Positions 1-64,000 of a stretch of 64,000 nt of DNA are shown here, piece by piece. The notes beneath the pieces were generated by a model. The model was not told the origin of the DNA and ran no database searches. It saw only the letters and a list, made by a program, of their open reading frames with translations. The DNA lies in contig NZ_FNEK01000023.1 of the NCBI RefSeq assembly GCF_900099935.1, positions 20,904-84,903 on the forward strand, read 5' to 3'. A program made the position numbers and the translations under genes. The DNA comes from Aliiruegeria lutimaris. GTDB lineage: Bacteria > Pseudomonadota > Alphaproteobacteria > Rhodobacterales > Rhodobacteraceae. The first letter of the stretch is position 1, and each line of letters begins with the position of its first letter.

Positions 1-425
1 CCGCGCGAGATGAGCCGGCGGCGCAACTCGGTGATCGAGGGCGGCAGGATGAAGATCGACAGCGTGTGCTTGCCGAGATCCGAGTTGCGGATCTGCTGCG
101 CGCCCTGCCAGTCGACATCGAACAGCACGTCGCGCCCGCTCTCGATGGCCTCTTCCACCGGGCCCTGCGGCGAGCCGTAGAAATTGCCGAAGACGTGTGC
201 ATGTTCCAGCATCCGCCCTTCCTCGACCATCTTCTTGAAGCCCGCAACATCCATGAAACGGTAATCCACACCGTCCTGTTCGCCCTCCCGCGGGGCGCGG
301 GTGGTGGCGGAGACCGAGAAGCGGAGGCTCTCGTCCCATTCCATCATCCTGTGTGCCAAGGTCGATTTCCCGGCGCCCGAGGGCGAAGAGAGAATGATGA
401 GAAGACCCCGGCGTTCGGATGTCAT
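1..425 (-). CDS. gmk: Guanylate kinase (3' end cut by window edge)
   Basis: Cytosolic enzyme that phosphorylates GMP to GDP with ATP, needed for GTP and dGTP supply. About 141 N-terminal residues are in the window and the rest lies beyond position 1. The P-loop SGAGKST is at residues 16-22, followed by the GMP-binding part ([13 protein letters not shown], then DGVDYRFM) and the [10 protein letters not shown] segment typical of the family. The start ATG is at 423-425, only 3 bp after the yicC stop, so the two are probably co-transcribed as yicC-gmk, a common proteobacterial pair. Identification is firm; only the C-terminus cannot be checked. Confidence 0.96.
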
Positions 426-428
426 GGC

Positions 429-1319
429 TTACTCCACGTTTTGAACCTGTTCGCGCATCTGGTCGATGACCGCCTTCAGGTCAAGGCCGATCCGGGTGAG
501 CGCGACATCCTGGGATTTGGAGCAAAGCGTGTTCGCCTCCCGGTTGAACTCCTGCGTCAGGAACTCGAGCTTGCGGCCCACGGGGCCTTCCTCGACCAGC
601 AACTCGCGTGCCGCGTCGACATGGGCGCCGAGCCTGTCCAGCTCCTCGGTGATGTCGGATTTCACCGCCAGGATGGCCAGTTCCTGCGCTACCCGCGCCT
701 CGTCCGTGCTCTCGACACCCTCCATGACCCGTTGCAGCGCATCGCGCAGGGCGCGCGCGGCGTTCTCCGCCCGCGCATCGAGGCAGGCCACGGCATCCTT
801 GCGCAGCTTGGCGATCTGGTCGAGTTGCCCCAGCAGCAGCTCGCGCAATGCGGCGCCTTCGCGCGCCCGCATCCGCAGGAAGCTATGCAGCAATTCTTCG
901 AAATCTTCCATCAGGGCCGATTTGAGCGGCGCGGTATCGGTGGCCTGCACGCCCTGCGCCTGAACAGCTTTCATGGAGAGGATCTCCGCAGTGCTCGCTG
1001 GTGCAACGACAACACCGGCCGCGGCGGCCGCCTCGGCGATCTGGCCAAGCGCCTGCAACGCCTGTTGCAACCCGGCCGGGTCGATGTTCAACGCCCCTTC
1101 GGGTTGGTCGCGCGACACGCGCAGACCTATCGCCAGCGAACCGCGCTTCACGTCGCGCCCGATCCGTCCGCGCAGGGCCGTTTCCAGCCCCTCCACCCAG
1201 TCGGGCACCCGCAGGCGCAGGTCCATCCCCTTGGAATTCAGGCTGCGCAGATCCCAGCTCCAGCCATATTCTCCGCTCTGCCCGTTGCGGGCCGCGAAGC
1301 CGGTCATCGAGTTAACCAT
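429..1319 (-). CDS. yicC: YicC family endoribonuclease
   Basis: 296 aa protein of the YicC/YloC family. E. coli YicC has been described as an endoribonuclease acting in small-RNA turnover. The family signature start MVNSMTGFA and the conserved DLRSLNSKGMDLRLRVPD are at the N-terminus. The C-terminal DUF1732-type end (GRKLEFLTQEFNREANTLCSKS) is intact. Length is normal for the family. It lies directly upstream of gmk with a 3 bp gap. On its 5' side is the divergent PAS_5 gene, and the shared intergenic region carries CtrA-type boxes. Cellular substrates in this organism are unknown. Confidence 0.93.
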   Translation of the reverse strand: MVNSMTGFAARNGQSGEYGWSWDLRSLNSKGMDLRLRVPDWVEGLETALRGRIGRDVKRGSLAIGLRVSRDQPEGALNIDPAGLQQALQALGQIAEAAAAAGVVVAPASTAEILSMKAVQAQGVQATDTAPLKSALMEDFEELLHSFLRMRAREGAALRELLLGQLDQIAKLRKDAVACLDARAENAARALRDALQRVMEGVESTDEARVAQELAILAVKSDITEELDRLGAHVDAARELLVEEGPVGRKLEFLTQEFNREANTLCSKSQDVALTRIGLDLKAVIDQMREQVQNVE

Positions 1320-1360
1320 TTCACCTCTTTTTTACCACAAGGGCTTCAAAACGTGGCATG

Positions 1361-1375
1361 TTAAGACTTGGGTAA
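1361..1375. promoter_or_regulatory. Degenerate second CtrA-type box
   Basis: TTAA, seven bases, then GTAA: one mismatch from the CtrA consensus TTAA-N7-TTAA. It lies 18 bp upstream of the perfect box at 1394-1408, so it could be a second, weaker site. Chance cannot be excluded. Confidence 0.35.
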
Positions 1376-1393
1376 GCATTGCTGAGTCATGGG

Positions 1394-1408
1394 TTAACAG
1401 ACACTTAA
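1394..1408. promoter_or_regulatory. CtrA-binding-type box TTAA-N7-TTAA
   Basis: The sequence TTAACAGACACTTAA is a perfect match to the full CtrA recognition motif of alphaproteobacteria (TTAA, seven bases, TTAA). It sits in the yicC/PAS_5 divergent intergenic region, about 80 bp before the preferred ATG of the PAS_5 gene. Such a motif is rare by chance in DNA of this GC content. The ChpT phosphotransferase that feeds CtrA is encoded at 18.6 kb, so the pathway exists here. Confidence 0.6.
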
Positions 1409-1489
1409 CCCTTGGACAACAATGCGCGAGTGAAACGGGGTTGCGCGAGAGGCGTCTTGCCTGCCCCGCGGTTGGAATGGGTCAAGACC

Positions 1490-2212
1490 ATGAACGACGG
1501 TTTCGTCGAAGGTCGGAACGTGGTGTCCCTCGAGGGTGCCGGAGGTGAAGCGATGCGCTTTCCCGTTTTGCAGGATGTCGAAAACTACTGGGATGCATTG
1601 CGCGGCAACAGGCAGGTACCGAGGCGCGCGGAGCTGGATCCAAGATGCATCCAATCCGCACTTTCAACCTCCTTCATTCTTGAACGGCTGGCCCCCGGCA
1701 TCGCCCGTTTCCGCCTCGCCGGGTCCTATCTGAACGAACTGATGGGCATGGAGGTGCGCGGCATGCCGCTGACCTCTTTCTTCCTTCCGGAAAGCCGCAA
1801 ACGGGTGAGCAACTCGCTTGAACAGGTCTTCGATGCGCCGGCCAAGGCGTGGCTGACGCTGGCCGGGGATCGTGGCATCGGCAAGCCGCCGCTCGATGCC
1901 TGCCTGCTCCTGCTGCCGCTGCGGGGAGACGCGGGCGAGGTCAACCGGGCGCTCGGCTGCCTGGCCACGCTGGGGCCGCTGGGGCGTGCGCCGAGACGGT
2001 TCGACATTCGCTCGACGGCGGTCACGCCGATCCTGGCGGACGGGACGTACCAGGTTCCGGAGACCATTCCGAATGATTGGCCGTTCCAAAACGAAACGTC
2101 CCGGCATGAACCGCTTGGGCTCGCCGAACCCATGCGCGGTTTCCGTCCATCCCCGCATCGGCCTCCGCGTACGGACAGGCCGCATCTCTACCTCGTCAAA
2201 TCCGACGACTGA
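1490..2212 (+). CDS. PAS_5 domain protein
   Basis: 240 aa from the preferred ATG at 1490; an in-frame TTG at 1412 would add 26 residues but has no clear ribosome-binding site. The segment from MRFPVLQDVENYWDALRG through RCIQSALSTSFILERL and ARFRLAGSYLNELMGMEVRGMPL is the PAS_5 family fold seen in many Rhodobacteraceae proteins, with strands around the conserved RLAG motif. No output domain follows; the C-terminal 60 residues are proline- and arginine-rich and probably disordered. These proteins are presumed cytosolic sensors or adaptors with unknown ligand. The CtrA box upstream suggests cell-cycle or motility-linked expression (inference). A bidirectional terminator follows. Confidence 0.85.
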   Translation: MNDGFVEGRNVVSLEGAGGEAMRFPVLQDVENYWDALRGNRQVPRRAELDPRCIQSALSTSFILERLAPGIARFRLAGSYLNELMGMEVRGMPLTSFFLPESRKRVSNSLEQVFDAPAKAWLTLAGDRGIGKPPLDACLLLLPLRGDAGEVNRALGCLATLGPLGRAPRRFDIRSTAVTPILADGTYQVPETIPNDWPFQNETSRHEPLGLAEPMRGFRPSPHRPPRTDRPHLYLVKSDD

Positions 2213-2232
2213 CCAGGTGTCTCGCTGAATGA

Positions 2233-2257
2233 AAAAGGCGGCTTTGCTCCGCCTTTT
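2233..2257. terminator. Bidirectional rho-independent terminator
   Basis: A perfect 9-bp stem (AAAAGGCGG pairing with CCGCCTTTT) with a 7-base loop lies between the convergent PAS_5 and DAHP synthase genes. The A-run on one side and T-run on the other let it work in both directions. Confidence 0.85.
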
Positions 2258-2290
2258 CTGAGCCTTGCGAGGCGAAGCTCGCTTGGGTTT

Positions 2291-3658
2291 TCAGCTTGCC
2301 GCGCGGTGCATCTCGCGCCGGTCGGACAACTCCTCGGCCACAAGAAACGCCAGTTCCAGCGATTGCGACGCGTTCAGACGCGGATCGCACGCGGTATGAT
2401 AGCGGTCCGACAGGTCCTCTTCGGTCACATCGCGCACGCCGCCGGTGCACTCGGTCACATCCTGCCCGGTCATCTCGAAATGCACACCGCCCGGGATCGT
2501 GCCCTGCTCGCGATGTACGGCAAAGAACTCGCGCACTTCCGACAGCACCATATCGAAGGGGCGCGTCTTGTAGCCAGTGGCGGATTTGATCGTGTTGCCA
2601 TGCATCGGATCGCAAGACCACACGACATTCGCACCCTCTTCCTTGACCGTCTCGATCAGGCGGGTCAGGTTGTCGCCGACTTTGCCGGACCCGAAACGCG
2701 CGATGAGCGTCAGCCGGCCGGGATCATTCTCCGGATTCAGCTTAGCCATCAGCGTCTTGAGGTCTTCCGCGGTCATTGTGGGGCCACATTTCAACCCGAT
2801 CGGGTTGATCACGCCACGGCAGAACTCGACATGGGCGCCATCGGGCTGGCGGGTGCGGTCCCCGATCCAGATCATGTGGCCGGAACCGGCGATTGTCTGT
2901 CCAGTGGTGGAGTCGACGCGTGTCAGCGCCTCCTCGTATTCCAGAAGCAGCGCTTCATGCGAGGTATAGAAATCCACAACCGACATGGTGGACATGCGGT
3001 CGGAGCTGACGCCGGCGGCGGTCATGAAATCGAGCGCGGAGGAAATCCGGTTACTCAGTTCGCGGTAGCGTTCCGCCTTGTCAGTCTCGGCAAAGCCGGT
3101 GGTCCAGGAATGCACGCGGTGGATATCGGCGAAACCACCGGTGGAGAAGGCGCGCAGGAGGTTCAGCGAGGCCGCGGCCTGGGTGTAGGCGCGCAGCATC
3201 TTCTCCGGGTCCGGCATGCGGGACTCGGGCGTGAATTCCAGCTCGTTGATGATGTCACCACGGTAACTCGGCAGCTCCACGCCGCCCACGGTCTCCGTCG
3301 GCGCCGAGCGCGGCTTGGCGAACTGCCCGGCCATCCGCCCGACTTTCACCACCGGCACCTTGGCGCCATAGGTCAGAACGACCGCCATCTGCAGCATGAC
3401 CTTGAAGGTCTCGCGGATGGAATCGGCGGAGAACTCCGCGAAGCTCTCGGCACAGTCGCCGCCCTGCAACAGGAACGCCTCGCCTCGCGCCACCTTGGCA
3501 AGTTCGGCCCGCAAGCGGCGCGATTCACCGGCAAAAACCAACGGCGGATATTTCGACAGACGGGCCTCGACGGCTTCGAGCTTATCCCGGTCGGGATAAT
3601 CGGGCATCTGTACCCGCGGCTTTGCGCGCCAGTCAGATTTATTCCAGACCCGTGTCAT
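2291..3658 (-). CDS. aroG: Class II 3-deoxy-7-phosphoheptulonate synthase
   Basis: 455 aa class II (plant/Mycobacterium-like) DAHP synthase, the first step of the shikimate pathway, condensing phosphoenolpyruvate with erythrose 4-phosphate. Typical segments are [14 protein letters not shown] at the start, [29 protein letters not shown], and [10 protein letters not shown] near the C-terminus with the metal- and PEP-binding residues. Start: the ATG at 3658 is preceded by GGAGGACGAC, a strong ribosome-binding site. An in-frame TTG four codons upstream would place that site inside the gene, so 3658 is preferred. It is monocistronic, with a terminator just downstream. The symbol follows the mycobacterial usage. 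Confidence 0.95.
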
Positions 3659-3942
3659 GTCGTCCTCCAAAAGGTATGGGCAATAGAAGTCCGCGGTGTA
3701 TATCTTGCGCCCTCCCGCTTGAAAACGAGAAATTTTCGATAGGTTTTCCCTGTCCGGGACTCAGATTGTTGCGCACATTACCGAGTGACGTGGCGGGCAT
3801 CTGCATTTCGCCAAAAAGGCAGGCGATTTCTTTTGCTTAGGCTGCGACCCGTGCGGCGCGAGGCGAAACAAACCCAAACGCCCCCTTGCGAAGACAGGGT
3901 TTTCCGGCTTTCGATAGCTGGTACGAATTGCGCGAGACCACG

Positions 3943-4959
3943 ATGACACCCTTCCACGACACGCCCGAGATCCTCGTTGACGTCGCCGATGACGGCAGCC
4001 GTCCGCGACGCTTCGTGTTCGTGTTGCTGGATCGCTTCACGATGCTCTGTTTCGCCTGCGCGATCGAGCCGCTGCGCATTGCCAACCGGGTCTCGGGCAA
4101 GACGCTCTATTCGTGGACCATTGCCGGCGAAGGCGGCGACCGGATCAGCTGTTCCAACGGCGTGGAATTCATGCTCGACATGGATCTCGAAGAGGTGAAC
4201 CGCGACGACACCGTGCTGGTCTGCGGCGGCATCGACGTCCAGTCCGCGACCACACGCCGACTGATCAACTGGTTGCGCCGCGAAGCACGCCGGGGCGTGA
4301 CGATGGGCGGGCTGTGCACCGCGGGCTACACCCTTGCGCAGGCGGGGCTTCTCGACGGCAAGCGAGCGACGATCCACTGGGAGAACCAGGACAGCTTTAT
4401 CGAGGAGTTCGACGCGGTGACGCTCACCAAATCGGTCTTCGTGATGGATGGCAATCGCATCACCACCGCCGGCGGAACGGCCTCGATCGACCTCATGCTC
4501 AAGATCATCGCCGACGATCACGGCGAGGAACTGGCCGGCGCCGTGGCCGACCAGCTGATCTATTCCGCGATCCGGACCGATCAGGACACCCAGCGGCTCT
4601 CGATCCCGACCCGCATCGGCGTGCGTCACCCCAAGCTCAGCCAGGTGATCCAGATTATGGAACAGAACCTGGAGGAACCGATCTCTCCCGCATTGCTGGC
4701 CAAGGACGTCGCGCTCTCCACCCGGCAGCTGGAGCGACTCTTTCGTCGCTACCTCAATCGTTCGCCCAAGCGCTACTACATGGAATTGCGCCTGCAAAAG
4801 GCCCGTAACCTGCTGATGCAGACCGATATGAGCGTGATCAATGTCGCGCTCGCCTGTGGCTTCACCTCGCCCAGCCATTTCTCTAAATGCTACCGGGCGC
4901 ATTACCATACCACCCCCTACCGCGAGCGCGGCGCGCAATCGAGCCGGCTCAGCGTCTGA
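3943..4959 (+). CDS. GlxA family transcriptional regulator
   Basis: 338 aa regulator with an N-terminal DJ-1/PfpI-like amidotransferase domain (about residues 20-190) and a C-terminal AraC-type DNA-binding domain (about 225-325). The domain with the nucleophile-elbow-like MGGLCTAGY motif is probably a ligand sensor. The AraC part shows the two helix-turn-helix units, the second as VALACGFTSPSHFSKCYRAHY. This family controls, among other things, glycine betaine, carnitine and arginine use. No adjacent target is evident here, since the neighbour is convergent. The ATG at 3943 is chosen over an in-frame TTG at 3886 because the family N-terminus fits better. Confidence 0.9.
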   Translation: MTPFHDTPEILVDVADDGSRPRRFVFVLLDRFTMLCFACAIEPLRIANRVSGKTLYSWTIAGEGGDRISCSNGVEFMLDMDLEEVNRDDTVLVCGGIDVQSATTRRLINWLRREARRGVTMGGLCTAGYTLAQAGLLDGKRATIHWENQDSFIEEFDAVTLTKSVFVMDGNRITTAGGTASIDLMLKIIADDHGEELAGAVADQLIYSAIRTDQDTQRLSIPTRIGVRHPKLSQVIQIMEQNLEEPISPALLAKDVALSTRQLERLFRRYLNRSPKRYYMELRLQKARNLLMQTDMSVINVALACGFTSPSHFSKCYRAHYHTTPYRERGAQSSRLSV

Positions 4960-5000
4960 AGCGGCGCCCGCCGCCTTCCTCACCGCCTTTCCTCTTTCCC

Positions 5001-5035
5001 AAAATATCCTGGGGGTTCGGGGGCAACGCCCCCGA
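5001..5035. repeat. Palindromic intergenic repeat, copy 1
   Basis: AAAATATCCTGGGGG followed by a 7-bp stem with 3-base loop (CGGGGGC / GCCCCCG at 5018-5034). The same AAATATCC(C/T)GGGGG lead and GC-rich hairpin recurs at 20561-20612. It lies between convergent genes and may also help to terminate transcription. The two copies differ in inner length. Confidence 0.55.
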
Positions 5036-5053
5036 TGTCGAAACCGTTGGATC

Positions 5054-6157
5054 CTATCGCGCGGGATCAATCCTGTAGATCGCGCCATTTCCCTCCGAAA
5101 TGAACCAGACGCTGCCATCGGGCGCTTCGCGTACATCCCGCACCCGCTGCGTCTCGGGCCATTCCAGACGTTCGGCCTCGACCAACTCGTCGCCCTGCCC
5201 TTCCAGCCGCGAGATCAGGCCTAACTTGAGTGAACCGACGAGGAAATCGCCACGCCATTCTTCCATCCTCGGGTCTTTCAGGATCGCCAGCCCGGAGGGT
5301 GCGATCGACGGATCCCAGTAATGCACGGGCTGTTCCATGCCCGGCTTCTGCGTGCCTTCGCCAATCGTCTGGCCGGAATAATGCGTGCCATACGAGATCA
5401 CCGGCCAGCCGAAATTCGCGCCCTGGCGGATCCGGTTCACCTCGTCCCCGCCCCGCGCGCCGTGTTCAACTGCCCAAAGCTGCCCCGATGCGTCCAGCGC
5501 CGCGCCCTGCGGATTGCGATGACCATAGGACCAGATCTCGGGCCGGGCACCGGCCCGATCGACGAACGGGTTGTCGGATGGCGCCGTCCCGTCGCGCGCG
5601 ATCCGCAGCACTGAGCCCTGGACACGGCCCAGATCCTGCGCCGCCGGCCTGTCGCCGCGCTCGCCGACGGTGACAAAGATCGTCCCGTCCGGCGCCTCCA
5701 CCAGCCGCGATCCGAAATGGCGACCGCCCTTGCTGCCCCGAGCCATTTCGAAGATCTGCTCAAAACCGGTCAGTTTCCGGCCATCCTCCGACAGCCGCCC
5801 ACGGCCGATCGCGGTGCCGGCTTCCCGCCCCTGCGGCGTGGAATAGCTCAGGAAGATCTCCCGGCTCACCGCGAAATCGCGCGGCACCAGCACATCGAGC
5901 AAACCACCCTGCCCCCTGGTCCGCACTTCCGATACGCCCTGCACCGCGTGCCGCGTGCCGTCCGAAGAGAAATACAACAGCACCCCGCCCCGCTCCGTCA
6001 CCAGGAAGCCACCCTCCGGCAGGAAGGCTACCGCCCATGGCTTGTCCAGCCCCTCGGCGACAGCTGTCACCTCGACCGGGCCGAGCGACGTCTGCCGCGG
6101 CGCGGCGGTGGCCCCGCAGGCGAGCAGGGTAAAAAGCAGAATCGATAGAATACGCAT
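5054..6157 (-). CDS. Secreted PQQ-dependent aldose sugar dehydrogenase-like protein
   Basis: 367 aa beta-propeller protein of the soluble glucose dehydrogenase/YliI family, which oxidise aldose sugars with PQQ in the periplasm. A signal peptide (MRILSILLFTLLACGATA) precedes the mature domain. Family motifs are LDKPWAVAFLPEGGFLVTER, the active-site-region GQGGLLDV and RHFGSRLV, WSYGHRNPQGAA, and WAVEHGARGGDEVN. Start: the ATG at 6157 has AGGAG six bases upstream; the in-frame ATG at 6163 directly abuts that site and is unlikely. No PQQ synthesis gene is in the window, so cofactor must come from elsewhere in the genome or from outside. Actual substrate is unknown. Confidence 0.88.
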   Translation of the reverse strand: MRILSILLFTLLACGATAAPRQTSLGPVEVTAVAEGLDKPWAVAFLPEGGFLVTERGGVLLYFSSDGTRHAVQGVSEVRTRGQGGLLDVLVPRDFAVSREIFLSYSTPQGREAGTAIGRGRLSEDGRKLTGFEQIFEMARGSKGGRHFGSRLVEAPDGTIFVTVGERGDRPAAQDLGRVQGSVLRIARDGTAPSDNPFVDRAGARPEIWSYGHRNPQGAALDASGQLWAVEHGARGGDEVNRIRQGANFGWPVISYGTHYSGQTIGEGTQKPGMEQPVHYWDPSIAPSGLAILKDPRMEEWRGDFLVGSLKLGLISRLEGQGDELVEAERLEWPETQRVRDVREAPDGSVWFISEGNGAIYRIDPAR

Positions 6158-6351
6158 CACCATCTCCTGTCCTGCATGTGACAATAGCGCTTCAGAACGG
6201 CTGGTCAGTCGGTATGCGCGGGGATCGAGCCTTTGTGAGCGGGGCCGCTGCCTCCTGTCGCGCCGATTACATGCATGCCGGTCCTTCCCATTTCTCATTC
6301 TCCCCAATAACGTATCGTCCGGACAAGAGTTCCAACTGGGAGACTAATGAA

Positions 6352-7530
6352 ATGAAAAAACTTCTGCTGGCGAGCGCCGCCACACTGCTGGCAACCGCCG
6401 CCACCGCCGAAGACGTCAAGCTGGGCGTGCTTCTGGGCTTCACCGGGCCGATCGAATCCATGGCCGTGAACATGGGCGCCGGCGCCGAACTGGCCGTCAA
6501 GGAAGTCAATGACAGCGGCAAGTTCATGGACGGGGCCACCGTGGTTCCGGTCCGCGCCGACTCGACCTGCATCGATTCCGCGGCCGCCACCGCCGCCGCC
6601 GAGCGTCTGATCACGTCCGAAGGCGTGGCCGGCATCATGGGCGCGGCCTGCTCCGGCGTCACGGGCGCCGTGCTTGCCAACGTGGCCCGGCCCAATGGCA
6701 TGGTCATGATCTCGCCCTCGGCCACTTCGCCGGCGCTGTCGGAAGCCGAGGATGACGGACTGTTCTTCCGCACGCCTCCCTCCGATGCCCGCCAGGGCGT
6801 GGTGATGGCCGAGATCCTGAAGGAGAAGGGCATCAATTCGGTCGCGCTGACCTATACCAATAACGACTACGGCAAGGGCCTCGCCGACAGCTTCCAGGCC
6901 GCGTTCGAAGGCATGGGCGGCGAAGTGACAATCTCGGCCGCGCACGAGGACGACAAGGCCGATTACTCGGCCGAAGTGGGTGCGCTTGCCTCTGCGGGCG
7001 GCGAAATCCTCGTCGTTGCCGGCTATGCCGACCGTGGCGGCGCGGGCATCGTGCGGGCCTCGCTCGACACCGGGGCCTTCGATACGTTCCACTTCCCTGA
7101 TGGCATGGTCTCCGACGCCACTATCGGCAAGTTCGGCGCGGATGTTGACGGCTCTGGCGGCCAGCTTCCGGGCTCCGACTCGCCGGGCGCAGAGAAATTC
7201 GCCGAAGTCGTGGGCGATGCTTTCGACCCGACCTCGATCTTCTCCGCCGAATCCTATGACGCCGCCGCCATCCTGCTGATGGCGATGCAGGCCGCCGGAT
7301 CCACCGATCCGAAGGTCTACAAGGACAAGGTCATGGAAGTTGCCAACGCTCCGGGCGAAGCGATCCTCCCGGGTGAGCTTGGCAAGGCGATGGAGATCCT
7401 CGCCGCTGGCGGCGATATCGACTACGTCGGCGCGACCGCGGTGGAGTTCCTTGAGAACGGTGACTCGGCCGGTTCTTTCCGCGAAGTCGTCATGGACGGC
7501 GGCCAGTTCAAGACCGTCGGATACCGCTAA
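6352..7530 (+). CDS. Branched-chain amino-acid-type ABC transporter substrate-binding protein
   Basis: 392 aa periplasmic binding protein of the LivJ/LivK (type 1) family, delivering its ligand to the permease encoded downstream. The signal peptide MKKLLLASAATLLATAATA is cut before EDVKLGVLLGFTGP. The GPIESMAVNMGAGAELAVKEVN stretch and the SPSATSPALSE region form the usual ligand-binding cleft. Start: the ATG at 6352 has GGGAG about 10 bp upstream and begins a good signal peptide. It is the first gene of a six-gene operon and is followed by a hairpin that probably raises its transcript relative to the rest. The ligand (leucine-type amino acid, or a related amide) cannot be told from sequence. 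Confidence 0.92.
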   Translation: MKKLLLASAATLLATAATAEDVKLGVLLGFTGPIESMAVNMGAGAELAVKEVNDSGKFMDGATVVPVRADSTCIDSAAATAAAERLITSEGVAGIMGAACSGVTGAVLANVARPNGMVMISPSATSPALSEAEDDGLFFRTPPSDARQGVVMAEILKEKGINSVALTYTNNDYGKGLADSFQAAFEGMGGEVTISAAHEDDKADYSAEVGALASAGGEILVVAGYADRGGAGIVRASLDTGAFDTFHFPDGMVSDATIGKFGADVDGSGGQLPGSDSPGAEKFAEVVGDAFDPTSIFSAESYDAAAILLMAMQAAGSTDPKVYKDKVMEVANAPGEAILPGELGKAMEILAAGGDIDYVGATAVEFLENGDSAGSFREVVMDGGQFKTVGYR

Positions 7531-7589
7531 GCGGGGACAGGCCGTTCGGCAGGCTTGCCGTTCGGCCACTCTTGACGTAACGACGAGCG

Positions 7590-7608
7590 GCCCGGGGCTT
7601 TCCCGGGC
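7590..7608 (+). terminator. Intercistronic hairpin, probable attenuator
   Basis: GCCCGGG and CCCGGGC form a perfect 7-bp stem with loop GCTTT, followed by TGTTTGCTT. It lies between the binding-protein gene and the first ATPase gene, where such stems commonly cause partial termination or 3' mRNA stabilisation so that the binding protein is made in excess. Confidence 0.65.
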
Positions 7609-7659
7609 TGTTTGCTTCCCCTAAAAGCCCCTGCCAAAGGAACCAAAGGACGCGCGAGA

Positions 7660-8451
7660 ATGATCCGGGTTGAAAACCTCCACAAGCATTTCGGCGGTTT
7701 CCGTGCCTGCGATGGCGCGTCGATCGAGATCGCCCAGGGCTCCATTACCGGCCTGATCGGACCAAACGGCGCCGGAAAGACAACGCTTTTCAACGTGATC
7801 GCGGGTGTTCTTCCTCCGACCGACGGCAAGGTCTTCATGGGGGACGAGGACATCACCGGCCTGCCGCCGCATGAGCTGTTTCACAAGGGGCTGCTGCGGA
7901 CCTTCCAGATCGCGCACGAGTTCTCGTCCATGACCGTGCGCGAGAACCTGATGATGGTGCCCGGCGGGCAATCCGGCGAGACTCTCTGGAACACGTGGTT
8001 CCACCGCGCCCGGATTGCGCAGGAAGAAACGGCCTTGATGAAGAAGGCTGATGAAGTTCTTGAATTCCTGACGATTGACCATCTCGCAGATGAGAAAGCC
8101 GGTAACCTGTCCGGCGGGCAGAAGAAGCTGCTGGAGCTTGGCCGCACGATGATGGTGGACGCCAAGATCGTCTTCCTCGACGAGGTCGGCGCGGGCGTGA
8201 ACCGCACGCTGCTGCGCACGATCGGCGACGCGATCATCCGGCTCAACAAGGAGCGCGGCTATACCTTCTGCGTCATCGAGCATGACATGGATTTCATCGC
8301 GCGGCTCTGTGACCCGGTGGTCTGCATGGCCGAGGGCAAGGTGCTCGCCGTGGGCGGCGCCAAGGAGGTCATGCAGAACGATCTCGTAATCGAGGCCTAT
8401 CTCGGCACCGGGCTGAAGAACAAGGTCAAGCAGGAAGCGACGCAGGTATGA
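7660..8451 (+). CDS. livG: LivG-type ABC transporter ATP-binding protein
   Basis: 263 aa cytosolic ATPase that powers the importer. The Walker A motif GPNGAGKTT is near residue 36, signature LSGGQKKLLELGR near 148, Walker B VFLDEVGAGVN near 170, and the switch histidine in VIEHDMDFI near 205. The C-terminal tail (VIEAYLGTG) is typical of LivG. The Walker B position carries DEVGAGVN rather than the usual DEPxAG, a substitution seen in some members. ATG 7660 begins the conserved MIRVENLHKHFGG. The 3' end overlaps the next gene by ATGA, indicating translational coupling. Confidence 0.93.
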   Translation: MIRVENLHKHFGGFRACDGASIEIAQGSITGLIGPNGAGKTTLFNVIAGVLPPTDGKVFMGDEDITGLPPHELFHKGLLRTFQIAHEFSSMTVRENLMMVPGGQSGETLWNTWFHRARIAQEETALMKKADEVLEFLTIDHLADEKAGNLSGGQKKLLELGRTMMVDAKIVFLDEVGAGVNRTLLRTIGDAIIRLNKERGYTFCVIEHDMDFIARLCDPVVCMAEGKVLAVGGAKEVMQNDLVIEAYLGTGLKNKVKQEATQV

Positions 8452-8849
8452 AGAACGTTCTTCAAGCCATTGCAATTGCGTCATTCATTCTGGCGGGCGC
8501 TATGGCGCAGGCCGACGAGGTGATCCTTTTCAAGTGCTTCTTCGACTGGAAATGCGACCCGAATACCAAATGCGATCATGCTTCGCTGGACCTGCGCATA
8601 AAGCATAATACCGACACCAACGAGGCCGAGTTCCTCGGCAAGCATGGCAGCCCGCTGGACACGATCGGCGTGCATATCGGCGACCGTTCCGTGAGCTTTC
8701 TGGCCTACCAGATTTCGGGAGCCGTGGATGTGACGACGATTGCGCTGATGAATGGCGAGGCGACTCACAGCTCCCACCGGATTGGCGGCATCACAATGAA
8801 ACCCGAACAATATGTGGGCGAATGCGTCGCCCTGCCCTCCTCGGAGTGA
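8448..8849 (+). CDS. Small secreted Cys-containing protein inside the transporter operon
   Basis: 133 aa protein that I do not recognise. It begins with a clear signal peptide (MKNVLQAIAIASFILAGAMAQA), and the mature part is about 110 aa with four cysteines (residues 30, 36, 42 and 126), the first three clustered as FKCFFDWKCDPNTKCD. The rest is beta-rich in character. The start overlaps the livG stop (ATGA) and the stop is 4 bp before the livF ATG, so it is translated as part of the operon. A periplasmic protein in this place could assist the binding protein or be a passenger. Function unknown. Confidence 0.8.
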   Translation: MKNVLQAIAIASFILAGAMAQADEVILFKCFFDWKCDPNTKCDHASLDLRIKHNTDTNEAEFLGKHGSPLDTIGVHIGDRSVSFLAYQISGAVDVTTIALMNGEATHSSHRIGGITMKPEQYVGECVALPSSE

Positions 8850-8853
8850 GCGA

Positions 8854-9570
8854 ATGAGCGAGAAATACCTGATAGGCGACAAGATGTCGGGCGGCTATGG
8901 TCGCGGCCCGAACATCCTGCATGGCTGTACCATTGCCTGCGACAAGGGCGAGATCGCGGTGATCGTCGGCCCCAACGGCGCCGGAAAATCGACCGCGATG
9001 AAGGCCGTCTTCGGCATGCTGGACGTGCGTGAGGGCGCAGTGCGGCTGGGCGGTGAGGATATCACCGGCCTGTCCCCGCAGGCCCGCGTCGGCAAGGGCA
9101 TGGCCTTCGTGCCGCAGACCAACAACATCTTCACCTCGATGACGGTCGAGGAGAACCTCGAAATGGGCGCCTTCCTGCGCGAGGACGACATGAAGGACTC
9201 GATGGAACAGGTTTATGACCTGTTCCCGATCCTCAAGGACAAGCGCCGCCAGGCCGCGGGCGAGCTTTCAGGCGGCCAGCGCCAGCAGGTCGCCGTTGGC
9301 CGCGCGCTGATGACCCAGCCCACCGTTCTGATGCTGGACGAGCCCACCGCCGGCGTCTCGCCCATCGTCATGGACGAGCTTTTCGACCGGATCATCGAGG
9401 TCGCCCGGACCGGCATCTCGATCCTAATGGTGGAACAGAACGCCCGCCAAGCCCTTGAAATTGCAGACACTGGCTATGTGCTCGTGCAGGGCCGCAACGC
9501 CCATACCGGCACTGGCAAGGACCTTCTGGAAGACCCGGAAGTTCGCCGCACCTTCCTTGGAGGGACCTGA
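8854..9570 (+). CDS. livF: LivF-type ABC transporter ATP-binding protein
   Basis: 238 aa second ATPase of the heterodimeric branched-chain amino-acid-type importer. Walker A is GPNGAGKST near residue 38, signature LSGGQRQQVAVGRAL near 138, Walker B VLMLDEPTAGVSP near 160, and the H-loop is replaced by MVEQNARQAL as usual for LivF. The start ATG at 8854 gives MSEKYLIGDKMSGGYG; it is 4 bp after the small secreted-protein gene. The stop is 3 bp before livH. Family assignment is firm; substrate is not known. Confidence 0.93.
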   Translation: MSEKYLIGDKMSGGYGRGPNILHGCTIACDKGEIAVIVGPNGAGKSTAMKAVFGMLDVREGAVRLGGEDITGLSPQARVGKGMAFVPQTNNIFTSMTVEENLEMGAFLREDDMKDSMEQVYDLFPILKDKRRQAAGELSGGQRQQVAVGRALMTQPTVLMLDEPTAGVSPIVMDELFDRIIEVARTGISILMVEQNARQALEIADTGYVLVQGRNAHTGTGKDLLEDPEVRRTFLGGT

Positions 9571-9573
9571 TCC

Positions 9574-10584
9574 ATGGACCTTCTCAACGCCTTCGTGGCG
9601 CTTCTCAACTTCGTCATCATCCCGGCGACGGCCTATGGCAGCCAACTGGCGCTCGGCGCGCTCGGGGTCACGCTGATCTACGGCATCCTGCGGTTCTCGA
9701 ACTTCGCCCATGGCGACACGATGGCATTTGGCGCGATGATCACCATCCTTGTCACCTGGATGTTCCAGGCGATCGGCATTTCGCTCGGGCCCCTGCCGAC
9801 CGCGCTGCTCGCCCTGCCCTTCGGCATTGCCGCGACAGCCGGAATGATGTTGCTGACGGACCGCTGGGTGTACCGCTTCTACCGCGCGCAGAAGGCCAAG
9901 CCGATCATCCTCGTGATGGCCTCGCTCGGGGTCATGTTCGTGCTGAACGGCATCGTCCGGGTCATAATCGGTCCGGGCGAGCAACAGTTCAACGATGGTG
10001 CGCGCTTCATCATCAATGCGCGTGATTTCAAGGAGATGACCGGGCTTTCCGAGGGGCTGGCCTTCCGCTCCAGCCAGGGCATCACCATCGTCGTCACCGT
10101 CATCGCAGTGGCGGCGCTCTTCTGGTTCCTCAACCGCACGCGGACGGGCAAGTCGATGCGCGCCTATTCGGATAACGAGGATCTGGCGCTGCTCTCGGGC
10201 ATCAACCCCGAGAAGGTTGTACGCGTGACATGGATCCTCGCCGCGATCCTGGCCACGACGGCGGGCGTGCTCTATGGGCTCGACAAGGCGTTCAAGCCCT
10301 TCACCTATTTCCAGCTCCTGCTGCCGATCTTTGCCTCCGCCATTGTCGGCGGCCTTGGCAATCCGCTCGGCGCGATTGCGGGCGGCTACATTATCGCCTT
10401 CTCGGAGGTGACGCTGACCTATGCTTGGAAGAAGGTGCTGACCCATGCGCTGCCAGAGAGCATGGCGCCGGACGGCCTCGTTCAGCTCCTGTCGACGGAC
10501 TACAAATACGCGGTTTCTTTCACGATCCTGGTGATTGTGCTGATCTTCAAGCCATACGGCCTCTTCAGGGGGAAAGCGGTATGA
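9574..10584 (+). CDS. livH: LivH-type ABC transporter permease
   Basis: 336 aa inner-membrane permease with about eight hydrophobic segments. Family hallmarks are the N-terminal GALGVTLIYGILRFSNFAHGD and the C-terminal FASAIVGGLGNPLGAIAGGYIIAF coupling region. A soluble-looking loop around residues 125-160 (GPGEQQFNDGARFI) is present in many members. It overlaps livM by ATGA. It pairs with LivM to form the channel driven by LivF and LivG. Confidence 0.93.
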   Translation: MDLLNAFVALLNFVIIPATAYGSQLALGALGVTLIYGILRFSNFAHGDTMAFGAMITILVTWMFQAIGISLGPLPTALLALPFGIAATAGMMLLTDRWVYRFYRAQKAKPIILVMASLGVMFVLNGIVRVIIGPGEQQFNDGARFIINARDFKEMTGLSEGLAFRSSQGITIVVTVIAVAALFWFLNRTRTGKSMRAYSDNEDLALLSGINPEKVVRVTWILAAILATTAGVLYGLDKAFKPFTYFQLLLPIFASAIVGGLGNPLGAIAGGYIIAFSEVTLTYAWKKVLTHALPESMAPDGLVQLLSTDYKYAVSFTILVIVLIFKPYGLFRGKAV

Positions 10585-11876
10585 ACCGGAACGCGCTTCT
10601 CTTCGGCGGGGTCGCCCTGCTATATATCCTGACCGGCTTCATGCAGAGCTGGAACACGGCACTGGCGATCTTCAACATGGGGTTGATCTCGGCCGTCATG
10701 GCGCTCGGCGTGAACATCCAGTGGGGCTATGCGGGGCTGTTCAACGTGGGCATCATGGGCTTCGTGGCGCTTGGCGGGCTGGCCACCGTGCTTGTTGCGA
10801 TGCCGCCCATCCCCGAGGCCTGGGCTGCTGGTGGCCTGCGCATCTACGCTGCGCTTCTGCTCGGGGCCGGAACAATCGGCGCAGCCATCGTCACCTATCG
10901 CAGGATGTCCGCAGGCAAGATCCGCGCTCTGGCGGTCCTTGCAATCTTTGTGGTCGGCTACATCCTCTATCGCGGGATGTTCGATCCGGCGCGCGACGCC
11001 ATCGAGGCGGTAAACCCGGCGCTGACCGGCTATCTCGGCGGTGCAGGTCTGCCGATCCTGTTGGCTTGGCCTGCCGGCGGCTTGCTCGCTGCGGGCGCAG
11101 CCTGGCTCATTGGCAAGACGGCGCTCGGGCTGCGCTCCGACTACCTCGCCATCGCCACGCTGGGGATTGCCGAAATCATCATCGCCGTGATGAAGAACGA
11201 GGACTGGCTTGGCCGCGGCGTGAAGAACGTGGTCGGCCTGCCCCGCCCGGTTCCCTACGAAGTCGATCTGCAGGAAAGCGCCTCCTTCGTGGAGAACGCC
11301 GCCTGGCTTGGGCTGGACCCGGCCACGGCCTCCACGATCTGGGTGAAGCTTCTCTATGGTTGCCTCTTTGCCATCGTCCTGCTGCTGCTGATCTGGCTCA
11401 CGCAAATGGCGCTGAACTCGCCCTGGGGCCGAATGATGCGCGCGATCCGCGACAACGAGACTGCCGCCGAGGCCATGGGCAAGGATGTCACCCGCCGGCA
11501 TCTGCAGATCTTCATCATCGGCTCGGCCATCTGCGGCATGGCCGGCGCGATGATCACCACGCTGGACGGCCAGCTTACCCCCGGCACCTACCAGCCGCTG
11601 CGCTTCACCTTCCTGATCTGGGTAATGGTGATCGTCGGCGGCTCCGGCAATAACTGGGGCTCGGTGCTGGGCGGCTTCCTGATTTGGTGGCTCTGGATCC
11701 AGGTGGAACCGATCGGCGGCGCGATCATGAACGTGATCACCCTGCCCCTGCCCGACGGTTCGGGCCTCAAGAACCACCTGCTGGATTCGGTCCAGCATAT
11801 CCGGTTGCTGACGATGGGGGTCGTGTTGTTGCTGGTGCTTCGGTTCAGTCCACGCGGGTTGATCCCGGAGAAATAG
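10581..11876 (+). CDS. livM: LivM-type ABC transporter permease
   Basis: 431 aa second permease. The conserved core is ALGVNIQWGYAGLFNVGIMGFVALGG at the N-terminus, GLRSDYLAIATLGIAEII in the middle and GMAGAMITTLDGQLTPGTYQPLRFT, then VIVGGSGNNWGSVLGG. The region at residues 80-160 carries an extra hydrophobic pair compared with short LivM proteins, which fits its length. The ATG at 10581 overlaps the livH stop; the frame stays open upstream but has no ribosome-binding site there. It is the last gene of the operon. Confidence 0.93.
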   Translation: MNRNALLFGGVALLYILTGFMQSWNTALAIFNMGLISAVMALGVNIQWGYAGLFNVGIMGFVALGGLATVLVAMPPIPEAWAAGGLRIYAALLLGAGTIGAAIVTYRRMSAGKIRALAVLAIFVVGYILYRGMFDPARDAIEAVNPALTGYLGGAGLPILLAWPAGGLLAAGAAWLIGKTALGLRSDYLAIATLGIAEIIIAVMKNEDWLGRGVKNVVGLPRPVPYEVDLQESASFVENAAWLGLDPATASTIWVKLLYGCLFAIVLLLLIWLTQMALNSPWGRMMRAIRDNETAAEAMGKDVTRRHLQIFIIGSAICGMAGAMITTLDGQLTPGTYQPLRFTFLIWVMVIVGGSGNNWGSVLGGFLIWWLWIQVEPIGGAIMNVITLPLPDGSGLKNHLLDSVQHIRLLTMGVVLLLVLRFSPRGLIPEK

Positions 11877-11888
11877 CGCTTCGGGCGT

Positions 11889-11916
11889 GCGCCGGCCCGA
11901 CATTACGGACCGGCGC
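11889..11916 (+). terminator. Possible terminator hairpin after livM
   Basis: GCGCCGG at 11889-11895 can pair with CCGGCGC at 11910-11916 over a 14-base loop, 13 bp past the livM stop and before the convergent osmC-type gene. There is no T-run, so it is only a candidate. Confidence 0.35.
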
Positions 11917-11931
11917 GAAACTTGTTCAGTC

Positions 11932-12357
11932 TCAGGTTTCGACCGTCAGCACCAGGCTGATCTCGCCGGTCAGCGACCGCGAGATCGGGCAACCGGCTTT
12001 GGCGGCGTCACCGATTTCACGCACCTTGGCTTCGTCCGCACCAGGCACGTTGGCAACCGACGTCAGGACGATCTTGGTAATGGCATAGCCCCCCTCGACC
12101 TCGCCGAGCGAGACGGCGGCTTCGGTCTTGACCGAGCTCGGGGTAAGGCCGGCCTTGTCCAGTTCGTTCGAAAACGCCATCGAGAAACAGCCAGCATGCG
12201 CCGCGGCAACCAGTTCTTCCGGGTTCGTGCCGGGTTCATCCTCGAAACGGGTGCTGAAGGAAAAAGCGAGATCCGCGAAGGCGCCGGAGCTGCCGGACAT
12301 CGCGCCCTTGCCCGATTTCAGGTCTCCATACCATTCTGCCGATGCTTTGCGAGCCAT
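11932..12357 (-). CDS. osmC: OsmC family peroxiredoxin
   Basis: 141 aa OsmC/Ohr-family protein that reduces organic hydroperoxides. The two catalytic cysteines are in AAAHAGCFSMAFSNEL and KAGCPISRSLTG, with the expected spacing. MARKASAEWYGDLKSGKG and the ISLVLTVET end are OsmC-like rather than Ohr-like. The start ATG at 12357 has AAGGA upstream. A longer open frame upstream of it has no support. It is a single gene, convergent with livM. Confidence 0.93.
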   Translation of the reverse strand: MARKASAEWYGDLKSGKGAMSGSSGAFADLAFSFSTRFEDEPGTNPEELVAAAHAGCFSMAFSNELDKAGLTPSSVKTEAAVSLGEVEGGYAITKIVLTSVANVPGADEAKVREIGDAAKAGCPISRSLTGEISLVLTVET

Positions 12358-12484
12358 GTTGTAATCCTTTCCTTGAAGTAAACCGAGGGCGTGTCGCGTT
12401 CGAGAGACTACAAGAAAGCCCTCGATGCGCCAGCGAGGAAACGCGCTGGCGGCCAAATTGTTCCACGCCTTTCGCGGAGGGGTG

Positions 12485-13957
12485 TCAGAGCCCGTAAAGC
12501 GCGCCGAATTTCGCTTCGAGATAATCCAGCAGCGGCTCGACCGAGATCGGTGCGCCGGTGGCATGTTCCACCGTAGCGCGCGGCGCGCGCAATGCGCCGT
12601 GCCGCTGGAGATTCTCTGCGAGCCACCCGGTTACCTCTGCCGCCCGGCCTTCTGCAAGCGCGTGCTCCCAATCCGGGTGGGCCTTGCGCAACGTCTCGAA
12701 CAGGCAGCCCGCATAGACATTGCCGAGCGTGTAAGTAGGAAAATAACCGAAGAGCCCGACCGGCCAGTGGACATCCTGCAGCACGCCGTTGGAGGGTTTG
12801 TCCACCGCGACGCCGAAATCCACGCGGAAACGATCGTTCCAGGCGGCTTCCAGGTCGTTCACTCCCAGGTCGCCCGCGATCAGGGCGCGTTCAAGATCGA
12901 AGCGCAGCAGGATATGCAGGTTGTAATGCACCTCGTCGGCCTCGGTGCGGATATAGCCGGAATGCACCGCGTTGACGGCGGCATAGAACGCCTCGGCGCT
13001 GTCGATCCCTATCTCGCCGAAGGCCTCCCGGCAGCGCTCGTAGAGCCAGCCGGTGAAGGCGCGCGAGCGGCCGAGCTGGTTTTCGTAGATCCGGCTCTGG
13101 CTCTCGTGCACGCCCATGGAAACGCCGCAGCCGATGGGTGTCAGCAGGTAGTCCGGCGACACGGTCTGTTCGTAGCGGCTGTGGCCGACTTCGTGGATCG
13201 TGGAATAGATGCAGCCGAAGGGCTCCGCCGGGTCGGTGCGCGTGGTGATGCGGGAATCGAGGCCGGAGCCGGAGGAGAACGGGTGCACAGCCTTGTCGAT
13301 GCGACCATGCTCGAAATCGTAGCCGAAGGCGCGGGCGCAGGCATCGGAAAGGCGCAACTGTGCCGTTTCGTCAAAAATTCCCTGAAGCTTGGGCGCGGAT
13401 TTCCCGCTGTCGAGAATGGCGCCGCGCAGGGCCACGAGGCGCGGGCGCATCGCGTCGAACATCGCCGCCAGCGTGGCCCCGGTTTCGCCAGGCTCGTAAT
13501 CGTCCAGAAGCGCGTCGTAGAGATCGCCGCCCGTGGCCAGCGCTTCCGCTTCCTGCCGGCGCAGGTTCAGAACCTCGGAAAATGTCGGGGCGAAGGCGGT
13601 GAAATCGTTCGCCGACCGCGCATCCGCCCAGATCCCCTGCGAGAGGCTGGTGACGCGGGTGAGTTCCGCCGAGAGATCGGCGGGCACCTTGGTCGCGCGG
13701 TCATGTTCGCGGCGGATATGGTGAAGCTGTGCCGCGGCCACGTCGTCGCCGGCCTCGGCCTCCGCCAGCCACTCCGCGATCTGCGGCGCGCTTCGGCGCG
13801 CGTGGATCACCCGGTCCAGCGCGGCCATTTCCTCGGCCCGCTGCGGGGCGGCCCCGCGCGGCATGACGGTTTCCTGGTCCCAGCCAAGCCGGCCCTGAAC
13901 CTGTTTGAGCGCCTCTGTCTCGCGGACGAAACCCATGAGATTGGCATATGCGGTCAT
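12485..13957 (-). CDS. M32 family metallocarboxypeptidase
   Basis: 490 aa Taq-type carboxypeptidase that removes C-terminal residues from peptides in the cytosol. The zinc-binding HEVGH lies in STIHEVGHSRYEQ near residue 258, and the glutamate ligand follows in GVHESQSRIYENQLGRS about 30 residues later. The substrate-pocket segments HPFSSG and IRTEADEVHYNLHILLRFDLE are also typical. Length is normal (about 490-500 aa). The start ATG at 13957 is 1 bp from the stop of the ctaA gene upstream, so the two may be co-transcribed. Confidence 0.94.
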   Translation of the reverse strand: MTAYANLMGFVRETEALKQVQGRLGWDQETVMPRGAAPQRAEEMAALDRVIHARRSAPQIAEWLAEAEAGDDVAAAQLHHIRREHDRATKVPADLSAELTRVTSLSQGIWADARSANDFTAFAPTFSEVLNLRRQEAEALATGGDLYDALLDDYEPGETGATLAAMFDAMRPRLVALRGAILDSGKSAPKLQGIFDETAQLRLSDACARAFGYDFEHGRIDKAVHPFSSGSGLDSRITTRTDPAEPFGCIYSTIHEVGHSRYEQTVSPDYLLTPIGCGVSMGVHESQSRIYENQLGRSRAFTGWLYERCREAFGEIGIDSAEAFYAAVNAVHSGYIRTEADEVHYNLHILLRFDLERALIAGDLGVNDLEAAWNDRFRVDFGVAVDKPSNGVLQDVHWPVGLFGYFPTYTLGNVYAGCLFETLRKAHPDWEHALAEGRAAEVTGWLAENLQRHGALRAPRATVEHATGAPISVEPLLDYLEAKFGALYGL

Positions 13958-13958
13958 G

Positions 13959-15104
13959 TCAAAGTCCTTCGCGAACGGAACTGGCCAGCGGATAGCCCGA
14001 GAGGAACCGCGCGCGCAGGATGAGAGACCAGAACGCGACCCCGACAAACAGATGCGTAATGGCGACGTGCCATTGCGCCTGTGTCAGCACGGCGACAATG
14101 CCGAGCACGACCTGCCCGAAGCACATCACCAGCACCCAGTCAAAGGCGCGGCGCGTGCGCGGATGGGCCGAGGCCCGGCTGCGGCGCCAGGCAAAGATGG
14201 CGAAGGCGAAGACGATATAGCCAAGCGTGCGGTGCATGAACTGCACGAGGCCGGGATCTTCGAAGAAATTGCGCCAGACCGGTTCCAGCAGGAAGGGCGA
14301 AGGCGGGAAGACCGAGCCGTTCATCAGCGGCCAAGTCGGGAAGGCCACGCCGGCATCGATTCCGGCCACGAGCGCGCCGAGCAGGATCTGGAAGAAGGCG
14401 AGGTGCAGCAAACCGGTCGAAAGGCCCCAGAGCTTGGCTTCCTTGTTCCGGCGGGCCTGCATCAGCTCTCGCTCGGGGCGCGAGAGCAGGAGCATGTACC
14501 ACCAGAGCAGGCCGAGAATGACGAAGGCAAGGCCGAGATGGGTGGCCAGCCGGTAGGAGGCGACATCGAGCATCCCTTCGCCCAGCCCGCTGGAGACCAT
14601 CCACCAGCCGATGGCGCCCTGCACGCCGCCGAGAATGCCGGGAATTGCCAGCCGTCCGGTCCAACCGGTCGGGATCTTGCGCAGGGCAAGAAAACCCAGG
14701 AAGCCCACGGCCCAGACGAGGCCGATGACGCGGCCAAGCTGCCGGTGGCCCCATTCCCACCAATAGATGCCCTTGAACTCCTCCAGCGTCATGTCCTTGT
14801 TCTGGATCTGGAATTCCGGGATCTCCTGGTACTTGGCGAACTCCGCCTCCCAGGTTTCGACCGACATTGGCGGAATGGCTCCCGTGATCGGCTTCCACTC
14901 GGTGATCGAGAGGCCCGAGTCGGTCAGGCGCGTCAGCCCGCCGACGAGGATCATGGCGACGACCATGGCAAAGAGGATGCCAAGCCAGACCCGTATCGCG
15001 CCGCGCGCCCCACGGGCGGCGCGGTCGATCATGCCGGGCTGGGCGGCGGGCGCTTTCGGGCGCTCCTCGCCAACCTCTTCGAAAATGCTGCGCTTGGCGG
15101 CCAT
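13959..15104 (-). CDS. ctaA: Heme A synthase (COX15/CtaA)
   Basis: 381 aa eight-helix membrane protein that oxidises the C8 methyl of heme O to make heme A for the aa3-type cytochrome oxidase. The first helix GILFAMVVAMILVGGLTRLTDSGLS carries the family motif GGLTRLTDSGLSI, and WWEWGHRQLGRVIG and FMHRTLGYIVFAF give the heme-ligand histidines. This is the long proteobacterial type 2 form. The segment FPTWPLMNG is also diagnostic. A cytosolic N-terminal tail of about 40 residues precedes helix 1. Strong assignment. Confidence 0.95.
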   Translation of the reverse strand: MAAKRSIFEEVGEERPKAPAAQPGMIDRAARGARGAIRVWLGILFAMVVAMILVGGLTRLTDSGLSITEWKPITGAIPPMSVETWEAEFAKYQEIPEFQIQNKDMTLEEFKGIYWWEWGHRQLGRVIGLVWAVGFLGFLALRKIPTGWTGRLAIPGILGGVQGAIGWWMVSSGLGEGMLDVASYRLATHLGLAFVILGLLWWYMLLLSRPERELMQARRNKEAKLWGLSTGLLHLAFFQILLGALVAGIDAGVAFPTWPLMNGSVFPPSPFLLEPVWRNFFEDPGLVQFMHRTLGYIVFAFAIFAWRRSRASAHPRTRRAFDWVLVMCFGQVVLGIVAVLTQAQWHVAITHLFVGVAFWSLILRARFLSGYPLASSVREGL

Positions 15105-15115
15105 GAACGGTCTCC

Positions 15116-15838
15116 TTAATCGTCCTTGGGGAGCGGGCGGGTCAACTGCCGCAGCATCCCGTGGAATATCTGCACATCAGCCCGGGTCAGGGCCAGCCGG
15201 GAAAGCATGTTCCGGATCGAAAGCTTCATCCCAGCCGCTTTCGTTTCGGGAAAGAAAAAGCCGGCATCGTCCAGTCGCTGCTCGAAATGGTCCCCGAGCT
15301 TCTCGATTTCAATCATCTGCGCACGTTCGATCTCCGGCGCCTCGGACAGTTGCTCGCTCTGCCGGTGCCACTCATAGGCGGTCAGCAGCACGCATTGCGC
15401 CAGGTTGAGCGAGAAGAATTCCGGGTTTACCGGGACGGTGATGATGGCATGGGCGCGCGCCACGTCCTCGTTTTCCAGCCCCGCCCGTTCGGGGCCGAAA
15501 AGCACGCCGACCTTGCCGCCCTCGGCGGTGATTGCACGGGCCTCGGCCATGGCCTGTTCGGGGGTCATCACCGGCTTGGTCAGCTCGCGGCTCCGCGCGG
15601 TGGTGGCGTAGACATGAGTGCAATCGGCCACAGCGTCGGCCACCGAGCCATAGAGCCCGGCATTGTCCAGCACGCGGGCCGCGCCGCTTGCCAGCGCCAC
15701 AGCGCGCGTATTGGGCCAGCCATCGCGCGGCTCGACCAGGCGCATCCGGTCGAGGCCGAAATTGAGCATTGCCCGCGCCGCGCCGCCGATATTCTCGCCC
15801 ATCTGCGGACGCACGAGGATGAAGCTGGGCTGGGACAT
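15116..15838 (-). CDS. trmJ: tRNA 2'-O-methyltransferase TrmJ-like (SPOUT)
   Basis: 240 aa SPOUT-class RNA methyltransferase of the TrmJ group, which methylates the ribose at tRNA position 32. It starts MSQPSFILVRPQMGENIGGAARAMLNFG, a family hallmark. SAM-knot motifs follow: LFGPERAGLENEDV, ITVPVNPEFFSLNLAQCVLL and AYEWHRQ. The ATG at 15838 is chosen because upstream residues of the same open frame do not match the family. It is 11 bp from the ctaA start side and may form a small operon with it. Confidence 0.92.
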   Translation of the reverse strand: MSQPSFILVRPQMGENIGGAARAMLNFGLDRMRLVEPRDGWPNTRAVALASGAARVLDNAGLYGSVADAVADCTHVYATTARSRELTKPVMTPEQAMAEARAITAEGGKVGVLFGPERAGLENEDVARAHAIITVPVNPEFFSLNLAQCVLLTAYEWHRQSEQLSEAPEIERAQMIEIEKLGDHFEQRLDDAGFFFPETKAAGMKLSIRNMLSRLALTRADVQIFHGMLRQLTRPLPKDD

Positions 15839-15964
15839 GAGCACTCCTGAATTTCGATCCCGGACCTGATACGCCGCCAGCCCCACGGCTTCAAGCAGGC
15901 ATGGCGCAGGCGAAAAAAGGGCGCTAGAAGACGCAGGATCCATTGAAGAAGCCGGAGCGAGAAA

Positions 15965-16579
15965 ATGGCCGAGCAGGAACAGCCGCAGATCTATCTCATC
16001 AGCCCGCCGGAATTCGAGCTGTCGCGTTTTCCCGACCAACTGGCGCGAGTGCTGGATTCGCGCGAGATTGCCTGTTTCCGGCTGGCGCTCGCCTCGCAAG
16101 ACGAGGATCGTATCGCGCGGGCGGCCGATGCCTGCCGGGCGGTCTGCCATGAGCGCGATATCGCGATCGTCATCTCGCAGCATCTGCGCCTGGCCGAGCG
16201 GCTGGGGCTCGATGGCGTCCATCTGGACGGCGCGCGCGGGATCCGCGACGCACGCACCGAGCTGGGCGAGGATGCGATTGTCGGTGCCTTCTGCGGCGCC
16301 TCCCGCCATGACGGCATGAATGCAGGCGAAGCCGGGGCCGATTACGTCTCCTTCGGCCCGGTTGGCGACACGCCGCTCGGCGATGGTACGCGGGCAGATC
16401 TGGAGCTGTTCTCCTGGTGGTCCGAGATGATCGAGGTTCCGGTCGTGGCCGAGGGCGCGCTGGATCAGGATCTGGTTGCAAGCCTTTCTTCTGCCGTCGA
16501 TTTCTTTGGAATCGGCAGCGAGATCTGGACAGCCGAAGACCCCGCCGTGGCGCTCTCCACGCTCCTGGCGCGGATGTAG
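15965..16579 (+). CDS. thiE: Thiamine phosphate synthase-like protein
   Basis: 204 aa TIM-barrel protein of the ThiE/TenI family. Matching parts are the start QIYLISPPEFEL, LDGVHLDGA, the phosphate-binding GADYVSFGPVGDTPLGDG, PVVAEGAL and the terminal FFGIGSEIW. ThiE joins the thiazole and pyrimidine phosphates of thiamine. Some catalytic-loop residues of true ThiE (the TxSK part after GP) are not obvious here, so a TenI-like or divergent role is possible. No other thi gene and no TPP riboswitch is nearby. ATG 15965 has GGAG upstream. Confidence 0.8.
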   Translation: MAEQEQPQIYLISPPEFELSRFPDQLARVLDSREIACFRLALASQDEDRIARAADACRAVCHERDIAIVISQHLRLAERLGLDGVHLDGARGIRDARTELGEDAIVGAFCGASRHDGMNAGEAGADYVSFGPVGDTPLGDGTRADLELFSWWSEMIEVPVVAEGALDQDLVASLSSAVDFFGIGSEIWTAEDPAVALSTLLARM

Positions 16580-16583
16580 CCGA

Positions 16584-17444
16584 TCACCCTTGGGCGGGGC
16601 GGATGTCGTTGAGACGTGCGCTCGCCACGCCCTCGCGGACGGCCTCCTCGCAGACCGCGGCCAGCGCCTTGCGTCCGCCGATATCGTGCAGCGCCACGGG
16701 CGGGTGATAGATCACATCGACCGAGCCCTGTCGCTTCTGCCGCAGCACCTTCAGGAAATGCTCGCCGAATTCCATGTCGGCCCACCAGCCATAGAAGCGC
16801 GGATCCTCGCCCTCGGGGGCGTGATAGACCACGCTGACCGGTTGAACCTGCAGAAACTCCGGCAGGTCATCAGCATAGAAGGCCTGGAACAGGGTCGTCT
16901 TGAACGGCAGCACGCGCAGCCCGTCGGTACTCGTCCCTTCCGGAAAGAACAGCAGGCGGTGGCCGGCTTTCAGGCGCTGCTCGAAAATCGCCGCCTGCGA
17001 CCGCGCCTCGCGCCGGTCGCGGTTGATGAAGACCGTGCCCGTGGCCCGCGCCAGCCAGCCGATTCCGGGCCATCCGGCCACCTCGGCCTTGGAGACGAAA
17101 TAAATCCGGTCGGAAGCGTTCAGCGAAAAGATGTCAAGCCAGCTGACATGGTTGGACACCTGCGCCCCGCGCCCCTCCATCGGGACTCCATGCACCTTGC
17201 GGTGGATTCCGAGGAAAACGAAGGCGGATTGGCAGACAAAGCGCGTGATGGCCGGTGTCCAGGGGCGGTTCTCGCCAAAGAGCGGCCTTTCGATCAGCCG
17301 CAACAGAAGCAAGAGCGCCAGACAGCCGAAAACGACGATCGCGAGTGGAATCGCCCGGCGCAGCACCCGGAACCAATCCCGCAATCCCCGCGGCGCATGC
17401 ATCTCGGGTTCATCTTCCGAGCGCCACGTCGCGTCCGAAGTCAT
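16584..17444 (-). CDS. olsA: 1-acylglycerol-3-phosphate/lyso-ornithine lipid acyltransferase
   Basis: 286 aa PlsC-family membrane-bound acyltransferase. One N-terminal hydrophobic segment (AIPLAIVVFGCLALLLLLRL) anchors it. The catalytic HX4D motif is in SNHVSWLDIF, and FPEGTS is the substrate-binding motif. Because it overlaps by 4 bp the olsB gene upstream, it most likely adds the second acyl chain to lyso-ornithine lipid, as OlsA does. It could also act in phosphatidic acid synthesis. The ATG at 17444 is the coupled start. Confidence 0.9.
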   Translation of the reverse strand: MTSDATWRSEDEPEMHAPRGLRDWFRVLRRAIPLAIVVFGCLALLLLLRLIERPLFGENRPWTPAITRFVCQSAFVFLGIHRKVHGVPMEGRGAQVSNHVSWLDIFSLNASDRIYFVSKAEVAGWPGIGWLARATGTVFINRDRREARSQAAIFEQRLKAGHRLLFFPEGTSTDGLRVLPFKTTLFQAFYADDLPEFLQVQPVSVVYHAPEGEDPRFYGWWADMEFGEHFLKVLRQKRQGSVDVIYHPPVALHDIGGRKALAAVCEEAVREGVASARLNDIRPAQG

Positions 17445-18217
17445 CCGCGCCCGCCCGTGTACAGGTTGCGCTGCTTCTCTGAAATCTTTTCGGTATCCAT
17501 GACGAGGCAGATATCGGTCGTGTTGAAGGGCCGGTCGATGAAAGCGCCCTCGCCCACATAGCCGCCGAGTCGCAGGTACCCCTTGATCAGCGCCGGGATC
17601 TCGCGCACGGCCTGCACCCTGTCGAGCTTGTCTTCCGGCAGGATGTTCATCGACGTGAAGTTTTCTTCCAGGGCGCGCACGCGCAATTCCGGCGGCGCAA
17701 GATGGGCGTGATGAAGGTAGGAGAGTGGCTGCGCCAGTGCCTCCACATCGGTTCCATGAAAGCTCGCCACACCGAAAAGCAGCTCGATATCGCGCTCCGT
17801 CACATAGCGGCCAAGTCCGTTCCACAGGTGATAGAGCGCCATCCCGCCGCGATAATCGGCATGCAGGCAGGAGCGGCCCAGCTCCAGCAAGCGTTTCCCG
17901 GAGCGCACCAGCAGGCCAAGATCGTACTCGCCCGCACAATAAAAGCCGCCGGCCGCTGCGGCGCGTTCGCCCGGCATCAGCCGATACACACCGACCACAT
18001 GCTCCAGCGCCGCCGCATCGCGCCTTGTGTCCACAAGGATCATGTGATCGTAAAACGGATCGAACCGATCCCGCTCGAAACGGTTCTCGTGATCGACGAG
18101 CGCCCCGTTGCCGTGCAACTCCTGCACGAAGACGTTGTAGCGCAGCCTTTGAGCGGCAAGCATGTCCTGCTCGCTCTCGGCCAGCCTAACTTGGAATTGG
18201 GGGTCTGCGGCGCTCAT
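17441..18217 (-). CDS. olsB: L-ornithine N-alpha-acyltransferase
   Basis: 258 aa GNAT-like acyltransferase of the OlsB family, which transfers a 3-hydroxyacyl chain from acyl carrier protein to ornithine, the first step to phosphorus-free ornithine lipids. Typical parts are QRLRYNVFVQELHG at the N-terminus, ELGRSCLHADYRGG, LFGVASFHGTD and LPALIKGYLRLGG-like near 210 (here EIPALIKGYLRLGG). The overlap with olsA (4 bp) makes the two-gene operon olsB-olsA. In many bacteria such lipids rise under phosphate limitation; no Pho box was identified here. Confidence 0.93.
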   Translation of the reverse strand: MSAADPQFQVRLAESEQDMLAAQRLRYNVFVQELHGNGALVDHENRFERDRFDPFYDHMILVDTRRDAAALEHVVGVYRLMPGERAAAAGGFYCAGEYDLGLLVRSGKRLLELGRSCLHADYRGGMALYHLWNGLGRYVTERDIELLFGVASFHGTDVEALAQPLSYLHHAHLAPPELRVRALEENFTSMNILPEDKLDRVQAVREIPALIKGYLRLGGYVGEGAFIDRPFNTTDICLVMDTEKISEKQRNLYTGGRG

Positions 18218-18351
18218 GCCCGGGGCGGTCTCTTGCCTGTCTGCGGTTTCGAGGGTGTTTAGGCAAAGCCGCCAGTCTTGTCCACACTCCCCATTTTCAG
18301 CGGGTTGACGCCCCGCACAGGTCAGATAATTTACGCAGCGTTTTGTGTACC

Positions 18352-18370
18352 TTCCGCTGTTTGAGCGGAA
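18352..18370. terminator. Possible terminator hairpin after DUF3553 gene
   Basis: TTCCGCT and AGCGGAA form a perfect 7-bp stem with loop GTTTG, starting 3 bp past the DUF3553 stop on the minus strand. There is no T-run, so terminator function is a guess. Confidence 0.35.
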
Positions 18371-18373
18371 ATA

Positions 18374-18553
18374 TCAGACGTCTTCCGGAAGCAGACCGAT
18401 GACACGACCATCCAGCACGACCTTGCCGGCGTGTTCAAAATTGACCGTTATCCTGTGCCCGGCACGGGATTGTACTTGGCCCAGCCCCCAATCGGGCTGG
18501 TCTGGATGGCGAACCAGCATGCCTGGTTCGAGAAAAGCATTCATGTCGATCAT
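18374..18553 (-). CDS. DUF3553 small protein
   Basis: 59 aa from the chosen ATG (MIDMNAFLEPGMLVRHP). It is a short, SH3-like protein of the DUF3553 family, with the core PDQPDWGLGQVQS and HRITVNFEHAGKVVLDG. Similar small domains also occur at the end of UvrD-type helicases, so a nucleic-acid-related role is possible but not shown. In-frame ATGs at 18562 and 18580 would extend it by 3 or 9 residues; the choice is not certain. It is divergent from chpT, with less than 40 bp between the two starts. Confidence 0.75.
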   Translation of the reverse strand: MIDMNAFLEPGMLVRHPDQPDWGLGQVQSRAGHRITVNFEHAGKVVLDGRVIGLLPEDV

Positions 18554-18582
18554 GGCTTCCATACCTTCAGGAACTCCCACTC

Positions 18583-19188
18583 ATGTCCAGTAACGATCCC
18601 TTGGCCAGTCCCGATCTCACCTCGCTGATAGGCTCGCGGATCTGTCACGATCTGATCAGCCCCGTAGGCGCAATCGGAAACGGGTTGGAACTGCTGTCAA
18701 TGGCGGGGTCCGGCGGGCCGGAAGTGGCCCTGATCTCCGACAGCGTCTCCAATGCCAACGCGCGCATCCGCTTCTTTCGGATCGCCTTCGGAATGGCGTC
18801 GTCCGAACAGGGCACGCCACGTTCCGAGATCCTGTCGATCCTCAGGGACATCTATGGCGAAACGCGGATCAAGCTGGACTGGGCCGTGAACGTCGATTGT
18901 CGCCGCGCCGAGGCCAAGGCGGCGTTCCTGACCCTGCTGTGCCTGGAGAACGCCCTGCCCTATGGCGGCGAGATCGTCGTGACCCGCTCCGATGGCCGAT
19001 GGCAATTCACCGCTATCAGCCCGAAACTCAAATATGACGAGGCGCTCTGGGCTGTATCGACCAGCAGCGCCCCCTTCGAGCTTTCGCCGAAAAACGTGCA
19101 ATTCGCGCTGCTGCCGGAGGCCTTGGCGAGGCTCGGCCGCCGGCTCGCGCTCACGCAAACCCAAGGCACGCTCGCTCTGACCTACTGA
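18583..19188 (+). CDS. chpT: Histidine phosphotransferase ChpT
   Basis: 201 aa histidine phosphotransferase of the CckA-ChpT-CtrA phosphorelay. The H-box SRICHDLISPVGAIGNGLELL puts the phospho-histidine at residue 22. The second half is a degenerate ATPase-like domain without the nucleotide-binding glycine boxes, as in Caulobacter ChpT. It moves phosphate from CckA to CtrA and CpdR. In Rhodobacteraceae this relay governs motility, gene-transfer-agent genes and recombination rather than being essential. A CtrA-type box is present at 1394-1408 in this same window. It is single-gene and convergent with proA. Confidence 0.9.
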   Translation: MSSNDPLASPDLTSLIGSRICHDLISPVGAIGNGLELLSMAGSGGPEVALISDSVSNANARIRFFRIAFGMASSEQGTPRSEILSILRDIYGETRIKLDWAVNVDCRRAEAKAAFLTLLCLENALPYGGEIVVTRSDGRWQFTAISPKLKYDEALWAVSTSSAPFELSPKNVQFALLPEALARLGRRLALTQTQGTLALTY

Positions 19189-19197
19189 GTCGACAGG

Positions 19198-19217
19198 CGC
19201 GCCCCGTTACGGGCGCG
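19198..19217. terminator. Possible bidirectional terminator hairpin
   Basis: CGCGCCC and GGGCGCG form a 7-bp stem with a 6-base loop between the convergent chpT and proA genes; it overlaps the last codons of proA. There is no T-run. Confidence 0.4.
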
Positions 19218-20460
19218 TCGTGCCATCTCCCTCGACCAGATACTTGAAACTCGTCAACTGCGCCGCGCCGACCGGGCCACGTGCATGCATCTTGCCGGTC
19301 GCAATCCCGATCTCCGCGCCCATCCCGAATTCGCCGCCATCGGCGAACTGGGTCGATGCGTTGCGCATCAGGATCGCGCTGTCGAGGCGTTGGAAGAACC
19401 GCGCCGCCGCCGCATCGTCCTCGGTCAGAATCGCCTCGGTGTGGCTGGAGCCGTATTGGCGGATATGCGCAATCGCGTCGTCAATGTTATCAACGACCTT
19501 TGCGGCGATTATCATGTCGAGGAACTCGGTGCCGAAATCATCGTCCGCGGCCTCGACCGAGCCATCAAGTCCGCGCGCGCGCACCTCGACCCCAGCTGCC
19601 TTGAGATCGTCCACGATCTGCTGGCCAAGGGTGTCGGCAATATCGCGATGCACCAACAGACATTCCGCCGAGCCGCAGATTCCCGTCCGCCGAGTCTTGG
19701 CGTTCAGCACCACCGCGCGCGCTTTCTCAGGATCGGCCGCCTTGTCGACATAGACATGACAGATACCCTCCAGATGGGCAAAGACGGGCACGCGCGCCTC
19801 GCGTTGCACCAGCCCAACCAGCCCCTTACCGCCCCGCGGCACGATCACGTCGATCGTGTCGGTCATGTGCAGCATCTCGCGCACCGCCTCGCGGTCCCGC
19901 GTCGGCACCAGCTGTATCGTAGCCTCCGGCAGCTTTGCGGCCTTCAGCCCTTCGACTAGACAGGCATGGATCGCGCCAGAGGAGTGGAAACTCTCCGAAC
20001 CACCCCGCAGGATCACCGCATTGCCCGCCCAGAGACAGAGTGCGCCGGCATCGGCGGTCACGTTGGGCCGGCTTTCATAGATCACGCCCACGACACCGAG
20101 CGGCGTGCGCACCCTGCGGATATGCAGGCCCGAGGCCATTTCCCACTCCGCAAGCGTTTCTCCCACCGGGTCGGTCTGGGATGCTACCGCCATCAGGCCA
20201 TCGACAATGCCGCGAATCCGCCCCTCGTCCAGCATCAGGCGATCCATCATCGCCGCCGAGAGCCCCTTCTCGCGGCCAAATTCGAGGTCCTTGGCGTTGG
20301 CCTCGACAATCTCTGCACGGCGTTTCCACACCGCATCGGCCGCCGCCACCAGCGCGGCATGCTTGCGTTCGGTGCTGGCAAAGGCAAGCTCCGCGGACGC
20401 GGCCCGCGCCTTCTTGCCCATTTCGGCCATAAGGGCGGAAATTTCGGTATGGTCTTTCAT
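19207..20460 (-). CDS. proA: Glutamate-5-semialdehyde dehydrogenase
   Basis: 417 aa enzyme for the second step of proline synthesis, reducing glutamyl 5-phosphate to the semialdehyde with NADPH. Hallmarks: [46 protein letters not shown], the catalytic-cysteine region [15 protein letters not shown], and the terminal [17 protein letters not shown]. The ATG at 20460 is preceded by GAGGGG. It follows proB on the same strand with a 163 bp gap that contains a palindromic repeat. Confidence 0.96.
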
Positions 20461-20560
20461 CGGAAGCACCCCTCTCGGAGCGCCTGAATAGGACATCAAG
20501 CCCGCGATCTCAACGCAAAACCCGCCCGGAGCGGCTCACTTCGCGTCCATCATCTTTCCG

Positions 20561-20612
20561 GAAATATCCCGGGGGGAGCGCTCGCAAGAGCGCCGGGGGG
20601 CAGCGCCCCCCG
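20561..20612. repeat. Palindromic intergenic repeat, copy 2
   Basis: GAAATATCCCGGGGGG then two hairpins: GCGCTC-GCAA-GAGCGC (20578-20593) and a GC-rich stem CGGGGGGC/GCCCCCC. It shares the AAATATCC(C/T)GGGGG lead and the terminal G-run/C-run hairpin with 5001-5035. It lies between proB and proA, so it may lower or stabilise the downstream message. Confidence 0.55.
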
Positions 20613-20623
20613 CAACCGGTCGC

Positions 20624-23384
<2,761 letters not shown>

Positions 23385-23690
23385 GGAGGTCATGGTCCTG
23401 CGCGGTTCCGCAGGCCAGTTCAGAGATCGTTTCCACCGGGCGTCAGCGGTGCCGCGCCTGAAAAATGCAATGCACGAGCAGCGGGTCCAGTTCGGCCTCG
23501 GTGCGGACATGAACGAGTTGCCCGCTCTCCAGTTCCGTCTGCACGGTTGCCAGCGCAACGGCAGAAAAACCTTGGCCGAGCTTGAACATTTTCTTGATCG
23601 TGACGAGCGCATTGGCGTGGTGACGAATTCCGAAGAGACACCCTCGAGGCACCCTCACGCGTGGTCCACTGCCCACCACACGTTTCACAG
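23385..23690 (-). pseudogene. Decayed LysR-type regulator C-terminal fragment
   Basis: Reading the minus strand gives about 80 residues ending in a segment that resembles the end of a LysR substrate-binding domain: ALVTIKKMFKLGQGFSAVAL, then VQTELESGQLVHVR and DPLLVHCIFQARHR. An in-frame TGA (23443-23445) interrupts it, and the same frame continues RPVETISELACG, which looks like the family's C-terminal helix. No helix-turn-helix part remains. It lies next to the inositol island and looks like debris from an old rearrangement. Low similarity by eye; a BLASTX search would decide. Confidence 0.4.
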
Positions 23691-23744
23691 GTCACCGTTG
23701 ATCTTCAGAAATACTTATGAAGGTGCCATCACCATTGTTCGTCC

Positions 23745-24539
23745 CTAGATCGTGCCGCCGAGGGAATCCTCAAGTGCCACAAGCTCCTGACCGCCCGCCA
23801 TCATGTCCTGGAGTTCCTCGGGAGTTATCTGGCCGCGCTGCGCGGTACCCAATGTCTGGCCACGGTTCAGCACGGTGAAACGGTCGCCAACGGCGAGAGC
23901 ATGACGCACGTTATGGGTGATGAAGACCACGGCGATGTCCTGTTTGCGCACCTTGTCTATCGTCGCGAGCACATTGGCCGTCTGGCGCACGCCGAGCGCG
24001 GAAGTGGGCTCGTCGAGGATCAGAACCTTGGCGCCAAAATGAACCGCGCGGGCAATGGCCACTGTCTGCCGCTCTCCGCCAGACAGAGTTCCGACAGCCT
24101 GGTCCGGACCGCGAAGGTTGATTCCCATCCTGCGCATCTCTTCCATGGTCACCTGGTTGGCCAGATCGTGATCGAAGAACTTCAGCGGCCCGATCTTCTT
24201 GAGGGGTTCGTTACCCATGAAGAAATTGCGGCTGACCGACATCAACGGGATCATCGCCAGATGCTGGTGCACGGTCGCAATCCCGGCAGAGATGGCATCG
24301 CGCGGGTCGTCGAAATGCATCGGCTTGCCTTCAAAGATGATCTCGCCCGCGGTGGGTTTGTGCACGCCCGACATGGTCTTGATGAAAGTTGACTTGCCAG
24401 CGCCGTTGTCGCCCAGAAGGCAATGGCATTCCCCGGGATAGACATCGACCGATACGCCGGCCAGCGCGATGACCGAACCGAAATGTTTCTCGATATTGAT
24501 CATCCGTATGATTGGTTCGTGGATGCTGCGGGTGTTCAT
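23745..24539 (-). CDS. Sugar ABC transporter ATP-binding protein (FrcA-type, single domain)
   Basis: 264 aa ATPase of the carbohydrate importer family CUT2, here with one nucleotide-binding domain like FrcA, not the double-domain RbsA form. Walker A is GDNGAGKST, signature [14 protein letters not shown], Walker [12 protein letters not shown], and the H-loop histidine is in [12 protein letters not shown]. It is the last gene of the three-gene importer operon (binding protein, permease, ATPase); its start is 1 bp from the permease stop. With the inositol catabolic genes and a shared operator, it probably imports myo-inositol or a close polyol (inference). Confidence 0.93.
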
Positions 24540-24540
24540 C

Positions 24541-25665
24541 TCAACGTTCCCCTGTAATCAGACGGCGAATATAGGTGTTCAGGATCACTGCGAAGAGCAG
24601 GATGATGCCCAGGAAGACACGGAACAGCGAGCTTTCCACCCCGGCGAAGAACAGCCCCTGCTGCACCACTCCGAAGATCAGCGCGCCAAGCGCTGCCCCG
24701 ATGACGGAGCCATAGCCGCCCGTCAGGAGCGCACCACCGATGACAACGGCGATGATAGCCTCGAATTCCTTCAAGAGACCGCGGTCGGCCCCGGCAGAGC
24801 CGAATTCCATTACTTGGCAGGTGGCAAAGACACAGGCGCAGAAGGCTGTGAACATGAACATCAGGATCTTTACCCGGCTGACGGGCACGCCAGAGTTGCG
24901 CGCGGCCTCTGCATCTCCACCCGACGCGAAGATCCAGTTGCCGAAGCGCGTGCGGGTCAGGAGGATATGGCCAAAAATAACGAGGATGATCGCCCAGACG
25001 ATCAGCATCGGGATCCCGTCGACAACCGGTTGTCCCTCGCGTGTGCCGCGTTCGAAAGTCTCGATGAGGCCGGCCTGTCCCATCCAGGTAAAGAAACCGG
25101 TCAGGATCTTCCCGCCGAACAGAGCGGCGAGCCAGTCGCCCTCGGCCACGTCCCTTACACCGCTGATGATCGTTTTCCGCTCGATCGTCTGCGGCAGGTA
25201 GATCGTGAAGCCACGCAGGATGAACAAGAATGCAAGGGTAACGATGAAGCTTGGCAGGCCGGTGCGGATCACGATGTACCCGTTGAGCGCGCCTATCACG
25301 ATGCACATTGCAAATGTCACGATGATCGCAAGCCACACGGGCCAACCGAGCGTGACCGACAGGATCGCGATCATCATGCCCGAAAAACCTATCATGGAAC
25401 CGACGGACAGATCGAACTCTCCCGCAATCATCAACAGACAGGCGCCGACGGCGATAATCATGAACTGTGCCGACACCGTCGACCAGTTCATCACACCCTG
25501 GGAACTGAACATTCCGCTATCGAACGCGAAAAGCAGAAAGAAGGTAAAGACTGCGACGGTTCCGACCAGGCCTCCCAGTTCCGGGCGGATAAGCGCGCGG
25601 CGCAAGGCGGACATTTCCTTGACGCGTTCGTCGGACACAGTTTGTGACTGCGCTGTCTGTGACAT
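24541..25665 (-). CDS. Sugar ABC transporter permease (FrcC/RbsC-type)
   Basis: 374 aa inner-membrane permease of the CUT2 family with roughly ten hydrophobic segments. Recognisable parts are the N-terminal [52 protein letters not shown] and the coupling region [24 protein letters not shown]. Compared with RbsC (about 320 aa) it has an extra periplasmic loop of some 50 residues around 170-220 ([18 protein letters not shown] on), as in FrcC-like permeases. It follows the binding-protein gene with a 72 bp gap. Confidence 0.93.
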
Positions 25666-25737
25666 CGCTCAAGCTCCGTTTGTCTGCTGAATGTTTTTGA
25701 TCGGAGGCACGGACGGACCCGGCGCCTCCGAGTTGGC

Positions 25738-26688
25738 TCAGCGGTACTCGCCTGCGAATTTTTCGACCATTTCCAAAGCGTCGGCGGTGACGAAACCCGG
25801 GCCGGAATTGATGTTGTTGCCCGGAAGGACGCCGTAGCGATGGTAGTTCGTCATGATCACGACCGGCAGGTAAGCCTGCAGGAAGGGTTGCTGATCGATC
25901 CCCCACTGGATCACACCGCTCTTGATGCCCTTGACGATCTCGTCCCCGAGATCGAACGTGCCGAAATAGATGTCACCCGCCATTCCGTTTTCCTCGAGCG
26001 CGAGAATGGTCGGGTCCGCCGAAACTGGCCCCAGCGTAAGGATCCCGTCGGTGTCGGGGTTGGCGTTGAGATAGGCCATGACGCGGTTCTTGATTTCGGC
26101 CGGGTCAGTGCCGCTGTCGAGCATCGACTCGCCGAGCTCGACGCCAAGGCCGTCTGCGAAACCCTGGCAACGTTCGCCCACCGTGGGCTGCTGGATCGCG
26201 TGATTGACGCAAAGGAACGACGTCACACCGTCGTCCTTGGCACGCATTCCGGCGGCCAGGCCTGCGTCATATTCCGGCTGGCCAACATACATCAGGGCGC
26301 CAACTTCGCGCGCTTGCTCCGGCGTTCCGGTGTTCATGATTATGACATCGACACCCGAGGCCACCGCATCCATGATTGGCCCTTTTAGAACGTCGTAGTC
26401 GGCGAGCGTGGTGATAATCCCGTTCGGTGCGGAGGCCGCAGCCTGTTCAACGATACGCGCCATATCCGCAATGTCGCCGGTCGGCGGGTTGCGGTACTCC
26501 ACCTCTACGCCCATTTGCTCCCCTGCAAGCGCGATACCGTTCTTGATCGTGTTCCACCAGCTGTCGCTGTCGGGTGCATGGCTCACGAGAACGTATCTCT
26601 CGCCCTCGGCAGTGGCAAAAGTCGGTGCAACCATTGGCGCAACCGCAATAGCTGCGCCCACCAAAAACTTGGTCAGGTTCGATTTCAT
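25738..26688 (-). CDS. Periplasmic sugar-binding protein (type 1)
   Basis: 316 aa periplasmic binding protein of the ribose/galactose/inositol family. The signal peptide ends ATA before EGERYVLVSHAPDSDSWW. Ligand-cleft residues are expected around SDSWWNTIKNG, the NTGTPEQ loop and the DLGDEIVKGIKSG segment. It has the lone cysteines of a paired loop (SFLCVNHAIQQPTVGERCQGF). Start ATG 26688 with GGGAGGA upstream. It is the first gene of the importer operon and is divergent from the LacI-type regulator; an operator palindrome lies between them. A myo-inositol-type ligand is inferred from context only. Confidence 0.92.
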   Translation of the reverse strand: MKSNLTKFLVGAAIAVAPMVAPTFATAEGERYVLVSHAPDSDSWWNTIKNGIALAGEQMGVEVEYRNPPTGDIADMARIVEQAAASAPNGIITTLADYDVLKGPIMDAVASGVDVIIMNTGTPEQAREVGALMYVGQPEYDAGLAAGMRAKDDGVTSFLCVNHAIQQPTVGERCQGFADGLGVELGESMLDSGTDPAEIKNRVMAYLNANPDTDGILTLGPVSADPTILALEENGMAGDIYFGTFDLGDEIVKGIKSGVIQWGIDQQPFLQAYLPVVIMTNYHRYGVLPGNNINSGPGFVTADALEMVEKFAGEYR

Positions 26689-26766
26689 GGTGTCCTCCCA
26701 GTATCGATTCATTGATCGGAGCGGTGTTTCCCTTCGCTCAAACACACAAGAACACGAATCGGTTAT

Positions 26767-26786
26767 TTTTGCAACCGGTTGCAAAA
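26767..26786. promoter_or_regulatory. LacI-type operator palindrome, importer/regulator promoter
   Basis: TTTTGCAACCGGTTGCAAAA is a perfect 20-bp palindrome with the central CG typical of LacI-family operators. It lies 78 bp from the binding-protein start (minus strand) and 81 bp from the regulator start (plus strand), so it can control both divergent transcripts. The 16-bp core recurs at 31130-31145. Confidence 0.85.
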
Positions 26787-26867
26787 GTGATCGCGGTTTT
26801 CCATAATGTGCTCACCCTGCGACTGATGTATGGATGGCATCGGTCGCGATTTTCGGAGGGTCAGAGA

Positions 26868-27872
26868 GTGCCGGTAACGCTTAAGGATGTCGCCGAACGG
26901 GCGGGAGTTTCCCGTTCCGCAGTATCGCGCACCTTCACCGATGGCGCCTCTGTGTCAGCCAAGATGCGGCGCAAGGTCGAAAAGGCCGCTACAGAGTTGG
27001 GCTACAGCCCGAATGCGCTTGCGAGCAGCCTTACGACGGGACGCACCAAGCTGATCGGGTTGGTTTCCAACAACTTTCACAATCCCATTTTCCTGGAGGT
27101 ATTCGACCTCTTCACCCGCGGGCTTCAGGATCGTGGCTTGCGCCCGCTGCTGGTGAATCTGACCAACGAGACTGAGCCCGACAACTCGGTTCGAATGCTG
27201 AGGCAGTATTCCGTCGATGGCGTCGTGGTGGCCTCCTCAACCTTGTCGCCGGCTTTCGCAAGGGCATTCAGAGACGCTGGAATACCCGTGGTCCATAGCT
27301 TCGGTCGCTATTCCAGCTCACCGCAGGTTCATGTCGTGGGCATCGACAATGTCGAATGCGGTCGCATGGCTGCGCGGGAGCTTCTGAAGCGGGGCTATCG
27401 TCGCATCGGTTTCCTGGGCGGTCCAGAGCAAGCCACATCCACCCAGGATCGTTTTGCCGGATTCATGGAAGAACTGGCAAAGCACCCCGGATTGAACGTG
27501 AAACACTCCTATGCCGATGCCTATTCATTTAAGGCAGGGCGGGCAGAGATGCAGCGCCTCCTTCTGAAAGAGGCCCCCGTTGCAGAGGCCTATTTCTGCG
27601 GCGACGACGTGCTCTCGATCGGCGTTCTCAGCGCCTTGCAGGATGCCGGTCTGCGCGTTCCGGAAGATGTTGGCCTGATCGGTCTGAACGACATGGAAAT
27701 GGCTTCGTGGGAAAACATCTCGCTCACCACCATTCGTCAGCCAATCCGGCAGATAATCCGCTCCTCGATTGAACTCGTCGAAGCCATGCTGGAAGAGCCG
27801 GAACGATACCCGGAAGCGCGCCTGTTTCCCTGCTCTGTCGTGGAAAGACGTACGCTCCGGGCCGCAAAATAG
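26868..27872 (+). CDS. LacI family transcriptional regulator
   Basis: 334 aa repressor. The N-terminal helix-turn-helix is VTLKDVAERAGVSRSAVSRTFTDGASVS, followed by the hinge GYSPNALASSLTTGRT and a periplasmic-binding-protein-like effector domain. The start is a GTG at 26868 with GGAGGG seven bases upstream; this puts the HTH at the very N-terminus as in all LacI proteins. In-frame upstream ATGs would add an unmatched extension. The operator palindromes at 26767 and 31130 sit in the promoters of the importer, of this gene and of the iol operons, so it probably represses the whole island, with an inositol-pathway intermediate as inducer (inference). Confidence 0.93.
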   Translation: MPVTLKDVAERAGVSRSAVSRTFTDGASVSAKMRRKVEKAATELGYSPNALASSLTTGRTKLIGLVSNNFHNPIFLEVFDLFTRGLQDRGLRPLLVNLTNETEPDNSVRMLRQYSVDGVVVASSTLSPAFARAFRDAGIPVVHSFGRYSSSPQVHVVGIDNVECGRMAARELLKRGYRRIGFLGGPEQATSTQDRFAGFMEELAKHPGLNVKHSYADAYSFKAGRAEMQRLLLKEAPVAEAYFCGDDVLSIGVLSALQDAGLRVPEDVGLIGLNDMEMASWENISLTTIRQPIRQIIRSSIELVEAMLEEPERYPEARLFPCSVVERRTLRAAK

Positions 27873-27879
27873 GATCGGA

Positions 27880-27896
27880 CGGGCATACGTTGCCCG
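27880..27896. terminator. Possible terminator hairpin after LacI-type gene
   Basis: CGGGCA and TGCCCG form a 6-bp stem with a 5-base loop just after the stop, before the convergent dehydrogenase gene. There is no T-run. Confidence 0.3.
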
Positions 27897-27938
27897 GGCA
27901 AACCCGACCGAACCAGGTCGGTCACACAGGGAATGGCA

Positions 27939-29072
27939 TCAACGGAAGATAGACGGGCGCGCGTCAAGCCATGCGCCGCCATCTCGTGCCGACGCAACAG
28001 CCGTGTGGACTGCCGCCATGGACCGAACCCCGTCAGCCGCACCGGGCAGGCCATCGCGCGCCTCTCCGCGGATGGTATCCGCCAGGTCGCAATAGATGTT
28101 GGCGACGGCCAGCGGAAACCCTTCGGGATGCGCGATTGCCACTCTGGAAAGCCGCTGGGCATCCGCGTGCAACCCACGCTCGCCTTTTTCGATGATCTGG
28201 GTGCGCCCGCCTACAGGCGTATAGACCAACTGGTTGGGCTGCTCCGACGCCCATCGGAACCCTCCTGTCTCGCCAAATACCTGGATGTCGAAACCGTGCT
28301 GCCGGCCGATTGCGACCGAGGATGTCCAAAGCCTTCCCACCGTACCGCCGGACATGCGAAAATTCACCATCGCGTCATCCTCCAACTCGCGGCTGGAGAT
28401 GGTCGAGGCGAAGTCGGCGGAAAGGCTTTCGACTTCGTCATCGCAAATGAAACAGGCCATGTGGAGTGCGTGAATGCCACAATCGGCGAACTGGCCGGAG
28501 ACTCCGGCCATTGCAGGATCGTACCGCCAGCGCACACGTGGGTTGTCGGCATCTGTCGCGTCGCCGTGGTGACCGTGGCTGAAATTGGTCACGACAAGAC
28601 GCACCTTTCCAATTTCTCCTGCACGGACCATCGCTCGCGCCTGCCGGACCATTGGATAGGCCGAATAGCAATAGTTCACCGCACAGATCCGGCCCGTCGC
28701 CTCGGCCACACGCACGATCTCCTCCCCCTCTTCTACCGTCATTGTCATGGGCTTTTCACACAGCACGTTGAAGCCCGCTTCCAGGAACGCCCTGGTTATC
28801 TCGAAGTGGGTTGCGTTTGGTGTTGCGACCGTCACCAGGTCTATGCGGTCATCCCGCTTGCGCTCACCCTCCAGCATTTCCTTCCAGTCGCCATAAGTGC
28901 GGTCGGAAGCAATCCCGAGCCTTTGGGCGTACTCCCTGCCGGCCTCCGGTCGATGATCCAAAGCTCCGGCTGTGAAAGAAAAATGACCATCCGCGAGGGC
29001 CCCGAGCCGGTGTGCCGGCCCGATCTGGCTGCCTTCGCCGCCGCCGATCATGCCCCATTGCAATTTTTTCAT
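27939..29072 (-). CDS. Gfo/Idh/MocA family oxidoreductase (first of the pair)
   Basis: 377 aa NAD(P)-dependent sugar or cyclitol dehydrogenase. The Rossmann motif MIGGGEGSQIGPAHRLGAL is at the N-terminus, ATPNATHFEITRAFLEAGFNVLCEKPM carries the catalytic lysine (CEKP), and ADCGIHALHMACF the conserved histidine region. It is longer than IolG (about 330 aa) and belongs to the broader inositol/oxidoreductase group. It is third in the minus-strand operon (30005 gene, IolE-like, this gene), 12 bp after the IolE-like gene. It probably oxidises an inositol isomer or a related sugar (inference). Confidence 0.9.
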   Translation of the reverse strand: MKKLQWGMIGGGEGSQIGPAHRLGALADGHFSFTAGALDHRPEAGREYAQRLGIASDRTYGDWKEMLEGERKRDDRIDLVTVATPNATHFEITRAFLEAGFNVLCEKPMTMTVEEGEEIVRVAEATGRICAVNYCYSAYPMVRQARAMVRAGEIGKVRLVVTNFSHGHHGDATDADNPRVRWRYDPAMAGVSGQFADCGIHALHMACFICDDEVESLSADFASTISSRELEDDAMVNFRMSGGTVGRLWTSSVAIGRQHGFDIQVFGETGGFRWASEQPNQLVYTPVGGRTQIIEKGERGLHADAQRLSRVAIAHPEGFPLAVANIYCDLADTIRGEARDGLPGAADGVRSMAAVHTAVASARDGGAWLDARPSIFR

Positions 29073-29084
29073 GGATCGGATTCC

Positions 29085-29978
29085 TCAGTTGAAGCCGATG
29101 GACTCGAGGTATTCGCGGTTGTAGCGCGAGTCCTCCATCGGCGTGACGTCAAGCGTGGGGTCGCAATCCTGCTCGACGGTGCACCAGCCTTCGAAACCAT
29201 TCTCGAGCAGCACCTGGCGAACGGCAGGGAAATCGACATCCCCAAGACCCAGCTTGCAGAATATTCCTCGCCCGCAGGCATCGTAGAAACCGGCGCGGGC
29301 GGCGATTGCCTCGGTCTTAACTTTCGGGTCGATATCCTTGAAATGCATATAGGAAATCCGTCCGATATGCCGCTTCATGAAAGCCACGGGGTCGAAGCCG
29401 GCATAGGAATGGTGGCCGGTATCGAAGCATATCTTCAGGATGGCCTCGTCCACCTCGTCCAGTAGCCGCTCGAGCTCCGGTTCGAAATCCATGAAGCCGG
29501 CCGCATGGGCATGCATACCCACTGTAAGCCCGTATTCTTCGGTTCCGATCCGAGCCGCCTCTGCGATGCGTGACCGGAAGGCGATCCATTCGGCTGGATC
29601 CATCTGCTCAGCCTCTGCAATGCGACCCGCCGTGGGGGCGCGGCGCCCGGAAATCGAGTCGATCAGCACCAGATGCTGCGCACCATGCGCCGTCAGCGCC
29701 TTGCACGTCCGATGGACCCCGTCGAGCACGTCACCCCATTGGTCGGGGGCGTGAAACGCCCGGAAAACGACGCCGCCGATCAGTTCGAGGTCATGTTCTG
29801 CGAGGGCGTCTCCAAGAACAGCGGGATCTTCCGGCATGAAACCGACCGGACCCAGTTCGATCCCCTTGTAACCCGCCTCGGCGCATTCCTTCAGGACTGT
29901 CTGCCAAGTGGGGTTTCGCGGGTCATCTGCAAATTCCACACCCCAGGAACAGGGGGCATTGCCAATGCGAATAGTCAT
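29085..29978 (-). CDS. iolE: IolE-like sugar phosphate isomerase/epimerase family protein
   Basis: 297 aa TIM-barrel of the xylose-isomerase-like superfamily. IolE dehydrates scyllo-inosose (2-keto-myo-inositol) to the trione that IolD cleaves. It starts MTIRIGNAPCSWGVEFADDP, with GIELGPVGFMPEDP, VGMHAHAAGF, ICFDTGHHSYAGFDP (metal-binding D and H), SYMHFKDIDP and CTVEQDCDPT (metal-binding E). It lacks the iolE-iolD contiguity seen in Bacillus, being on the other strand. It could alternatively be an IolI- or IolH-type isomerase, but no other IolE candidate is in the island. Confidence 0.8.
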   Translation of the reverse strand: MTIRIGNAPCSWGVEFADDPRNPTWQTVLKECAEAGYKGIELGPVGFMPEDPAVLGDALAEHDLELIGGVVFRAFHAPDQWGDVLDGVHRTCKALTAHGAQHLVLIDSISGRRAPTAGRIAEAEQMDPAEWIAFRSRIAEAARIGTEEYGLTVGMHAHAAGFMDFEPELERLLDEVDEAILKICFDTGHHSYAGFDPVAFMKRHIGRISYMHFKDIDPKVKTEAIAARAGFYDACGRGIFCKLGLGDVDFPAVRQVLLENGFEGWCTVEQDCDPTLDVTPMEDSRYNREYLESIGFN

Positions 29979-30004
29979 GGTCCGGGCCTTTCAACAGTTG
30001 CCGG

Positions 30005-31105
30005 TTAGATGTCTTGCCAGGTTTTCGTTCGGGAGGATTCGATCGCGGCCTGAACGACGCGATGGACGTCGAGCCCGTCGCGAAACGTCGGCCAGACCTG
30101 CTTGCCCGTCTCGATGGCTTGCAGGAAATCCCGGGCTTCGATGATGATCTGATCCTGGTAGCCGGTGCCGTGGCCCGGACCCTGACAGAAAGGCAAGTAG
30201 TCCGGATGGGTTGGCCCCGTCAGGATCTTGGTGAAGCCTCGCTCTGCCTCGGGCCCTTCGGATCGATAGAGCCAAAGCGCATTCTGGTCCTCCTGATCGA
30301 AGCGGATCGCGCCCTTCGTGCCGGTGATCTCGTAGGCATAGCCCATCTTCCGCCCTGTCGCGATCCGGCTAAAATGCATTTGACCCATGGCGCCGTTGGC
30401 AAACCGACACATCATCTGCGCCTGGTCGTCGTTGGTGACGTCGCCGCCGGGGCGCTCGGAATGCACCGTTTCGACCTCGGCCACGAGGGAGCAGATCGGT
30501 CCGATTAACGCCAGCGCGGCGTTAATCATGTGCGGGGCAAGATCTCCCATCGTGCCATTTGCCATTCCGGATGTGCGCCAGGTCGCGGGCATTTGGGGGT
30601 CGGCATAGAAATCTTCGGTATGTTCGCCACGGAACCAGGTGACCGTGCCGATCTCGCCCTTCGCAACCAATTGTCGTGCGAACTGGCTCGCCGGGGTGCG
30701 GATGTAGTTGAAGGCGACCATGTTCACCACACCGGCGGCCTCTGCCGCCGCGACCATGGACTCGGCATCTTCGAGCGAAGCGCCCATTGGCTTCTCGCAG
30801 AGCACGGGCTTGCCAAGCGCAAACGCAGCCTCTGCAATTTCTCGGTGCAGCGCCTGCGGTGTTGCGATGACGATGGCGTCCACGCTGCGGTCTTCGACCA
30901 GAGTGCGCCAATCATGCGTTGCCCGTGCGAATCCAAACGCCCTGCGATAGCGTTCGGACGTCTCTGCGCTGCTGGAGCAGATCATTTCCAGGCGGGGACG
31001 GAGCGCCGTCTCGAACACGGCACCCACGGCAGCCATGGCGACGGAGTGGGCTTTGCCCATGTAGCCACCTCCCAGAATGCCAATGCCGATCCCGCGCTGG
31101 TCCAT
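30005..31105 (-). CDS. Gfo/Idh/MocA family oxidoreductase (second of the pair)
   Basis: 366 aa dehydrogenase. GILGGGYMGKAHSVAM is the NAD-binding loop, ATPQALHREIAEAAFALGKPVLCEKPM the catalytic lysine region, and GDLAPHMINAALALIG holds the conserved histidine. It opens the minus-strand operon and its start is only 25 bp from the operator core at 31130-31145, so it should be repressed by the LacI-type regulator. With the neighbouring dehydrogenase and IolG there are three Gfo/Idh enzymes in one island, probably serving different inositol stereoisomers or their keto forms (inference). ATG 31105 is preferred over an upstream in-frame start that would cover the operator. Confidence 0.9.
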   Translation of the reverse strand: MDQRGIGIGILGGGYMGKAHSVAMAAVGAVFETALRPRLEMICSSSAETSERYRRAFGFARATHDWRTLVEDRSVDAIVIATPQALHREIAEAAFALGKPVLCEKPMGASLEDAESMVAAAEAAGVVNMVAFNYIRTPASQFARQLVAKGEIGTVTWFRGEHTEDFYADPQMPATWRTSGMANGTMGDLAPHMINAALALIGPICSLVAEVETVHSERPGGDVTNDDQAQMMCRFANGAMGQMHFSRIATGRKMGYAYEITGTKGAIRFDQEDQNALWLYRSEGPEAERGFTKILTGPTHPDYLPFCQGPGHGTGYQDQIIIEARDFLQAIETGKQVWPTFRDGLDVHRVVQAAIESSRTKTWQDI

Positions 31106-31129
31106 TATCGCTCCACAATCAGATTCGAA

Positions 31130-31145
31130 TTGCAACCGGTTGCAA
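31130..31145. promoter_or_regulatory. LacI-type operator palindrome, iol divergent promoter
   Basis: TTGCAACCGGTTGCAA, the same 16-bp core as at 26767-26786, lies between the minus-strand dehydrogenase operon (start 31105) and the plus-strand iolD operon (start 31228). It therefore can repress both catabolic transcripts. Confidence 0.85.
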
Positions 31146-31227
31146 AATTGTTATCGTTGGAATCGAATTCGCGCAAGCTGCAATCGGCCAGAGTCGTTGC
31201 GGAGGGCAACCGGGAGAAAGAACGAGC

Positions 31228-33093
31228 ATGGGTGCAGAGACAATCCGCCTCACAACGGCGCAAGCCATCATTCGCTGGCTTGCCAACCAGTTCATTGAGA
31301 TTGATGGAGAGGAAATTCGCCTTTGCGGCGGGGGTTTTGGAATCTTCGGGCACGGCAACGTGACCTGCCTTGGCGAGGCACTCTACAATCATCGTGAGGA
31401 GCTCCCGCTCTACCGCGGACAGAACGAACAGAGCATGGGCTTTGCGGCAGCCGCCTACGCCAAACAGTGGCTGCGCCAGAGGTTCATGTTCTGCACGGCG
31501 AGTGCCGGGCCGGGCACGTCAAATCTTGTTACCTCCGCCGCGCTGGCGCATGCCAACCGACTGCCCATGCTCATGCTTTGCGGCGATACATATCTCAGCC
31601 GACTGCCGGACCCCGTATTGCAGCAGATGGAGAATTTTCAGGATCCGACCTTTGGTGTGAACGATGCCTTCAAGCCGGTTGTGCGCTACTGGGACCGGAT
31701 CTCGCACCCGGCGCAAGTCATTCAATCTCTGCCGGCAGCGCTTGCCACCATGCTGGATCCCGGTGACTGCGGCCCCGCTTTCCTTGGGCTTCCACAGGAC
31801 GTGCAGGGTTGGACCTATGATTTTCCGACCGTCTTCTTCGAACGCAAGGTTCACCGTATCCGCCGCGTCGCCCCGGATACCGATGAAGTCGCGGATGCAG
31901 TTGCGTTGCTGACCTCGGCGCGACGCCCCATGATCATTGCAGGCGGTGGGGTACAGTACTCCCGCGCCGTGGCCGAACTCACCGCCTTTGCCGAAGCGCA
32001 CAAGATCCCTGTCGTCGAAACGATTGCCGGCCGGGCCAACCTGCTTGCATCCCACCCGCTCAACATTGGACCCATCGGGGTTACCGGATCGGACAGCGCC
32101 AACGCGATCGCGGAAAAAGCCGACGTTATTGTCGCTGTTGGTACGCGCCTGCAGGATTTCACCACCGGGTCATGGACAGCATTCGACATGAGCGCGCGTT
32201 TCATCTCGCTCAACGCCGCAAGGTTCGATGCAGGTAAACACCGCTCGCTTCCCGTGGTGGGCGACGCGAAACGCGCACTGGAGGCGCTCGGGTCCGCCAT
32301 GGTGGGCTACACGGCTCCAGCCGATTGGGTCGAATTCGCGCAGGCTCAACGCAAGCAATGGGATGGCTACGTTGCGGACAATGTGGCTCTTGGCAACCGA
32401 CCGAACTCCTACGCGCAGGCGATCGGCGTGGTGAACGCGCTCTGCGACCCTCGCGACCGCGTCGTGACGGCATCCGGAGGATTGCCGGCCGAAGTGACGG
32501 CCAACTGGCGTACGCTATCGCAGGGAACGGTCGACGTGGAATTCGGGTACTCTTGCATGGGCTACGAGATTGCCGGTGGATGGGGCGCCCGGATCGCGCA
32601 GGACGAGCGGGAACCCGACAAAGACACCATCGTTTTCGTCGGTGACGGAGCCTACCTGCTGCTGAACTCGGACATCTATTCCTCTGTCCTGACCCGAAAA
32701 AAGCTGATCGTCATCCTGCTCGACAACGGCGGCTGGGCCGTCATCAACAAGCTTCAGAACAATACCGGAAACGAAAGCTTCAACTGCCTTATCGAGGATG
32801 CCCCCACGATCCCGGAACCCTTCCTCGTGGATTTCGAGGCACATGCCGCCTCGATGGGTGCGACTGCCGAGACTGTCGCCAATGCCGCGGAACTGGGCGA
32901 AGCATTCAAGCGGGCCAAAGCGTCAGACAAGACCTACGTGATCTGCATGAAGGTTGAGGCTTACAATTCCTGGACCGATCAGGGCCACACGTGGTGGGAA
33001 TGCGGCACGCCTCATGTTTCGGAGAGCGCCAAGGTTCGCGCGGCGCACGCGGAGTGGGAATCGGCCCGCACAGGTCAGCGGAGGGGCGTGTGA
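31228..33093 (+). CDS. iolD: 3D-(3,5/4)-trihydroxycyclohexane-1,2-dione hydrolase
   Basis: 621 aa thiamine-diphosphate enzyme that hydrolyses the ring diketone of the inositol pathway to 5-deoxy-glucuronate. It has the three-domain layout of the acetolactate-synthase superfamily. The N-terminal ThDP-binding part reads GIFGHGNVTCLGEAL and LPLYRGQNEQSMGFAAAAYAKQ. The C-terminal ThDP motif is GDGAYLLLNSDIYSS to LLDNGGWAVINKLQ. The start ATG at 31228 fits the family N-terminus; the frame stays open upstream without a family match. It overlaps iolC by TGATG. Length matches IolD (about 620-640 aa). Confidence 0.95.
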   Translation: MGAETIRLTTAQAIIRWLANQFIEIDGEEIRLCGGGFGIFGHGNVTCLGEALYNHREELPLYRGQNEQSMGFAAAAYAKQWLRQRFMFCTASAGPGTSNLVTSAALAHANRLPMLMLCGDTYLSRLPDPVLQQMENFQDPTFGVNDAFKPVVRYWDRISHPAQVIQSLPAALATMLDPGDCGPAFLGLPQDVQGWTYDFPTVFFERKVHRIRRVAPDTDEVADAVALLTSARRPMIIAGGGVQYSRAVAELTAFAEAHKIPVVETIAGRANLLASHPLNIGPIGVTGSDSANAIAEKADVIVAVGTRLQDFTTGSWTAFDMSARFISLNAARFDAGKHRSLPVVGDAKRALEALGSAMVGYTAPADWVEFAQAQRKQWDGYVADNVALGNRPNSYAQAIGVVNALCDPRDRVVTASGGLPAEVTANWRTLSQGTVDVEFGYSCMGYEIAGGWGARIAQDEREPDKDTIVFVGDGAYLLLNSDIYSSVLTRKKLIVILLDNGGWAVINKLQNNTGNESFNCLIEDAPTIPEPFLVDFEAHAASMGATAETVANAAELGEAFKRAKASDKTYVICMKVEAYNSWTDQGHTWWECGTPHVSESAKVRAAHAEWESARTGQRRGV

Positions 33094-34076
33094 TGAGCAC
33101 CCTTATCGACGGAATCCGCAAGAATAGTTTCGTGGTATTCGGGCGGGCCGGCATGGACATGTTTGCCGATCCGCAAGGCACGAAGGCAGAAGTCGCAGAG
33201 ACCTTCCGGTCAGGCCTCGGAGGCTCGTCGGCCAATATCTGCGCCGGGTTGTGCAAGTTGGGCGGACAATCGGCACTCGTAACCTCGATATCAAACGATT
33301 GTGTTGGCAGATACTGCGCCAACCAGCTCCGCCATTACGGCGTCGATACCCAATACCTGCGCGTGCTGGACGGCGAATATCGCATTTCGCTTGCGGTCTA
33401 CGAGAGCACGATGGAGGATTTTCAACTCTGCATCTATCGCAACAACGCGGTCGATTTCCAGGTCACCGAAGAAGACGTTGACCGAGTAGACTACAACGCT
33501 TTCGGCGCCCTGATTACCGCCGGCACCGTTTTTGCCGCCGAACCCTCCCGCGGCTCCACGTTCCGTGCATTCCGGAACGCCCGAAATGCCGGTCTTCCGG
33601 TGATTTTCGATATCGACTACCGCCCATACTCCTGGCCATCGCCCGAGGTCGCATCAGAGGTGCTGTCCCGTGCCGGGGACGAAAGCGACCTTATCGTCGG
33701 CAATGACGAGGAGTTCGGTTTCATGGCTGGCGACATGGACAAGGGGCTCGACAAGGCGCGCGAACTCGCCCGGCAGCTTGGACGCATTGTGATCTACAAG
33801 ATGGGCCAGAAGGGCGCCATCACGCTGGCAGACGGCCAGGAAATCCGCACCGGCATCTTTCCCGTGACCGCAGTCAAACCGAATGGCGCCGGCGACAGTT
33901 TCATGGCTGGCCTTCTGGCTGGCATCGCGGAGGGCCGGGACTTGCGCGAGGCTGTTCTGCGCGGCTCGGCCTGCGCCTCCATCGTCGTCTCCAAACCAGG
34001 CTGCGCTCCATCGATGCCGACAACCGCAGAACTTGATGCATTTCTTGCCACCTATCCCGGCCCAACCGACAACTGA
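33093..34076 (+). CDS. iolC: 5-dehydro-2-deoxygluconokinase
   Basis: 327 aa PfkB-family kinase that phosphorylates 2-deoxy-5-keto-gluconate. The N-terminal GRAGMDMFADPQGT and GGSSANICAGLCKLGG fit IolC, and the catalytic signature NGAGDSFMAGLLAG carries the Asp base. Size is like the stand-alone Bacillus IolC. Many proteobacterial iolC genes are fused to a DUF2090 aldolase-type domain; this one is not, and the aldolase is a separate gene two places downstream. It is coupled to iolD by a 1-bp overlap, and the GGAGGGG before the ATG is a strong ribosome-binding site. Confidence 0.94.
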   Translation: MSTLIDGIRKNSFVVFGRAGMDMFADPQGTKAEVAETFRSGLGGSSANICAGLCKLGGQSALVTSISNDCVGRYCANQLRHYGVDTQYLRVLDGEYRISLAVYESTMEDFQLCIYRNNAVDFQVTEEDVDRVDYNAFGALITAGTVFAAEPSRGSTFRAFRNARNAGLPVIFDIDYRPYSWPSPEVASEVLSRAGDESDLIVGNDEEFGFMAGDMDKGLDKARELARQLGRIVIYKMGQKGAITLADGQEIRTGIFPVTAVKPNGAGDSFMAGLLAGIAEGRDLREAVLRGSACASIVVSKPGCAPSMPTTAELDAFLATYPGPTDN

Positions 34077-34090
34077 AAAGGCCACATTCC

Positions 34091-34933
34091 ATGCACATCG
34101 CCCCACATGACAACCAGAACCAGCCCATCGTGGATACCAATCATCCGTTGGTACCGCTCAACTACTTCAACATTGTAAAGCTAACCAAGGGCCAGAGCTT
34201 CGAGTACGCCGTGCCGGGTTACGAAACCTGCGTCGTGCCTGCCACCGGTACCGTAAATGTCGAAGTAGAGGGCGTCACCTTTGCGTCGCTTGGCAACCGA
34301 ACAATCGACGTCTGGGACGGCGAGCCCGAAGGCGTTTACGTACCCGTTGGCGCGAAAGTCCGGATTACCTGCGAGACCGACGCGACCGAAACATTCATCG
34401 CGGGCGCCAAGTACGACAAGGTTCTGGAGCCGTTCGACGTCCGCGCCGATGGGCTTGACGTGGTGCAATACGGCTCGGACGACACCAAGACGCACCGCAA
34501 GATCAAGCACATTCTCGGCGCAAGCCACCATGACAAGGTGGGCCGACTGCTCGTGAGCGAACTTTATACGGTCGGCCAGGGTGGATGGTCGGGCTTCCCC
34601 AGCCACAAGCATGACACCGATCGCCTGCCCGACGAAACCCGCCATGACGAAACCTACAATTTCCGGTTCCGCCCGAACTATGGCTCAGGCGTTCAGATGC
34701 TGCAAAGGGAGGATAACGAGCCCGGCGACGCCTATCACATCATGGATGGCTCCACGATCCTGATCGACAAGGGCTACCACCCCTGTGCGGTTCTCCCGGG
34801 GTACGAGATGTACTACTTCACCATTCTTGGCGGGTTAAGCCAGCGCAGCCTGCGACAGTACTTCCAGCCGACCCACGCGGCCCAACTCCACACGATACCC
34901 GGCATCATGGACATGGTGGCCAAGTTCAAATGA
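34091..34933 (+). CDS. iolB: 5-deoxy-glucuronate isomerase
   Basis: 280 aa cupin-type isomerase that turns 5-deoxy-glucuronate into 2-deoxy-5-keto-gluconate. Family motifs are GGWSGFPSHKHDTDRLPDE, a metal-binding HKHD with a downstream DETYNFRF, and KGYHPCAVLPGYEMYYFTIL in the C-terminal half. It sits 14 bp after iolC and overlaps the aldolase gene by 4 bp (ATGA), so it is within one operon. Length and motifs are normal for IolB. Confidence 0.95.
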   Translation: MHIAPHDNQNQPIVDTNHPLVPLNYFNIVKLTKGQSFEYAVPGYETCVVPATGTVNVEVEGVTFASLGNRTIDVWDGEPEGVYVPVGAKVRITCETDATETFIAGAKYDKVLEPFDVRADGLDVVQYGSDDTKTHRKIKHILGASHHDKVGRLLVSELYTVGQGGWSGFPSHKHDTDRLPDETRHDETYNFRFRPNYGSGVQMLQREDNEPGDAYHIMDGSTILIDKGYHPCAVLPGYEMYYFTILGGLSQRSLRQYFQPTHAAQLHTIPGIMDMVAKFK

Positions 34934-35769
34934 CGATCGCGACACTTGCGGAGGTCTTGCAACCGGCTCTGAGACAGGGCTACGCCGTGGCAGGTCTGGT
35001 GACGCTCGGCTGGGAGGACATGCGCGCCTATGTGGATGCCGCCGAATCCGAGCAGGTGCCGGTCATCCTGCAGGCAGGCCCTTCTTGCCGGGAACACACA
35101 CCTTTGCCGATCCTGGGCAAGATGTTTCGGTATCTGGCCGAGGGAGCATCGGTGCCAGTCGTGGCACATCTCGACCACGGCTACACGATGGAAGAATGCC
35201 GAATCGCTCTGGACTCGGGTTTTACCTCGCTCATGTATGATGGCTCACGCAAGCCGCTTGCCCAGAACATGGACGAGACTGCTGCCGTTGCCGAACTCGC
35301 CCATTCGGCCGGAATATCCTGCGAGGGTGAAATCGGCTTCGTGGGATATTCCGAGGGAGAGGCTTCCGCAGGCACCGATCCCGAGGAGGCTGCGGCCTTC
35401 GCGCGTGCAACGGGCGTGGATGCCATGGCGATCTCTGTCGGCAACGTCCATCTGCAACAGCAGAGTGGCGAGGGTCTGGACGAGGGACGCATTCGAGCGA
35501 TCGAAGCTGTGACGACCGTTCCGCTCGTAATTCACGGCGGATCCGGTGTGCCGATCGAACAGCGTCGGATCCTGTCGCACGGTTCCGCCATCTGCAAATT
35601 CAACATCGGTACTGAACTCCGCATGGCCTTTGGTACAGCGCTGAGGAGCGCCGTTAACCGGGACAAAAATCGGTTCGATCGGGTTCAGATCCTCAAGGAA
35701 ACTCATGATCCTCTTGTCGATGCGGCGCGACAGGTGTTGCGTCCGATCAGCAAGCCAATGGAAAGGTAG
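34930..35769 (+). CDS. iolJ: Class II aldolase, IolJ-type (2-deoxy-5-keto-gluconate-6-phosphate)
   Basis: 279 aa class II fructose-bisphosphate-aldolase-family enzyme. In this pathway IolJ splits 2-deoxy-5-keto-gluconate 6-phosphate to dihydroxyacetone phosphate and malonic semialdehyde. Motifs are VAHLDHGYTMEE (Asp and zinc-binding His), EGEIGFVG, and HGGSGVPIEQ. The context, after iolB and before iolG, makes IolJ more likely than a glycolytic aldolase. The malonic semialdehyde product needs IolA/MmsA, not found in this window. Confidence 0.88.
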   Translation: MTIATLAEVLQPALRQGYAVAGLVTLGWEDMRAYVDAAESEQVPVILQAGPSCREHTPLPILGKMFRYLAEGASVPVVAHLDHGYTMEECRIALDSGFTSLMYDGSRKPLAQNMDETAAVAELAHSAGISCEGEIGFVGYSEGEASAGTDPEEAAAFARATGVDAMAISVGNVHLQQQSGEGLDEGRIRAIEAVTTVPLVIHGGSGVPIEQRRILSHGSAICKFNIGTELRMAFGTALRSAVNRDKNRFDRVQILKETHDPLVDAARQVLRPISKPMER

Positions 35770-35775
35770 TGCAAA

Positions 35776-36759
35776 ATGCGCATCGGAATTCTCGGTTGTG
35801 GCCGTATCGGTCGTGTTCACGCCGGCAGCGTTCTGGCGTTGCCTGACACACGACTGGTCGCCGTCGCCGATGCCATTCACGAGTCTGCGCGGGCACTGGC
35901 GGATGAGACCGGGTCAGACGCCCGGACAGCGGAAGAGATCGTCTCGGCCGATGATATCGACGCCGTGGTGATCGCCACGCCTACAACGACCCATTACGAT
36001 CTGATCCATGCCCTTGCGTCAGCGGGAAAGGCAATTTTCTGCGAAAAGCCCATCGACATGTCGGCAGCCCGTATTCGGGAATGCATCGACGCGGTGAACC
36101 GGGCCAACATACCTTTCATGACGGGGTTCAACCGACGTTTCGATCCGAACTTCGCCCGGCTTCAACGGCTGATCAGCGAGGGCGAAATCGGCAATGTGGA
36201 GATCGTGACAATTCTTTCGCGCGATCCGTCACCACCACCGCATGACTACGTCCGCACCTCGGGCGGGCTGTTCCGGGACATGATGATCCATGATTTCGAC
36301 ATGGCCCGCTTTCTGCTTGGAGAGGAGCCTGACATGATCCACGCGGTCGGTTCGGCCCTCGTGGATCCGGAAGTGGCCAGACTTGGCGATGTTGATACCG
36401 CCGCGGTGACGCTGACCACGCCAAGTGGCCGGATATGCCAGATATCCAATTCCCGACGGGCCACCTACGGCTATGACCAGAGGATAGAGGTGCACGGAGC
36501 GAAGGGCTTGCTCCGGGCCGGCAATGTCCACCAGAACACGGTCGAGTTAGCCACTCGAGCGGGTTATCAAAGCGCGCCTGCAAAGGAGTTCTTCCTCGAA
36601 CGTTACGAGGCCGCATATCGGAATGAACTGGAAAGCTTCATTTCCAGCGTTCGCACCGTTACACAGCCGGTACCCTCGATCCATGATGGCCTCAAGGCGC
36701 AACTGATTGCGGATGCTGCGACGGAATCCTGGAAAACTGGTCGGTCCGTGCAGATATAG
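35776..36759 (+). CDS. iolG: Inositol 2-dehydrogenase
   Basis: 327 aa Gfo/Idh/MocA enzyme that oxidises myo-inositol to scyllo-inosose, the first step of the pathway. The Rossmann loop GILGCGRIGRVHAGSV, the catalytic region ATPTTTHYDLIHALASAGKAIFCEKPID, TGFNRRFDPNFARLQ and IHDFDMARFLLGEE match IolG. Length and motifs are typical. It is last in the iolDCBJG operon; nine bases after its stop a truncated IS6-like element begins, so the island's right end is an insertion-sequence boundary. Confidence 0.93.
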   Translation: MRIGILGCGRIGRVHAGSVLALPDTRLVAVADAIHESARALADETGSDARTAEEIVSADDIDAVVIATPTTTHYDLIHALASAGKAIFCEKPIDMSAARIRECIDAVNRANIPFMTGFNRRFDPNFARLQRLISEGEIGNVEIVTILSRDPSPPPHDYVRTSGGLFRDMMIHDFDMARFLLGEEPDMIHAVGSALVDPEVARLGDVDTAAVTLTTPSGRICQISNSRRATYGYDQRIEVHGAKGLLRAGNVHQNTVELATRAGYQSAPAKEFFLERYEAAYRNELESFISSVRTVTQPVPSIHDGLKAQLIADAATESWKTGRSVQI

Positions 36760-36767
36760 CGAAGCTG

Positions 36768-37208
36768 GGTGGTGTCAGACCAATTCGAACTCGTCTCACT
36801 AAGGGCAGGACGGCTGGCCCTTATGTCGTATCGAGCTGACGCCACTCGGCGAGAGCGGCGGCGAACAACTGCAGACTTCGCAATCGCCTGAAGCGCTGTA
36901 TTGCCCTCTCTCTTCGTGGAAATGGCAGGTGCGAATTCTCCGCCCGGTCGTTCATCCACTGGCCGGTTTCCTGCAAATCCACCGAAAAAATTGGCTCTAA
37001 GGTTGCCCCGGAGGATCGAAGTTAGTCAGTGACGATGGCCTCGGGCTGACCGTACCGCCGAATTGTTTTCTTGAGGAATTTCAATGCCGCCTTCTTGTCC
37101 CGTTTCTTCGTCACGGAGCTCTCCAATACCTCGCCCTCGTGATCGACTGCCCGCCAGAGATCGTGCCGCTCGCCGTTGATCTTCACGAACATCTCGTCGA
37201 GATGCCAC
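36768..37208 (-). mobile_element. IS6-like element remnant 1 (C-terminal half)
   Basis: Begins with the end sequence GGTGGTGTCAGAC and continues into transposase sequence read on the minus strand: QWHLDEMFVKINGERHDLWR, then VDHEGEVLE, LKFLKKTIRRYGQPEAIVTD and NDRAENSHLPFPRRE. Stops and frameshifts break it, and everything upstream of the first catalytic Asp is missing. The same family recurs at 46271, 49041 and 58530, always in the same orientation. Confidence 0.8.
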
Positions 37209-37211
37209 TGT

Positions 37212-37295
37212 CACGGCGGCCATCATGCGAAAGCTCATCGTCCTCGCCAAGGCGCTGATCCGCGATCGTCTCTTATGGCAAGCCTCACGCACTTG
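37212..37295 (+). mobile_element. IS110-family transposase C-terminal scrap
   Basis: The plus strand reads AIMRKLIVLAKALIRDRLLW then QASRT and a stop, which looks like the end of an IS110/IS116/IS902 transposase. It directly abuts the broken edge of the IS6-like remnant, so two elements have been cut and joined here. Short, so assignment is moderate. Confidence 0.45.
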
Positions 37296-37489
37296 ACCAA
37301 AACGGATGCTCTGACATCACCGAATGAAGCCATCGCCAACCATTTCGACACCCAAAGCCATCGGATTTCCCACCGCACGCCGAAGACCCTGCGCGCCAGG
37401 GCCTCGGCCGAATGGCTTGAGATCTTCGCGGTCTGAGGCCAACTTCGGAAAATGCTGTCGCTGACAGGGATTTGCCGTGACAGCGCCCC
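37296..37489. other. Intergenic debris between IS scraps and the tartrate island
   Basis: About 190 bp without a supported gene. It is probably further IS-derived or truncated sequence; no motif is recognised. Confidence 0.4.
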
Positions 37490-38563
37490 TCAGTCGAGCG
37501 CATCTGCCACAGATTTTCCGCACATCTGTGTGTCAGCCTGCCCGCCGAGATCCCTTGTTCGCATGGCCGGTTCAGAGAGAATGCGTTCGATTGCGCGCAT
37601 GATGTCGGACGCGGCTTCCGCGTGACCCAGGTGGTCGAGCATCATCGCTCCCGCCCAGATCTGCCCGATCGGATTGGCGATGCCCTGACTGGCTATGTCG
37701 GGAGCGGAACCGTGCACGGGTTCGAACAGCGAAGGGAACTCGCGTTCGGGATTGATATTTCCAGAGGGCGCGATGCCGATGGTTCCGGCGCAGGCGGGGC
37801 CAAGATCGGAAAGGATGTCACCAAACAGGTTCGATGCCACCACGACGTCGAACTTGTCCGGATTAAGCACGAAATGCGCGGTCAGGATGTCTATGTGGTA
37901 CTTGTCGACGCTGATCCCCGGATAGTCCTTCGCCATTTCCGCCACGCGTTCGTCCCAATAAGGCATGGTGATGGAGATGCCGTTGGACTTCGTGGCCGAG
38001 GTCAGTTTTGCACGCGGTCGTGTGGCCGCGAGTTCGAACGCGTATTTCAATACCCGATCCACGCCAATCCGGCTCATTACCGTCTCCTGCAGGACCACCT
38101 CGCGCGGCGTGCCGGCAAACATCTTTCCGCCGATGGAAGAATACTCGCCCTCGGTGTTCTCGCGCACGATCATCATGTCGATGTCGCCGGGCTCGCGCCC
38201 CACAAGGGGACAAGGCACCCCCGGCATGAGGCGCGCGGGGCGCAGGCTGATATACTGGTCGAACTCGCGACGGAATTGGATCAGCGACCCCCAGAGGGAA
38301 ACGTGATCGGGCACGGTTTCGGGCCAACCCACGGCACCGAAGAACAACGCATCGTGGCCACCGACCTGCTCTTTCCAGTCATCCGGCATCATTTGCCCGT
38401 GTTTCTGGAAGTAGTCACAGGATGCGAAATCGAACTCGTCGAACCGCATGTCGATATTGTGACGTTTCGCAACGGCCTCCAGAACGCGAAGTCCCTCCGG
38501 CACGACCTCCTTGCCGATTCCGTCGCCGGGAATGACCGCGATCTTCAAGTGATTATCTGTCAT
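37490..38563 (-). CDS. ttuC: Tartrate/D-malate dehydrogenase (TtuC/DmlA type)
   Basis: 357 aa NAD-dependent beta-decarboxylating dehydrogenase of the isopropylmalate-dehydrogenase superfamily. Close family features to TtuC/YeaU are IAVIPGDGIGKEVVPEGLRVLE, SLWGSLIQFRREFDQYISLRP, RENTEGEYSSIGG, TSATKSNGISITMPYWDERV and VVASNLFGDILSDLGPA. Such enzymes act on D-malate and on tartrate, producing pyruvate or glycerate-type products. It is last of four genes in the minus-strand operon TctC-TctAB-dehydrogenase-dehydrogenase. ATG 38563 gives MTDNHLKIAVIPGDG. Confidence 0.9.
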   Translation of the reverse strand: MTDNHLKIAVIPGDGIGKEVVPEGLRVLEAVAKRHNIDMRFDEFDFASCDYFQKHGQMMPDDWKEQVGGHDALFFGAVGWPETVPDHVSLWGSLIQFRREFDQYISLRPARLMPGVPCPLVGREPGDIDMMIVRENTEGEYSSIGGKMFAGTPREVVLQETVMSRIGVDRVLKYAFELAATRPRAKLTSATKSNGISITMPYWDERVAEMAKDYPGISVDKYHIDILTAHFVLNPDKFDVVVASNLFGDILSDLGPACAGTIGIAPSGNINPEREFPSLFEPVHGSAPDIASQGIANPIGQIWAGAMMLDHLGHAEAASDIMRAIERILSEPAMRTRDLGGQADTQMCGKSVADALD

Positions 38564-38573
38564 TGTGTGTCTC

Positions 38574-39656
38574 TCAATCGTTGCGGCCGCGAAGGCTCTC
38601 GACAACGGCGTCCGTGACCATGCGGGTCGTCGCATTCCCGCCAAGGTCGGGCGTGTGCAGCGCGGGATCGGCCGTCACTGCTTCCACCGCCTGCATGAGG
38701 CGCTCCGCTGCGGGCGTCTCGCCCAGGTGTTCAAGCATCATCGCGGCTGTCCAGAAGGTCGCCACGGGGTTCGCCACGCCCTTGCCGGTGATGTCGAAGG
38801 CCGAGCCATGGATTGGTTCGAACATGGAAGGCGTATCGCGTTCCGGGTTCAGGTTTGCCGTGGGCGCGACCCCGATCGAGCCGGAGAGGGCCGCAGCGAG
38901 ATCCGACAGGATGTCGGCATGCAGGTTGGTGGCGACGATGGTATCGAGCGAGGCCGGTTTCATCGTCATGCGGACCGTCATCGCATCGACCAGCATCTTG
39001 TCCCAGGTAACGTCCGTGAAGTCTTGCGCCACTTCGGCAGCGATCTGGTCCCACAGGACCATGCCATGCCGCTGCGCGTTTGACTTGGTCACAACGGTCA
39101 GGAGCTTGCGTGGACGCGACTGAGCCAGCTTGAAGGCAAAGCGCATGATCCGCTCGATGCCAGCGCGCGTGAAGATCGAGACATCCGTTGCCACTTCGAG
39201 TGGCAGCCCGGGATGCGATCGGCCGCCCTGTCCGGCGTATTCGCCTTCGGAGTTTTCGCGCACGATCACCCAGTCCAGTTCGCCGGCGTTCACGTGGCGG
39301 AGCGGAGACTGGATGCCCGGCAACACGCGCGTGGGGCGCACGTTGGCATACTGATCCAACGGCTGGCAGATCGCGAGGCGCAGGCCCCAGAGCGTCAGGT
39401 GATCCGGAACGTCTGGCGCACCGACCGCTCCGAACAGGATGGCATCGAAGCTGCGAAGCTGGTCTGCCCCGTCGGCGGGCATGAATTCCCCCGTACGCTT
39501 GTACCGGTCGGTGCTCCAATCGAAGTTGGTCACATTGAGTGCGAAGCCACCGTCGCGGTCGGCAAGGACGTCGAGGACTACAAGGCAAGCGTCGACGACT
39601 TCCACACCAATCCCGTCGCCGCCAATCGCGGCGATCTTGTACGTTTTCCTGGTCAT
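38574..39656 (-). CDS. Isocitrate/isopropylmalate dehydrogenase family protein (paralogue)
   Basis: 360 aa second member of the same superfamily, 10 bp upstream of the TtuC-like gene. It has IAAIGGDGIGVEVVDACL, LWGLRLAICQPLDQYANVRP, RENSEGEYAGQGG, VTKSNAQRHGMVLWDQI and ATNLHADILSDLAAALSG. The substrate-recognition segment RLAICQPLDQYANVRP differs from that in the TtuC-like gene (RREFDQYISLRP), so the substrate may differ. The two could act on different tartrate stereoisomers or on 2-hydroxy dicarboxylates (inference). Confidence 0.88.
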   Translation of the reverse strand: MTRKTYKIAAIGGDGIGVEVVDACLVVLDVLADRDGGFALNVTNFDWSTDRYKRTGEFMPADGADQLRSFDAILFGAVGAPDVPDHLTLWGLRLAICQPLDQYANVRPTRVLPGIQSPLRHVNAGELDWVIVRENSEGEYAGQGGRSHPGLPLEVATDVSIFTRAGIERIMRFAFKLAQSRPRKLLTVVTKSNAQRHGMVLWDQIAAEVAQDFTDVTWDKMLVDAMTVRMTMKPASLDTIVATNLHADILSDLAAALSGSIGVAPTANLNPERDTPSMFEPIHGSAFDITGKGVANPVATFWTAAMMLEHLGETPAAERLMQAVEAVTADPALHTPDLGGNATTRMVTDAVVESLRGRND

Positions 39657-39670
39657 TGAATGTCTCCGTT

Positions 39671-41674
39671 TCAGAACAACAGGCCAGTTGGCATGCGAAG
39701 AAGCAGCACTTCGGCCATAAGCCACCAGAAGGCCGTGCAGATAAGCAGGCCGGCCGTGATCCAGATTGCCCACATCTTTGCGGGCGGGTTGTCGTAGTCC
39801 GCGATAACCATGATCGCGATGAAGGCGGCCATGCTGGTTACCAGAAAGCCGATCGCGGGCATCAGCACGACCCATGCCAACATCACGGCCCCAAGCGCGA
39901 TCCGATGCTTGGCAGCGGCATTCAGTTCAATTGCCTCGCTCGGTCCGCCGGCAGGTAGACGCAAGTTCATGGCGATGAGAATGGCCGAAAACGCGATTAG
40001 AGCGGCGGCGATCGTCTTCGGGAACACCGATCCCAGTGGCGACATGCCGGAGGCGCCAAGGTAGATCACCACGCCCAGAACAATGAAGATGCCTGCGATG
40101 ACCATGCCGGGAACGTCGCGCTGCTTCGGCTCCGGCGCGATCCCGGTCCCATCGTCGGCCAGTTGCTCGGCGACCTGCGCTAGCTGTGCGCGCCGCTTCG
40201 ATTTCCAGTCGGCCCAGATCGGGAAAACCAGTGTCAGCACGGCAGCGCAAATGATGCCGATACTGATCGGGCGCATGAAGAACATCTCTGCCAGGCGTCC
40301 GGATGCATTGCCGATCAGATAGGTCTGCACGAAGCCCTGCTCGGCAATCGAGCCGAGGACGAGCCCTAGAACGATGGGGGAAGGCTGGAAGCCGTAGCGG
40401 TTCAGAATCCAGGCAAAGATGCCGAGAACGACCATCAACTGAGCGTCTTCGACGTTGGAGTGGATCGCGAAGGCACCGATGATCGTTAGCAAAGCGACAG
40501 TCGGGGCCAGTATCGCCTTCGGCACCTTGATGATGAAGGAATAGGCGTATCGCCCGATCAGAAGGCCGACAGGCAGCATGAGTGCGGTCGCAATGAGCAG
40601 CCCCCAGATGAACGTGTAGACGATATCTGCGTCTGTCGTGAAAAGCGTCGGGCCGATCTTGATACCCTGCACGAGCAGCGCACCAAGTATGATCGCGTCC
40701 GGCGGCGTGCCCGGAATTCCGAGCACAAGCGTCGGTATGAAACCGCCGCCAACGGTGGCATTGTTTGCTGCCTCCGTGGCGATCACTCCGTCCGGGTTGC
40801 CCTTGCCGAAGCTCTCCGGTTCGTCCGATGAACGTCGGGCCTCGGAATAGGATACAAGCCCCGCGATGGATCCCCCGGCGCCGGGCAGGATGCCGATCAC
40901 CGTGCCGATCACCGAAGAGCGGATAACGTTGAACTTGCGGTTGAGTGACATGCGAAGGCTGTCACGGAAACGAAGTCCTCCCGTTTCCGACGGCTTAAGG
41001 TGTGGATCGGCCGTCGCGACGAGATCGAGGATGACGGGAACGCAATACAGACCGATGATGGCCGAGGTCAGGTCGATACCCGCCAGAAAGCGTTGCATTC
41101 CCATCGTGTACCGCACGTCGCCGCCCACCACGGCGACGCCGATCATTGAAAGGAACAGGCCGACGCAGGCACCGATGAGCCCCTTGACCGTGTTTCCGAC
41201 CGACAGCGCTGCGATGAGCGTCAGACCGAACATGGCGAGCCAGAAATACTCGGTCGGACCGAATGACAGTGCAACCTTTGCCAATGGTGGCGCGAGCAGC
41301 AACAGCGATACCGCACCGACAATGCCGCCTGCGACCGAGGCGATGGTTGCGAGCGAAAGCGCCAGCCCACCGTCGCCACGCTTCGCCATAGGGAAACCGT
41401 CGAACGTCGTGGCGATTGCTGACGGCGTACCCGGCGTGTTTACGAGGATGGCGGCATAGGCACCGCCATAGATCGCACCGGTATAGATCGCGCCGAGGGC
41501 GATGAGGCCCGCGGCGGGATCCATGGTGAAAGTGAAGGGGACAAGCACGGCCACTGCCATGGTCGCCGAGAGGCCAGGAAGTGCGCCGATCACCGTTCCC
41601 AGGATCACGCCAACGAGGGCGAGCAGGAGGTTGAACGGAGTCAGCGCGTTCAGGAGGTAGCCGAGAATGTCCAT
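39671..41674 (-). CDS. Tripartite tricarboxylate transporter permease, TctA-TctB fusion
   Basis: 667 aa inner-membrane protein. Residues 1 to about 500 form the large TctA subunit with many helices: GTVIGALPGLSATMAVAVLVP, YGGAYAAILVNTPGTPSAIAT, GILPGAGGSIAGLVSY and GIPGTPPDAIILGALL. After a charged linker around residue 505-525 (KSKRRAQLAQVAEQL and EPKQRDVPG), about 140 residues with four helices resemble TctB (MVIAGIFIVLGVVIYLGASGM on). In most tct operons TctA and TctB are separate proteins. With the TctC gene 12 bp upstream it makes a complete secondary importer, probably for tartrate or D-malate. Confidence 0.92.
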   Translation of the reverse strand: MDILGYLLNALTPFNLLLALVGVILGTVIGALPGLSATMAVAVLVPFTFTMDPAAGLIALGAIYTGAIYGGAYAAILVNTPGTPSAIATTFDGFPMAKRGDGGLALSLATIASVAGGIVGAVSLLLLAPPLAKVALSFGPTEYFWLAMFGLTLIAALSVGNTVKGLIGACVGLFLSMIGVAVVGGDVRYTMGMQRFLAGIDLTSAIIGLYCVPVILDLVATADPHLKPSETGGLRFRDSLRMSLNRKFNVIRSSVIGTVIGILPGAGGSIAGLVSYSEARRSSDEPESFGKGNPDGVIATEAANNATVGGGFIPTLVLGIPGTPPDAIILGALLVQGIKIGPTLFTTDADIVYTFIWGLLIATALMLPVGLLIGRYAYSFIIKVPKAILAPTVALLTIIGAFAIHSNVEDAQLMVVLGIFAWILNRYGFQPSPIVLGLVLGSIAEQGFVQTYLIGNASGRLAEMFFMRPISIGIICAAVLTLVFPIWADWKSKRRAQLAQVAEQLADDGTGIAPEPKQRDVPGMVIAGIFIVLGVVIYLGASGMSPLGSVFPKTIAAALIAFSAILIAMNLRLPAGGPSEAIELNAAAKHRIALGAVMLAWVVLMPAIGFLVTSMAAFIAIMVIADYDNPPAKMWAIWITAGLLICTAFWWLMAEVLLLRMPTGLLF

Positions 41675-41686
41675 CTTCTTGCGCCG

Positions 41687-42640
41687 TTACTGGATGATAC
41701 CAAGCGCCTTGGCACCGGCGGTATACTCTTCGACACGCTCGGCGACGAACTCGTCCATCTTGTCATACCCGATATCGGTCAGCACGAAGCCGGCACTCTC
41801 CATCTTTTCGATGAAGGCAGGCTGGGCGTTGATCTGGGAGACGATATCGGAAATCCGCTGACGCAGTTCCTCGGAAGTGGAAGCCGGCACCGCCACGCCG
41901 CGATAGGCGCCGCCAACGATGTCGTATCCGAGCTCCTTGAACGTGGGAACATCCGGGAAGGACGCCAGACGTTCTTCGGAGGCAACAGCGAGCATCCTCA
42001 TGGCATCCCCTTGGCTTACACCGGAGGTCGCGTAGTTGAAGCCAGCCATTGTCGAGCCGCCCAGAATCGCGGTGATCGAGGGGCCGGTGCCCGAGAACGG
42101 AACGTAGGTGGTGTTGACTTCAGCCAGCTGGTTCAACTGTACGGCAGCAAGGTTGTTGGCGGAGTTCGAACCCGAACCCGCGAAAGTAACCATGCCCGGG
42201 TTCGCCTTTGCGTGTTCAATCAGCTGATCCAGGGATTCAAACTGACTTTCCTTACGCACGAAAATCGCGTTCGGCGTGTAATGGAAGTAGTGAACCGGCG
42301 TTAGGTCTTCGGTCGCATACCCGACCGAACCGGCAAGCGGCTGCAAGACCGTGTGAGGCAGGTTGATACCCATGACGGTGTAGCCGTCGCCGGGCAGAGA
42401 GTTGAGCTGCGACCAGGCCTGCGCACCGCCCGCGCCGGGTTGATATTGGATCACCACTTGCTGTCCGGTCACGGCCTCCCATTCGGACTGCTGAAAGCGC
42501 GCCGAAATGTCGGACTCGCCACCGGCATTGAACGGGATGATGTAGGTCATCGGCTTGGTCGGGAAGTCCTCGGCCGACTGCGCAGCGAGCGGTGACGCCG
42601 CCAGCAGCCCGGCAAAGATGGTTGCAACAGTTCTTTTCAT
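41687..42640 (-). CDS. TctC-type periplasmic solute-binding protein
   Basis: 317 aa Bug/TctC family binding protein of a tripartite tricarboxylate transporter. The signal peptide MKRTVATIFAGLLAASPLAAQ ends before SAEDFPTKPMTYIIPFNAGGESD, where the PFNAGG loop is the family's ligand-contact motif. VVIQYQPGAGGAQAWSQL is the second conserved loop. The ATG at 42640 has GAGGAAACC just upstream. It starts the operon and is divergent from a LysR-type regulator. Ligand inferred as tartrate or D-malate from the neighbouring enzymes. Confidence 0.92.
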   Translation of the reverse strand: MKRTVATIFAGLLAASPLAAQSAEDFPTKPMTYIIPFNAGGESDISARFQQSEWEAVTGQQVVIQYQPGAGGAQAWSQLNSLPGDGYTVMGINLPHTVLQPLAGSVGYATEDLTPVHYFHYTPNAIFVRKESQFESLDQLIEHAKANPGMVTFAGSGSNSANNLAAVQLNQLAEVNTTYVPFSGTGPSITAILGGSTMAGFNYATSGVSQGDAMRMLAVASEERLASFPDVPTFKELGYDIVGGAYRGVAVPASTSEELRQRISDIVSQINAQPAFIEKMESAGFVLTDIGYDKMDEFVAERVEEYTAGAKALGIIQ

Positions 42641-42812
42641 GGTTTCCTCCTCATGAATTTCCACATGGGAACACGCAGCATGTAGCGGAACCATTCAGAG
42701 ACCTCGGGTCTGCCGGTTTCGGTTCCACGCCAATTCTGCCGAACAACTTTCACTTACAGACAGATGTCCGCCATCTCCTCACAGGCGGACCGGACAAACC
42801 GTAGACTACTTC

Positions 42813-42830
42813 GAAATTTTCTTTAATTTC
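42813..42830. promoter_or_regulatory. Dyad between tctC and LysR gene, candidate LysR site
   Basis: GAAAT, eight bases, ATTTC: an A/T-rich imperfect dyad in the 225-bp divergent promoter region, 36 bp before the LysR-type start. LysR regulators usually bind such dyads near their own start. Weak evidence. Confidence 0.3.
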
Positions 42831-42865
42831 AGAAAGTGAACATCATTATTGCATGCAGGTAACTA

Positions 42866-43816
42866 ATGAGTGAGAGCGACCTGGGTTTTTTTGTGCTTCT
42901 GGCTCGACGCGAAAGCTTCGTCGAAACTGCGCGGGAGATTGGGATCACAGCTTCGGCCGTCAGCCGCCGCCTGGCACGGCTGGAGGATCGGCTCGGGGTC
43001 CGACTGATGAACCGAACAACGCGGAGAGTCAGCCTGACTGGCGAAGGCGAGGCGTATTTCAGCAAGGCCATTCTGCTATTGGGGGAAATCGAAGAACTGG
43101 AGCACAGCCTTCGCTCGGGTCAGGAGATGCCCAGTGGCCTGCTGCGCATCAATGCAACTTTCGGCTTCAGTCGAGAATATATCGCCCCGGCCGCGTCCGC
43201 GTTCCGTGAAGTCTACCCGGAAGTGGAGGTGCAACTTGTCGTGTCCGATGCGCCAATGAACCTCATCGAAAAGGGATTCGATCTGGGTATCCGGTTCGGC
43301 AACTCACCGACAAGCAACCTCACACAGCGTCTCCTTCAGAGAAACCGCAGGTTCATGTGCGCGTCACCGGCGTACCTGAAGCGATATGGAGAGCCTGCCA
43401 GCCTGCACGACCTGAGCCGCCACAACTGCATCGTTCTCAGGCAAGAATACGACGTTTATGACATTTGGCGGTTTGACGACCGCAGCGGTGAAAGCCCGTC
43501 GGCACGCGTGAAAGGAGGGCTTAGCACCAACGACGGCGAAATGGCGCGCGAATGGATGCTTGGCGGGCAGGGAATCATGCTGAGATCGGAGTGGGATATT
43601 GCGCATCATGTACGCGAAGGCCGACTACGGGTAGTGCTGCCCGAATACTTCCAGACGGCGAACATTTCCGCCATATATCCCGAGCGGCATCGCCTGACGG
43701 CCAAGGTCCGCGTTTTCGTCGACTTGCTTTCCGAACGGCTAAGGGCGGCGAACCTCAGCGCTCCGTTCCAGATCAGGAACGCTGACCTGAAACGAGCAGG
43801 CAGAATTAGAAAGTGA
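42866..43816 (+). CDS. LysR family regulator (DmlR-like)
   Basis: 316 aa regulator. The winged helix-turn-helix is ESDLGFFVLLARRESFVETAREIGITASAVSRRLARLEDRLGVRLMNRTTR, and the rest is a LysR substrate-binding domain (GLLRINATFGFSREYIAPA, GFDLGIRFG). It resembles regulators of the D-malate/tartrate dehydrogenases, and it is divergent from the tct operon, so it most likely controls it. The ATG at 42866 fits the family start. Confidence 0.9.
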   Translation: MSESDLGFFVLLARRESFVETAREIGITASAVSRRLARLEDRLGVRLMNRTTRRVSLTGEGEAYFSKAILLLGEIEELEHSLRSGQEMPSGLLRINATFGFSREYIAPAASAFREVYPEVEVQLVVSDAPMNLIEKGFDLGIRFGNSPTSNLTQRLLQRNRRFMCASPAYLKRYGEPASLHDLSRHNCIVLRQEYDVYDIWRFDDRSGESPSARVKGGLSTNDGEMAREWMLGGQGIMLRSEWDIAHHVREGRLRVVLPEYFQTANISAIYPERHRLTAKVRVFVDLLSERLRAANLSAPFQIRNADLKRAGRIRK

Positions 43817-43875
43817 CGCCGATTGCATCATGAAATGATGCCGATTAAGCATGAATGCAGGCGAGAGGCGATCCT

Positions 43876-44778
43876 ATGGACTTGGCATTGCTGGAAGACT
43901 TCCTGGAATTGGCTCGCGAGCTGAATTTTTCCCGCGCGGCCGGGAACCGGAACATGACCCAACCCGCGTTCAGTCGCCGCATCAAGAATCTTGAAACCGC
44001 GTTCCAGACACCACTCATTCATCGCACGACACGTCAGGTCACTCTGACACCCGCGGGCAAGGCGTTCCAACCCCGCGCAGAAGCCATCGTCAGGATGCTT
44101 TCTGATGCCCGGCTGGAAGCTCTGGAAGCCGCAGGGCTTGCGCAACGAAACCTGAACCTCGCTGCCACCCATGCCCTGTCCTACACCTTCGTGCCTCGGT
44201 GGCTCATGCAGGTGGGCACACCTGCGGAAATTGGCGCTCTCAACATGGTGTCTGATACCTACCGGCAATGTTTGCGGCTGATGCAGAATGGCGGTGCCAG
44301 CTTCTTCATCTGCCACAAAGGCTTGGCAGGAAATCAGGAACTTCCGGGTAAACAATTCCTTTGCCACCCAATTGCCAGTGATTGTCTCGCTCCCCTCTGC
44401 GCGCCGGATGCGGAGGGCCTGCCTCTTTGGGAGCTTGGCTCGGAATCACGCGACGTGCCCTTCATAGCCTATGCGGGGGCGTCGGGCCTGCATGCCATCC
44501 TGGAAGCGCACTGGGCAGAGAATGCGCGCCCCGGCATCAAACCGACGATGAACTCGGTTCTCGCCTCGACCAATCTCGAAATGGCGAAGGAGGGTCAGGG
44601 CGTCGCCTATCTCCCCCTGTCGCTTGCCAGGAGCGATATCGAACACGGCAGCCTGACACGTGCCGGAGGCGAGGAGTTCGATGTTCCGGTGCAAGTGGTC
44701 ATTTATCGCCCCCATTCCCGCATGTCGCCGCATTGCGAAGCCTTCTGGAAAAAGGTCGTCGGTCGCGCCGATGGTTGA
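43876..44778 (+). CDS. LysR family regulator
   Basis: 300 aa second LysR-type regulator. HTH region: DLALLEDFLELARELNFSRAAGNRNMTQPAFSRRIKNLETAFQTPLIHRTTR. The effector domain is of the less typical GcvA-unrelated type with FVPRWLM and SFFICHKGLAGN. ATG 43876 is preferred (MDLALLEDFL); an upstream in-frame start adds 7 residues. It lies between the first LysR gene and the enolase gene on the same strand, 118 bp before the latter, so it may control the D-tartrate dehydratase-like gene. Confidence 0.88.
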   Translation: MDLALLEDFLELARELNFSRAAGNRNMTQPAFSRRIKNLETAFQTPLIHRTTRQVTLTPAGKAFQPRAEAIVRMLSDARLEALEAAGLAQRNLNLAATHALSYTFVPRWLMQVGTPAEIGALNMVSDTYRQCLRLMQNGGASFFICHKGLAGNQELPGKQFLCHPIASDCLAPLCAPDAEGLPLWELGSESRDVPFIAYAGASGLHAILEAHWAENARPGIKPTMNSVLASTNLEMAKEGQGVAYLPLSLARSDIEHGSLTRAGGEEFDVPVQVVIYRPHSRMSPHCEAFWKKVVGRADG

Positions 44779-44896
44779 TATATGCAGGTTTGGCATGAAT
44801 ACGACCCAATTCAGCATTGGAATGGACCAGCTGTGATCCACTAGGTATCCGCGACGAACGCCGGCGGGCAAAAACTTTCAGCGAAGGACATCTCCA

Positions 44897-46060
44897 ATGC
44901 GAATCGTTGACATCTGCGAAGTCACGAAACTGATCTCATCGCCGATCCGGAACGCCTATATCGACTTCAGCAAGATGACGGCAAGCTTGGTGGCGGTCGT
45001 CACCGACACCGTCAGGGACGGTCGCCGGGTCGTTGGTTATGGCTTCAATTCCAATGGACGCTACGGTCAGGGCGGCCTGATCCGGGAACGCTTCCGCGAC
45101 CGCATCATCGAGGCGGATCCCGCGTCACTCATGAATGACGAAGGCACCAATCTGGACGGCCACAGGATCTGGGCCGCGATGATGCAGAACGAGAAACCGG
45201 GCGGGCATGGCGAACGTTCGGTCGCCGTCGGCACGATTGACATGGCCGTTTGGGACGCCATCGCGAAGATCGAGGGCAAACCGCTGTTCCGTCTGTTGGC
45301 CGAACGCAAGGGCGTGGAAGCGAACCCGCGGGTCTTCGTCTATGCGGCGGGCGGCTACTACTATCCGGGAAAGGACGACACAGCGCTGCGCAAGGAGATG
45401 CGCGGCTATCTCGAGCGCGGCTACAATGTCGTCAAGATGAAGATCGGCGGCGCCTCCATCAGCGAGGACCAGCGACGGATCGAGGCGGTGCTGGAAGAGA
45501 TCGGCGCCGAAGCGCAACTCGCCGTCGATGCCAATGGGCGCTTCGATCTCGAAACCGCGATTGCCTATGCCAAGATGCTGCGGAACTACCCGCTCTTCTG
45601 GTATGAAGAGATCGGCGATCCGCTGGACTTCCACCTTCAAGCCGCCATGGCCGAGTTCTATCCGGGGCCCATGGCGACCGGCGAGAACCTGTTCTCGCAT
45701 CAGGATGCCCGCAACCTGATACGCTACGGCGGCATGCGCCCCGACCGCGACTGGCTTCAGTTCGACTGCGCGCTTTCCTACGGTCTTGTGGAATACCTTC
45801 GAACTCTTGATGTCCTCGACCAAGCAGGTTGGTCCCCTACCCGCTGCATTCCGCATGGCGGTCACCAAATGTCGCTCAACATCGCAGCCGGTCTCGGGCT
45901 GGGCGGGAACGAGAGTTATCCGGACCTGTTCCAGCCCTACGGCGGATTCCCCGATGGAGTGAAAGTCGAGGAAGGCCACATCGTCATGCCGGAACTCCCC
46001 GGCATCGGCTTCGAAGGCAAATCCGATTTGATCAGGGTCATGCGAGAGTTGGCTGAGTAG
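44897..46060 (+). CDS. Enolase-superfamily D-tartrate dehydratase-like protein
   Basis: 387 aa member of the mandelate racemase/muconate lactonizing group of enolases. Catalytic KMKIGG (Lys180, Lys182), metal ligands in VDANGRFD, WYEEIGDP and TGENLFS, and the C-terminal catalytic His in PHGGHQMSL. The length and motif order match Bradyrhizobium D-tartrate dehydratase, which forms oxaloacetate from D-tartrate. The tct importer and tartrate-type dehydrogenases next to it support this. It may be autonomously transcribed or with the LysR upstream. Confidence 0.85.
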   Translation: MRIVDICEVTKLISSPIRNAYIDFSKMTASLVAVVTDTVRDGRRVVGYGFNSNGRYGQGGLIRERFRDRIIEADPASLMNDEGTNLDGHRIWAAMMQNEKPGGHGERSVAVGTIDMAVWDAIAKIEGKPLFRLLAERKGVEANPRVFVYAAGGYYYPGKDDTALRKEMRGYLERGYNVVKMKIGGASISEDQRRIEAVLEEIGAEAQLAVDANGRFDLETAIAYAKMLRNYPLFWYEEIGDPLDFHLQAAMAEFYPGPMATGENLFSHQDARNLIRYGGMRPDRDWLQFDCALSYGLVEYLRTLDVLDQAGWSPTRCIPHGGHQMSLNIAAGLGLGGNESYPDLFQPYGGFPDGVKVEEGHIVMPELPGIGFEGKSDLIRVMRELAE

Positions 46061-46101
46061 AACAGTGGAAGATCGGGATGAGATCCATCTTCTTCTTCTA
46101 T

Positions 46102-46270
46102 TCAATCTCGGAGTTCCGGCGCATGTGGCGATGCTTTGAACAACAGGACCCCAAGCAGCCCGACAAGTGGGAAAGCGACCCTAACCAGAACAGCTTCCCC
46201 CCCAAGAAACATCTCGCTATGGCCTGAGAGCATGTCAACCAGCGCGAATTCGATGGCAATACCGAGGTAC
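46102..46270 (-). pseudogene. C-terminal fragment of an unidentified membrane protein
   Basis: The minus strand reads 56 residues ending in a stop: AYLGIAIEFALVDMLSGHSE, then a hydrophobic VLVRVAFPLVGLLGVLLF and KASPHAPELRD. No start remains. Its upstream edge meets the IS6-like remnant at about 46271, which probably removed the rest. Family not recognised. Confidence 0.35.
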
Positions 46271-46383
46271 GCGGATGATCTCGCGGCTGGTCCGGAAGTA
46301 CTTGAATGGGTCGGATTTCCTCATCCCGAGATGCTAGGGGACCACCCTGCCCCGCTCGATCGGATTCCCTCTGACAACGTCAC
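46271..46383 (-). mobile_element. IS6-like element remnant 2 (transposase N-terminus and left end)
   Basis: On the minus strand it starts with the degraded end GACGTTGTCAGAGGG and then reads DPFKYFRTSREIIR, the N-terminal segment of the IS6-family transposase. It shares long blocks with 49041-49143 (ACCACCCTGCCCCGCTC). The AmrS stop codon lies at its outer edge. It is a direct repeat of the copy at 49041. Confidence 0.75.
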
Positions 46384-47444
46384 GCGATCAGGATCGGCTG
46401 CCTTCTTGGCCCCCAGGCGCCGGGTGGGCCTTCGATCACTCCGGGAAACGCGCAACCACAATTTAGGCAGTTGCCATTTTCGGTCAGATTCCATTTGGAG
46501 AGTTGATACCAATCTCGGCCGATCACCAGCCCTCCGCAATGCGCGCAGTAGCTCGAATCCGCTATTTTGTGATGTGTGTTTCCGACATAGACGTGGTGCA
46601 CACCCGCGGCCTTGGCGATCTCCCGCGCGTGCAACAAGGTCGATTGCGGCGTTGGCGGCACGTCTCGCATGCGGTGATCCGGGTGAAAGGCCGAGAAATG
46701 CATCGGTACGTCCGGACCCAAGCGGTCCACTACCCATTCAACCATTTCTGTCAATTCCCCGTCGCTGTCGTTCCAGCCCGGGATCAGGAGCGTCGTGAGT
46801 TCCACCCAGCAGTCCGTTTCTTTCACGACATATTCGATGGTCTCCAGCACCGGCGCGAGATGCGAGGCCGTGAGGTCGTGGTAGAATTTCTCGGTGAAGG
46901 CCTTCAGGTCGATATTCGCCGCGTCCATGTTGGCGAAGAACTCCACGCGCGGCTCGGGCGTGATGTATCCGGCTGTCACCGCCACGCTTCGAATGCCTTT
47001 TTCATGGCAGGCCTGCGCGATGTCGACGGCGTATTCATGGAAGATCACCGGGTCGTTGTAGGTATAGGCGACGGAGGCCGCACCGGCCTTCGCCGCCGCA
47101 TTCGCGATCATCTCGGGCGTTGCGTAGTCAGACAGGCTCGCGACCTCGCGACTCTTCGATATCTCGTGGTTTTGGCAGAACTTGCAGGCAAGGTTGCAGC
47201 CCGCTGTGCCGAAACTCAATACCGGCGTGCCAGGCAGGAAATGGTTGAGGGGTTTCTTCTCGATCGGGTCGATGCAGAAACCCGAGGAACGGTTATAGGT
47301 GTCGAGCACGATACGCTGGCCCTCGGCCTTGCGCACGAAGCACAGCCCGCGCTGTCCCGGCTTCAGCGCGCAGAAGCGTGGACAAAGCTCGCAAACGAGC
47401 CGTCCATCATCGGGCCGGGATGACCAGAAGCGCGCAGTTTCCAA
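46380..47444 (-). CDS. amrS: AmmeMemoRadiSam system radical SAM enzyme
   Basis: 354 aa radical SAM protein with the CX3CX2C cluster motif at Cys83, Cys87, Cys90 (GCNLACKFC). An N-terminal cysteine set (LVCELCPRFC and GLC) and a C-terminal pair of CxxC motifs (YCAHCGG, CLNCGC) suggest more iron-sulfur or zinc sites. VAYTYNDPVIFHEYAVDIA and PGWNDSDGEL are the family's conserved blocks. Start: TTG at 47444 with GGAGAGG five bases upstream; no in-frame ATG fits. It is divergent from the Memo-AMMECR1 fusion. The family is widespread but its reaction is not something I can state from sequence. Confidence 0.92.
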   Translation of the reverse strand: METARFWSSRPDDGRLVCELCPRFCALKPGQRGLCFVRKAEGQRIVLDTYNRSSGFCIDPIEKKPLNHFLPGTPVLSFGTAGCNLACKFCQNHEISKSREVASLSDYATPEMIANAAAKAGAASVAYTYNDPVIFHEYAVDIAQACHEKGIRSVAVTAGYITPEPRVEFFANMDAANIDLKAFTEKFYHDLTASHLAPVLETIEYVVKETDCWVELTTLLIPGWNDSDGELTEMVEWVVDRLGPDVPMHFSAFHPDHRMRDVPPTPQSTLLHAREIAKAAGVHHVYVGNTHHKIADSSYCAHCGGLVIGRDWYQLSKWNLTENGNCLNCGCAFPGVIEGPPGAWGPRRQPILIA

Positions 47445-47463
47445 GGTGACCTCTCCATTTTTT

Positions 47464-47473
47464 TGTGATCACA
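47464..47473. promoter_or_regulatory. TGTGATCACA palindrome, candidate CRP/FNR-type site
   Basis: A perfect 10-bp palindrome in the 86-bp divergent promoter region of the AmmeMemoRadiSam module, near the A/T-rich TATTATAT that may be a -10 element. It resembles a half-spaced CRP/FNR core. Only this one copy was noted. Confidence 0.4.
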
Positions 47474-47530
47474 TATTATATAGGGCAAGTAGGCTCACAC
47501 AGAAGGCTGCGCGTTGCCGATAGGAGATAG

Positions 47531-48886
47531 ATGACCGTACGCAGCTGCCGATTTGCAGGCATATTTTTCCCTGCGGAGGGCAGACAGCTCGCCGCCACAG
47601 TAGAGGATTGTCTGCGGGCAGCCGAACAAGCTGACCGGGCCGGAGCAGCCGATCCTTGTGCCATCATCTCTGCCCATGCCGGCTATCAGTATTCTGGGCT
47701 CTTTGCAGGGCTTTCCTTCGGGTCGGTCATTTGGAGGCCGGCGCGCGTCGTGGTGATCTCGCCTTCGCATCGACACTGGTTTCGCGGCCTGGCTTATCCA
47801 TCCCAGGATGTTTTTTCGACTCCACTCGGCCCGCTCGAAATAGACCGTGCCGCCTGCGCAGAACTCGGCCACGCAGGCTTGGCGCATGAGGAAGACGCGG
47901 CCCATGACAATGAACATGGCATCGAAACGCAACTCCCTTTCATCCGTACACTGTGGCCGGAAGCGAAAATCGTTCCGTTGGTTTGCGGAGACGTGCCGCC
48001 CGAGCAGGTGGCAGCGGCAATCGACGCGCTCGCTGGGCCGAACACCCTGACGGTTCTTTCCTCCGACCTCAGCCATTTCCTGCGCCAGGATGAGGCCCGC
48101 CAGAAAGATGCTGAAACCGCGCGGCTGATCGAAACCAGTGAAGCGGCCGCGTTGACTTCGTACCATGCCTGCGGAGCTCGAGGCATTCAGGGGTGGCTCA
48201 TATCCCGAGCCGGCCAAGCGACCAAGGCACTGAGGCTCGGAATGGGCGACAGCGCCGCTGTGAGTGGAGACCGGTCACAGGTCGTCGGGTATGGTGGCTG
48301 GGCTTTCTATCCGTCCGATGCTGCTATCCTGAACCGGAAATCGCGGGAGGAATTGCTCGGCCTCGCTCGATACGCGATAACGGAACGATTGGCGACTGGT
48401 CGCGGGGCCTCGTCCCCCCAAGAGCACGCGTCTCAGCCGCTGCAGACGGTAGCAGCCAGTTTCGTGACGCTGACGCTGGGCAGAGACCTGCGCGGTTGCA
48501 TTGGGTCACTTGCGGCCCGAAGGCCTCTTGCCCTGGACGTGGCGGAAAACGCGACAGGCGCCGGTTTCCGCGACCCGCGTTTCAGGGCCGTGACTGCGGC
48601 AGAGTTGCGAGCACTGCGCATCAAGATCGCCGTTCTCGGCAAGCCGATCGAAATGGCCTTCGAAGATGAAGAGGATGCTCTGTCCCGGCTGGTACCCGGG
48701 CTCGATGGAGTGATCCTGTCCACGGCAACCCAGCGTGGAGTCTTCCTTCCGGCAGTGTGGGAGCACTTTCCGCAACCGCGGCCTTTCCTCGAAGCGCTGA
48801 AACTCAAGGCAGGACTTGCGGGAAACTATTGGAGCGAGAACGTGGCCCTGCACAGCTTTCGGGTGGAAAGCTTCGAGGAACCCTGA
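47531..48886 (+). CDS. AmmeMemoRadiSam system B-A fusion (Memo plus AMMECR1 domains)
   Basis: 451 aa. The N-terminal domain (about 1-265) is Memo-like, related to extradiol dioxygenases, with histidine motifs CAIISAHAGYQYSG, SPSHRHWF and SSDLSHFL. The C-terminal domain (about 275-450) is AMMECR1-like with the invariant LRGCIGSL and AVWEHFPQPRPFLEALKLKAG. In other genomes these domains are often separate proteins; here they are one chain, which argues that they work together. The ATG at 47531 has AGGAG upstream and is divergent from amrS. Activity of the system is unknown to me. Confidence 0.92.
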   Translation: MTVRSCRFAGIFFPAEGRQLAATVEDCLRAAEQADRAGAADPCAIISAHAGYQYSGLFAGLSFGSVIWRPARVVVISPSHRHWFRGLAYPSQDVFSTPLGPLEIDRAACAELGHAGLAHEEDAAHDNEHGIETQLPFIRTLWPEAKIVPLVCGDVPPEQVAAAIDALAGPNTLTVLSSDLSHFLRQDEARQKDAETARLIETSEAAALTSYHACGARGIQGWLISRAGQATKALRLGMGDSAAVSGDRSQVVGYGGWAFYPSDAAILNRKSREELLGLARYAITERLATGRGASSPQEHASQPLQTVAASFVTLTLGRDLRGCIGSLAARRPLALDVAENATGAGFRDPRFRAVTAAELRALRIKIAVLGKPIEMAFEDEEDALSRLVPGLDGVILSTATQRGVFLPAVWEHFPQPRPFLEALKLKAGLAGNYWSENVALHSFRVESFEEP

Positions 48887-48960
48887 CGCAATGGGATGAA
48901 CCGCCTTCCCACCGCCCCGCAGTTATCGTTGCGGGACTGGCGAAGGAGAGGAGCATCCGA

Positions 48961-49040
48961 TGAACATCAGGGTTTTGGGCATGGATCTGGGCAAGACGGA
49001 TTGCAGCCTTGTTGCCCGGAACGCAGGCGCTCGGTGCGTT
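48961..49040 (+). mobile_element. IS110-family transposase N-terminal scrap
   Basis: ATG at 48961 preceded by GGAG opens NIRVLGMDLGKTDCSLVARN, the RuvC-like DEDD-domain start of IS110-type transposases (first catalytic Asp in GMDLGKT). After about 27 codons it is cut and joined to the IS6-like remnant at about 49041. Confidence 0.6.
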
Positions 49041-49143
49041 TCTCGCGGCTTGTCCGAAAATACTTGAATGGGTCGTGTTTGGTCCTTCCGAGAGGCTACG
49101 AGACCACCCTGCCCCGCTCAACCGGATTCACTCTGACACCGCC
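49041..49143 (-). mobile_element. IS6-like element remnant 3 (transposase N-terminus and left end)
   Basis: End sequence GGCGGTGTCAGAG on the minus strand followed by the HPFKYFRTSREIIR-like region. It is a direct repeat of the copy at 46271-46383; between them lies the AmmeMemoRadiSam module. Confidence 0.75.
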
Positions 49144-49306
49144 CGCCGGACCCGACTGCCGGGTGAGCGTTGCGCCGAACCGCAGGCCAGCTTGGTCCAA
49201 GAGCCTATTTCACCCGCGAGACCTTGCCGGGCCGGGCATCTGCACCATTTCGATAAAAGCGTGCTTATGCACCGAACGTTGAGACAAATGAAAATCTGGA
49301 GGATCC
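49144..49306. other. Spacer between IS scraps and the hydrolase gene
   Basis: About 160 bp with no supported gene. It probably holds the promoter of the dienelactone-hydrolase-like gene. Confidence 0.4.
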
Positions 49307-50044
49307 ATGCGTTTCGCATCAATTTATATGGCATCGACGTTGGTGGCGACGTCCGTAATGGCGGAGGACGTGGCCTACACCGTCGGTGGAGAAAGTTTCA
49401 CGGGCTACTGGGCCGAGGCTGAGAACCCGAAGGGGCTCGTCGTAATCGTTCACGATTGGGACGGCATGACGGATTACGAGCGCAAGCGGGCAGATATGCT
49501 TGCAGAGATGGGCTACAATGCATTCGCTCTCGACATGTTCGGGGATGGAACGCCGGCCGAAACCGTGGATCACAGGCGTGCCGCCACCGGAGCGCTGTAT
49601 CAGGATCGAGCGCGCATGCGCGCGCTTGTGCAGGCCGGTGTGGAGCAGGCGCAGGCGCGCTCAAGCGTCGATGAAATGATCGTCAAGGGCTATTGCTTCG
49701 GGGGCGCCGTCGCTCTCGAAATGGCTCGCAGCGACATGGGGGACATGGCAAGTGGCTATGCAACCTTCCACGGCGGTCTCTCGACACCTGAGGGACAGGC
49801 TTGGGATGGGGACGAACCGCCGGTTCTGGTGCTTCACGGCGGCGCTGACACATCGATCACGATGGAAGACGTCGCGACCTTTGCGACCGAGCTCGAGGCG
49901 GCCGGCAATACCTACACTATCGAGGTCTATTCGAACGCGCCGCACGCCTTTACCGTGTTTGGCTCCGATCGCTACCAGGAACGCGCGGACACTGCGAGCT
50001 GGGAGACATTCTCGGCGTTCCTCGGTGAGCATTTCGCGAGCTGA
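49307..50044 (+). CDS. Periplasmic dienelactone hydrolase family protein
   Basis: 245 aa alpha/beta hydrolase. A short signal peptide (MRFASIYMASTLVATSVMA) precedes EDVAYTVGGESFTGYW. The nucleophile elbow GYCFGG has cysteine rather than serine, as in dienelactone hydrolase. LVLHGGADTSITMED holds the catalytic Asp and NAPHAFTVFGSDRY the His. Classical dienelactone hydrolases act in chloroaromatic breakdown, but secreted members have broad or unknown esters as substrates. No clear aromatic pathway surrounds it. Confidence 0.85.
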   Translation: MRFASIYMASTLVATSVMAEDVAYTVGGESFTGYWAEAENPKGLVVIVHDWDGMTDYERKRADMLAEMGYNAFALDMFGDGTPAETVDHRRAATGALYQDRARMRALVQAGVEQAQARSSVDEMIVKGYCFGGAVALEMARSDMGDMASGYATFHGGLSTPEGQAWDGDEPPVLVLHGGADTSITMEDVATFATELEAAGNTYTIEVYSNAPHAFTVFGSDRYQERADTASWETFSAFLGEHFAS

Positions 50045-50176
50045 TCGAACGCCAATCGCACTGCACTGCACCGCGCTATGGTGCGGTGCGTTCAGAATCT
50101 GGGGTTTTGCCACTGGCCTCAAAGGGCGGACTTTGGTTCCGATCCGGCTGGCCTTCAGTCACCGAAAGCGGAATCG

Positions 50177-50713
50177 ATGAAGAGTTTATCATTAATCCTG
50201 TTCCTCCTTCCCTGCCTCGCACTTGCGAATGACTGGAGCGCGTTACAGGAGGATGGCGCTATTGCCGTTATGCGTCACGCACTCGCGCCGGGAACTGGCG
50301 ACCCATCCGAATTCAGACTTGAGGATTGCTCTACGCAGAGAAACCTGGATGAACGTGGCCGTGAGCAGGCTCGCAAAATTGGCGAAGCCATCCGTGAGCG
50401 CGGGATCGCGTTCGACACCGTTTTTTCGAGCCAATGGTGCCGCACCCGTGAGACAGCAGAACTCCTTGATGTTGGGCCGGTTGTGGAGGCACCCTCGCTG
50501 AACTCGTTCTTTCGAGACTACTCGACACGCGACAGCCAAACCCGCGCGACCCTCGACCTAATTGAAGGTACGGAAGGCAAGCTGATGCTGGTGTCTCACC
50601 AGGTGAACATATCCGCCCTCGCCGGGCAGGCTACGCGATCCGGAGAAATTCTGATTTTTCGCCTGAGAGACGGAGCGCTTGCCGTGACGGGGCGCATCCT
50701 TGTCGAGCCTTGA
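50177..50713 (+). CDS. Periplasmic histidine phosphatase family protein
   Basis: 178 aa. Signal peptide MKSLSLILFLLPCLALA, then the RHG-type catalytic motif VMRHALAPGTGDP, with His in RHA in place of the usual RHG, and the second histidine in LMLVSHQVNISAL. CRTRETAELL is also typical. Substrate unknown. The ATG at 50177 starts a good signal peptide; the longer open frame does not. Similar secreted SixA-like or phosphoglycerate-mutase-like proteins are common in Rhodobacteraceae. Confidence 0.85.
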   Translation: MKSLSLILFLLPCLALANDWSALQEDGAIAVMRHALAPGTGDPSEFRLEDCSTQRNLDERGREQARKIGEAIRERGIAFDTVFSSQWCRTRETAELLDVGPVVEAPSLNSFFRDYSTRDSQTRATLDLIEGTEGKLMLVSHQVNISALAGQATRSGEILIFRLRDGALAVTGRILVEP

Positions 50714-50814
50714 GGCCTCACGCAGGTTCGCCGTCGAGCCGGTCCGCATGAACTGAACAAGCTTTTTTTAGCCTATCCTTCAGGCTGTTCGGTCGCCGGG
50801 CTTGCCATTCGGTT

Positions 50815-51522
50815 TCAGCGGCCTGCAAACTTCCAGTCCGGACGTCGTCCCGATATTTCCAGCACCAGTTTTCGGCGGATGGCCCGGGCCAGATCGGCCT
50901 CGCTTTCGGCAGTCACGACAAAGGCGCCCGGGCCGCCAATGATGCGTTCTTCGTAAATCCGGCCCAGGTCAGGGTGGCGGCTCGGTGTATCGCAAAACCG
51001 GCAGAGGATCGGCAGCCCGTTTATGGTGATGCCCGAAGCCAGCACCTCGGCGCGAGCTGTCTCGATCGGGGGGCCGTTGAAATTGTTGGCGCTGTCGCCC
51101 GAGAAATCTATCACCTTCCGCCAGCCTTCGTGATCGTTGGTTTCGATCAGCCGCTTGCCGGTCAGAAGAGCTGAGCCGATTGCATTGCGCCCGAAGGCGC
51201 GGCGCGGCGGAAGCGGAAGTGCCTCGGCAAAGGCCGCGGCGCTTGTCGCGTCATGGATCACGGACCATGGAACCACGACGTCTTCCTCGCCGGCCGAAGC
51301 CCATTCGACGTAGGTGACAGCTATCCGCCCGTAGGCCGAGGTCTGGATGGCGGAAATTACCTGCGGGTGCGTAAGCGCCTCGGCATAGCCTTGCCGCTGA
51401 AAACGGATCTCCTCGGGGCTGATCGAACCCGAGGCATCGGCCAGCAAGACAAGCTCGACCGACACGTCCTCCGCAAGCACCGGGAAGGCCATGCAGGAGA
51501 TCAAGGCAAGAATGCGGATCAT
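50815..51522 (-). CDS. DUF1194 (VWA-like) secreted protein
   Basis: 235 aa. Signal peptide MIRILALISCMAFPVLA, then a von Willebrand factor A-like domain of DUF1194 type: VELVLLADASGSISPEEI (a MIDAS-like DxSxS motif), RKVIDFSGDSANNFNGPP and GITINGLPILC. Such proteins are exported and probably bind metal and partners; role unknown. Convergent with the histidine phosphatase gene. Confidence 0.85.
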   Translation of the reverse strand: MIRILALISCMAFPVLAEDVSVELVLLADASGSISPEEIRFQRQGYAEALTHPQVISAIQTSAYGRIAVTYVEWASAGEEDVVVPWSVIHDATSAAAFAEALPLPPRRAFGRNAIGSALLTGKRLIETNDHEGWRKVIDFSGDSANNFNGPPIETARAEVLASGITINGLPILCRFCDTPSRHPDLGRIYEERIIGGPGAFVVTAESEADLARAIRRKLVLEISGRRPDWKFAGR

Positions 51523-51746
51523 TCCTGAAAGGTAGCGCAGCGCGTTAAATGCGCAAATGGGTTTCGAAAAACAGTTACAGGACGCGCGACAGGTATTCGG
51601 CCCCGGGATCACAAAACATTGATGCAATTTTCCAACCATGCGTCCAGCCGGAGCCGGAAATTGCTCCATATGTGTTATCATCCGTCCGAATTGAATCCAG
51701 CCTCAGCGCTGGACGTATGAACGCATGCTTGATTGGAGAGTCCTGA

Positions 51747-52235
51747 ATGCCCGTCCTTCTCTTGTCCCGTCGTTCTCTTCTCGCCACCGGAAGCGCGGTT
51801 GTGGCGACCGGATTGTCCGGACGTCTGGTTCCCGCCCGCGCGCAGGGCCTAGCGCCGACGTCTTCGATGCGGGGCGGTTCCAACAACTATCTTCCTGGTG
51901 CTCCGACAGTGGATCGGATTGGCGGAGGCGGATTCTGGATGACCGGCACGGTGCGCCGCGCGGGCGATGGCGCCCCGCTTGCCGGCCAAAGAATTCAGAT
52001 CTGGGCGCACACGACCGAAGGGCACGAGCGTGACCCGCACAGTCATGGTGCCACGCTCACCGATGCGAAAGGGGAGTTTAGCCTCGAGATGCCGCAGATC
52101 GTGCCCGCGTTCGGTCAGCCGCATGGCCACCTCGCCTATGACGATGCAGACTTCGAAACTGTCTTCCTGCGCCCTGTGATGCGCCGTGCAAAAGATACCA
52201 GCCTGAGCGCGCACTTCGTCCTTCAACCCGCCTGA
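51747..52235 (+). CDS. Tat-exported intradiol-dioxygenase-like protein
   Basis: 162 aa. The N-terminus has a twin-arginine signal (LLSRRSLLATGSAVVATGLSG). The mature part is a short intradiol-dioxygenase-like beta domain: GTVRRAGDGAPLAGQRIQIWAHTTEG, GATLTDAKGEFSLEMPQI and QPHGHLAY. The PHGH pair corresponds to the two iron-ligand histidines (HxH) of the family, but the ligand tyrosines are not evident, so ring-cleaving activity is doubtful. The ferric-reductase-type membrane protein gene starts 19 bp downstream, implying joint function. Confidence 0.8.
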   Translation: MPVLLLSRRSLLATGSAVVATGLSGRLVPARAQGLAPTSSMRGGSNNYLPGAPTVDRIGGGGFWMTGTVRRAGDGAPLAGQRIQIWAHTTEGHERDPHSHGATLTDAKGEFSLEMPQIVPAFGQPHGHLAYDDADFETVFLRPVMRRAKDTSLSAHFVLQPA

Positions 52236-52253
52236 CGGGGTGGGAGCAGACGA

Positions 52254-52865
52254 ATGAGGCGGGTCCGCTCGATGCTGATCTGGTGTGCCCTTGCGACAGC
52301 CATAGCTGTGCCGATCTCCCTTGCGGCGGCAAGCCCGCTGATCGCATGGCGCGATCCAGTATACATCGCTGGCGGTTTCGCAGGGGTTATCGCGATGGGC
52401 CTCATCATCCTTCAGCCATTGCTGGCCGGCGGCTACCTGCCCGGAATCTCCACACTCGGGCGGCGACGCATGCATCGCTGGATCGGCGCACTGCTTGTCG
52501 CGGTAGTTGTGATTCACGTTGCAGCCCTCTGGATCACCAGCCCACCGGACGTGTTGGATGCCCTTCTCTTCGCCTCGCCAACGCCGTTCTCTGCCTGGGG
52601 CGTGATCGCCATGTGGGCAATCTTCGCCGCGGCTATCCTGGCCGCTCTTCGCCGAAGGCTGCGCCTGCGATGGCGCACATGGCGCCTTGCCCATGTAATC
52701 TTCGCGACCGTGACCGTCATCGGGAGCGTGGTTCATGCCTTGCTGATCGAAGGGACGATGGAGACGGTCTCCAAGACCGTTCTCTGCGCACTTGTCATCG
52801 CGGCAACGACAAAGGCATTTGCCGACCTGCAGGTGTGGTCGACCCGAACGAAGGGAGGCTCGTGA
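52254..52865 (+). CDS. Ferric-reductase-like transmembrane protein
   Basis: 203 aa membrane protein with about six hydrophobic segments. The core matches the ferric-reductase-like transmembrane domain family: RRMHRWIGALLVAVVVIHVAALWI and WRTWRLAHVIFATVTVIGSVVHALLIEG, with two histidine pairs spaced to bind b-type heme. It has no FAD or NAD domain. It is probably a heme-bearing electron carrier, as in MsrQ/YedZ-type proteins, and may pass electrons to the Tat-exported partner upstream (inference). Confidence 0.82.
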   Translation: MRRVRSMLIWCALATAIAVPISLAAASPLIAWRDPVYIAGGFAGVIAMGLIILQPLLAGGYLPGISTLGRRRMHRWIGALLVAVVVIHVAALWITSPPDVLDALLFASPTPFSAWGVIAMWAIFAAAILAALRRRLRLRWRTWRLAHVIFATVTVIGSVVHALLIEGTMETVSKTVLCALVIAATTKAFADLQVWSTRTKGGS

Positions 52866-53225
52866 TGATGGAATCACAGCCAAATCCTTCGAACGTCCAT
52901 TTGGCAAGGCTGTAGACGATTCCATAAGGTGAATTGGTTGGCAACGTCGTGCCGTTCTTGCTCATTTCGCCGCCCCTCGGATTGCCGGAATTTGCTATTG
53001 CAGAAACAGTCAGGGAGGCGTCTGCCGTCTGACCGAACAAGCGAAGAGCGGCCGAGCCAGGTTATGGCCTCACTGAAGGCGACGGACGCCCGGCACGAGA
53101 ACCAGCGCGTGAGCTGGCGCAAGCGAAGGGCTTCCCTAGCCGTATTATCGGACTAGGCTGTAGGAGAGACACGCCAGCACGGAAGCCAACGCCGATCATT
53201 TTCATACAGAAGGACGTAGCCCGAT
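52866..53225. other. Interval without supported gene
   Basis: 360 bp. A short minus-strand frame beginning at 52965 (MSKNGTTLPTNSPYGIVYSL) is readable but has no recognised family and no clear ribosome-binding site. The remainder shows no motif. It probably also holds the promoter of the CDGSH-fusion gene. Confidence 0.4.
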
Positions 53226-54767
53226 ATGACCGAGGCCCCGATCATCGCAGCAAAATCTCCCGGAATGGTCGAACTTGAAGAGGGCAAGCGTTACACGTGG
53301 TGTCGCTGCGGGCGGTCGAAGAATCAGCCCTTCTGCGACGGATCGCACCGGGGCACCGGAATTAAGCCGATCAGTTTTACAGCCGAAAAGACAGGAAGGT
53401 CCGCACTTTGCCAGTGCAAGGCCAGCGCCAACGCGCCGTTTTGCGATGGGACGCACGCGCGACTTGGCGAGCTTTCCGTTGGCGATCCGTCTCCAGAGGG
53501 GAAGGAATCCGGTGCACCCAAGGCCGTCCCGACGCCCGAAGAACCTACGGTCGCACGCATCCACGAGCTTGCCAGGGACGGCTTGTCGAAACTCGGCCAT
53601 CACGGCGAGGTAGGTGCCATGGGCGTGCCGCGCAAGGACCTGCCACACTGGGACGATATTCAGATCCTGCCGGCTCAGATGGCCCGAAAACCCCTGCTCG
53701 ACGACCACAAGGTTGGTACAAGCGTCGTGATTGGCCCACGCGCCGCAAGGCCCCTGCAACTCGATATCCCGCTGTTTGTCTCCGACATGAGCTTTGGTGC
53801 CCTGTCGGAGGAAGCCAAGACAGCGCTCGCGCGCGGTGCCGAGCTGGCCGGAACCGGAATCTGTTCAGGTGAAGGCGGCATGCTGCCTGAGGAGAAGGCA
53901 GAGAACAGCCGCTACTTCTACGAACTCGCCTCTGCCCGGTTCGGCTGGCGCCCGGAACTCGTGGAGGACGTCCAGGCCTTCCATTTCAAGGGAGGACAGG
54001 GGGCCAAGACCGGCACAGGTGGACATCTGCCTGGAGAGAAGGTCCAAGGGAAGATCGCCGAGGTGCGTGGGCTAGAGCCCGGCCAGAGCGCGATCTCTCC
54101 CAGTACATTCCCAGACCTCGTAACCCCGGAGGATTTCGCGAAACTCGCCGATGAAGTGCGAGAGCGCTCGGGGGGCATTCCGATCGGGTTCAAACTCTCC
54201 GCAAATCACATCGAGGATGACATCGACTTTGCCCTCGAAGCCAGTGCCGACTACATCATCCTGGACGGGCGCGGCGGCGGGACCGGGGCGGCGCCGTTGA
54301 TTTTCCGCGATCATATCTCCGTGCCGACGATTCCGGCGCTGGCGCGGGCAAGGCGGCATCTGGATGCGAAGTCAGGTCGTGAGGTCACGCTTGTTGTCAC
54401 AGGTGGGCTAAGGGTCGCCGAGGACTTTGTGAAGGCGCTTGCCCTGGGTGCCGATGCCATAGCCGTGTCAAACGCGGCAATGCAGGCGGTCGGGTGCATA
54501 GCAGCCCGCATGTGCAACACCAACAACTGCCCGGTCGGCGTCGCTACCCAGAAACCGGAACTCAGGGCGCGTCTCGATGTCGAGGTAGGAGCGCAGAGGT
54601 TGGCGCGGTATTTCGGTGCGAGCGTCGAACTCATGAAAGTTCTGGCGAGGGCCTGTGGACATGGGGATCTATCGAATTTCACTGTCCACGACATTACCAC
54701 TTGGAACCGTGACATGGCGGCGTTGAGCGGCATTCGGTTTGCCGGTGTCGGGCAAGAGGCAAGTTAG
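53226..54767 (+). CDS. Double CDGSH iron-sulfur and glutamate-synthase-like FMN fusion protein
   Basis: 513 aa. Two CDGSH-type 2Fe-2S binding motifs lie at the N-terminus: Cys26, Cys28, Cys37, His41 (CRCGRSKNQPFCDGSH) and Cys62, Cys64, Cys73, His77 (CQCKASANAPFCDGTH). From about residue 150 it is a GltB-type FMN domain: LFVSDMSFGALSEEAKTALA, GTGICSGEGGMLPEE, DGRGGGTGAAP, and MCNTNNCPVGVATQKPELR, the 3Fe-4S cysteine motif. The amidotransferase part of glutamate synthase is absent. It is a redox enzyme with unknown substrate. Confidence 0.9.
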   Translation: MTEAPIIAAKSPGMVELEEGKRYTWCRCGRSKNQPFCDGSHRGTGIKPISFTAEKTGRSALCQCKASANAPFCDGTHARLGELSVGDPSPEGKESGAPKAVPTPEEPTVARIHELARDGLSKLGHHGEVGAMGVPRKDLPHWDDIQILPAQMARKPLLDDHKVGTSVVIGPRAARPLQLDIPLFVSDMSFGALSEEAKTALARGAELAGTGICSGEGGMLPEEKAENSRYFYELASARFGWRPELVEDVQAFHFKGGQGAKTGTGGHLPGEKVQGKIAEVRGLEPGQSAISPSTFPDLVTPEDFAKLADEVRERSGGIPIGFKLSANHIEDDIDFALEASADYIILDGRGGGTGAAPLIFRDHISVPTIPALARARRHLDAKSGREVTLVVTGGLRVAEDFVKALALGADAIAVSNAAMQAVGCIAARMCNTNNCPVGVATQKPELRARLDVEVGAQRLARYFGASVELMKVLARACGHGDLSNFTVHDITTWNRDMAALSGIRFAGVGQEAS

Positions 54768-55287
54768 GGTGCGGACAGCCACCAACCTTCTTTGCGAACC
54801 AGGTATTCGATGTTCGACCACCCCACGGCCGAAACGCAACTCGACCTTCTTTCGGGCATAGTACTTCTTGATGAGGTCCTGCCCGAACTCCGGTCGCCTC
54901 TTCGAGATGTTCCGCCAATATGGCCTGAGTTCCGCCTGCGGGGGCACCGGTATACGTCGGCGGCGGGATCGAAAGGGTAGTTGGTGGCCAGGCAAGACAC
55001 CGCGGTCGCAAGCGGTCCGCTGCTGGCAACAAAAACCGACTTGGCAGGGATTTTCGTTGCGCTCAGCCTCGTGACCCTCGTGACCCTCGTGATGACTTGG
55101 CTGGTATGACGCAGATAAATGAGAGGGACCCTTTCGCAGAGAAGTCGAAAGCAACCTGCGCTTGGCCCTTGACGGCCGTCATATCAACGGAGACATAATC
55201 CCAAGGTTTTTGACTCGGACGGGTTCCGAAAAAAAGCGCATCGCCAGAAAGAAAACATAGCCTGATACTGCCCTACTGGAGCCCCTT
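54768..55287. other. Interval with possible transposase debris and short tandem repeat
   Basis: 520 bp without a supported gene. On the minus strand around 54780-55000, fragments such as CLATNYPFDPAADVYRCP weakly resemble an IS1182-type transposase, in more than one frame. At 55067-55093 there are three copies of a 9-base unit (CCTCGTGAC, last one CCTCGTGAT). The promoter of the decarboxylase gene should be at the right end. Confidence 0.4.
55067..55093. repeat. 9-bp tandem repeat, three copies
   Basis: CCTCGTGAC, CCTCGTGAC, CCTCGTGAT back to back. On the other strand it would read His-Glu-Gly repeats in one frame, but no gene encloses it. Confidence 0.7.
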
Positions 55288-57588
55288 ATGAAATTTCGCT
55301 TTCCCATCGTCATCATTGACGAGGACTTCCGTTCAGACAACTCTTCTGGCTTGGGCATCCGTGCCATCGCTGAAGCCATCGAGAGCGAAGGCTTTGAGGT
55401 GTTGGGCACAACCAGCTACGGAGATTTGTCGCAGTTTGCGCAACAGCAATCCCGCGCAAGTGCTTTTGTGCTGTCCATCGATGACGAGGAATTCACGCCC
55501 GGCCCCGATCTTGATCCAGCAGTGTTGAACCTGCGGTCCTTCATCGAAGAAGTGCGTTGGAAAAACAACGATGTGCCGATTTATATCTACGGCGAAACCA
55601 AGACGAGCCGCCATCTGCCCAACGATATTTTGCGCGAACTTCATGGGTTCATTCACACATTTGAAGACACACCAGAATTCGTCGCCCGCCATATCGTCCG
55701 CGACGCCAAGGCCTATCTCGAAGGTATCCAGCCGCCGTTCTTCAAGGCGCTGCTCGACTACGCAGAGGATGGATCCTACTCATGGCACTGTCCGGGGCAC
55801 TCTGGCGGTGTGGCGTTTCTGAAAAGTCCTATCGGGCAGATGTACCACCAGTTCTACGGCGAGAACATGCTGCGAGCAGATGTGTGCAACTCGGTCGAGG
55901 AACTTGGCCAGTTGCTTGACCACAACGGTGCCATCGGCGCGTCCGAGCGCAATGCGGCAAGGATTTTCAATGCCGACCACTGCTTCTTTGTCACCAACGG
56001 CACCAGCACATCAAACAAGATGGTATGGCACCATACAGTCGCCCCCGGCGACGTGGTTGTCGTTGACCGAAATTGTCACAAATCCATTCTGCATAGCATC
56101 ATAATGACGGGCGCTATCCCCGTTTTCATGAAACCGACGCGCAATCACTATGGCATCATCGGGCCAATTCCAAAGGCCGAGTTCGTGATCGAGGCGATCA
56201 AGGAGAAAATCCGCTCCAACCCGCTGTTGGCGCATGTGGATGCGGACACGGTCAAGCCGCGTATCATTACCCTGACGCAATCGACCTATGACGGCGTCTT
56301 GTACAACACCGAGACGATCAAGGATATGCTCGACGGCTATGTCGAGAACCTGCATTTCGACGAGGCTTGGTTGCCGCACGCGGCGTTCCACCCGTTCTAT
56401 GGCACCTTCCACGCAATGGGGCGCAAGCGCGACCGACCGAGCCATTCGGTGACCTATTCGACCCAGTCAATCCACAAGCTTCTGGCCGGGATTTCGCAGG
56501 CGAGCCATGTATTGGTCCAAGACAGCAAGAACAGCAAACTGGACCGGCACCTGTTCAATGAAGCGTATCTAATGCACAGCTCGACCAGCCCTCAATATAG
56601 CATCATTGCGAGTTGCGACGTGGCTGCCGCGATGATGGAGCCTCCTGGTGGGCGCGCTCTTGTCGAAGAAAGCGTGATCGAGTCGCTCAATTTCCGTCGC
56701 GCTATGCGAAAGGTGGATGAAGAGTACGGCAACGATTGGTGGTTCCAGGTTTGGGGTCCAGAGGAGTTGGGCGAAGAAGGCGTCGACAGTCCCGAAAACT
56801 GGGTGCTGCAAAAAACGAACGCCGAAGGCGTGCAGCCGTCAGATGGCGAAGAATCCTGGCATGCCTTTGGCGACATGGCCCCCGGCTTCAACATGCTGGA
56901 TCCTATCAAAGCCACCATCATCACGCCGGGTATGAATTTTGACGGGAAGTTCGACTATTCGGGTATCCCTGCTTCAATCGTTACAAAATATCTGGCTGAG
57001 CATGGTGTTGTCGTCGAGAAGACGGGTCTCTACAGCTTCTTCATCATGTTTACGATCGGGATCACCAAGGGCCGCTGGAATTCGCTTCTGACCGAGTTGC
57101 AGCAGTTCAAGGACGACTATGACAAGAACGTTCCGATGTGGCGCTGCATGCCGGAATTTTGCGCCAAACAGCCGCGCTATGAACAAATGGGTCTGGGCGA
57201 TATGTGCCAGCACGTCCATTCGCTATATGCCAAATCTGATGTCGCTGTTCTGTCGACGCAGATCTACCTCAGCGACCTGGTGCCCGCGATGAAGCCGACT
57301 GACGCGTTTTCCTGCATAGCCGCCCGTAAGACCCAACGCGTGCCGATAGACGATCTTGAGGGACGTATAACAACAAGCCTTGTCACACCCTACCCACCGG
57401 GCATTCCGCTTTTGATCCCAGGAGAGGTCTTCAACAAGAAGATCGTCGAATATCTGAAATTCAACAGAACCTTCGTGCGCGAATGTCCGGGGTTCGAGAT
57501 CGATATTCATGGGCTGGTGCAGGAGTTGGATGAGAACAATCAGATTCAATATTTTGCAGACTGTGTTGCCACTGACGAGGAGGTTTAG
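55288..57588 (+). CDS. Orn/Lys/Arg decarboxylase (class I, AdiA/LdcC-like)
   Basis: 766 aa PLP-dependent basic amino-acid decarboxylase. The N-terminal wing domain is like a receiver (IVIIDEDFRSDNSSGLGIRA). The PLP-binding lysine is Lys397 in STQSIHKLLAGISQAS, with WHCPGHSGG and DEAWLPHAAFHP as substrate-pocket motifs and GIPLLIPGE near the C-terminus. The products would be agmatine, cadaverine or putrescine, used for acid resistance or polyamine supply. Which amino acid is used cannot be settled here; the sequence leans to arginine (AdiA-like). No antiporter gene is adjacent. A strong terminator follows. Confidence 0.9.
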   Translation: MKFRFPIVIIDEDFRSDNSSGLGIRAIAEAIESEGFEVLGTTSYGDLSQFAQQQSRASAFVLSIDDEEFTPGPDLDPAVLNLRSFIEEVRWKNNDVPIYIYGETKTSRHLPNDILRELHGFIHTFEDTPEFVARHIVRDAKAYLEGIQPPFFKALLDYAEDGSYSWHCPGHSGGVAFLKSPIGQMYHQFYGENMLRADVCNSVEELGQLLDHNGAIGASERNAARIFNADHCFFVTNGTSTSNKMVWHHTVAPGDVVVVDRNCHKSILHSIIMTGAIPVFMKPTRNHYGIIGPIPKAEFVIEAIKEKIRSNPLLAHVDADTVKPRIITLTQSTYDGVLYNTETIKDMLDGYVENLHFDEAWLPHAAFHPFYGTFHAMGRKRDRPSHSVTYSTQSIHKLLAGISQASHVLVQDSKNSKLDRHLFNEAYLMHSSTSPQYSIIASCDVAAAMMEPPGGRALVEESVIESLNFRRAMRKVDEEYGNDWWFQVWGPEELGEEGVDSPENWVLQKTNAEGVQPSDGEESWHAFGDMAPGFNMLDPIKATIITPGMNFDGKFDYSGIPASIVTKYLAEHGVVVEKTGLYSFFIMFTIGITKGRWNSLLTELQQFKDDYDKNVPMWRCMPEFCAKQPRYEQMGLGDMCQHVHSLYAKSDVAVLSTQIYLSDLVPAMKPTDAFSCIAARKTQRVPIDDLEGRITTSLVTPYPPGIPLLIPGEVFNKKIVEYLKFNRTFVRECPGFEIDIHGLVQELDENNQIQYFADCVATDEEV

Positions 57589-57688
57589 CATCCGCACAGT
57601 CGGTAAGTGGCCGTTCGTGCTCCCAGAAGCATTTGACATTATGGGCTCTGACCCGCCATTCGCGGCGGAGGTCATTTACGGCTGGTTT

Positions 57689-57710
57689 GGGCCGTCCCTG
57701 AAGACGGCCC
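57689..57710 (+). terminator. Rho-independent terminator after decarboxylase
   Basis: GGGCCGTC and GACGGCCC form an 8-bp stem with a 6-base loop (CCTGAA), followed by TCTTCTTC. It can end the decarboxylase transcript, though it may originate from the IS3 element end. Confidence 0.7.
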
Positions 57711-57716
57711 TCTTCT

Positions 57717-58274
57717 TCAGATTTCAATGGCCTGTGCAATCGCGAGAGCATGCTCCAGCCCGAGTTCGCCAAACATCTGGTACCGGTCTTGCTGCCGATA
57801 GAATGTGGTCTTGGGAATGCCGAGTTTGTCCAGCGTCCGCTTCACCGGCAAGTGGGACAGCTCCACAAGGCGGATGAATTCGAGCTTGTCTGAGGCTTGA
57901 TATCCCATATGTCTTCGTCTCCCCCAGCATGCTTTTTCGAGCAAGCGGTTTTCGAGCGTGAGGTTGGCCACAGCCTCCTTCAGTGCCGCAGCTCCCGCGC
58001 GAAGATCTTTGATCTCGGGACTGGTCGCCTGACGGACGGTATCGCCAGCCAAACGCTTCTTTCCAGCTTCGAGCAACTCCCTCGACCAGCCGTAGTACAG
58101 GCGGGTGGCAATCCCTTCCCGACGGCACAGCGCGGCGATGTTCTCCTCGCCACGGAGGCCCGCCAGAACGATGGGGATCTTCTCCTCGGCCGAGTAGTGC
58201 TTGCGGGTCTTGTGGTTGATCCCCGTGACCAGCTTGTCAGCGGCATCCTTCGATGTTCCGGGTGTCTGTTTCAT
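57717..58274 (-). pseudogene. IS3-family transposase, OrfA joined to truncated OrfB
   Basis: The minus strand encodes OrfA with the helix-turn-helix (HYSAEEKIPIVLAGLRGEENIAALCRREGIA) and leucine-rich coiled coil (LKEAVANLTLENRLLEK). After a short non-standard link (ACWGRRRH) it reads MGYQASDKLEFIRLVELSHL and VKRTLDKLGIPKTTFYRQQDRYQ, the start of OrfB, which then ends in unrelated sequence. In intact IS3 elements OrfB is made by frameshifting and has the DDE domain; here it is missing, so the element is dead. Confidence 0.8.
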
Positions 58275-58529
58275 CTTCGCTCCCTGATGGCTTCGATGAA
58301 CCAGAACCCTCCGTCGCTCAAACCCCTAAATCTCTCCGTAGGGCGCTGACGTCAGACACAACCCACTGACATTACTCGTTCAATCCAGCGACCTCACATC
58401 CAAAATCCCTGTAAATCAAAAAACTTCCCTGTAAATCGGGCCAGAACAGGGAAAACCACCCGAAAACGGACCCGCGTTTCGGGCCCACTGAGACGCCTGC
58501 AGTTGTGCTCCGAAAATAATGGGAAATGG
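58275..58529. other. Interval between IS3 and IS6-like remnants
   Basis: 255 bp of IS-flanking DNA with no gene. It holds the inverted repeat TTCCCTGT/ACAGGGAA (58425-58453) preceded by a direct partner TCCCTGTAAATC at 58406, which looks like an IS or recombination end. Confidence 0.45.
58425..58453. repeat. Inverted repeat TTCCCTGT-N13-ACAGGGAA
   Basis: Perfect 8-bp arms separated by 13 bases, in DNA between two broken IS elements. TCCCTGTAAATC also occurs directly repeated 20 bp upstream. Function unknown. Confidence 0.5.
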
Positions 58530-59049
58530 GGTGGTGTCAGACAAGTTCGAACTCGTCTCTACTAGGGCAAGACTGCTGTCCCTTATGCCGCGCCGAGGCG
58601 GCGCCACCCGGCGAGAGCAGCGGTACGGTTTTTCTTGAAGTTGGACCTGGAGGAGAGGCTGCGCTCCGAGTTGAAATGGTTGGAGACAGAGGCGTGGACG
58701 GCGGAAAACATTTGCAGACTTCGCATCCGCCGGAAGCGTTGCATCGCCCGCTCTCGTCGTCGGAACGGCAGGTGCGAATTCTCCGCCCGGTCGTTCAGCC
58801 ATTGGCCAGTTTCGTGTAGTTGTTCGGCGCCAATCGCCTTCAAGGCCGCGCCGCAGGACCGAAGCAAGTCAGAGACGATGGCCTCAGGCCGGCCGTATCG
58901 CCGCATCGTTTTCTTCAAGAATTTCAATGGACCGCCAGGCGGATGATCTCTTCGCTCGTCTTGAAGTATTTGAACGGGTCGCGTTTTGTCATCTGTGGAC
59001 GCTACCCAGCCCCCTGCCCCGCGACAAGCCAAGTTGCTCTGACACCGCC
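58530..59049 (-). mobile_element. IS6-like element remnant 4, both ends, internally deleted
   Basis: 520 bp bounded by GGTGGTGTCAGAC and, on the other end, TCTGACACCGCC (inverted: GGCGGTGTCAGA), the terminal inverted repeats. The minus-strand transposase has its N-terminus and then PLKFLKKTMRRYGRPEAIVSD and LNDRAENSHLPFRRRERAMQ, with the middle including the first catalytic Asp gone. An intact element would be near 800 bp. It is the most complete of the four copies and defines both ends. Confidence 0.85.
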
Positions 59050-59165
59050 TTCCGAATGAATGACAGCCTCCGTAGTTCTGCGGATTTCGAACGAGTGGGT
59101 TCCAACTATGCTAACGTCGAAGGAACCACCAATGAACCACCGCCGGATACGACTGGAGCAACAGA

Positions 59166-60713
59166 TTGGAAAAAAGCGGGAAACTATTCGACGGCAGGCT
59201 TCTCGGGCGCCATATGGGCGTCGCCCTCTGGCTGTCTGCCTGTTTCCTGGCGCTGGGAGGAATCTGGATATCTGAACGCAGTGCCAGGATTGACGAACTC
59301 ACCGCGGAAAGCGATCGCCTGCAAGCCCGGGTCTCCCAGCGTGCCGATCAACACGCCGCTCACCTGACCGCTCTGTCCGCCATTGCCATCGCCGGCGCGG
59401 AGCAACGGCCCGACCTCTTTCGGGATGTTGCCGGAGCGATCATGCAGTTCTATCCTCGGATCACTGGAATTGCCCTGATCCCGCTTGGCACAGACACGGG
59501 CGGAATCGAGATCGGAATGGAGGAGACAGACCTTCGGGACCTCATTCGTGCCGCGGCGCGCGAGTCTACGGGGGCACCTGTGCTCGTACCTGCGCCGTGG
59601 GAGACCCCGTCTTATCTGATCGTCAAGCGCAGTCCGAACACCGATGCGGCACGCTATGGCCTTGCCCTGACGATCGACGCCAGGGCGCTGCTCGAGGGCG
59701 AGTCCGGCTATTGGGAAAAGGCGGCAACAGTGCGTGTGCTGTCTCTTCCGGACGGGACGCCGATCCTCGCCGAAGGTCCGGAACCGGGAATGCCGCAGTT
59801 CGCAGAAAGATTGTCGAGCGGCACGCAACCGCTTCGCCTGGAGACCAGCGTTGCGCTCAATCCTACCGACCTGCTGCCGCTGACGAAGGTCGCGCTGGTC
59901 ATCGCCATAATGACCCTCGGGGCATTTGCATCCCGGGTTGCTCTTCGCCAGCGCGCAAGGGTCCGGGCAGCGGAACAGCTGGCAGAGTTAAGTGGTATGG
60001 AAACACGTCTCAGCCATGCGAGCCGCGTGAACGCCCTTGGAGAGATGGCGAGCGGTATGGCGCATGAGCTCACCCAGCCTCTGACCGCAATCCTCGCCCA
60101 GGCCCAGGCGGCACGGCGGCTCGCGACACGGGGTGACACCGGCAAGGTTTCCGAGGTGCTCGAAGAAATCATTGCACAAACGAGACGAGCGTCGGCAATT
60201 CTGGAAAGACTCAGGACATGGACGCGACCGCACTCGCGGCGGCCGGAAACTGTGGACGTGCGGGACTGCGTGGCAGTCGCCGAGACCTTGCTTGGTCGTC
60301 AGGCTGAGGAAATCGGCTCCAAGCTCGTGATCCGGACGCCGGATCAACAGGTCCCAGTCCTTGCAGACCGGATCGAACTGGAGCAGGTGATCTTCAATCT
60401 CGTCAGGAACGCGCTCGACGCTGTCGAAGGGATCGATGGTGATCGCATCGTGACCGTGACGCTCTCAGTGGACGGACACATAGCGCATGTAGACGTTCAG
60501 GACACCGGACCCGGCGTCCGGGAAGACATCAGGGACAGGCTCTTTTCGCCATTTGTGACCACGAGGGATGCGGGAACGGGGCTTGGACTTGCGCTCAGCC
60601 ATCGGCTCGTGGAGCGCGCCGGAGGCGATCTGGCACTGGTTCACGCAACCAGCGGCGCCCAGTTCCGGGTCAGCCTCCCGCTTGCGCAGGAAAGCCGCGA
60701 GGCCGCGGAATGA
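59166..60713 (+). CDS. Membrane sensor histidine kinase
   Basis: 515 aa. Two membrane segments (about residues 18-36 and 235-255) flank a periplasmic sensor domain of some 200 residues. The H-box is NALGEMASGMAHELTQPLTAILAQ, then NLVRNALDAV (N box), DTGPGVRED (G1) and GTGLGLALSHRL (G2). The lack of a PAS linker and the FixL-like HELTQPL motif place it in the NtrB/FixL-type group. Start: TTG at 59166 with GGAG six bases upstream; the first internal in-frame ATG (59214) lies within the first helix. It overlaps the response-regulator gene by ATGA. Confidence 0.9.
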   Translation: MEKSGKLFDGRLLGRHMGVALWLSACFLALGGIWISERSARIDELTAESDRLQARVSQRADQHAAHLTALSAIAIAGAEQRPDLFRDVAGAIMQFYPRITGIALIPLGTDTGGIEIGMEETDLRDLIRAAARESTGAPVLVPAPWETPSYLIVKRSPNTDAARYGLALTIDARALLEGESGYWEKAATVRVLSLPDGTPILAEGPEPGMPQFAERLSSGTQPLRLETSVALNPTDLLPLTKVALVIAIMTLGAFASRVALRQRARVRAAEQLAELSGMETRLSHASRVNALGEMASGMAHELTQPLTAILAQAQAARRLATRGDTGKVSEVLEEIIAQTRRASAILERLRTWTRPHSRRPETVDVRDCVAVAETLLGRQAEEIGSKLVIRTPDQQVPVLADRIELEQVIFNLVRNALDAVEGIDGDRIVTVTLSVDGHIAHVDVQDTGPGVREDIRDRLFSPFVTTRDAGTGLGLALSHRLVERAGGDLALVHATSGAQFRVSLPLAQESREAAE

Positions 60714-61318
60714 GCGCTCGGGTTTACCTTGTCGATGACGACGCCGCCGTACGCGACGCTCTCTGCCTGCTTCTTTCAACGGTGGGTATCGACACCACCG
60801 CATATGCCCGCCCGGCGGATTTCCTACAGGCGCTGCCGGGCCTTGCGCCGGGTTGCCTCATCCTTGATATCCGGATGCCCGCGATTTCCGGTCTGAAGCT
60901 TCAGGAACAGCTGCGCAAGGCGGAGATCGACTGGCCGACCGTTGTCATCTCTGGCCATGGCGATATCGAGGCCTGCCGCAAGGCATTTCGAAATGGTGCA
61001 ATCGACTTCCTTTCGAAACCGGTGGACGAACAGGATCTGATCGATGCGATTCAGAAGGGCCAGGCGGCGTTGGACCGGGCGGTGGCAGAACAGGCGGAGC
61101 GCAACGAGACGCTGGTCTTGCTGGCCGATTTGACGCCTCGCGAACACGAAGTGCTGTCGCTGGTTGCCCGCGGCTTCACTACGCGCGATATCGCAGGCGC
61201 GTTGGGTGTCTCGCCCCGAACCGTGGAAAGCCATCGCGCGGCCATCGGCGCAAAGCTCGGGACCACCTCGCCGGCCGAAATGGCGCGCCTGTGGATCGAA
61301 GCGGAGAGCACTCCGTAG
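60710..61318 (+). CDS. FixJ-type response regulator
   Basis: 202 aa. The receiver has the acidic pocket DDD at 9-11, phospho-Asp53 in ILDIRMP and the conserved Lys in DFLSKPVDEQDL. The output is a LuxR/FixJ helix-turn-helix: LTPREHEVLSLVARGFTTRDIAGALGVSPRTVESHRAAI. It overlaps the kinase gene by 4 bp and should be its partner. Targets probably include the genes just downstream (inference). Confidence 0.93.
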   Translation: MSARVYLVDDDAAVRDALCLLLSTVGIDTTAYARPADFLQALPGLAPGCLILDIRMPAISGLKLQEQLRKAEIDWPTVVISGHGDIEACRKAFRNGAIDFLSKPVDEQDLIDAIQKGQAALDRAVAEQAERNETLVLLADLTPREHEVLSLVARGFTTRDIAGALGVSPRTVESHRAAIGAKLGTTSPAEMARLWIEAESTP

Positions 61319-61407
61319 AAGTACGGAGACCGATGCCCGAGCTACGAATGGGGCCATCTTTGCCGTGCTGGTAGGTGTTTTCCTGTCAACAGTAGAGGAG
61401 ACCTGAC

Positions 61408-61890
61408 ATGTACCGATCGATCATCTTCGTGGCCGCGCTTGTGGCACCTATTGCCGCCGCTGCCCAGGAATTGCCCACTGCGCCCTATTTGCCGCTCGCC
61501 ATGGCCAGCGATGCCGCCAGTGCCGCTCTCACCGCCTGTGCCGACGAGGGCCATAACGTCAGCGTTGCGATCGTGGCACGCGACGGCACCACCAAGGTTC
61601 TTCTGAAGGCAGACAATTCCGGTGCTCATACCGCCTCGAGTGCTACGGGCAAAGCGTTCACTTCCGCCGGCCTGGGGCGGGATACTGCGGGTCTCGCCGA
61701 GTTCATCTCTGCAAACACTCAGAACAATGGCCTGCGGGATATGGACCCGCGGCTTGTCATTCAGGCAGGTGGATTGCCGATCCGGATCAACGGCGCACTT
61801 GTCGGTGGCATTGGTGTCGGCGGTGCACCCTCCGGCGCAATCGACGCCGATTGCGCACGCGTCGGCCTCGACAAAATCGGCGCGGAATAA
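61408..61890 (+). CDS. Secreted HbpS/GlcG-like heme-binding family protein
   Basis: 160 aa. Signal peptide MYRSIIFVAALVAPIAAAA, then the GlcG/HbpS fold: AMASDAASAALTACADEGHNVSVAIVARDG, TASSATGKAFTSAGLG, GGLPIRINGALVGGIGVGGAPSGAIDADCA. In Streptomyces HbpS is a heme-binding, redox-sensing partner of the SenS-SenR kinase/regulator pair. Here the same combination of two-component pair plus HbpS-like protein is contiguous, so it may sense heme or oxidative stress (inference). Confidence 0.85.
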   Translation: MYRSIIFVAALVAPIAAAAQELPTAPYLPLAMASDAASAALTACADEGHNVSVAIVARDGTTKVLLKADNSGAHTASSATGKAFTSAGLGRDTAGLAEFISANTQNNGLRDMDPRLVIQAGGLPIRINGALVGGIGVGGAPSGAIDADCARVGLDKIGAE

Positions 61891-61958
61891 GGCGCCCTGG
61901 CCGCGCGTTCTGCGCACGGCTCGCAATTCTGGAACCTCCCTTGCAGAAAGGACCCGTC

Positions 61959-62633
61959 ATGACCCGTTTTGCGCTCATTCCCTTTTTGGCGTGCCTTGCC
62001 GCCATGGCAACAGCCCAAACCGCGCCATCGTCCAGCGAGATCGCCGCCTATGAGGGGCTGTTCCGCGCGGCGCACACCGGAGACGCCGCGACAATCCGAC
62101 GGCTCGCCGAAAACGGTGCGGACGTCGATGCGCGCGACCCCAAGTGGCGAACGCCTGCACATGTGGCGGCTTTCGCTTCTGAAGACACGGCGCTCCGGGC
62201 GTTGGCGGAGGCCGGGGCGGACATGAACGCGCTCGAAGGTCGCGCCTACGACGTGGTCACGATCGCGGCGGTGGCGGACGACCCCGATCTGATGTCGCTC
62301 GCCATCGACCTCGGCAATGATCCCGGCCTGATGACCAGCCCCTATGATGGGACCGCGCTTATCGCGGCAGCGCATCTCGGCCATGTCGAGGTGGTCAAGC
62401 GCCTGATCTCGGCGGGTGCGCCGCTGGACCATGTGAACAATCTGCATTGGACGGCGGTGATGGAGGCCGTGGTCCTGGGCGACGGAGGCCAAAACCACCA
62501 GGCCGTTCTCGAGGCGCTGCTCTCGGCCGGAGCCGACCGGACCCTGGCAGACCGGGACGGCGTCACGCCATTGGAGCATGCGAGGGCGCGTGGGTTTACG
62601 GAGATGGTTGTAAGGCTCGAGCGGGAAGATTGA
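61959..62633 (+). CDS. Secreted ankyrin repeat protein
   Basis: 224 aa. Signal peptide MTRFALIPFLACLAAMATAQ, then ankyrin repeats: LFRAAHTGDAATIRRLAENGADVDARD, TPAHVAAFASEDTALRALAEAGADMNALE, GTALIAAAHLGHVEVVKRLISAGAPLDHVN, and a final one ending DRDGVTPLEHARARG. A periplasmic ankyrin protein next to a redox-sensing locus often accompanies catalases in other bacteria, but none is here. Binding partner unknown. ATG 61959 is chosen as it begins the signal peptide. Confidence 0.85.
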   Translation: MTRFALIPFLACLAAMATAQTAPSSSEIAAYEGLFRAAHTGDAATIRRLAENGADVDARDPKWRTPAHVAAFASEDTALRALAEAGADMNALEGRAYDVVTIAAVADDPDLMSLAIDLGNDPGLMTSPYDGTALIAAAHLGHVEVVKRLISAGAPLDHVNNLHWTAVMEAVVLGDGGQNHQAVLEALLSAGADRTLADRDGVTPLEHARARGFTEMVVRLERED

Positions 62634-62706
62634 GAGATTTCCGGCAATACTTGCCCGAGATCTGTATTCTGAATGGTTACCGTGATATCCAGATAGGAAG
62701 GTGCTC

Positions 62707-62728
62707 GGCAGCTATTGACGGAGCTGCC
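62707..62728. terminator. Possible terminator hairpin
   Basis: GGCAGCT and AGCTGCC form a 7-bp stem with an 8-base loop about 70 bp past the ankyrin gene, followed by CCCTCTTG. Confidence 0.4.
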
Positions 62729-62765
62729 CCTCTTGACTCATAAATCAATCATCGCAGGAGAACGA

Positions 62766-62784
62766 CCGGAGAACATCGCTCCGG
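62766..62784 (+). terminator. Rho-independent terminator after ankyrin gene
   Basis: CCGGAG and CTCCGG form a 6-bp stem with a 7-base loop, followed by GCGTTTTGCGTT. It probably ends the operon from the kinase to the ankyrin gene. Confidence 0.6.
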
Positions 62785-62867
62785 GCGTTTTGCGTTAGCC
62801 CGCTCCGAGGGTTCCTCCCAGGCGAATGTGTATGCGTGGGGCTGAGCGCAGAGGTTCTCTAGCGACA

Positions 62868-63043
62868 GTGGATTTCACCGGGGAATCCACCCGCGACGCA
62901 ATCCTCAAGAAAGATTTCTATTTACAGATAATTGCGGCGCACCCACAGTCGCGCAAAGTGGATTCTTGACCAAAACTGTAAAATCCACAGAGGAATCCAG
63001 CTTGGCCGGAATCCACCCCTCGGAATCTACCCCGGGAATCTAC
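62868..63043. repeat. Cluster of GTGGATT / AATCCAC elements
   Basis: Within 176 bp there are two inverted GTGGATT...AATCCAC pairs (62868-62890 and 62958-62988) and then a run of near-direct repeats: GGAATCCAC at 63008, GGAATCTAC at 63022 and GGAATCTAC at 63035. This is far above chance and there is no gene in the interval. Regulatory or recombination role unknown. Confidence 0.65.
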
Positions 63044-63090
63044 TTCGATAACCAGCACCACCAGACAAAAGCAGACCATTTCCGGTCGTG

Positions 63091-63627
63091 TCAGATCGGC
63101 TCGTTCGCGGCGTAGAAACGGATGTCTGCGATCGCGATGTCGGCTTCGAAATCGCGGCCGATGGCGACGATCCCGAGGCGCCGAAGGCCGGCGATGTTCA
63201 GTGCCTGATCCGTGCGGTGCGGCGTGAACTTCGCGAAAGGCAGGAACACGGTTTTCCATTCCGGCGGAGCCCGGAAACTCTGACGGTAGGATACCCACGG
63301 ACGGCGGATGTCGGAGGTTCGCAGATGCAGGTTGTAGGTCTGACCGTTGCCGAACACGTCGAGCCGGATACCCTCCCATTGCCGCGCATCCACCTCGCCG
63401 CCGGCATCGCCGAGATCCAGGGCGACCTGCAGGAAGCCGCCATTGTTCTCAAGGCTGACACCGCCCCGCATGCGGATGGCGTCTCGAGCGCCAACGGTCT
63501 CACGGGACATCGTACCCGACGAAACGCCGCCCATCACCCGGTCGGAGATCAGCGTCCAGCCATTGCCGGTCACCGCCATCGGCGGGTCGAAACGGAGATC
63601 GTCGATCACTTCCGGGGCATCAATCAT
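63091..63627 (-). CDS. CIA30 family protein
   Basis: 178 aa protein with the CIA30 (complex I intermediate-associated protein 30) galactose-binding-like fold: VIDDLRFDPPMAVTGNGWTLISDRVMGGVSSGTM, FLQVALDLGDAGGEVDARQWEGIRLDVFGNGQTYNLHLR and AIADIRFYA. Bacterial members have no known role. The start ATG at 63627 follows GGAGGG. No signal peptide. Its 5' neighbour is an IS110-type transposase fragment, so its promoter context may be recent. Confidence 0.88.
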   Translation of the reverse strand: MIDAPEVIDDLRFDPPMAVTGNGWTLISDRVMGGVSSGTMSRETVGARDAIRMRGGVSLENNGGFLQVALDLGDAGGEVDARQWEGIRLDVFGNGQTYNLHLRTSDIRRPWVSYRQSFRAPPEWKTVFLPFAKFTPHRTDQALNIAGLRRLGIVAIGRDFEADIAIADIRFYAANEPI

Positions 63628-63671
63628 GGGGCGGGTCCCTCCTGCCACTGGCGTAGATTTAGCAACTGTGT

Positions 63672-64000
63672 CTATTCATCGAGCTTAAGACGCCATGGGG
63701 TATCGGTTTTGATGATCGCGTTAGCGATTGTGACCAACCTTCGGGCGATTGCGATGATGACGAGCTTGTGTGGCTTTCCACGCTCCTTGAGGCGTTTTGC
63801 GACCGGCTTCAGAACCGGATTGTGACAAGCGGCGGCGAGCGCGGCCTGGTACAGCACATGTCGCAATGATCTTCGTCCGCCCGCGATAACGCGTCTGCCT
63901 TGCATCGCCCCGCTGTCATGTGGGACCGGTGCCAAACCGGTCATGGCAGCAATCTCACCCGATGACATCCGGCCGAGTTCAGGCAGTTCAGCGATCAACA
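63672..64000 (-). mobile_element. IS110-family transposase, C-terminal part (cut by window edge)
   Basis: The minus-strand frame opens off the window and reads ELPELGRMSSGEIAAMTGLA, GRRVIAGGRRSLRHVLYQAALAA and HNPVLKPVAKRLKERGKPHK, a typical IS116/IS110/IS902 C-terminal transposase domain with its helix-hairpin-helix and the conserved serine-rich loop. The N-terminal DEDD part lies beyond 64000, so whether it is intact cannot be told. An N-terminal scrap of the same family is at 48961. Confidence 0.88.

Follow-up and report, generated by a model that had tools for sequence, protein, structure and literature searches.

The 64-kb window from Aliiruegeria lutimaris (that is, the whole stretch of DNA analysed) carries one copy of a complete AmmeMemoRadiSam module, a widespread set: amrS, encoding a radical SAM enzyme, and a gene for a Memo-AMMECR1 fusion diverge from an intergenic gap of 86 bp. 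The S, B and A parts are all present at the locus, and all three family models match above their cut-offs; the family call, B-A fusion, divergent layout and completeness given in a preliminary description of this DNA are upheld. Each gene is preceded by a Shine-Dalgarno-like stretch, judged by eye. The features are as follows.

46380-47444, minus strand: amrS, AmmeMemoRadiSam radical SAM enzyme, 354 aa, TTG start; TIGR04337
47531-48886, plus strand: amrB-amrA fusion, Memo then AMMECR1 domain, 451 aa; TIGR04336, TIGR04335, PF01875, PF01871
47540-48307, plus strand: Memo (B) domain; TIGR04336; H49, H80, C214
48350-48874, plus strand: AMMECR1 (A) domain; TIGR04335; LRGCIG at residues 320-325
47445-47530, no strand: divergent promoter region, 86 bp, the gap between amrS and the amrB-amrA fusion
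47464-47473, no strand: TGTGATCACA palindrome, candidate operator, shared by three of the four close loci
46279-46379, minus strand: left IS6-family end remnant, its outer end touching the amrS stop codon
49041-49141, minus strand: right IS6-family end remnant, in the orientation of the left one and 84% alike to it

AmrS matches the NCBIfam profile TIGR04337 with 592.8 bits (cut-off 220) and has 13 conserved cysteines (18/21/25/35, 57, 83/87/90, 146 and 300/303/326/329; conserved columns taken from alignments of 209 and 35 sequences), among which Cys83/87/90 form the radical SAM CxxxCxxC. The ligand cysteines are present, as far as sequence can tell, in keeping with the cluster binding on which the preliminary description depended. 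In the fusion protein the Memo part spans residues 4-259 (TIGR04336, 196.3 bits, cut-off 26) and the AMMECR1 part residues 274-448 (TIGR04335, 171.7 bits, cut-off 99), the latter with conserved D348, R350, K426 and W434 beside LRGCIG. Memo residues H49, H80 and C214 align with H49, H81 and C244, the iron ligands of human MEMO1 according to PMC11081632; this His, His, Cys triad is kept in 100% of the 183 sequences of the B alignment, and human MEMO1 retains the metal-site and second-shell residues alike. A LigB-type extradiol dioxygenase identity was considered for Memo and rejected: the third iron ligand of LigB is Glu (same source), and the corresponding position is Cys here, as in MEMO1. An expected loss of the third Memo ligand was likewise discarded, the profile alignment showing this Cys to be conserved.

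Conservation and neighbourhood of the module

Co-conservation of S, B and A, which the preliminary description had proposed as a test of its reading, is borne out by 179 genomes: 48 have all three parts, six have some and 125 have none, so that among the 54 genomes carrying at least one part 48 have the full set. Three-domain fusions occur naturally, in three domain orders; S/B pairs are divergent in 51 of 54 fetched loci, making this the usual arrangement, and the B-A fusion was found in 21 of 50 Memo genomes by our own reading. Within the genus, six of nine genomes lack the module. AmrS occurs without both partners in four of 53 AmrS genomes, where it is typical (G237), typical plus distant (G102), distant only (G201) or broken (G248); the complete chromosome of Halomonas beimenensis has AmrS and neither Memo nor AMMECR1. 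AMMECR1 was not found in the genomes of four S+B loci (L050, L051, L084 and L106), and it occurs without the other two parts in a Haloferax control, as does Memo in a Thermus control. On plasmids AmrS was detected in six of 72,556 records, two of them with B-A. Two Sinorhizobium plasmid stretches have one short frame in common, and the annotated neighbours in Methylocystis and mycobacterium stretches, where AmrS is cut short, show no common theme.

Clustering of 4258 open frames of at least 90 aa from 89 loci, with the families judged by eye, left S, B and A, together with overlapping frames, as the only wide families; the next-widest cluster, ABC-ATPase-like, spans 13 loci. Among 2038 smaller frames (25-90 aa) within 1.5 kb of the 89 modules, no precursor peptide gene recurs beside the window-type module, the widest cluster spanning four of 89 loci; a small gene coupled to amrS was seen only in the second lineage described below.

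The intergenic gap contains the 10-nt perfect palindrome TGTGATCACA, which is unremarkable by itself (77 such palindromes occur in the window). It lies at the same place in three of four close loci (the window, G002 and Thalassovita aquimarina, not G003), is missing from the remaining 54 gaps among the 58 divergent ones that were compared, and could be the operator of a regulator controlling both genes. No full FNR or CRP pattern occurs in the 58 gaps. One loose FNR-like match was seen among them, at locus L039.

Flanking IS6 remnants and movement

The preliminary description had the module bracketed by direct IS6 repeats and took these to suggest that it moved as a unit. The repeats are real (101 nt, 84% alike, same orientation) and correspond to the outer end of IS6-family elements that lie at other places in this genome, one of which (L005) has a transposase matching NF033587 with 196.2 bits (cut-off 125). 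However, they are decayed end remnants with no intact element: each comprises about 103-106 bp of one IS6 end with ~16 transposase codons, and neither contains a whole transposase gene. Adjoining the right remnant are a 35-bp internal segment of an IS6 element (49014-49048) and a 35-aa frame without an NCBIfam match, which we take to be an IS110-type start; two further IS6 traces lie within the window. With diverged remnants, these other IS6 traces and no clean empty site found, the repeats do not demonstrate that they moved the module.

Transport by IS6 is nevertheless suggested by the two same-orientation ends, one touching the amrS stop codon and the other 155 bp past the fusion gene, and by DNA similarity to three close loci that begins and ends at the module, with surroundings that differ between close loci. 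That the module was inserted here as cargo of an IS6-type pseudo-compound transposon is, however, unlikely in our judgement. Each remnant resembles an element at another site (87-89%) at least as closely as it resembles its counterpart; in G003 and Thalassovita aquimarina no IS6 trace was found in the DNA flanking the module, and the nearest trace in G002 is a 78-bp fragment 0.8 kb away. Moreover, the GC content of the module (60.5%) is that of the window (61.2%), and when the DNA around the module was compared between the window, G002 and G004 no clean empty-site junction emerged; among these three a CIA30-like gene and the pair of DLH and histidine-phosphatase genes are rearranged. Because the flanks of the four close loci compared are unrelated to each other, the module has moved somehow.

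Possible role of the module

Our preferred reading, held tentatively, is that AmrS and the fused Memo-AMMECR1 may form one enzyme assembly acting on a segment of a peptide or protein. AmrS is predicted to cleave S-adenosylmethionine, the radical then being used to modify that segment, and we predict that the metal site of Memo and the LRGCIG site of AMMECR1 bind this target or complete it. We infer both the peptide or protein nature of the target and the order of these steps; for the window system, the gene of the target would lie at another place in the genome. In predicted structures AmrS has pyruvate formate-lyase activase as its best fold match, and a fused S-B-A chain is modelled as compact. 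Against an assembly acting on a peptide, no peptide gene recurs beside the ordinary module, and some genomes, controls among them, carry only one or two of the parts. Human MEMO1, a separate protein without an AMMECR1 fusion, lives without AmrS (we know of no AmrS in animals), and because it keeps the Memo site residues, Memo seems not to need AmrS chemically.

A second AmrS lineage, outside the window, occurs in Magnetococcales and some Gammaproteobacteria, and we found no description of it. In 13 of 13 loci a gene for a small Tat-type protein is coupled to amrS; it overlaps the AmrS paralogue and is followed by the Memo-AMMECR1 fusion, and its product has a conserved tail (LxEADFYxPHxLAG-like in 9 of 13). 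The paralogue lacks an N-terminal segment that the small protein might supply. For an AmrS paralogue with one in-frame TGA in six genomes, selenocysteine was considered and rejected, because this TGA, which follows GVW(T/A), is the natural stop. In the second lineage, 109 of 120 homologues of the B-A protein carry a predicted signal peptide. By contrast, the first CxLCP of AmrS starts by residue 7 in 113 of 120, leaving no room for such a peptide, so that both proteins would meet only before export. Related radical SAM domains are reported in radical SAM peptide-processing systems, and a published search for RiPP recognition elements yielded predicted Memo-like fusions. It is conceivable, though rather doubtful, that AmmeMemoRadiSam is a peptide-modification system whose second branch shows the peptide: the small Tat-type protein would be the AmrS substrate, or a detached AmrS N-terminal strand carrying the folded enzyme out via Tat to the exported Memo-AMMECR1, and the window system would be a cytosolic version with an unlinked target.

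These observations bear differently on the other readings. Possibly the three proteins act, in turn or jointly, on a single small molecule such as a modified nucleotide base or an isoprenoid, which would travel between their three active sites; however, no metabolic gene recurs widely beside the module across the 89 loci, the AmrS fold is nearest to a protein-modifying activase, and B-A of the second lineage, with its predicted export, would be kept apart from a cytosolic AmrS. The activase-like fold would equally suit a maturase of Memo-AMMECR1 itself, acting for example on a residue near LRGCIG or on the Memo metal site, and contact only before export is consistent with this. Yet the Memo site residues are the same in human MEMO1, and AMMECR1 or Memo occurs in control genomes lacking AmrS; no residue therefore looks AmrS-dependent, and we consider a maturase quite improbable. 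Activation by AmrS of a glycyl radical enzyme elsewhere in the genome is contradicted and barely credible: the best NCBIfam matches after its own family are indeed such activases (PFLA, 55 bits, cut-off 231.75), but the genome's one glycyl radical enzyme, which family matching identifies as pyruvate formate-lyase, has a PFL activase of its own encoded directly after it (TIGR02493, 288 bits, above cut-off), the relative G003 has amrS without a glycyl radical domain, and five relatives have that domain without amrS.

In humans both MEMO1 and AMMECR1 are linked to disease, although their chemistry has yet to be established, and bacteria tie their relatives to a radical SAM enzyme tightly enough for three-way fusion. 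If the set does modify a peptide or protein, the role of the human relatives becomes testable; a small, two-gene bacterial version such as this one would offer a convenient knockout system, and the exported branch with its short coupled protein may reduce the substrate question to a single mass-spectrometry experiment.

Comparison with known systems

The literature searched names AmmeMemoRadiSam and, by title and start of abstract, includes no paper on its function; the substrate, which the preliminary description could not state, does seem undescribed. The portrayal of a poorly described system holds insofar as function is not stated there; the family itself, on the other hand, is already named (TIGR04335/6/7). 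With the B-A fusion common and the family named, the novelty of the window system is lower than first implied.

Window Memo and human MEMO1 (7KQ8, 7L5C) have the same Memo fold, the His/His/Cys iron triad and nearby His, Asp and His. AmrS shares the radical SAM CxxxCxxC with pyruvate formate-lyase activating enzyme but has two extra four-cysteine sets and, unlike that activase, tracks with no glycyl radical enzyme within the genus. In contrast to radical SAM peptide-processing (RiPP) systems, the window type is without a recurring adjoining precursor gene. No defining difference separates this locus from the AmmeMemoRadiSam system; at position 51, window AmrS carries Asn in place of the Gly present in 99% of 209 sequences.

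Composition and co-conservation of the module

The cut-offs of all three NCBI family models are exceeded by the window module, with Pfam in agreement, and both family models and coordinates agree with the preliminary description of a radical SAM gene divergent from a Memo-AMMECR1 fusion across an 86-bp gap:

46380-47444, minus strand: amrS, 354 aa, above the TIGR04337 cut-off
47531-48886, plus strand: Memo-AMMECR1 fusion gene, 451 aa, above the TIGR04336 (Memo) and TIGR04335 (AMMECR1) cut-offs

This is the single amrS over the cut-off in the 5.8-Mb genome, which has two weak matches besides, one of them the activase adjoining pyruvate formate-lyase (PFL). The radical SAM cysteines of AmrS (83/87/90), two more four-cysteine sets (18/21/25/35 and 300/303/326/329), Cys57 and Cys146 are kept at 97-100% in 209 AmrS sequences, and the AMMECR1 half of the fusion carries LRGCIG at residues 320-325. 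AmrS residue 51 (window 47292-47294), Gly in 99% of AmrS sequences, is Asn here and in the close relative G002, not in the close relative G003.

Presence was scored across an even sample of the phylum, 179 genomes with a completeness of at least 95% and the own genome among them, at E <= 1e-60 for AmrS and E <= 1e-10 for Memo and AMMECR1. AmrS was found in 53, Memo in 50 and AMMECR1 in 49; with all three in 48 genomes and none in 125, the radical SAM and Memo-AMMECR1 genes are co-conserved, as had been expected. Partial sets comprise AmrS and Memo without AMMECR1 (G223), the two latter without AmrS (G172), and AmrS alone in four genomes (G102, G201, G237, G248). The association of AmrS with Memo gives 5e-38 by Fisher's test, uncorrected for kinship. 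By our reading of the lists, 21 of the 50 Memo genomes have Memo and AMMECR1 matches of equal open-frame length on one contig, so such fusions are frequent.

Among 80 named loci out of 585 confirmed relatives, Memo lies within 3 kb of AmrS in 54, AMMECR1 in 46, both in 45 and neither in 25; for the 52 loci with at least 2 kb on either side the counts are 40, 36, 36 and 12. AmrS and Memo are divergent in 51 of 54 pairs. For 12 of the 25 AmrS-only loci a genome-wide test placed Memo elsewhere in 10 and AMMECR1 in 8; neither was found in the genomes of L071, a draft of 1.2 Mb, and L105, the complete chromosome of Halomonas beimenensis (NZ_CP021435.1), which has AmrS. Genome-wide checks of eight of the nine loci with Memo and no AMMECR1 located AMMECR1 elsewhere in four and failed to find it in four, and the one locus with AMMECR1 nearby and no Memo (L108) has Memo elsewhere. 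In eight relatives besides the own genome the three parts stand together: five as a fusion divergent from AmrS, two as separate Memo and AMMECR1 divergent from it, and one (L027) as a single 875-aa protein of all three. A third AmrS-like type at loci L142-L144 (about 294-304 bits, 494-501 aa) is extended at its C-terminus and has Ser for its second N-terminal Cys; neither Memo nor AMMECR1 occurs in the stretches fetched around it.

Promoter gap, surroundings and IS6 remnants

The shared 86-bp promoter region does contain the palindrome TTTGTGATCACA (47464-47473) noted at the outset. When the gaps of the four close loci are aligned, each keeps ATATAGG; TTTGTGATCACA is kept by three of them (the window and two of its three relatives), and G003 has a degenerate form. 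None of the remaining 54 divergent gaps contains the palindrome, which is probably an operator.

AmrS occurs in three of nine genus genomes and four of 36 family genomes, own genome included. DNA similarity to the window is restricted to the module in G002 (46378-48874, 80%), G003 (46387-48332, 77%) and Thalassovita aquimarina (46385-48879, 75%); other DNA-level overlap of their 20-kb stretches consists of the gene at 63091-63648, which we take to be CIA30-like, and IS6 scraps in G002. The former adjoins amrS in G002 and lies near a DLH-phosphatase pair in the compared genome G004; gene and pair are a common but reshuffled neighbourhood. A glutamate-synthase-like protein of the window (53226-54767) has two N-terminal CDGSH iron-sulfur stretches.

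The direct repeats bracketing the module are indeed IS6 ends; elsewhere the genome has a full copy of the element (235-aa transposase; PF13610; NF033587, 196 bits). What survives in each remnant is the outer end, the same one in both, with about 16 transposase codons, and the remnants are 87-89% identical to the IS6 element in locus L005. The further suggestion that the module moved as a unit is unproven, the decayed remnants being 84% identical to one another; capture by IS6 is plausible and would account for the tight bracketing. Other mobile-element pieces in the window are:

36768-37222: broken IS6 copy
58530-59022: broken IS6 copy
57717-58274: piece with HTH_Tnp_1 match
63675-63998: piece with IS116/IS110/IS902 match

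A second AmrS lineage

Six genomes of the phylum scan, largely Magnetococcales, hold an AmrS paralogue scoring 367-397 bits, above the cut-off. Within that order 11 of 48 genomes have it, as do two of 28 gammaproteobacterial genomes tried, and its loci (L135-L140, L145-L157) are largely from Magnetococcales, with two from gammaproteobacterial MAGs. In 13 of 13 loci a small-protein gene begins before the AmrS gene ends (11 were found by one pattern search, L157 by the same search and L156 by eye). The proteins have 48-96 aa, a twin-arginine-like stretch and a terminal AG or LG; nine have a recognisably similar tail (e.g. LQEADFYRPHDLAG), and the tails of the other four (L145-L148) have diverged further. 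Applied behind 84 ordinary amrS genes, the pattern search gave a twin-arginine-like frame in four, none overlapping the amrS stop and one with a loosely similar end. The one small protein scanned had no Pfam or NCBIfam match.

A Memo-AMMECR1 fusion follows, with a predicted signal peptide wherever readable. Among the 120 best homologues of one fusion, a simple hydrophobicity rule finds such a signal-type stretch in 109, versus two of 63 ordinary Memo genes. In 111 of 120 homologues of the AmrS paralogue, five or six residues precede the first cysteine; the paralogue therefore has no signal itself and lacks the ARFW..PDDG segment that ordinary AmrS carries. In our reading the small-protein tail resembles that segment, though it is too short to score. 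The small protein may act as a substrate or as a Tat carrier. In L135 the gene that follows encodes a Gate (nucleoside recognition) membrane protein, and L138 has a look-alike. A single literature search found no paper joining 'radical SAM', 'twin-arginine' and 'precursor peptide', which is not proof of novelty.

Putative chemistry and comparison with MEMO1

That AmrS is a glycyl-radical activase was rejected, being contradicted by distribution in the genus and by the PFL pair of the own genome. A glycyl radical domain is encoded in seven of nine genus genomes. G003 carries amrS and lacks the domain; G001, G004, G005, G006 and G008 have the domain without amrS. The own-genome protein with this domain is by family match a pyruvate formate-lyase, and the next gene is its activase (TIGR02493, 288 bits, cut-off 231.75).

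We infer that AmrS and Memo-AMMECR1 form an assembly modifying a peptide or protein. SAM bound by AmrS at Cys83/87/90 would yield a 5'-deoxyadenosyl radical that attacks a target residue; auxiliary clusters or zinc would be bound by the two additional cysteine sets and iron by Memo, with Cys323 as the contribution of AMMECR1. Such a target is suggested by the activase-like fold of AmrS, by the second lineage with its coupled small protein, by the reported service of a related radical SAM domain in peptide-processing systems (excerpt of PMC7159879), and by candidate RiPP recognition elements reported to include predicted fusions with Memo-like proteins (excerpt of PMC12710340). That ordinary modules have no recurrent peptide gene as a neighbour speaks against such a target. 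A small-molecule substrate is nearly as likely. Burroughs and colleagues reportedly pointed to nucleotide bases and isoprenoids in 2019. In the literature searched, five papers name 'AmmeMemoRadiSam', once each; 'AMMECR1', 'MEMO1' and 'radical SAM' come together in none, and the first and last do so only in PMC7159879. Among the matches listed (25 of 113), literature on AMMECR1 since 2019 includes none on enzymology.

The window module is genuine and intact, an ordinary representative of a system already named but functionally unexplained. Its value lies in being a compact test case and in leading to the branch with predicted export. In a profile alignment, H49, H80 and C214 of its Memo half correspond to H49, H81 and C244 of human MEMO1, which bind iron there (excerpt of PMC11081632).
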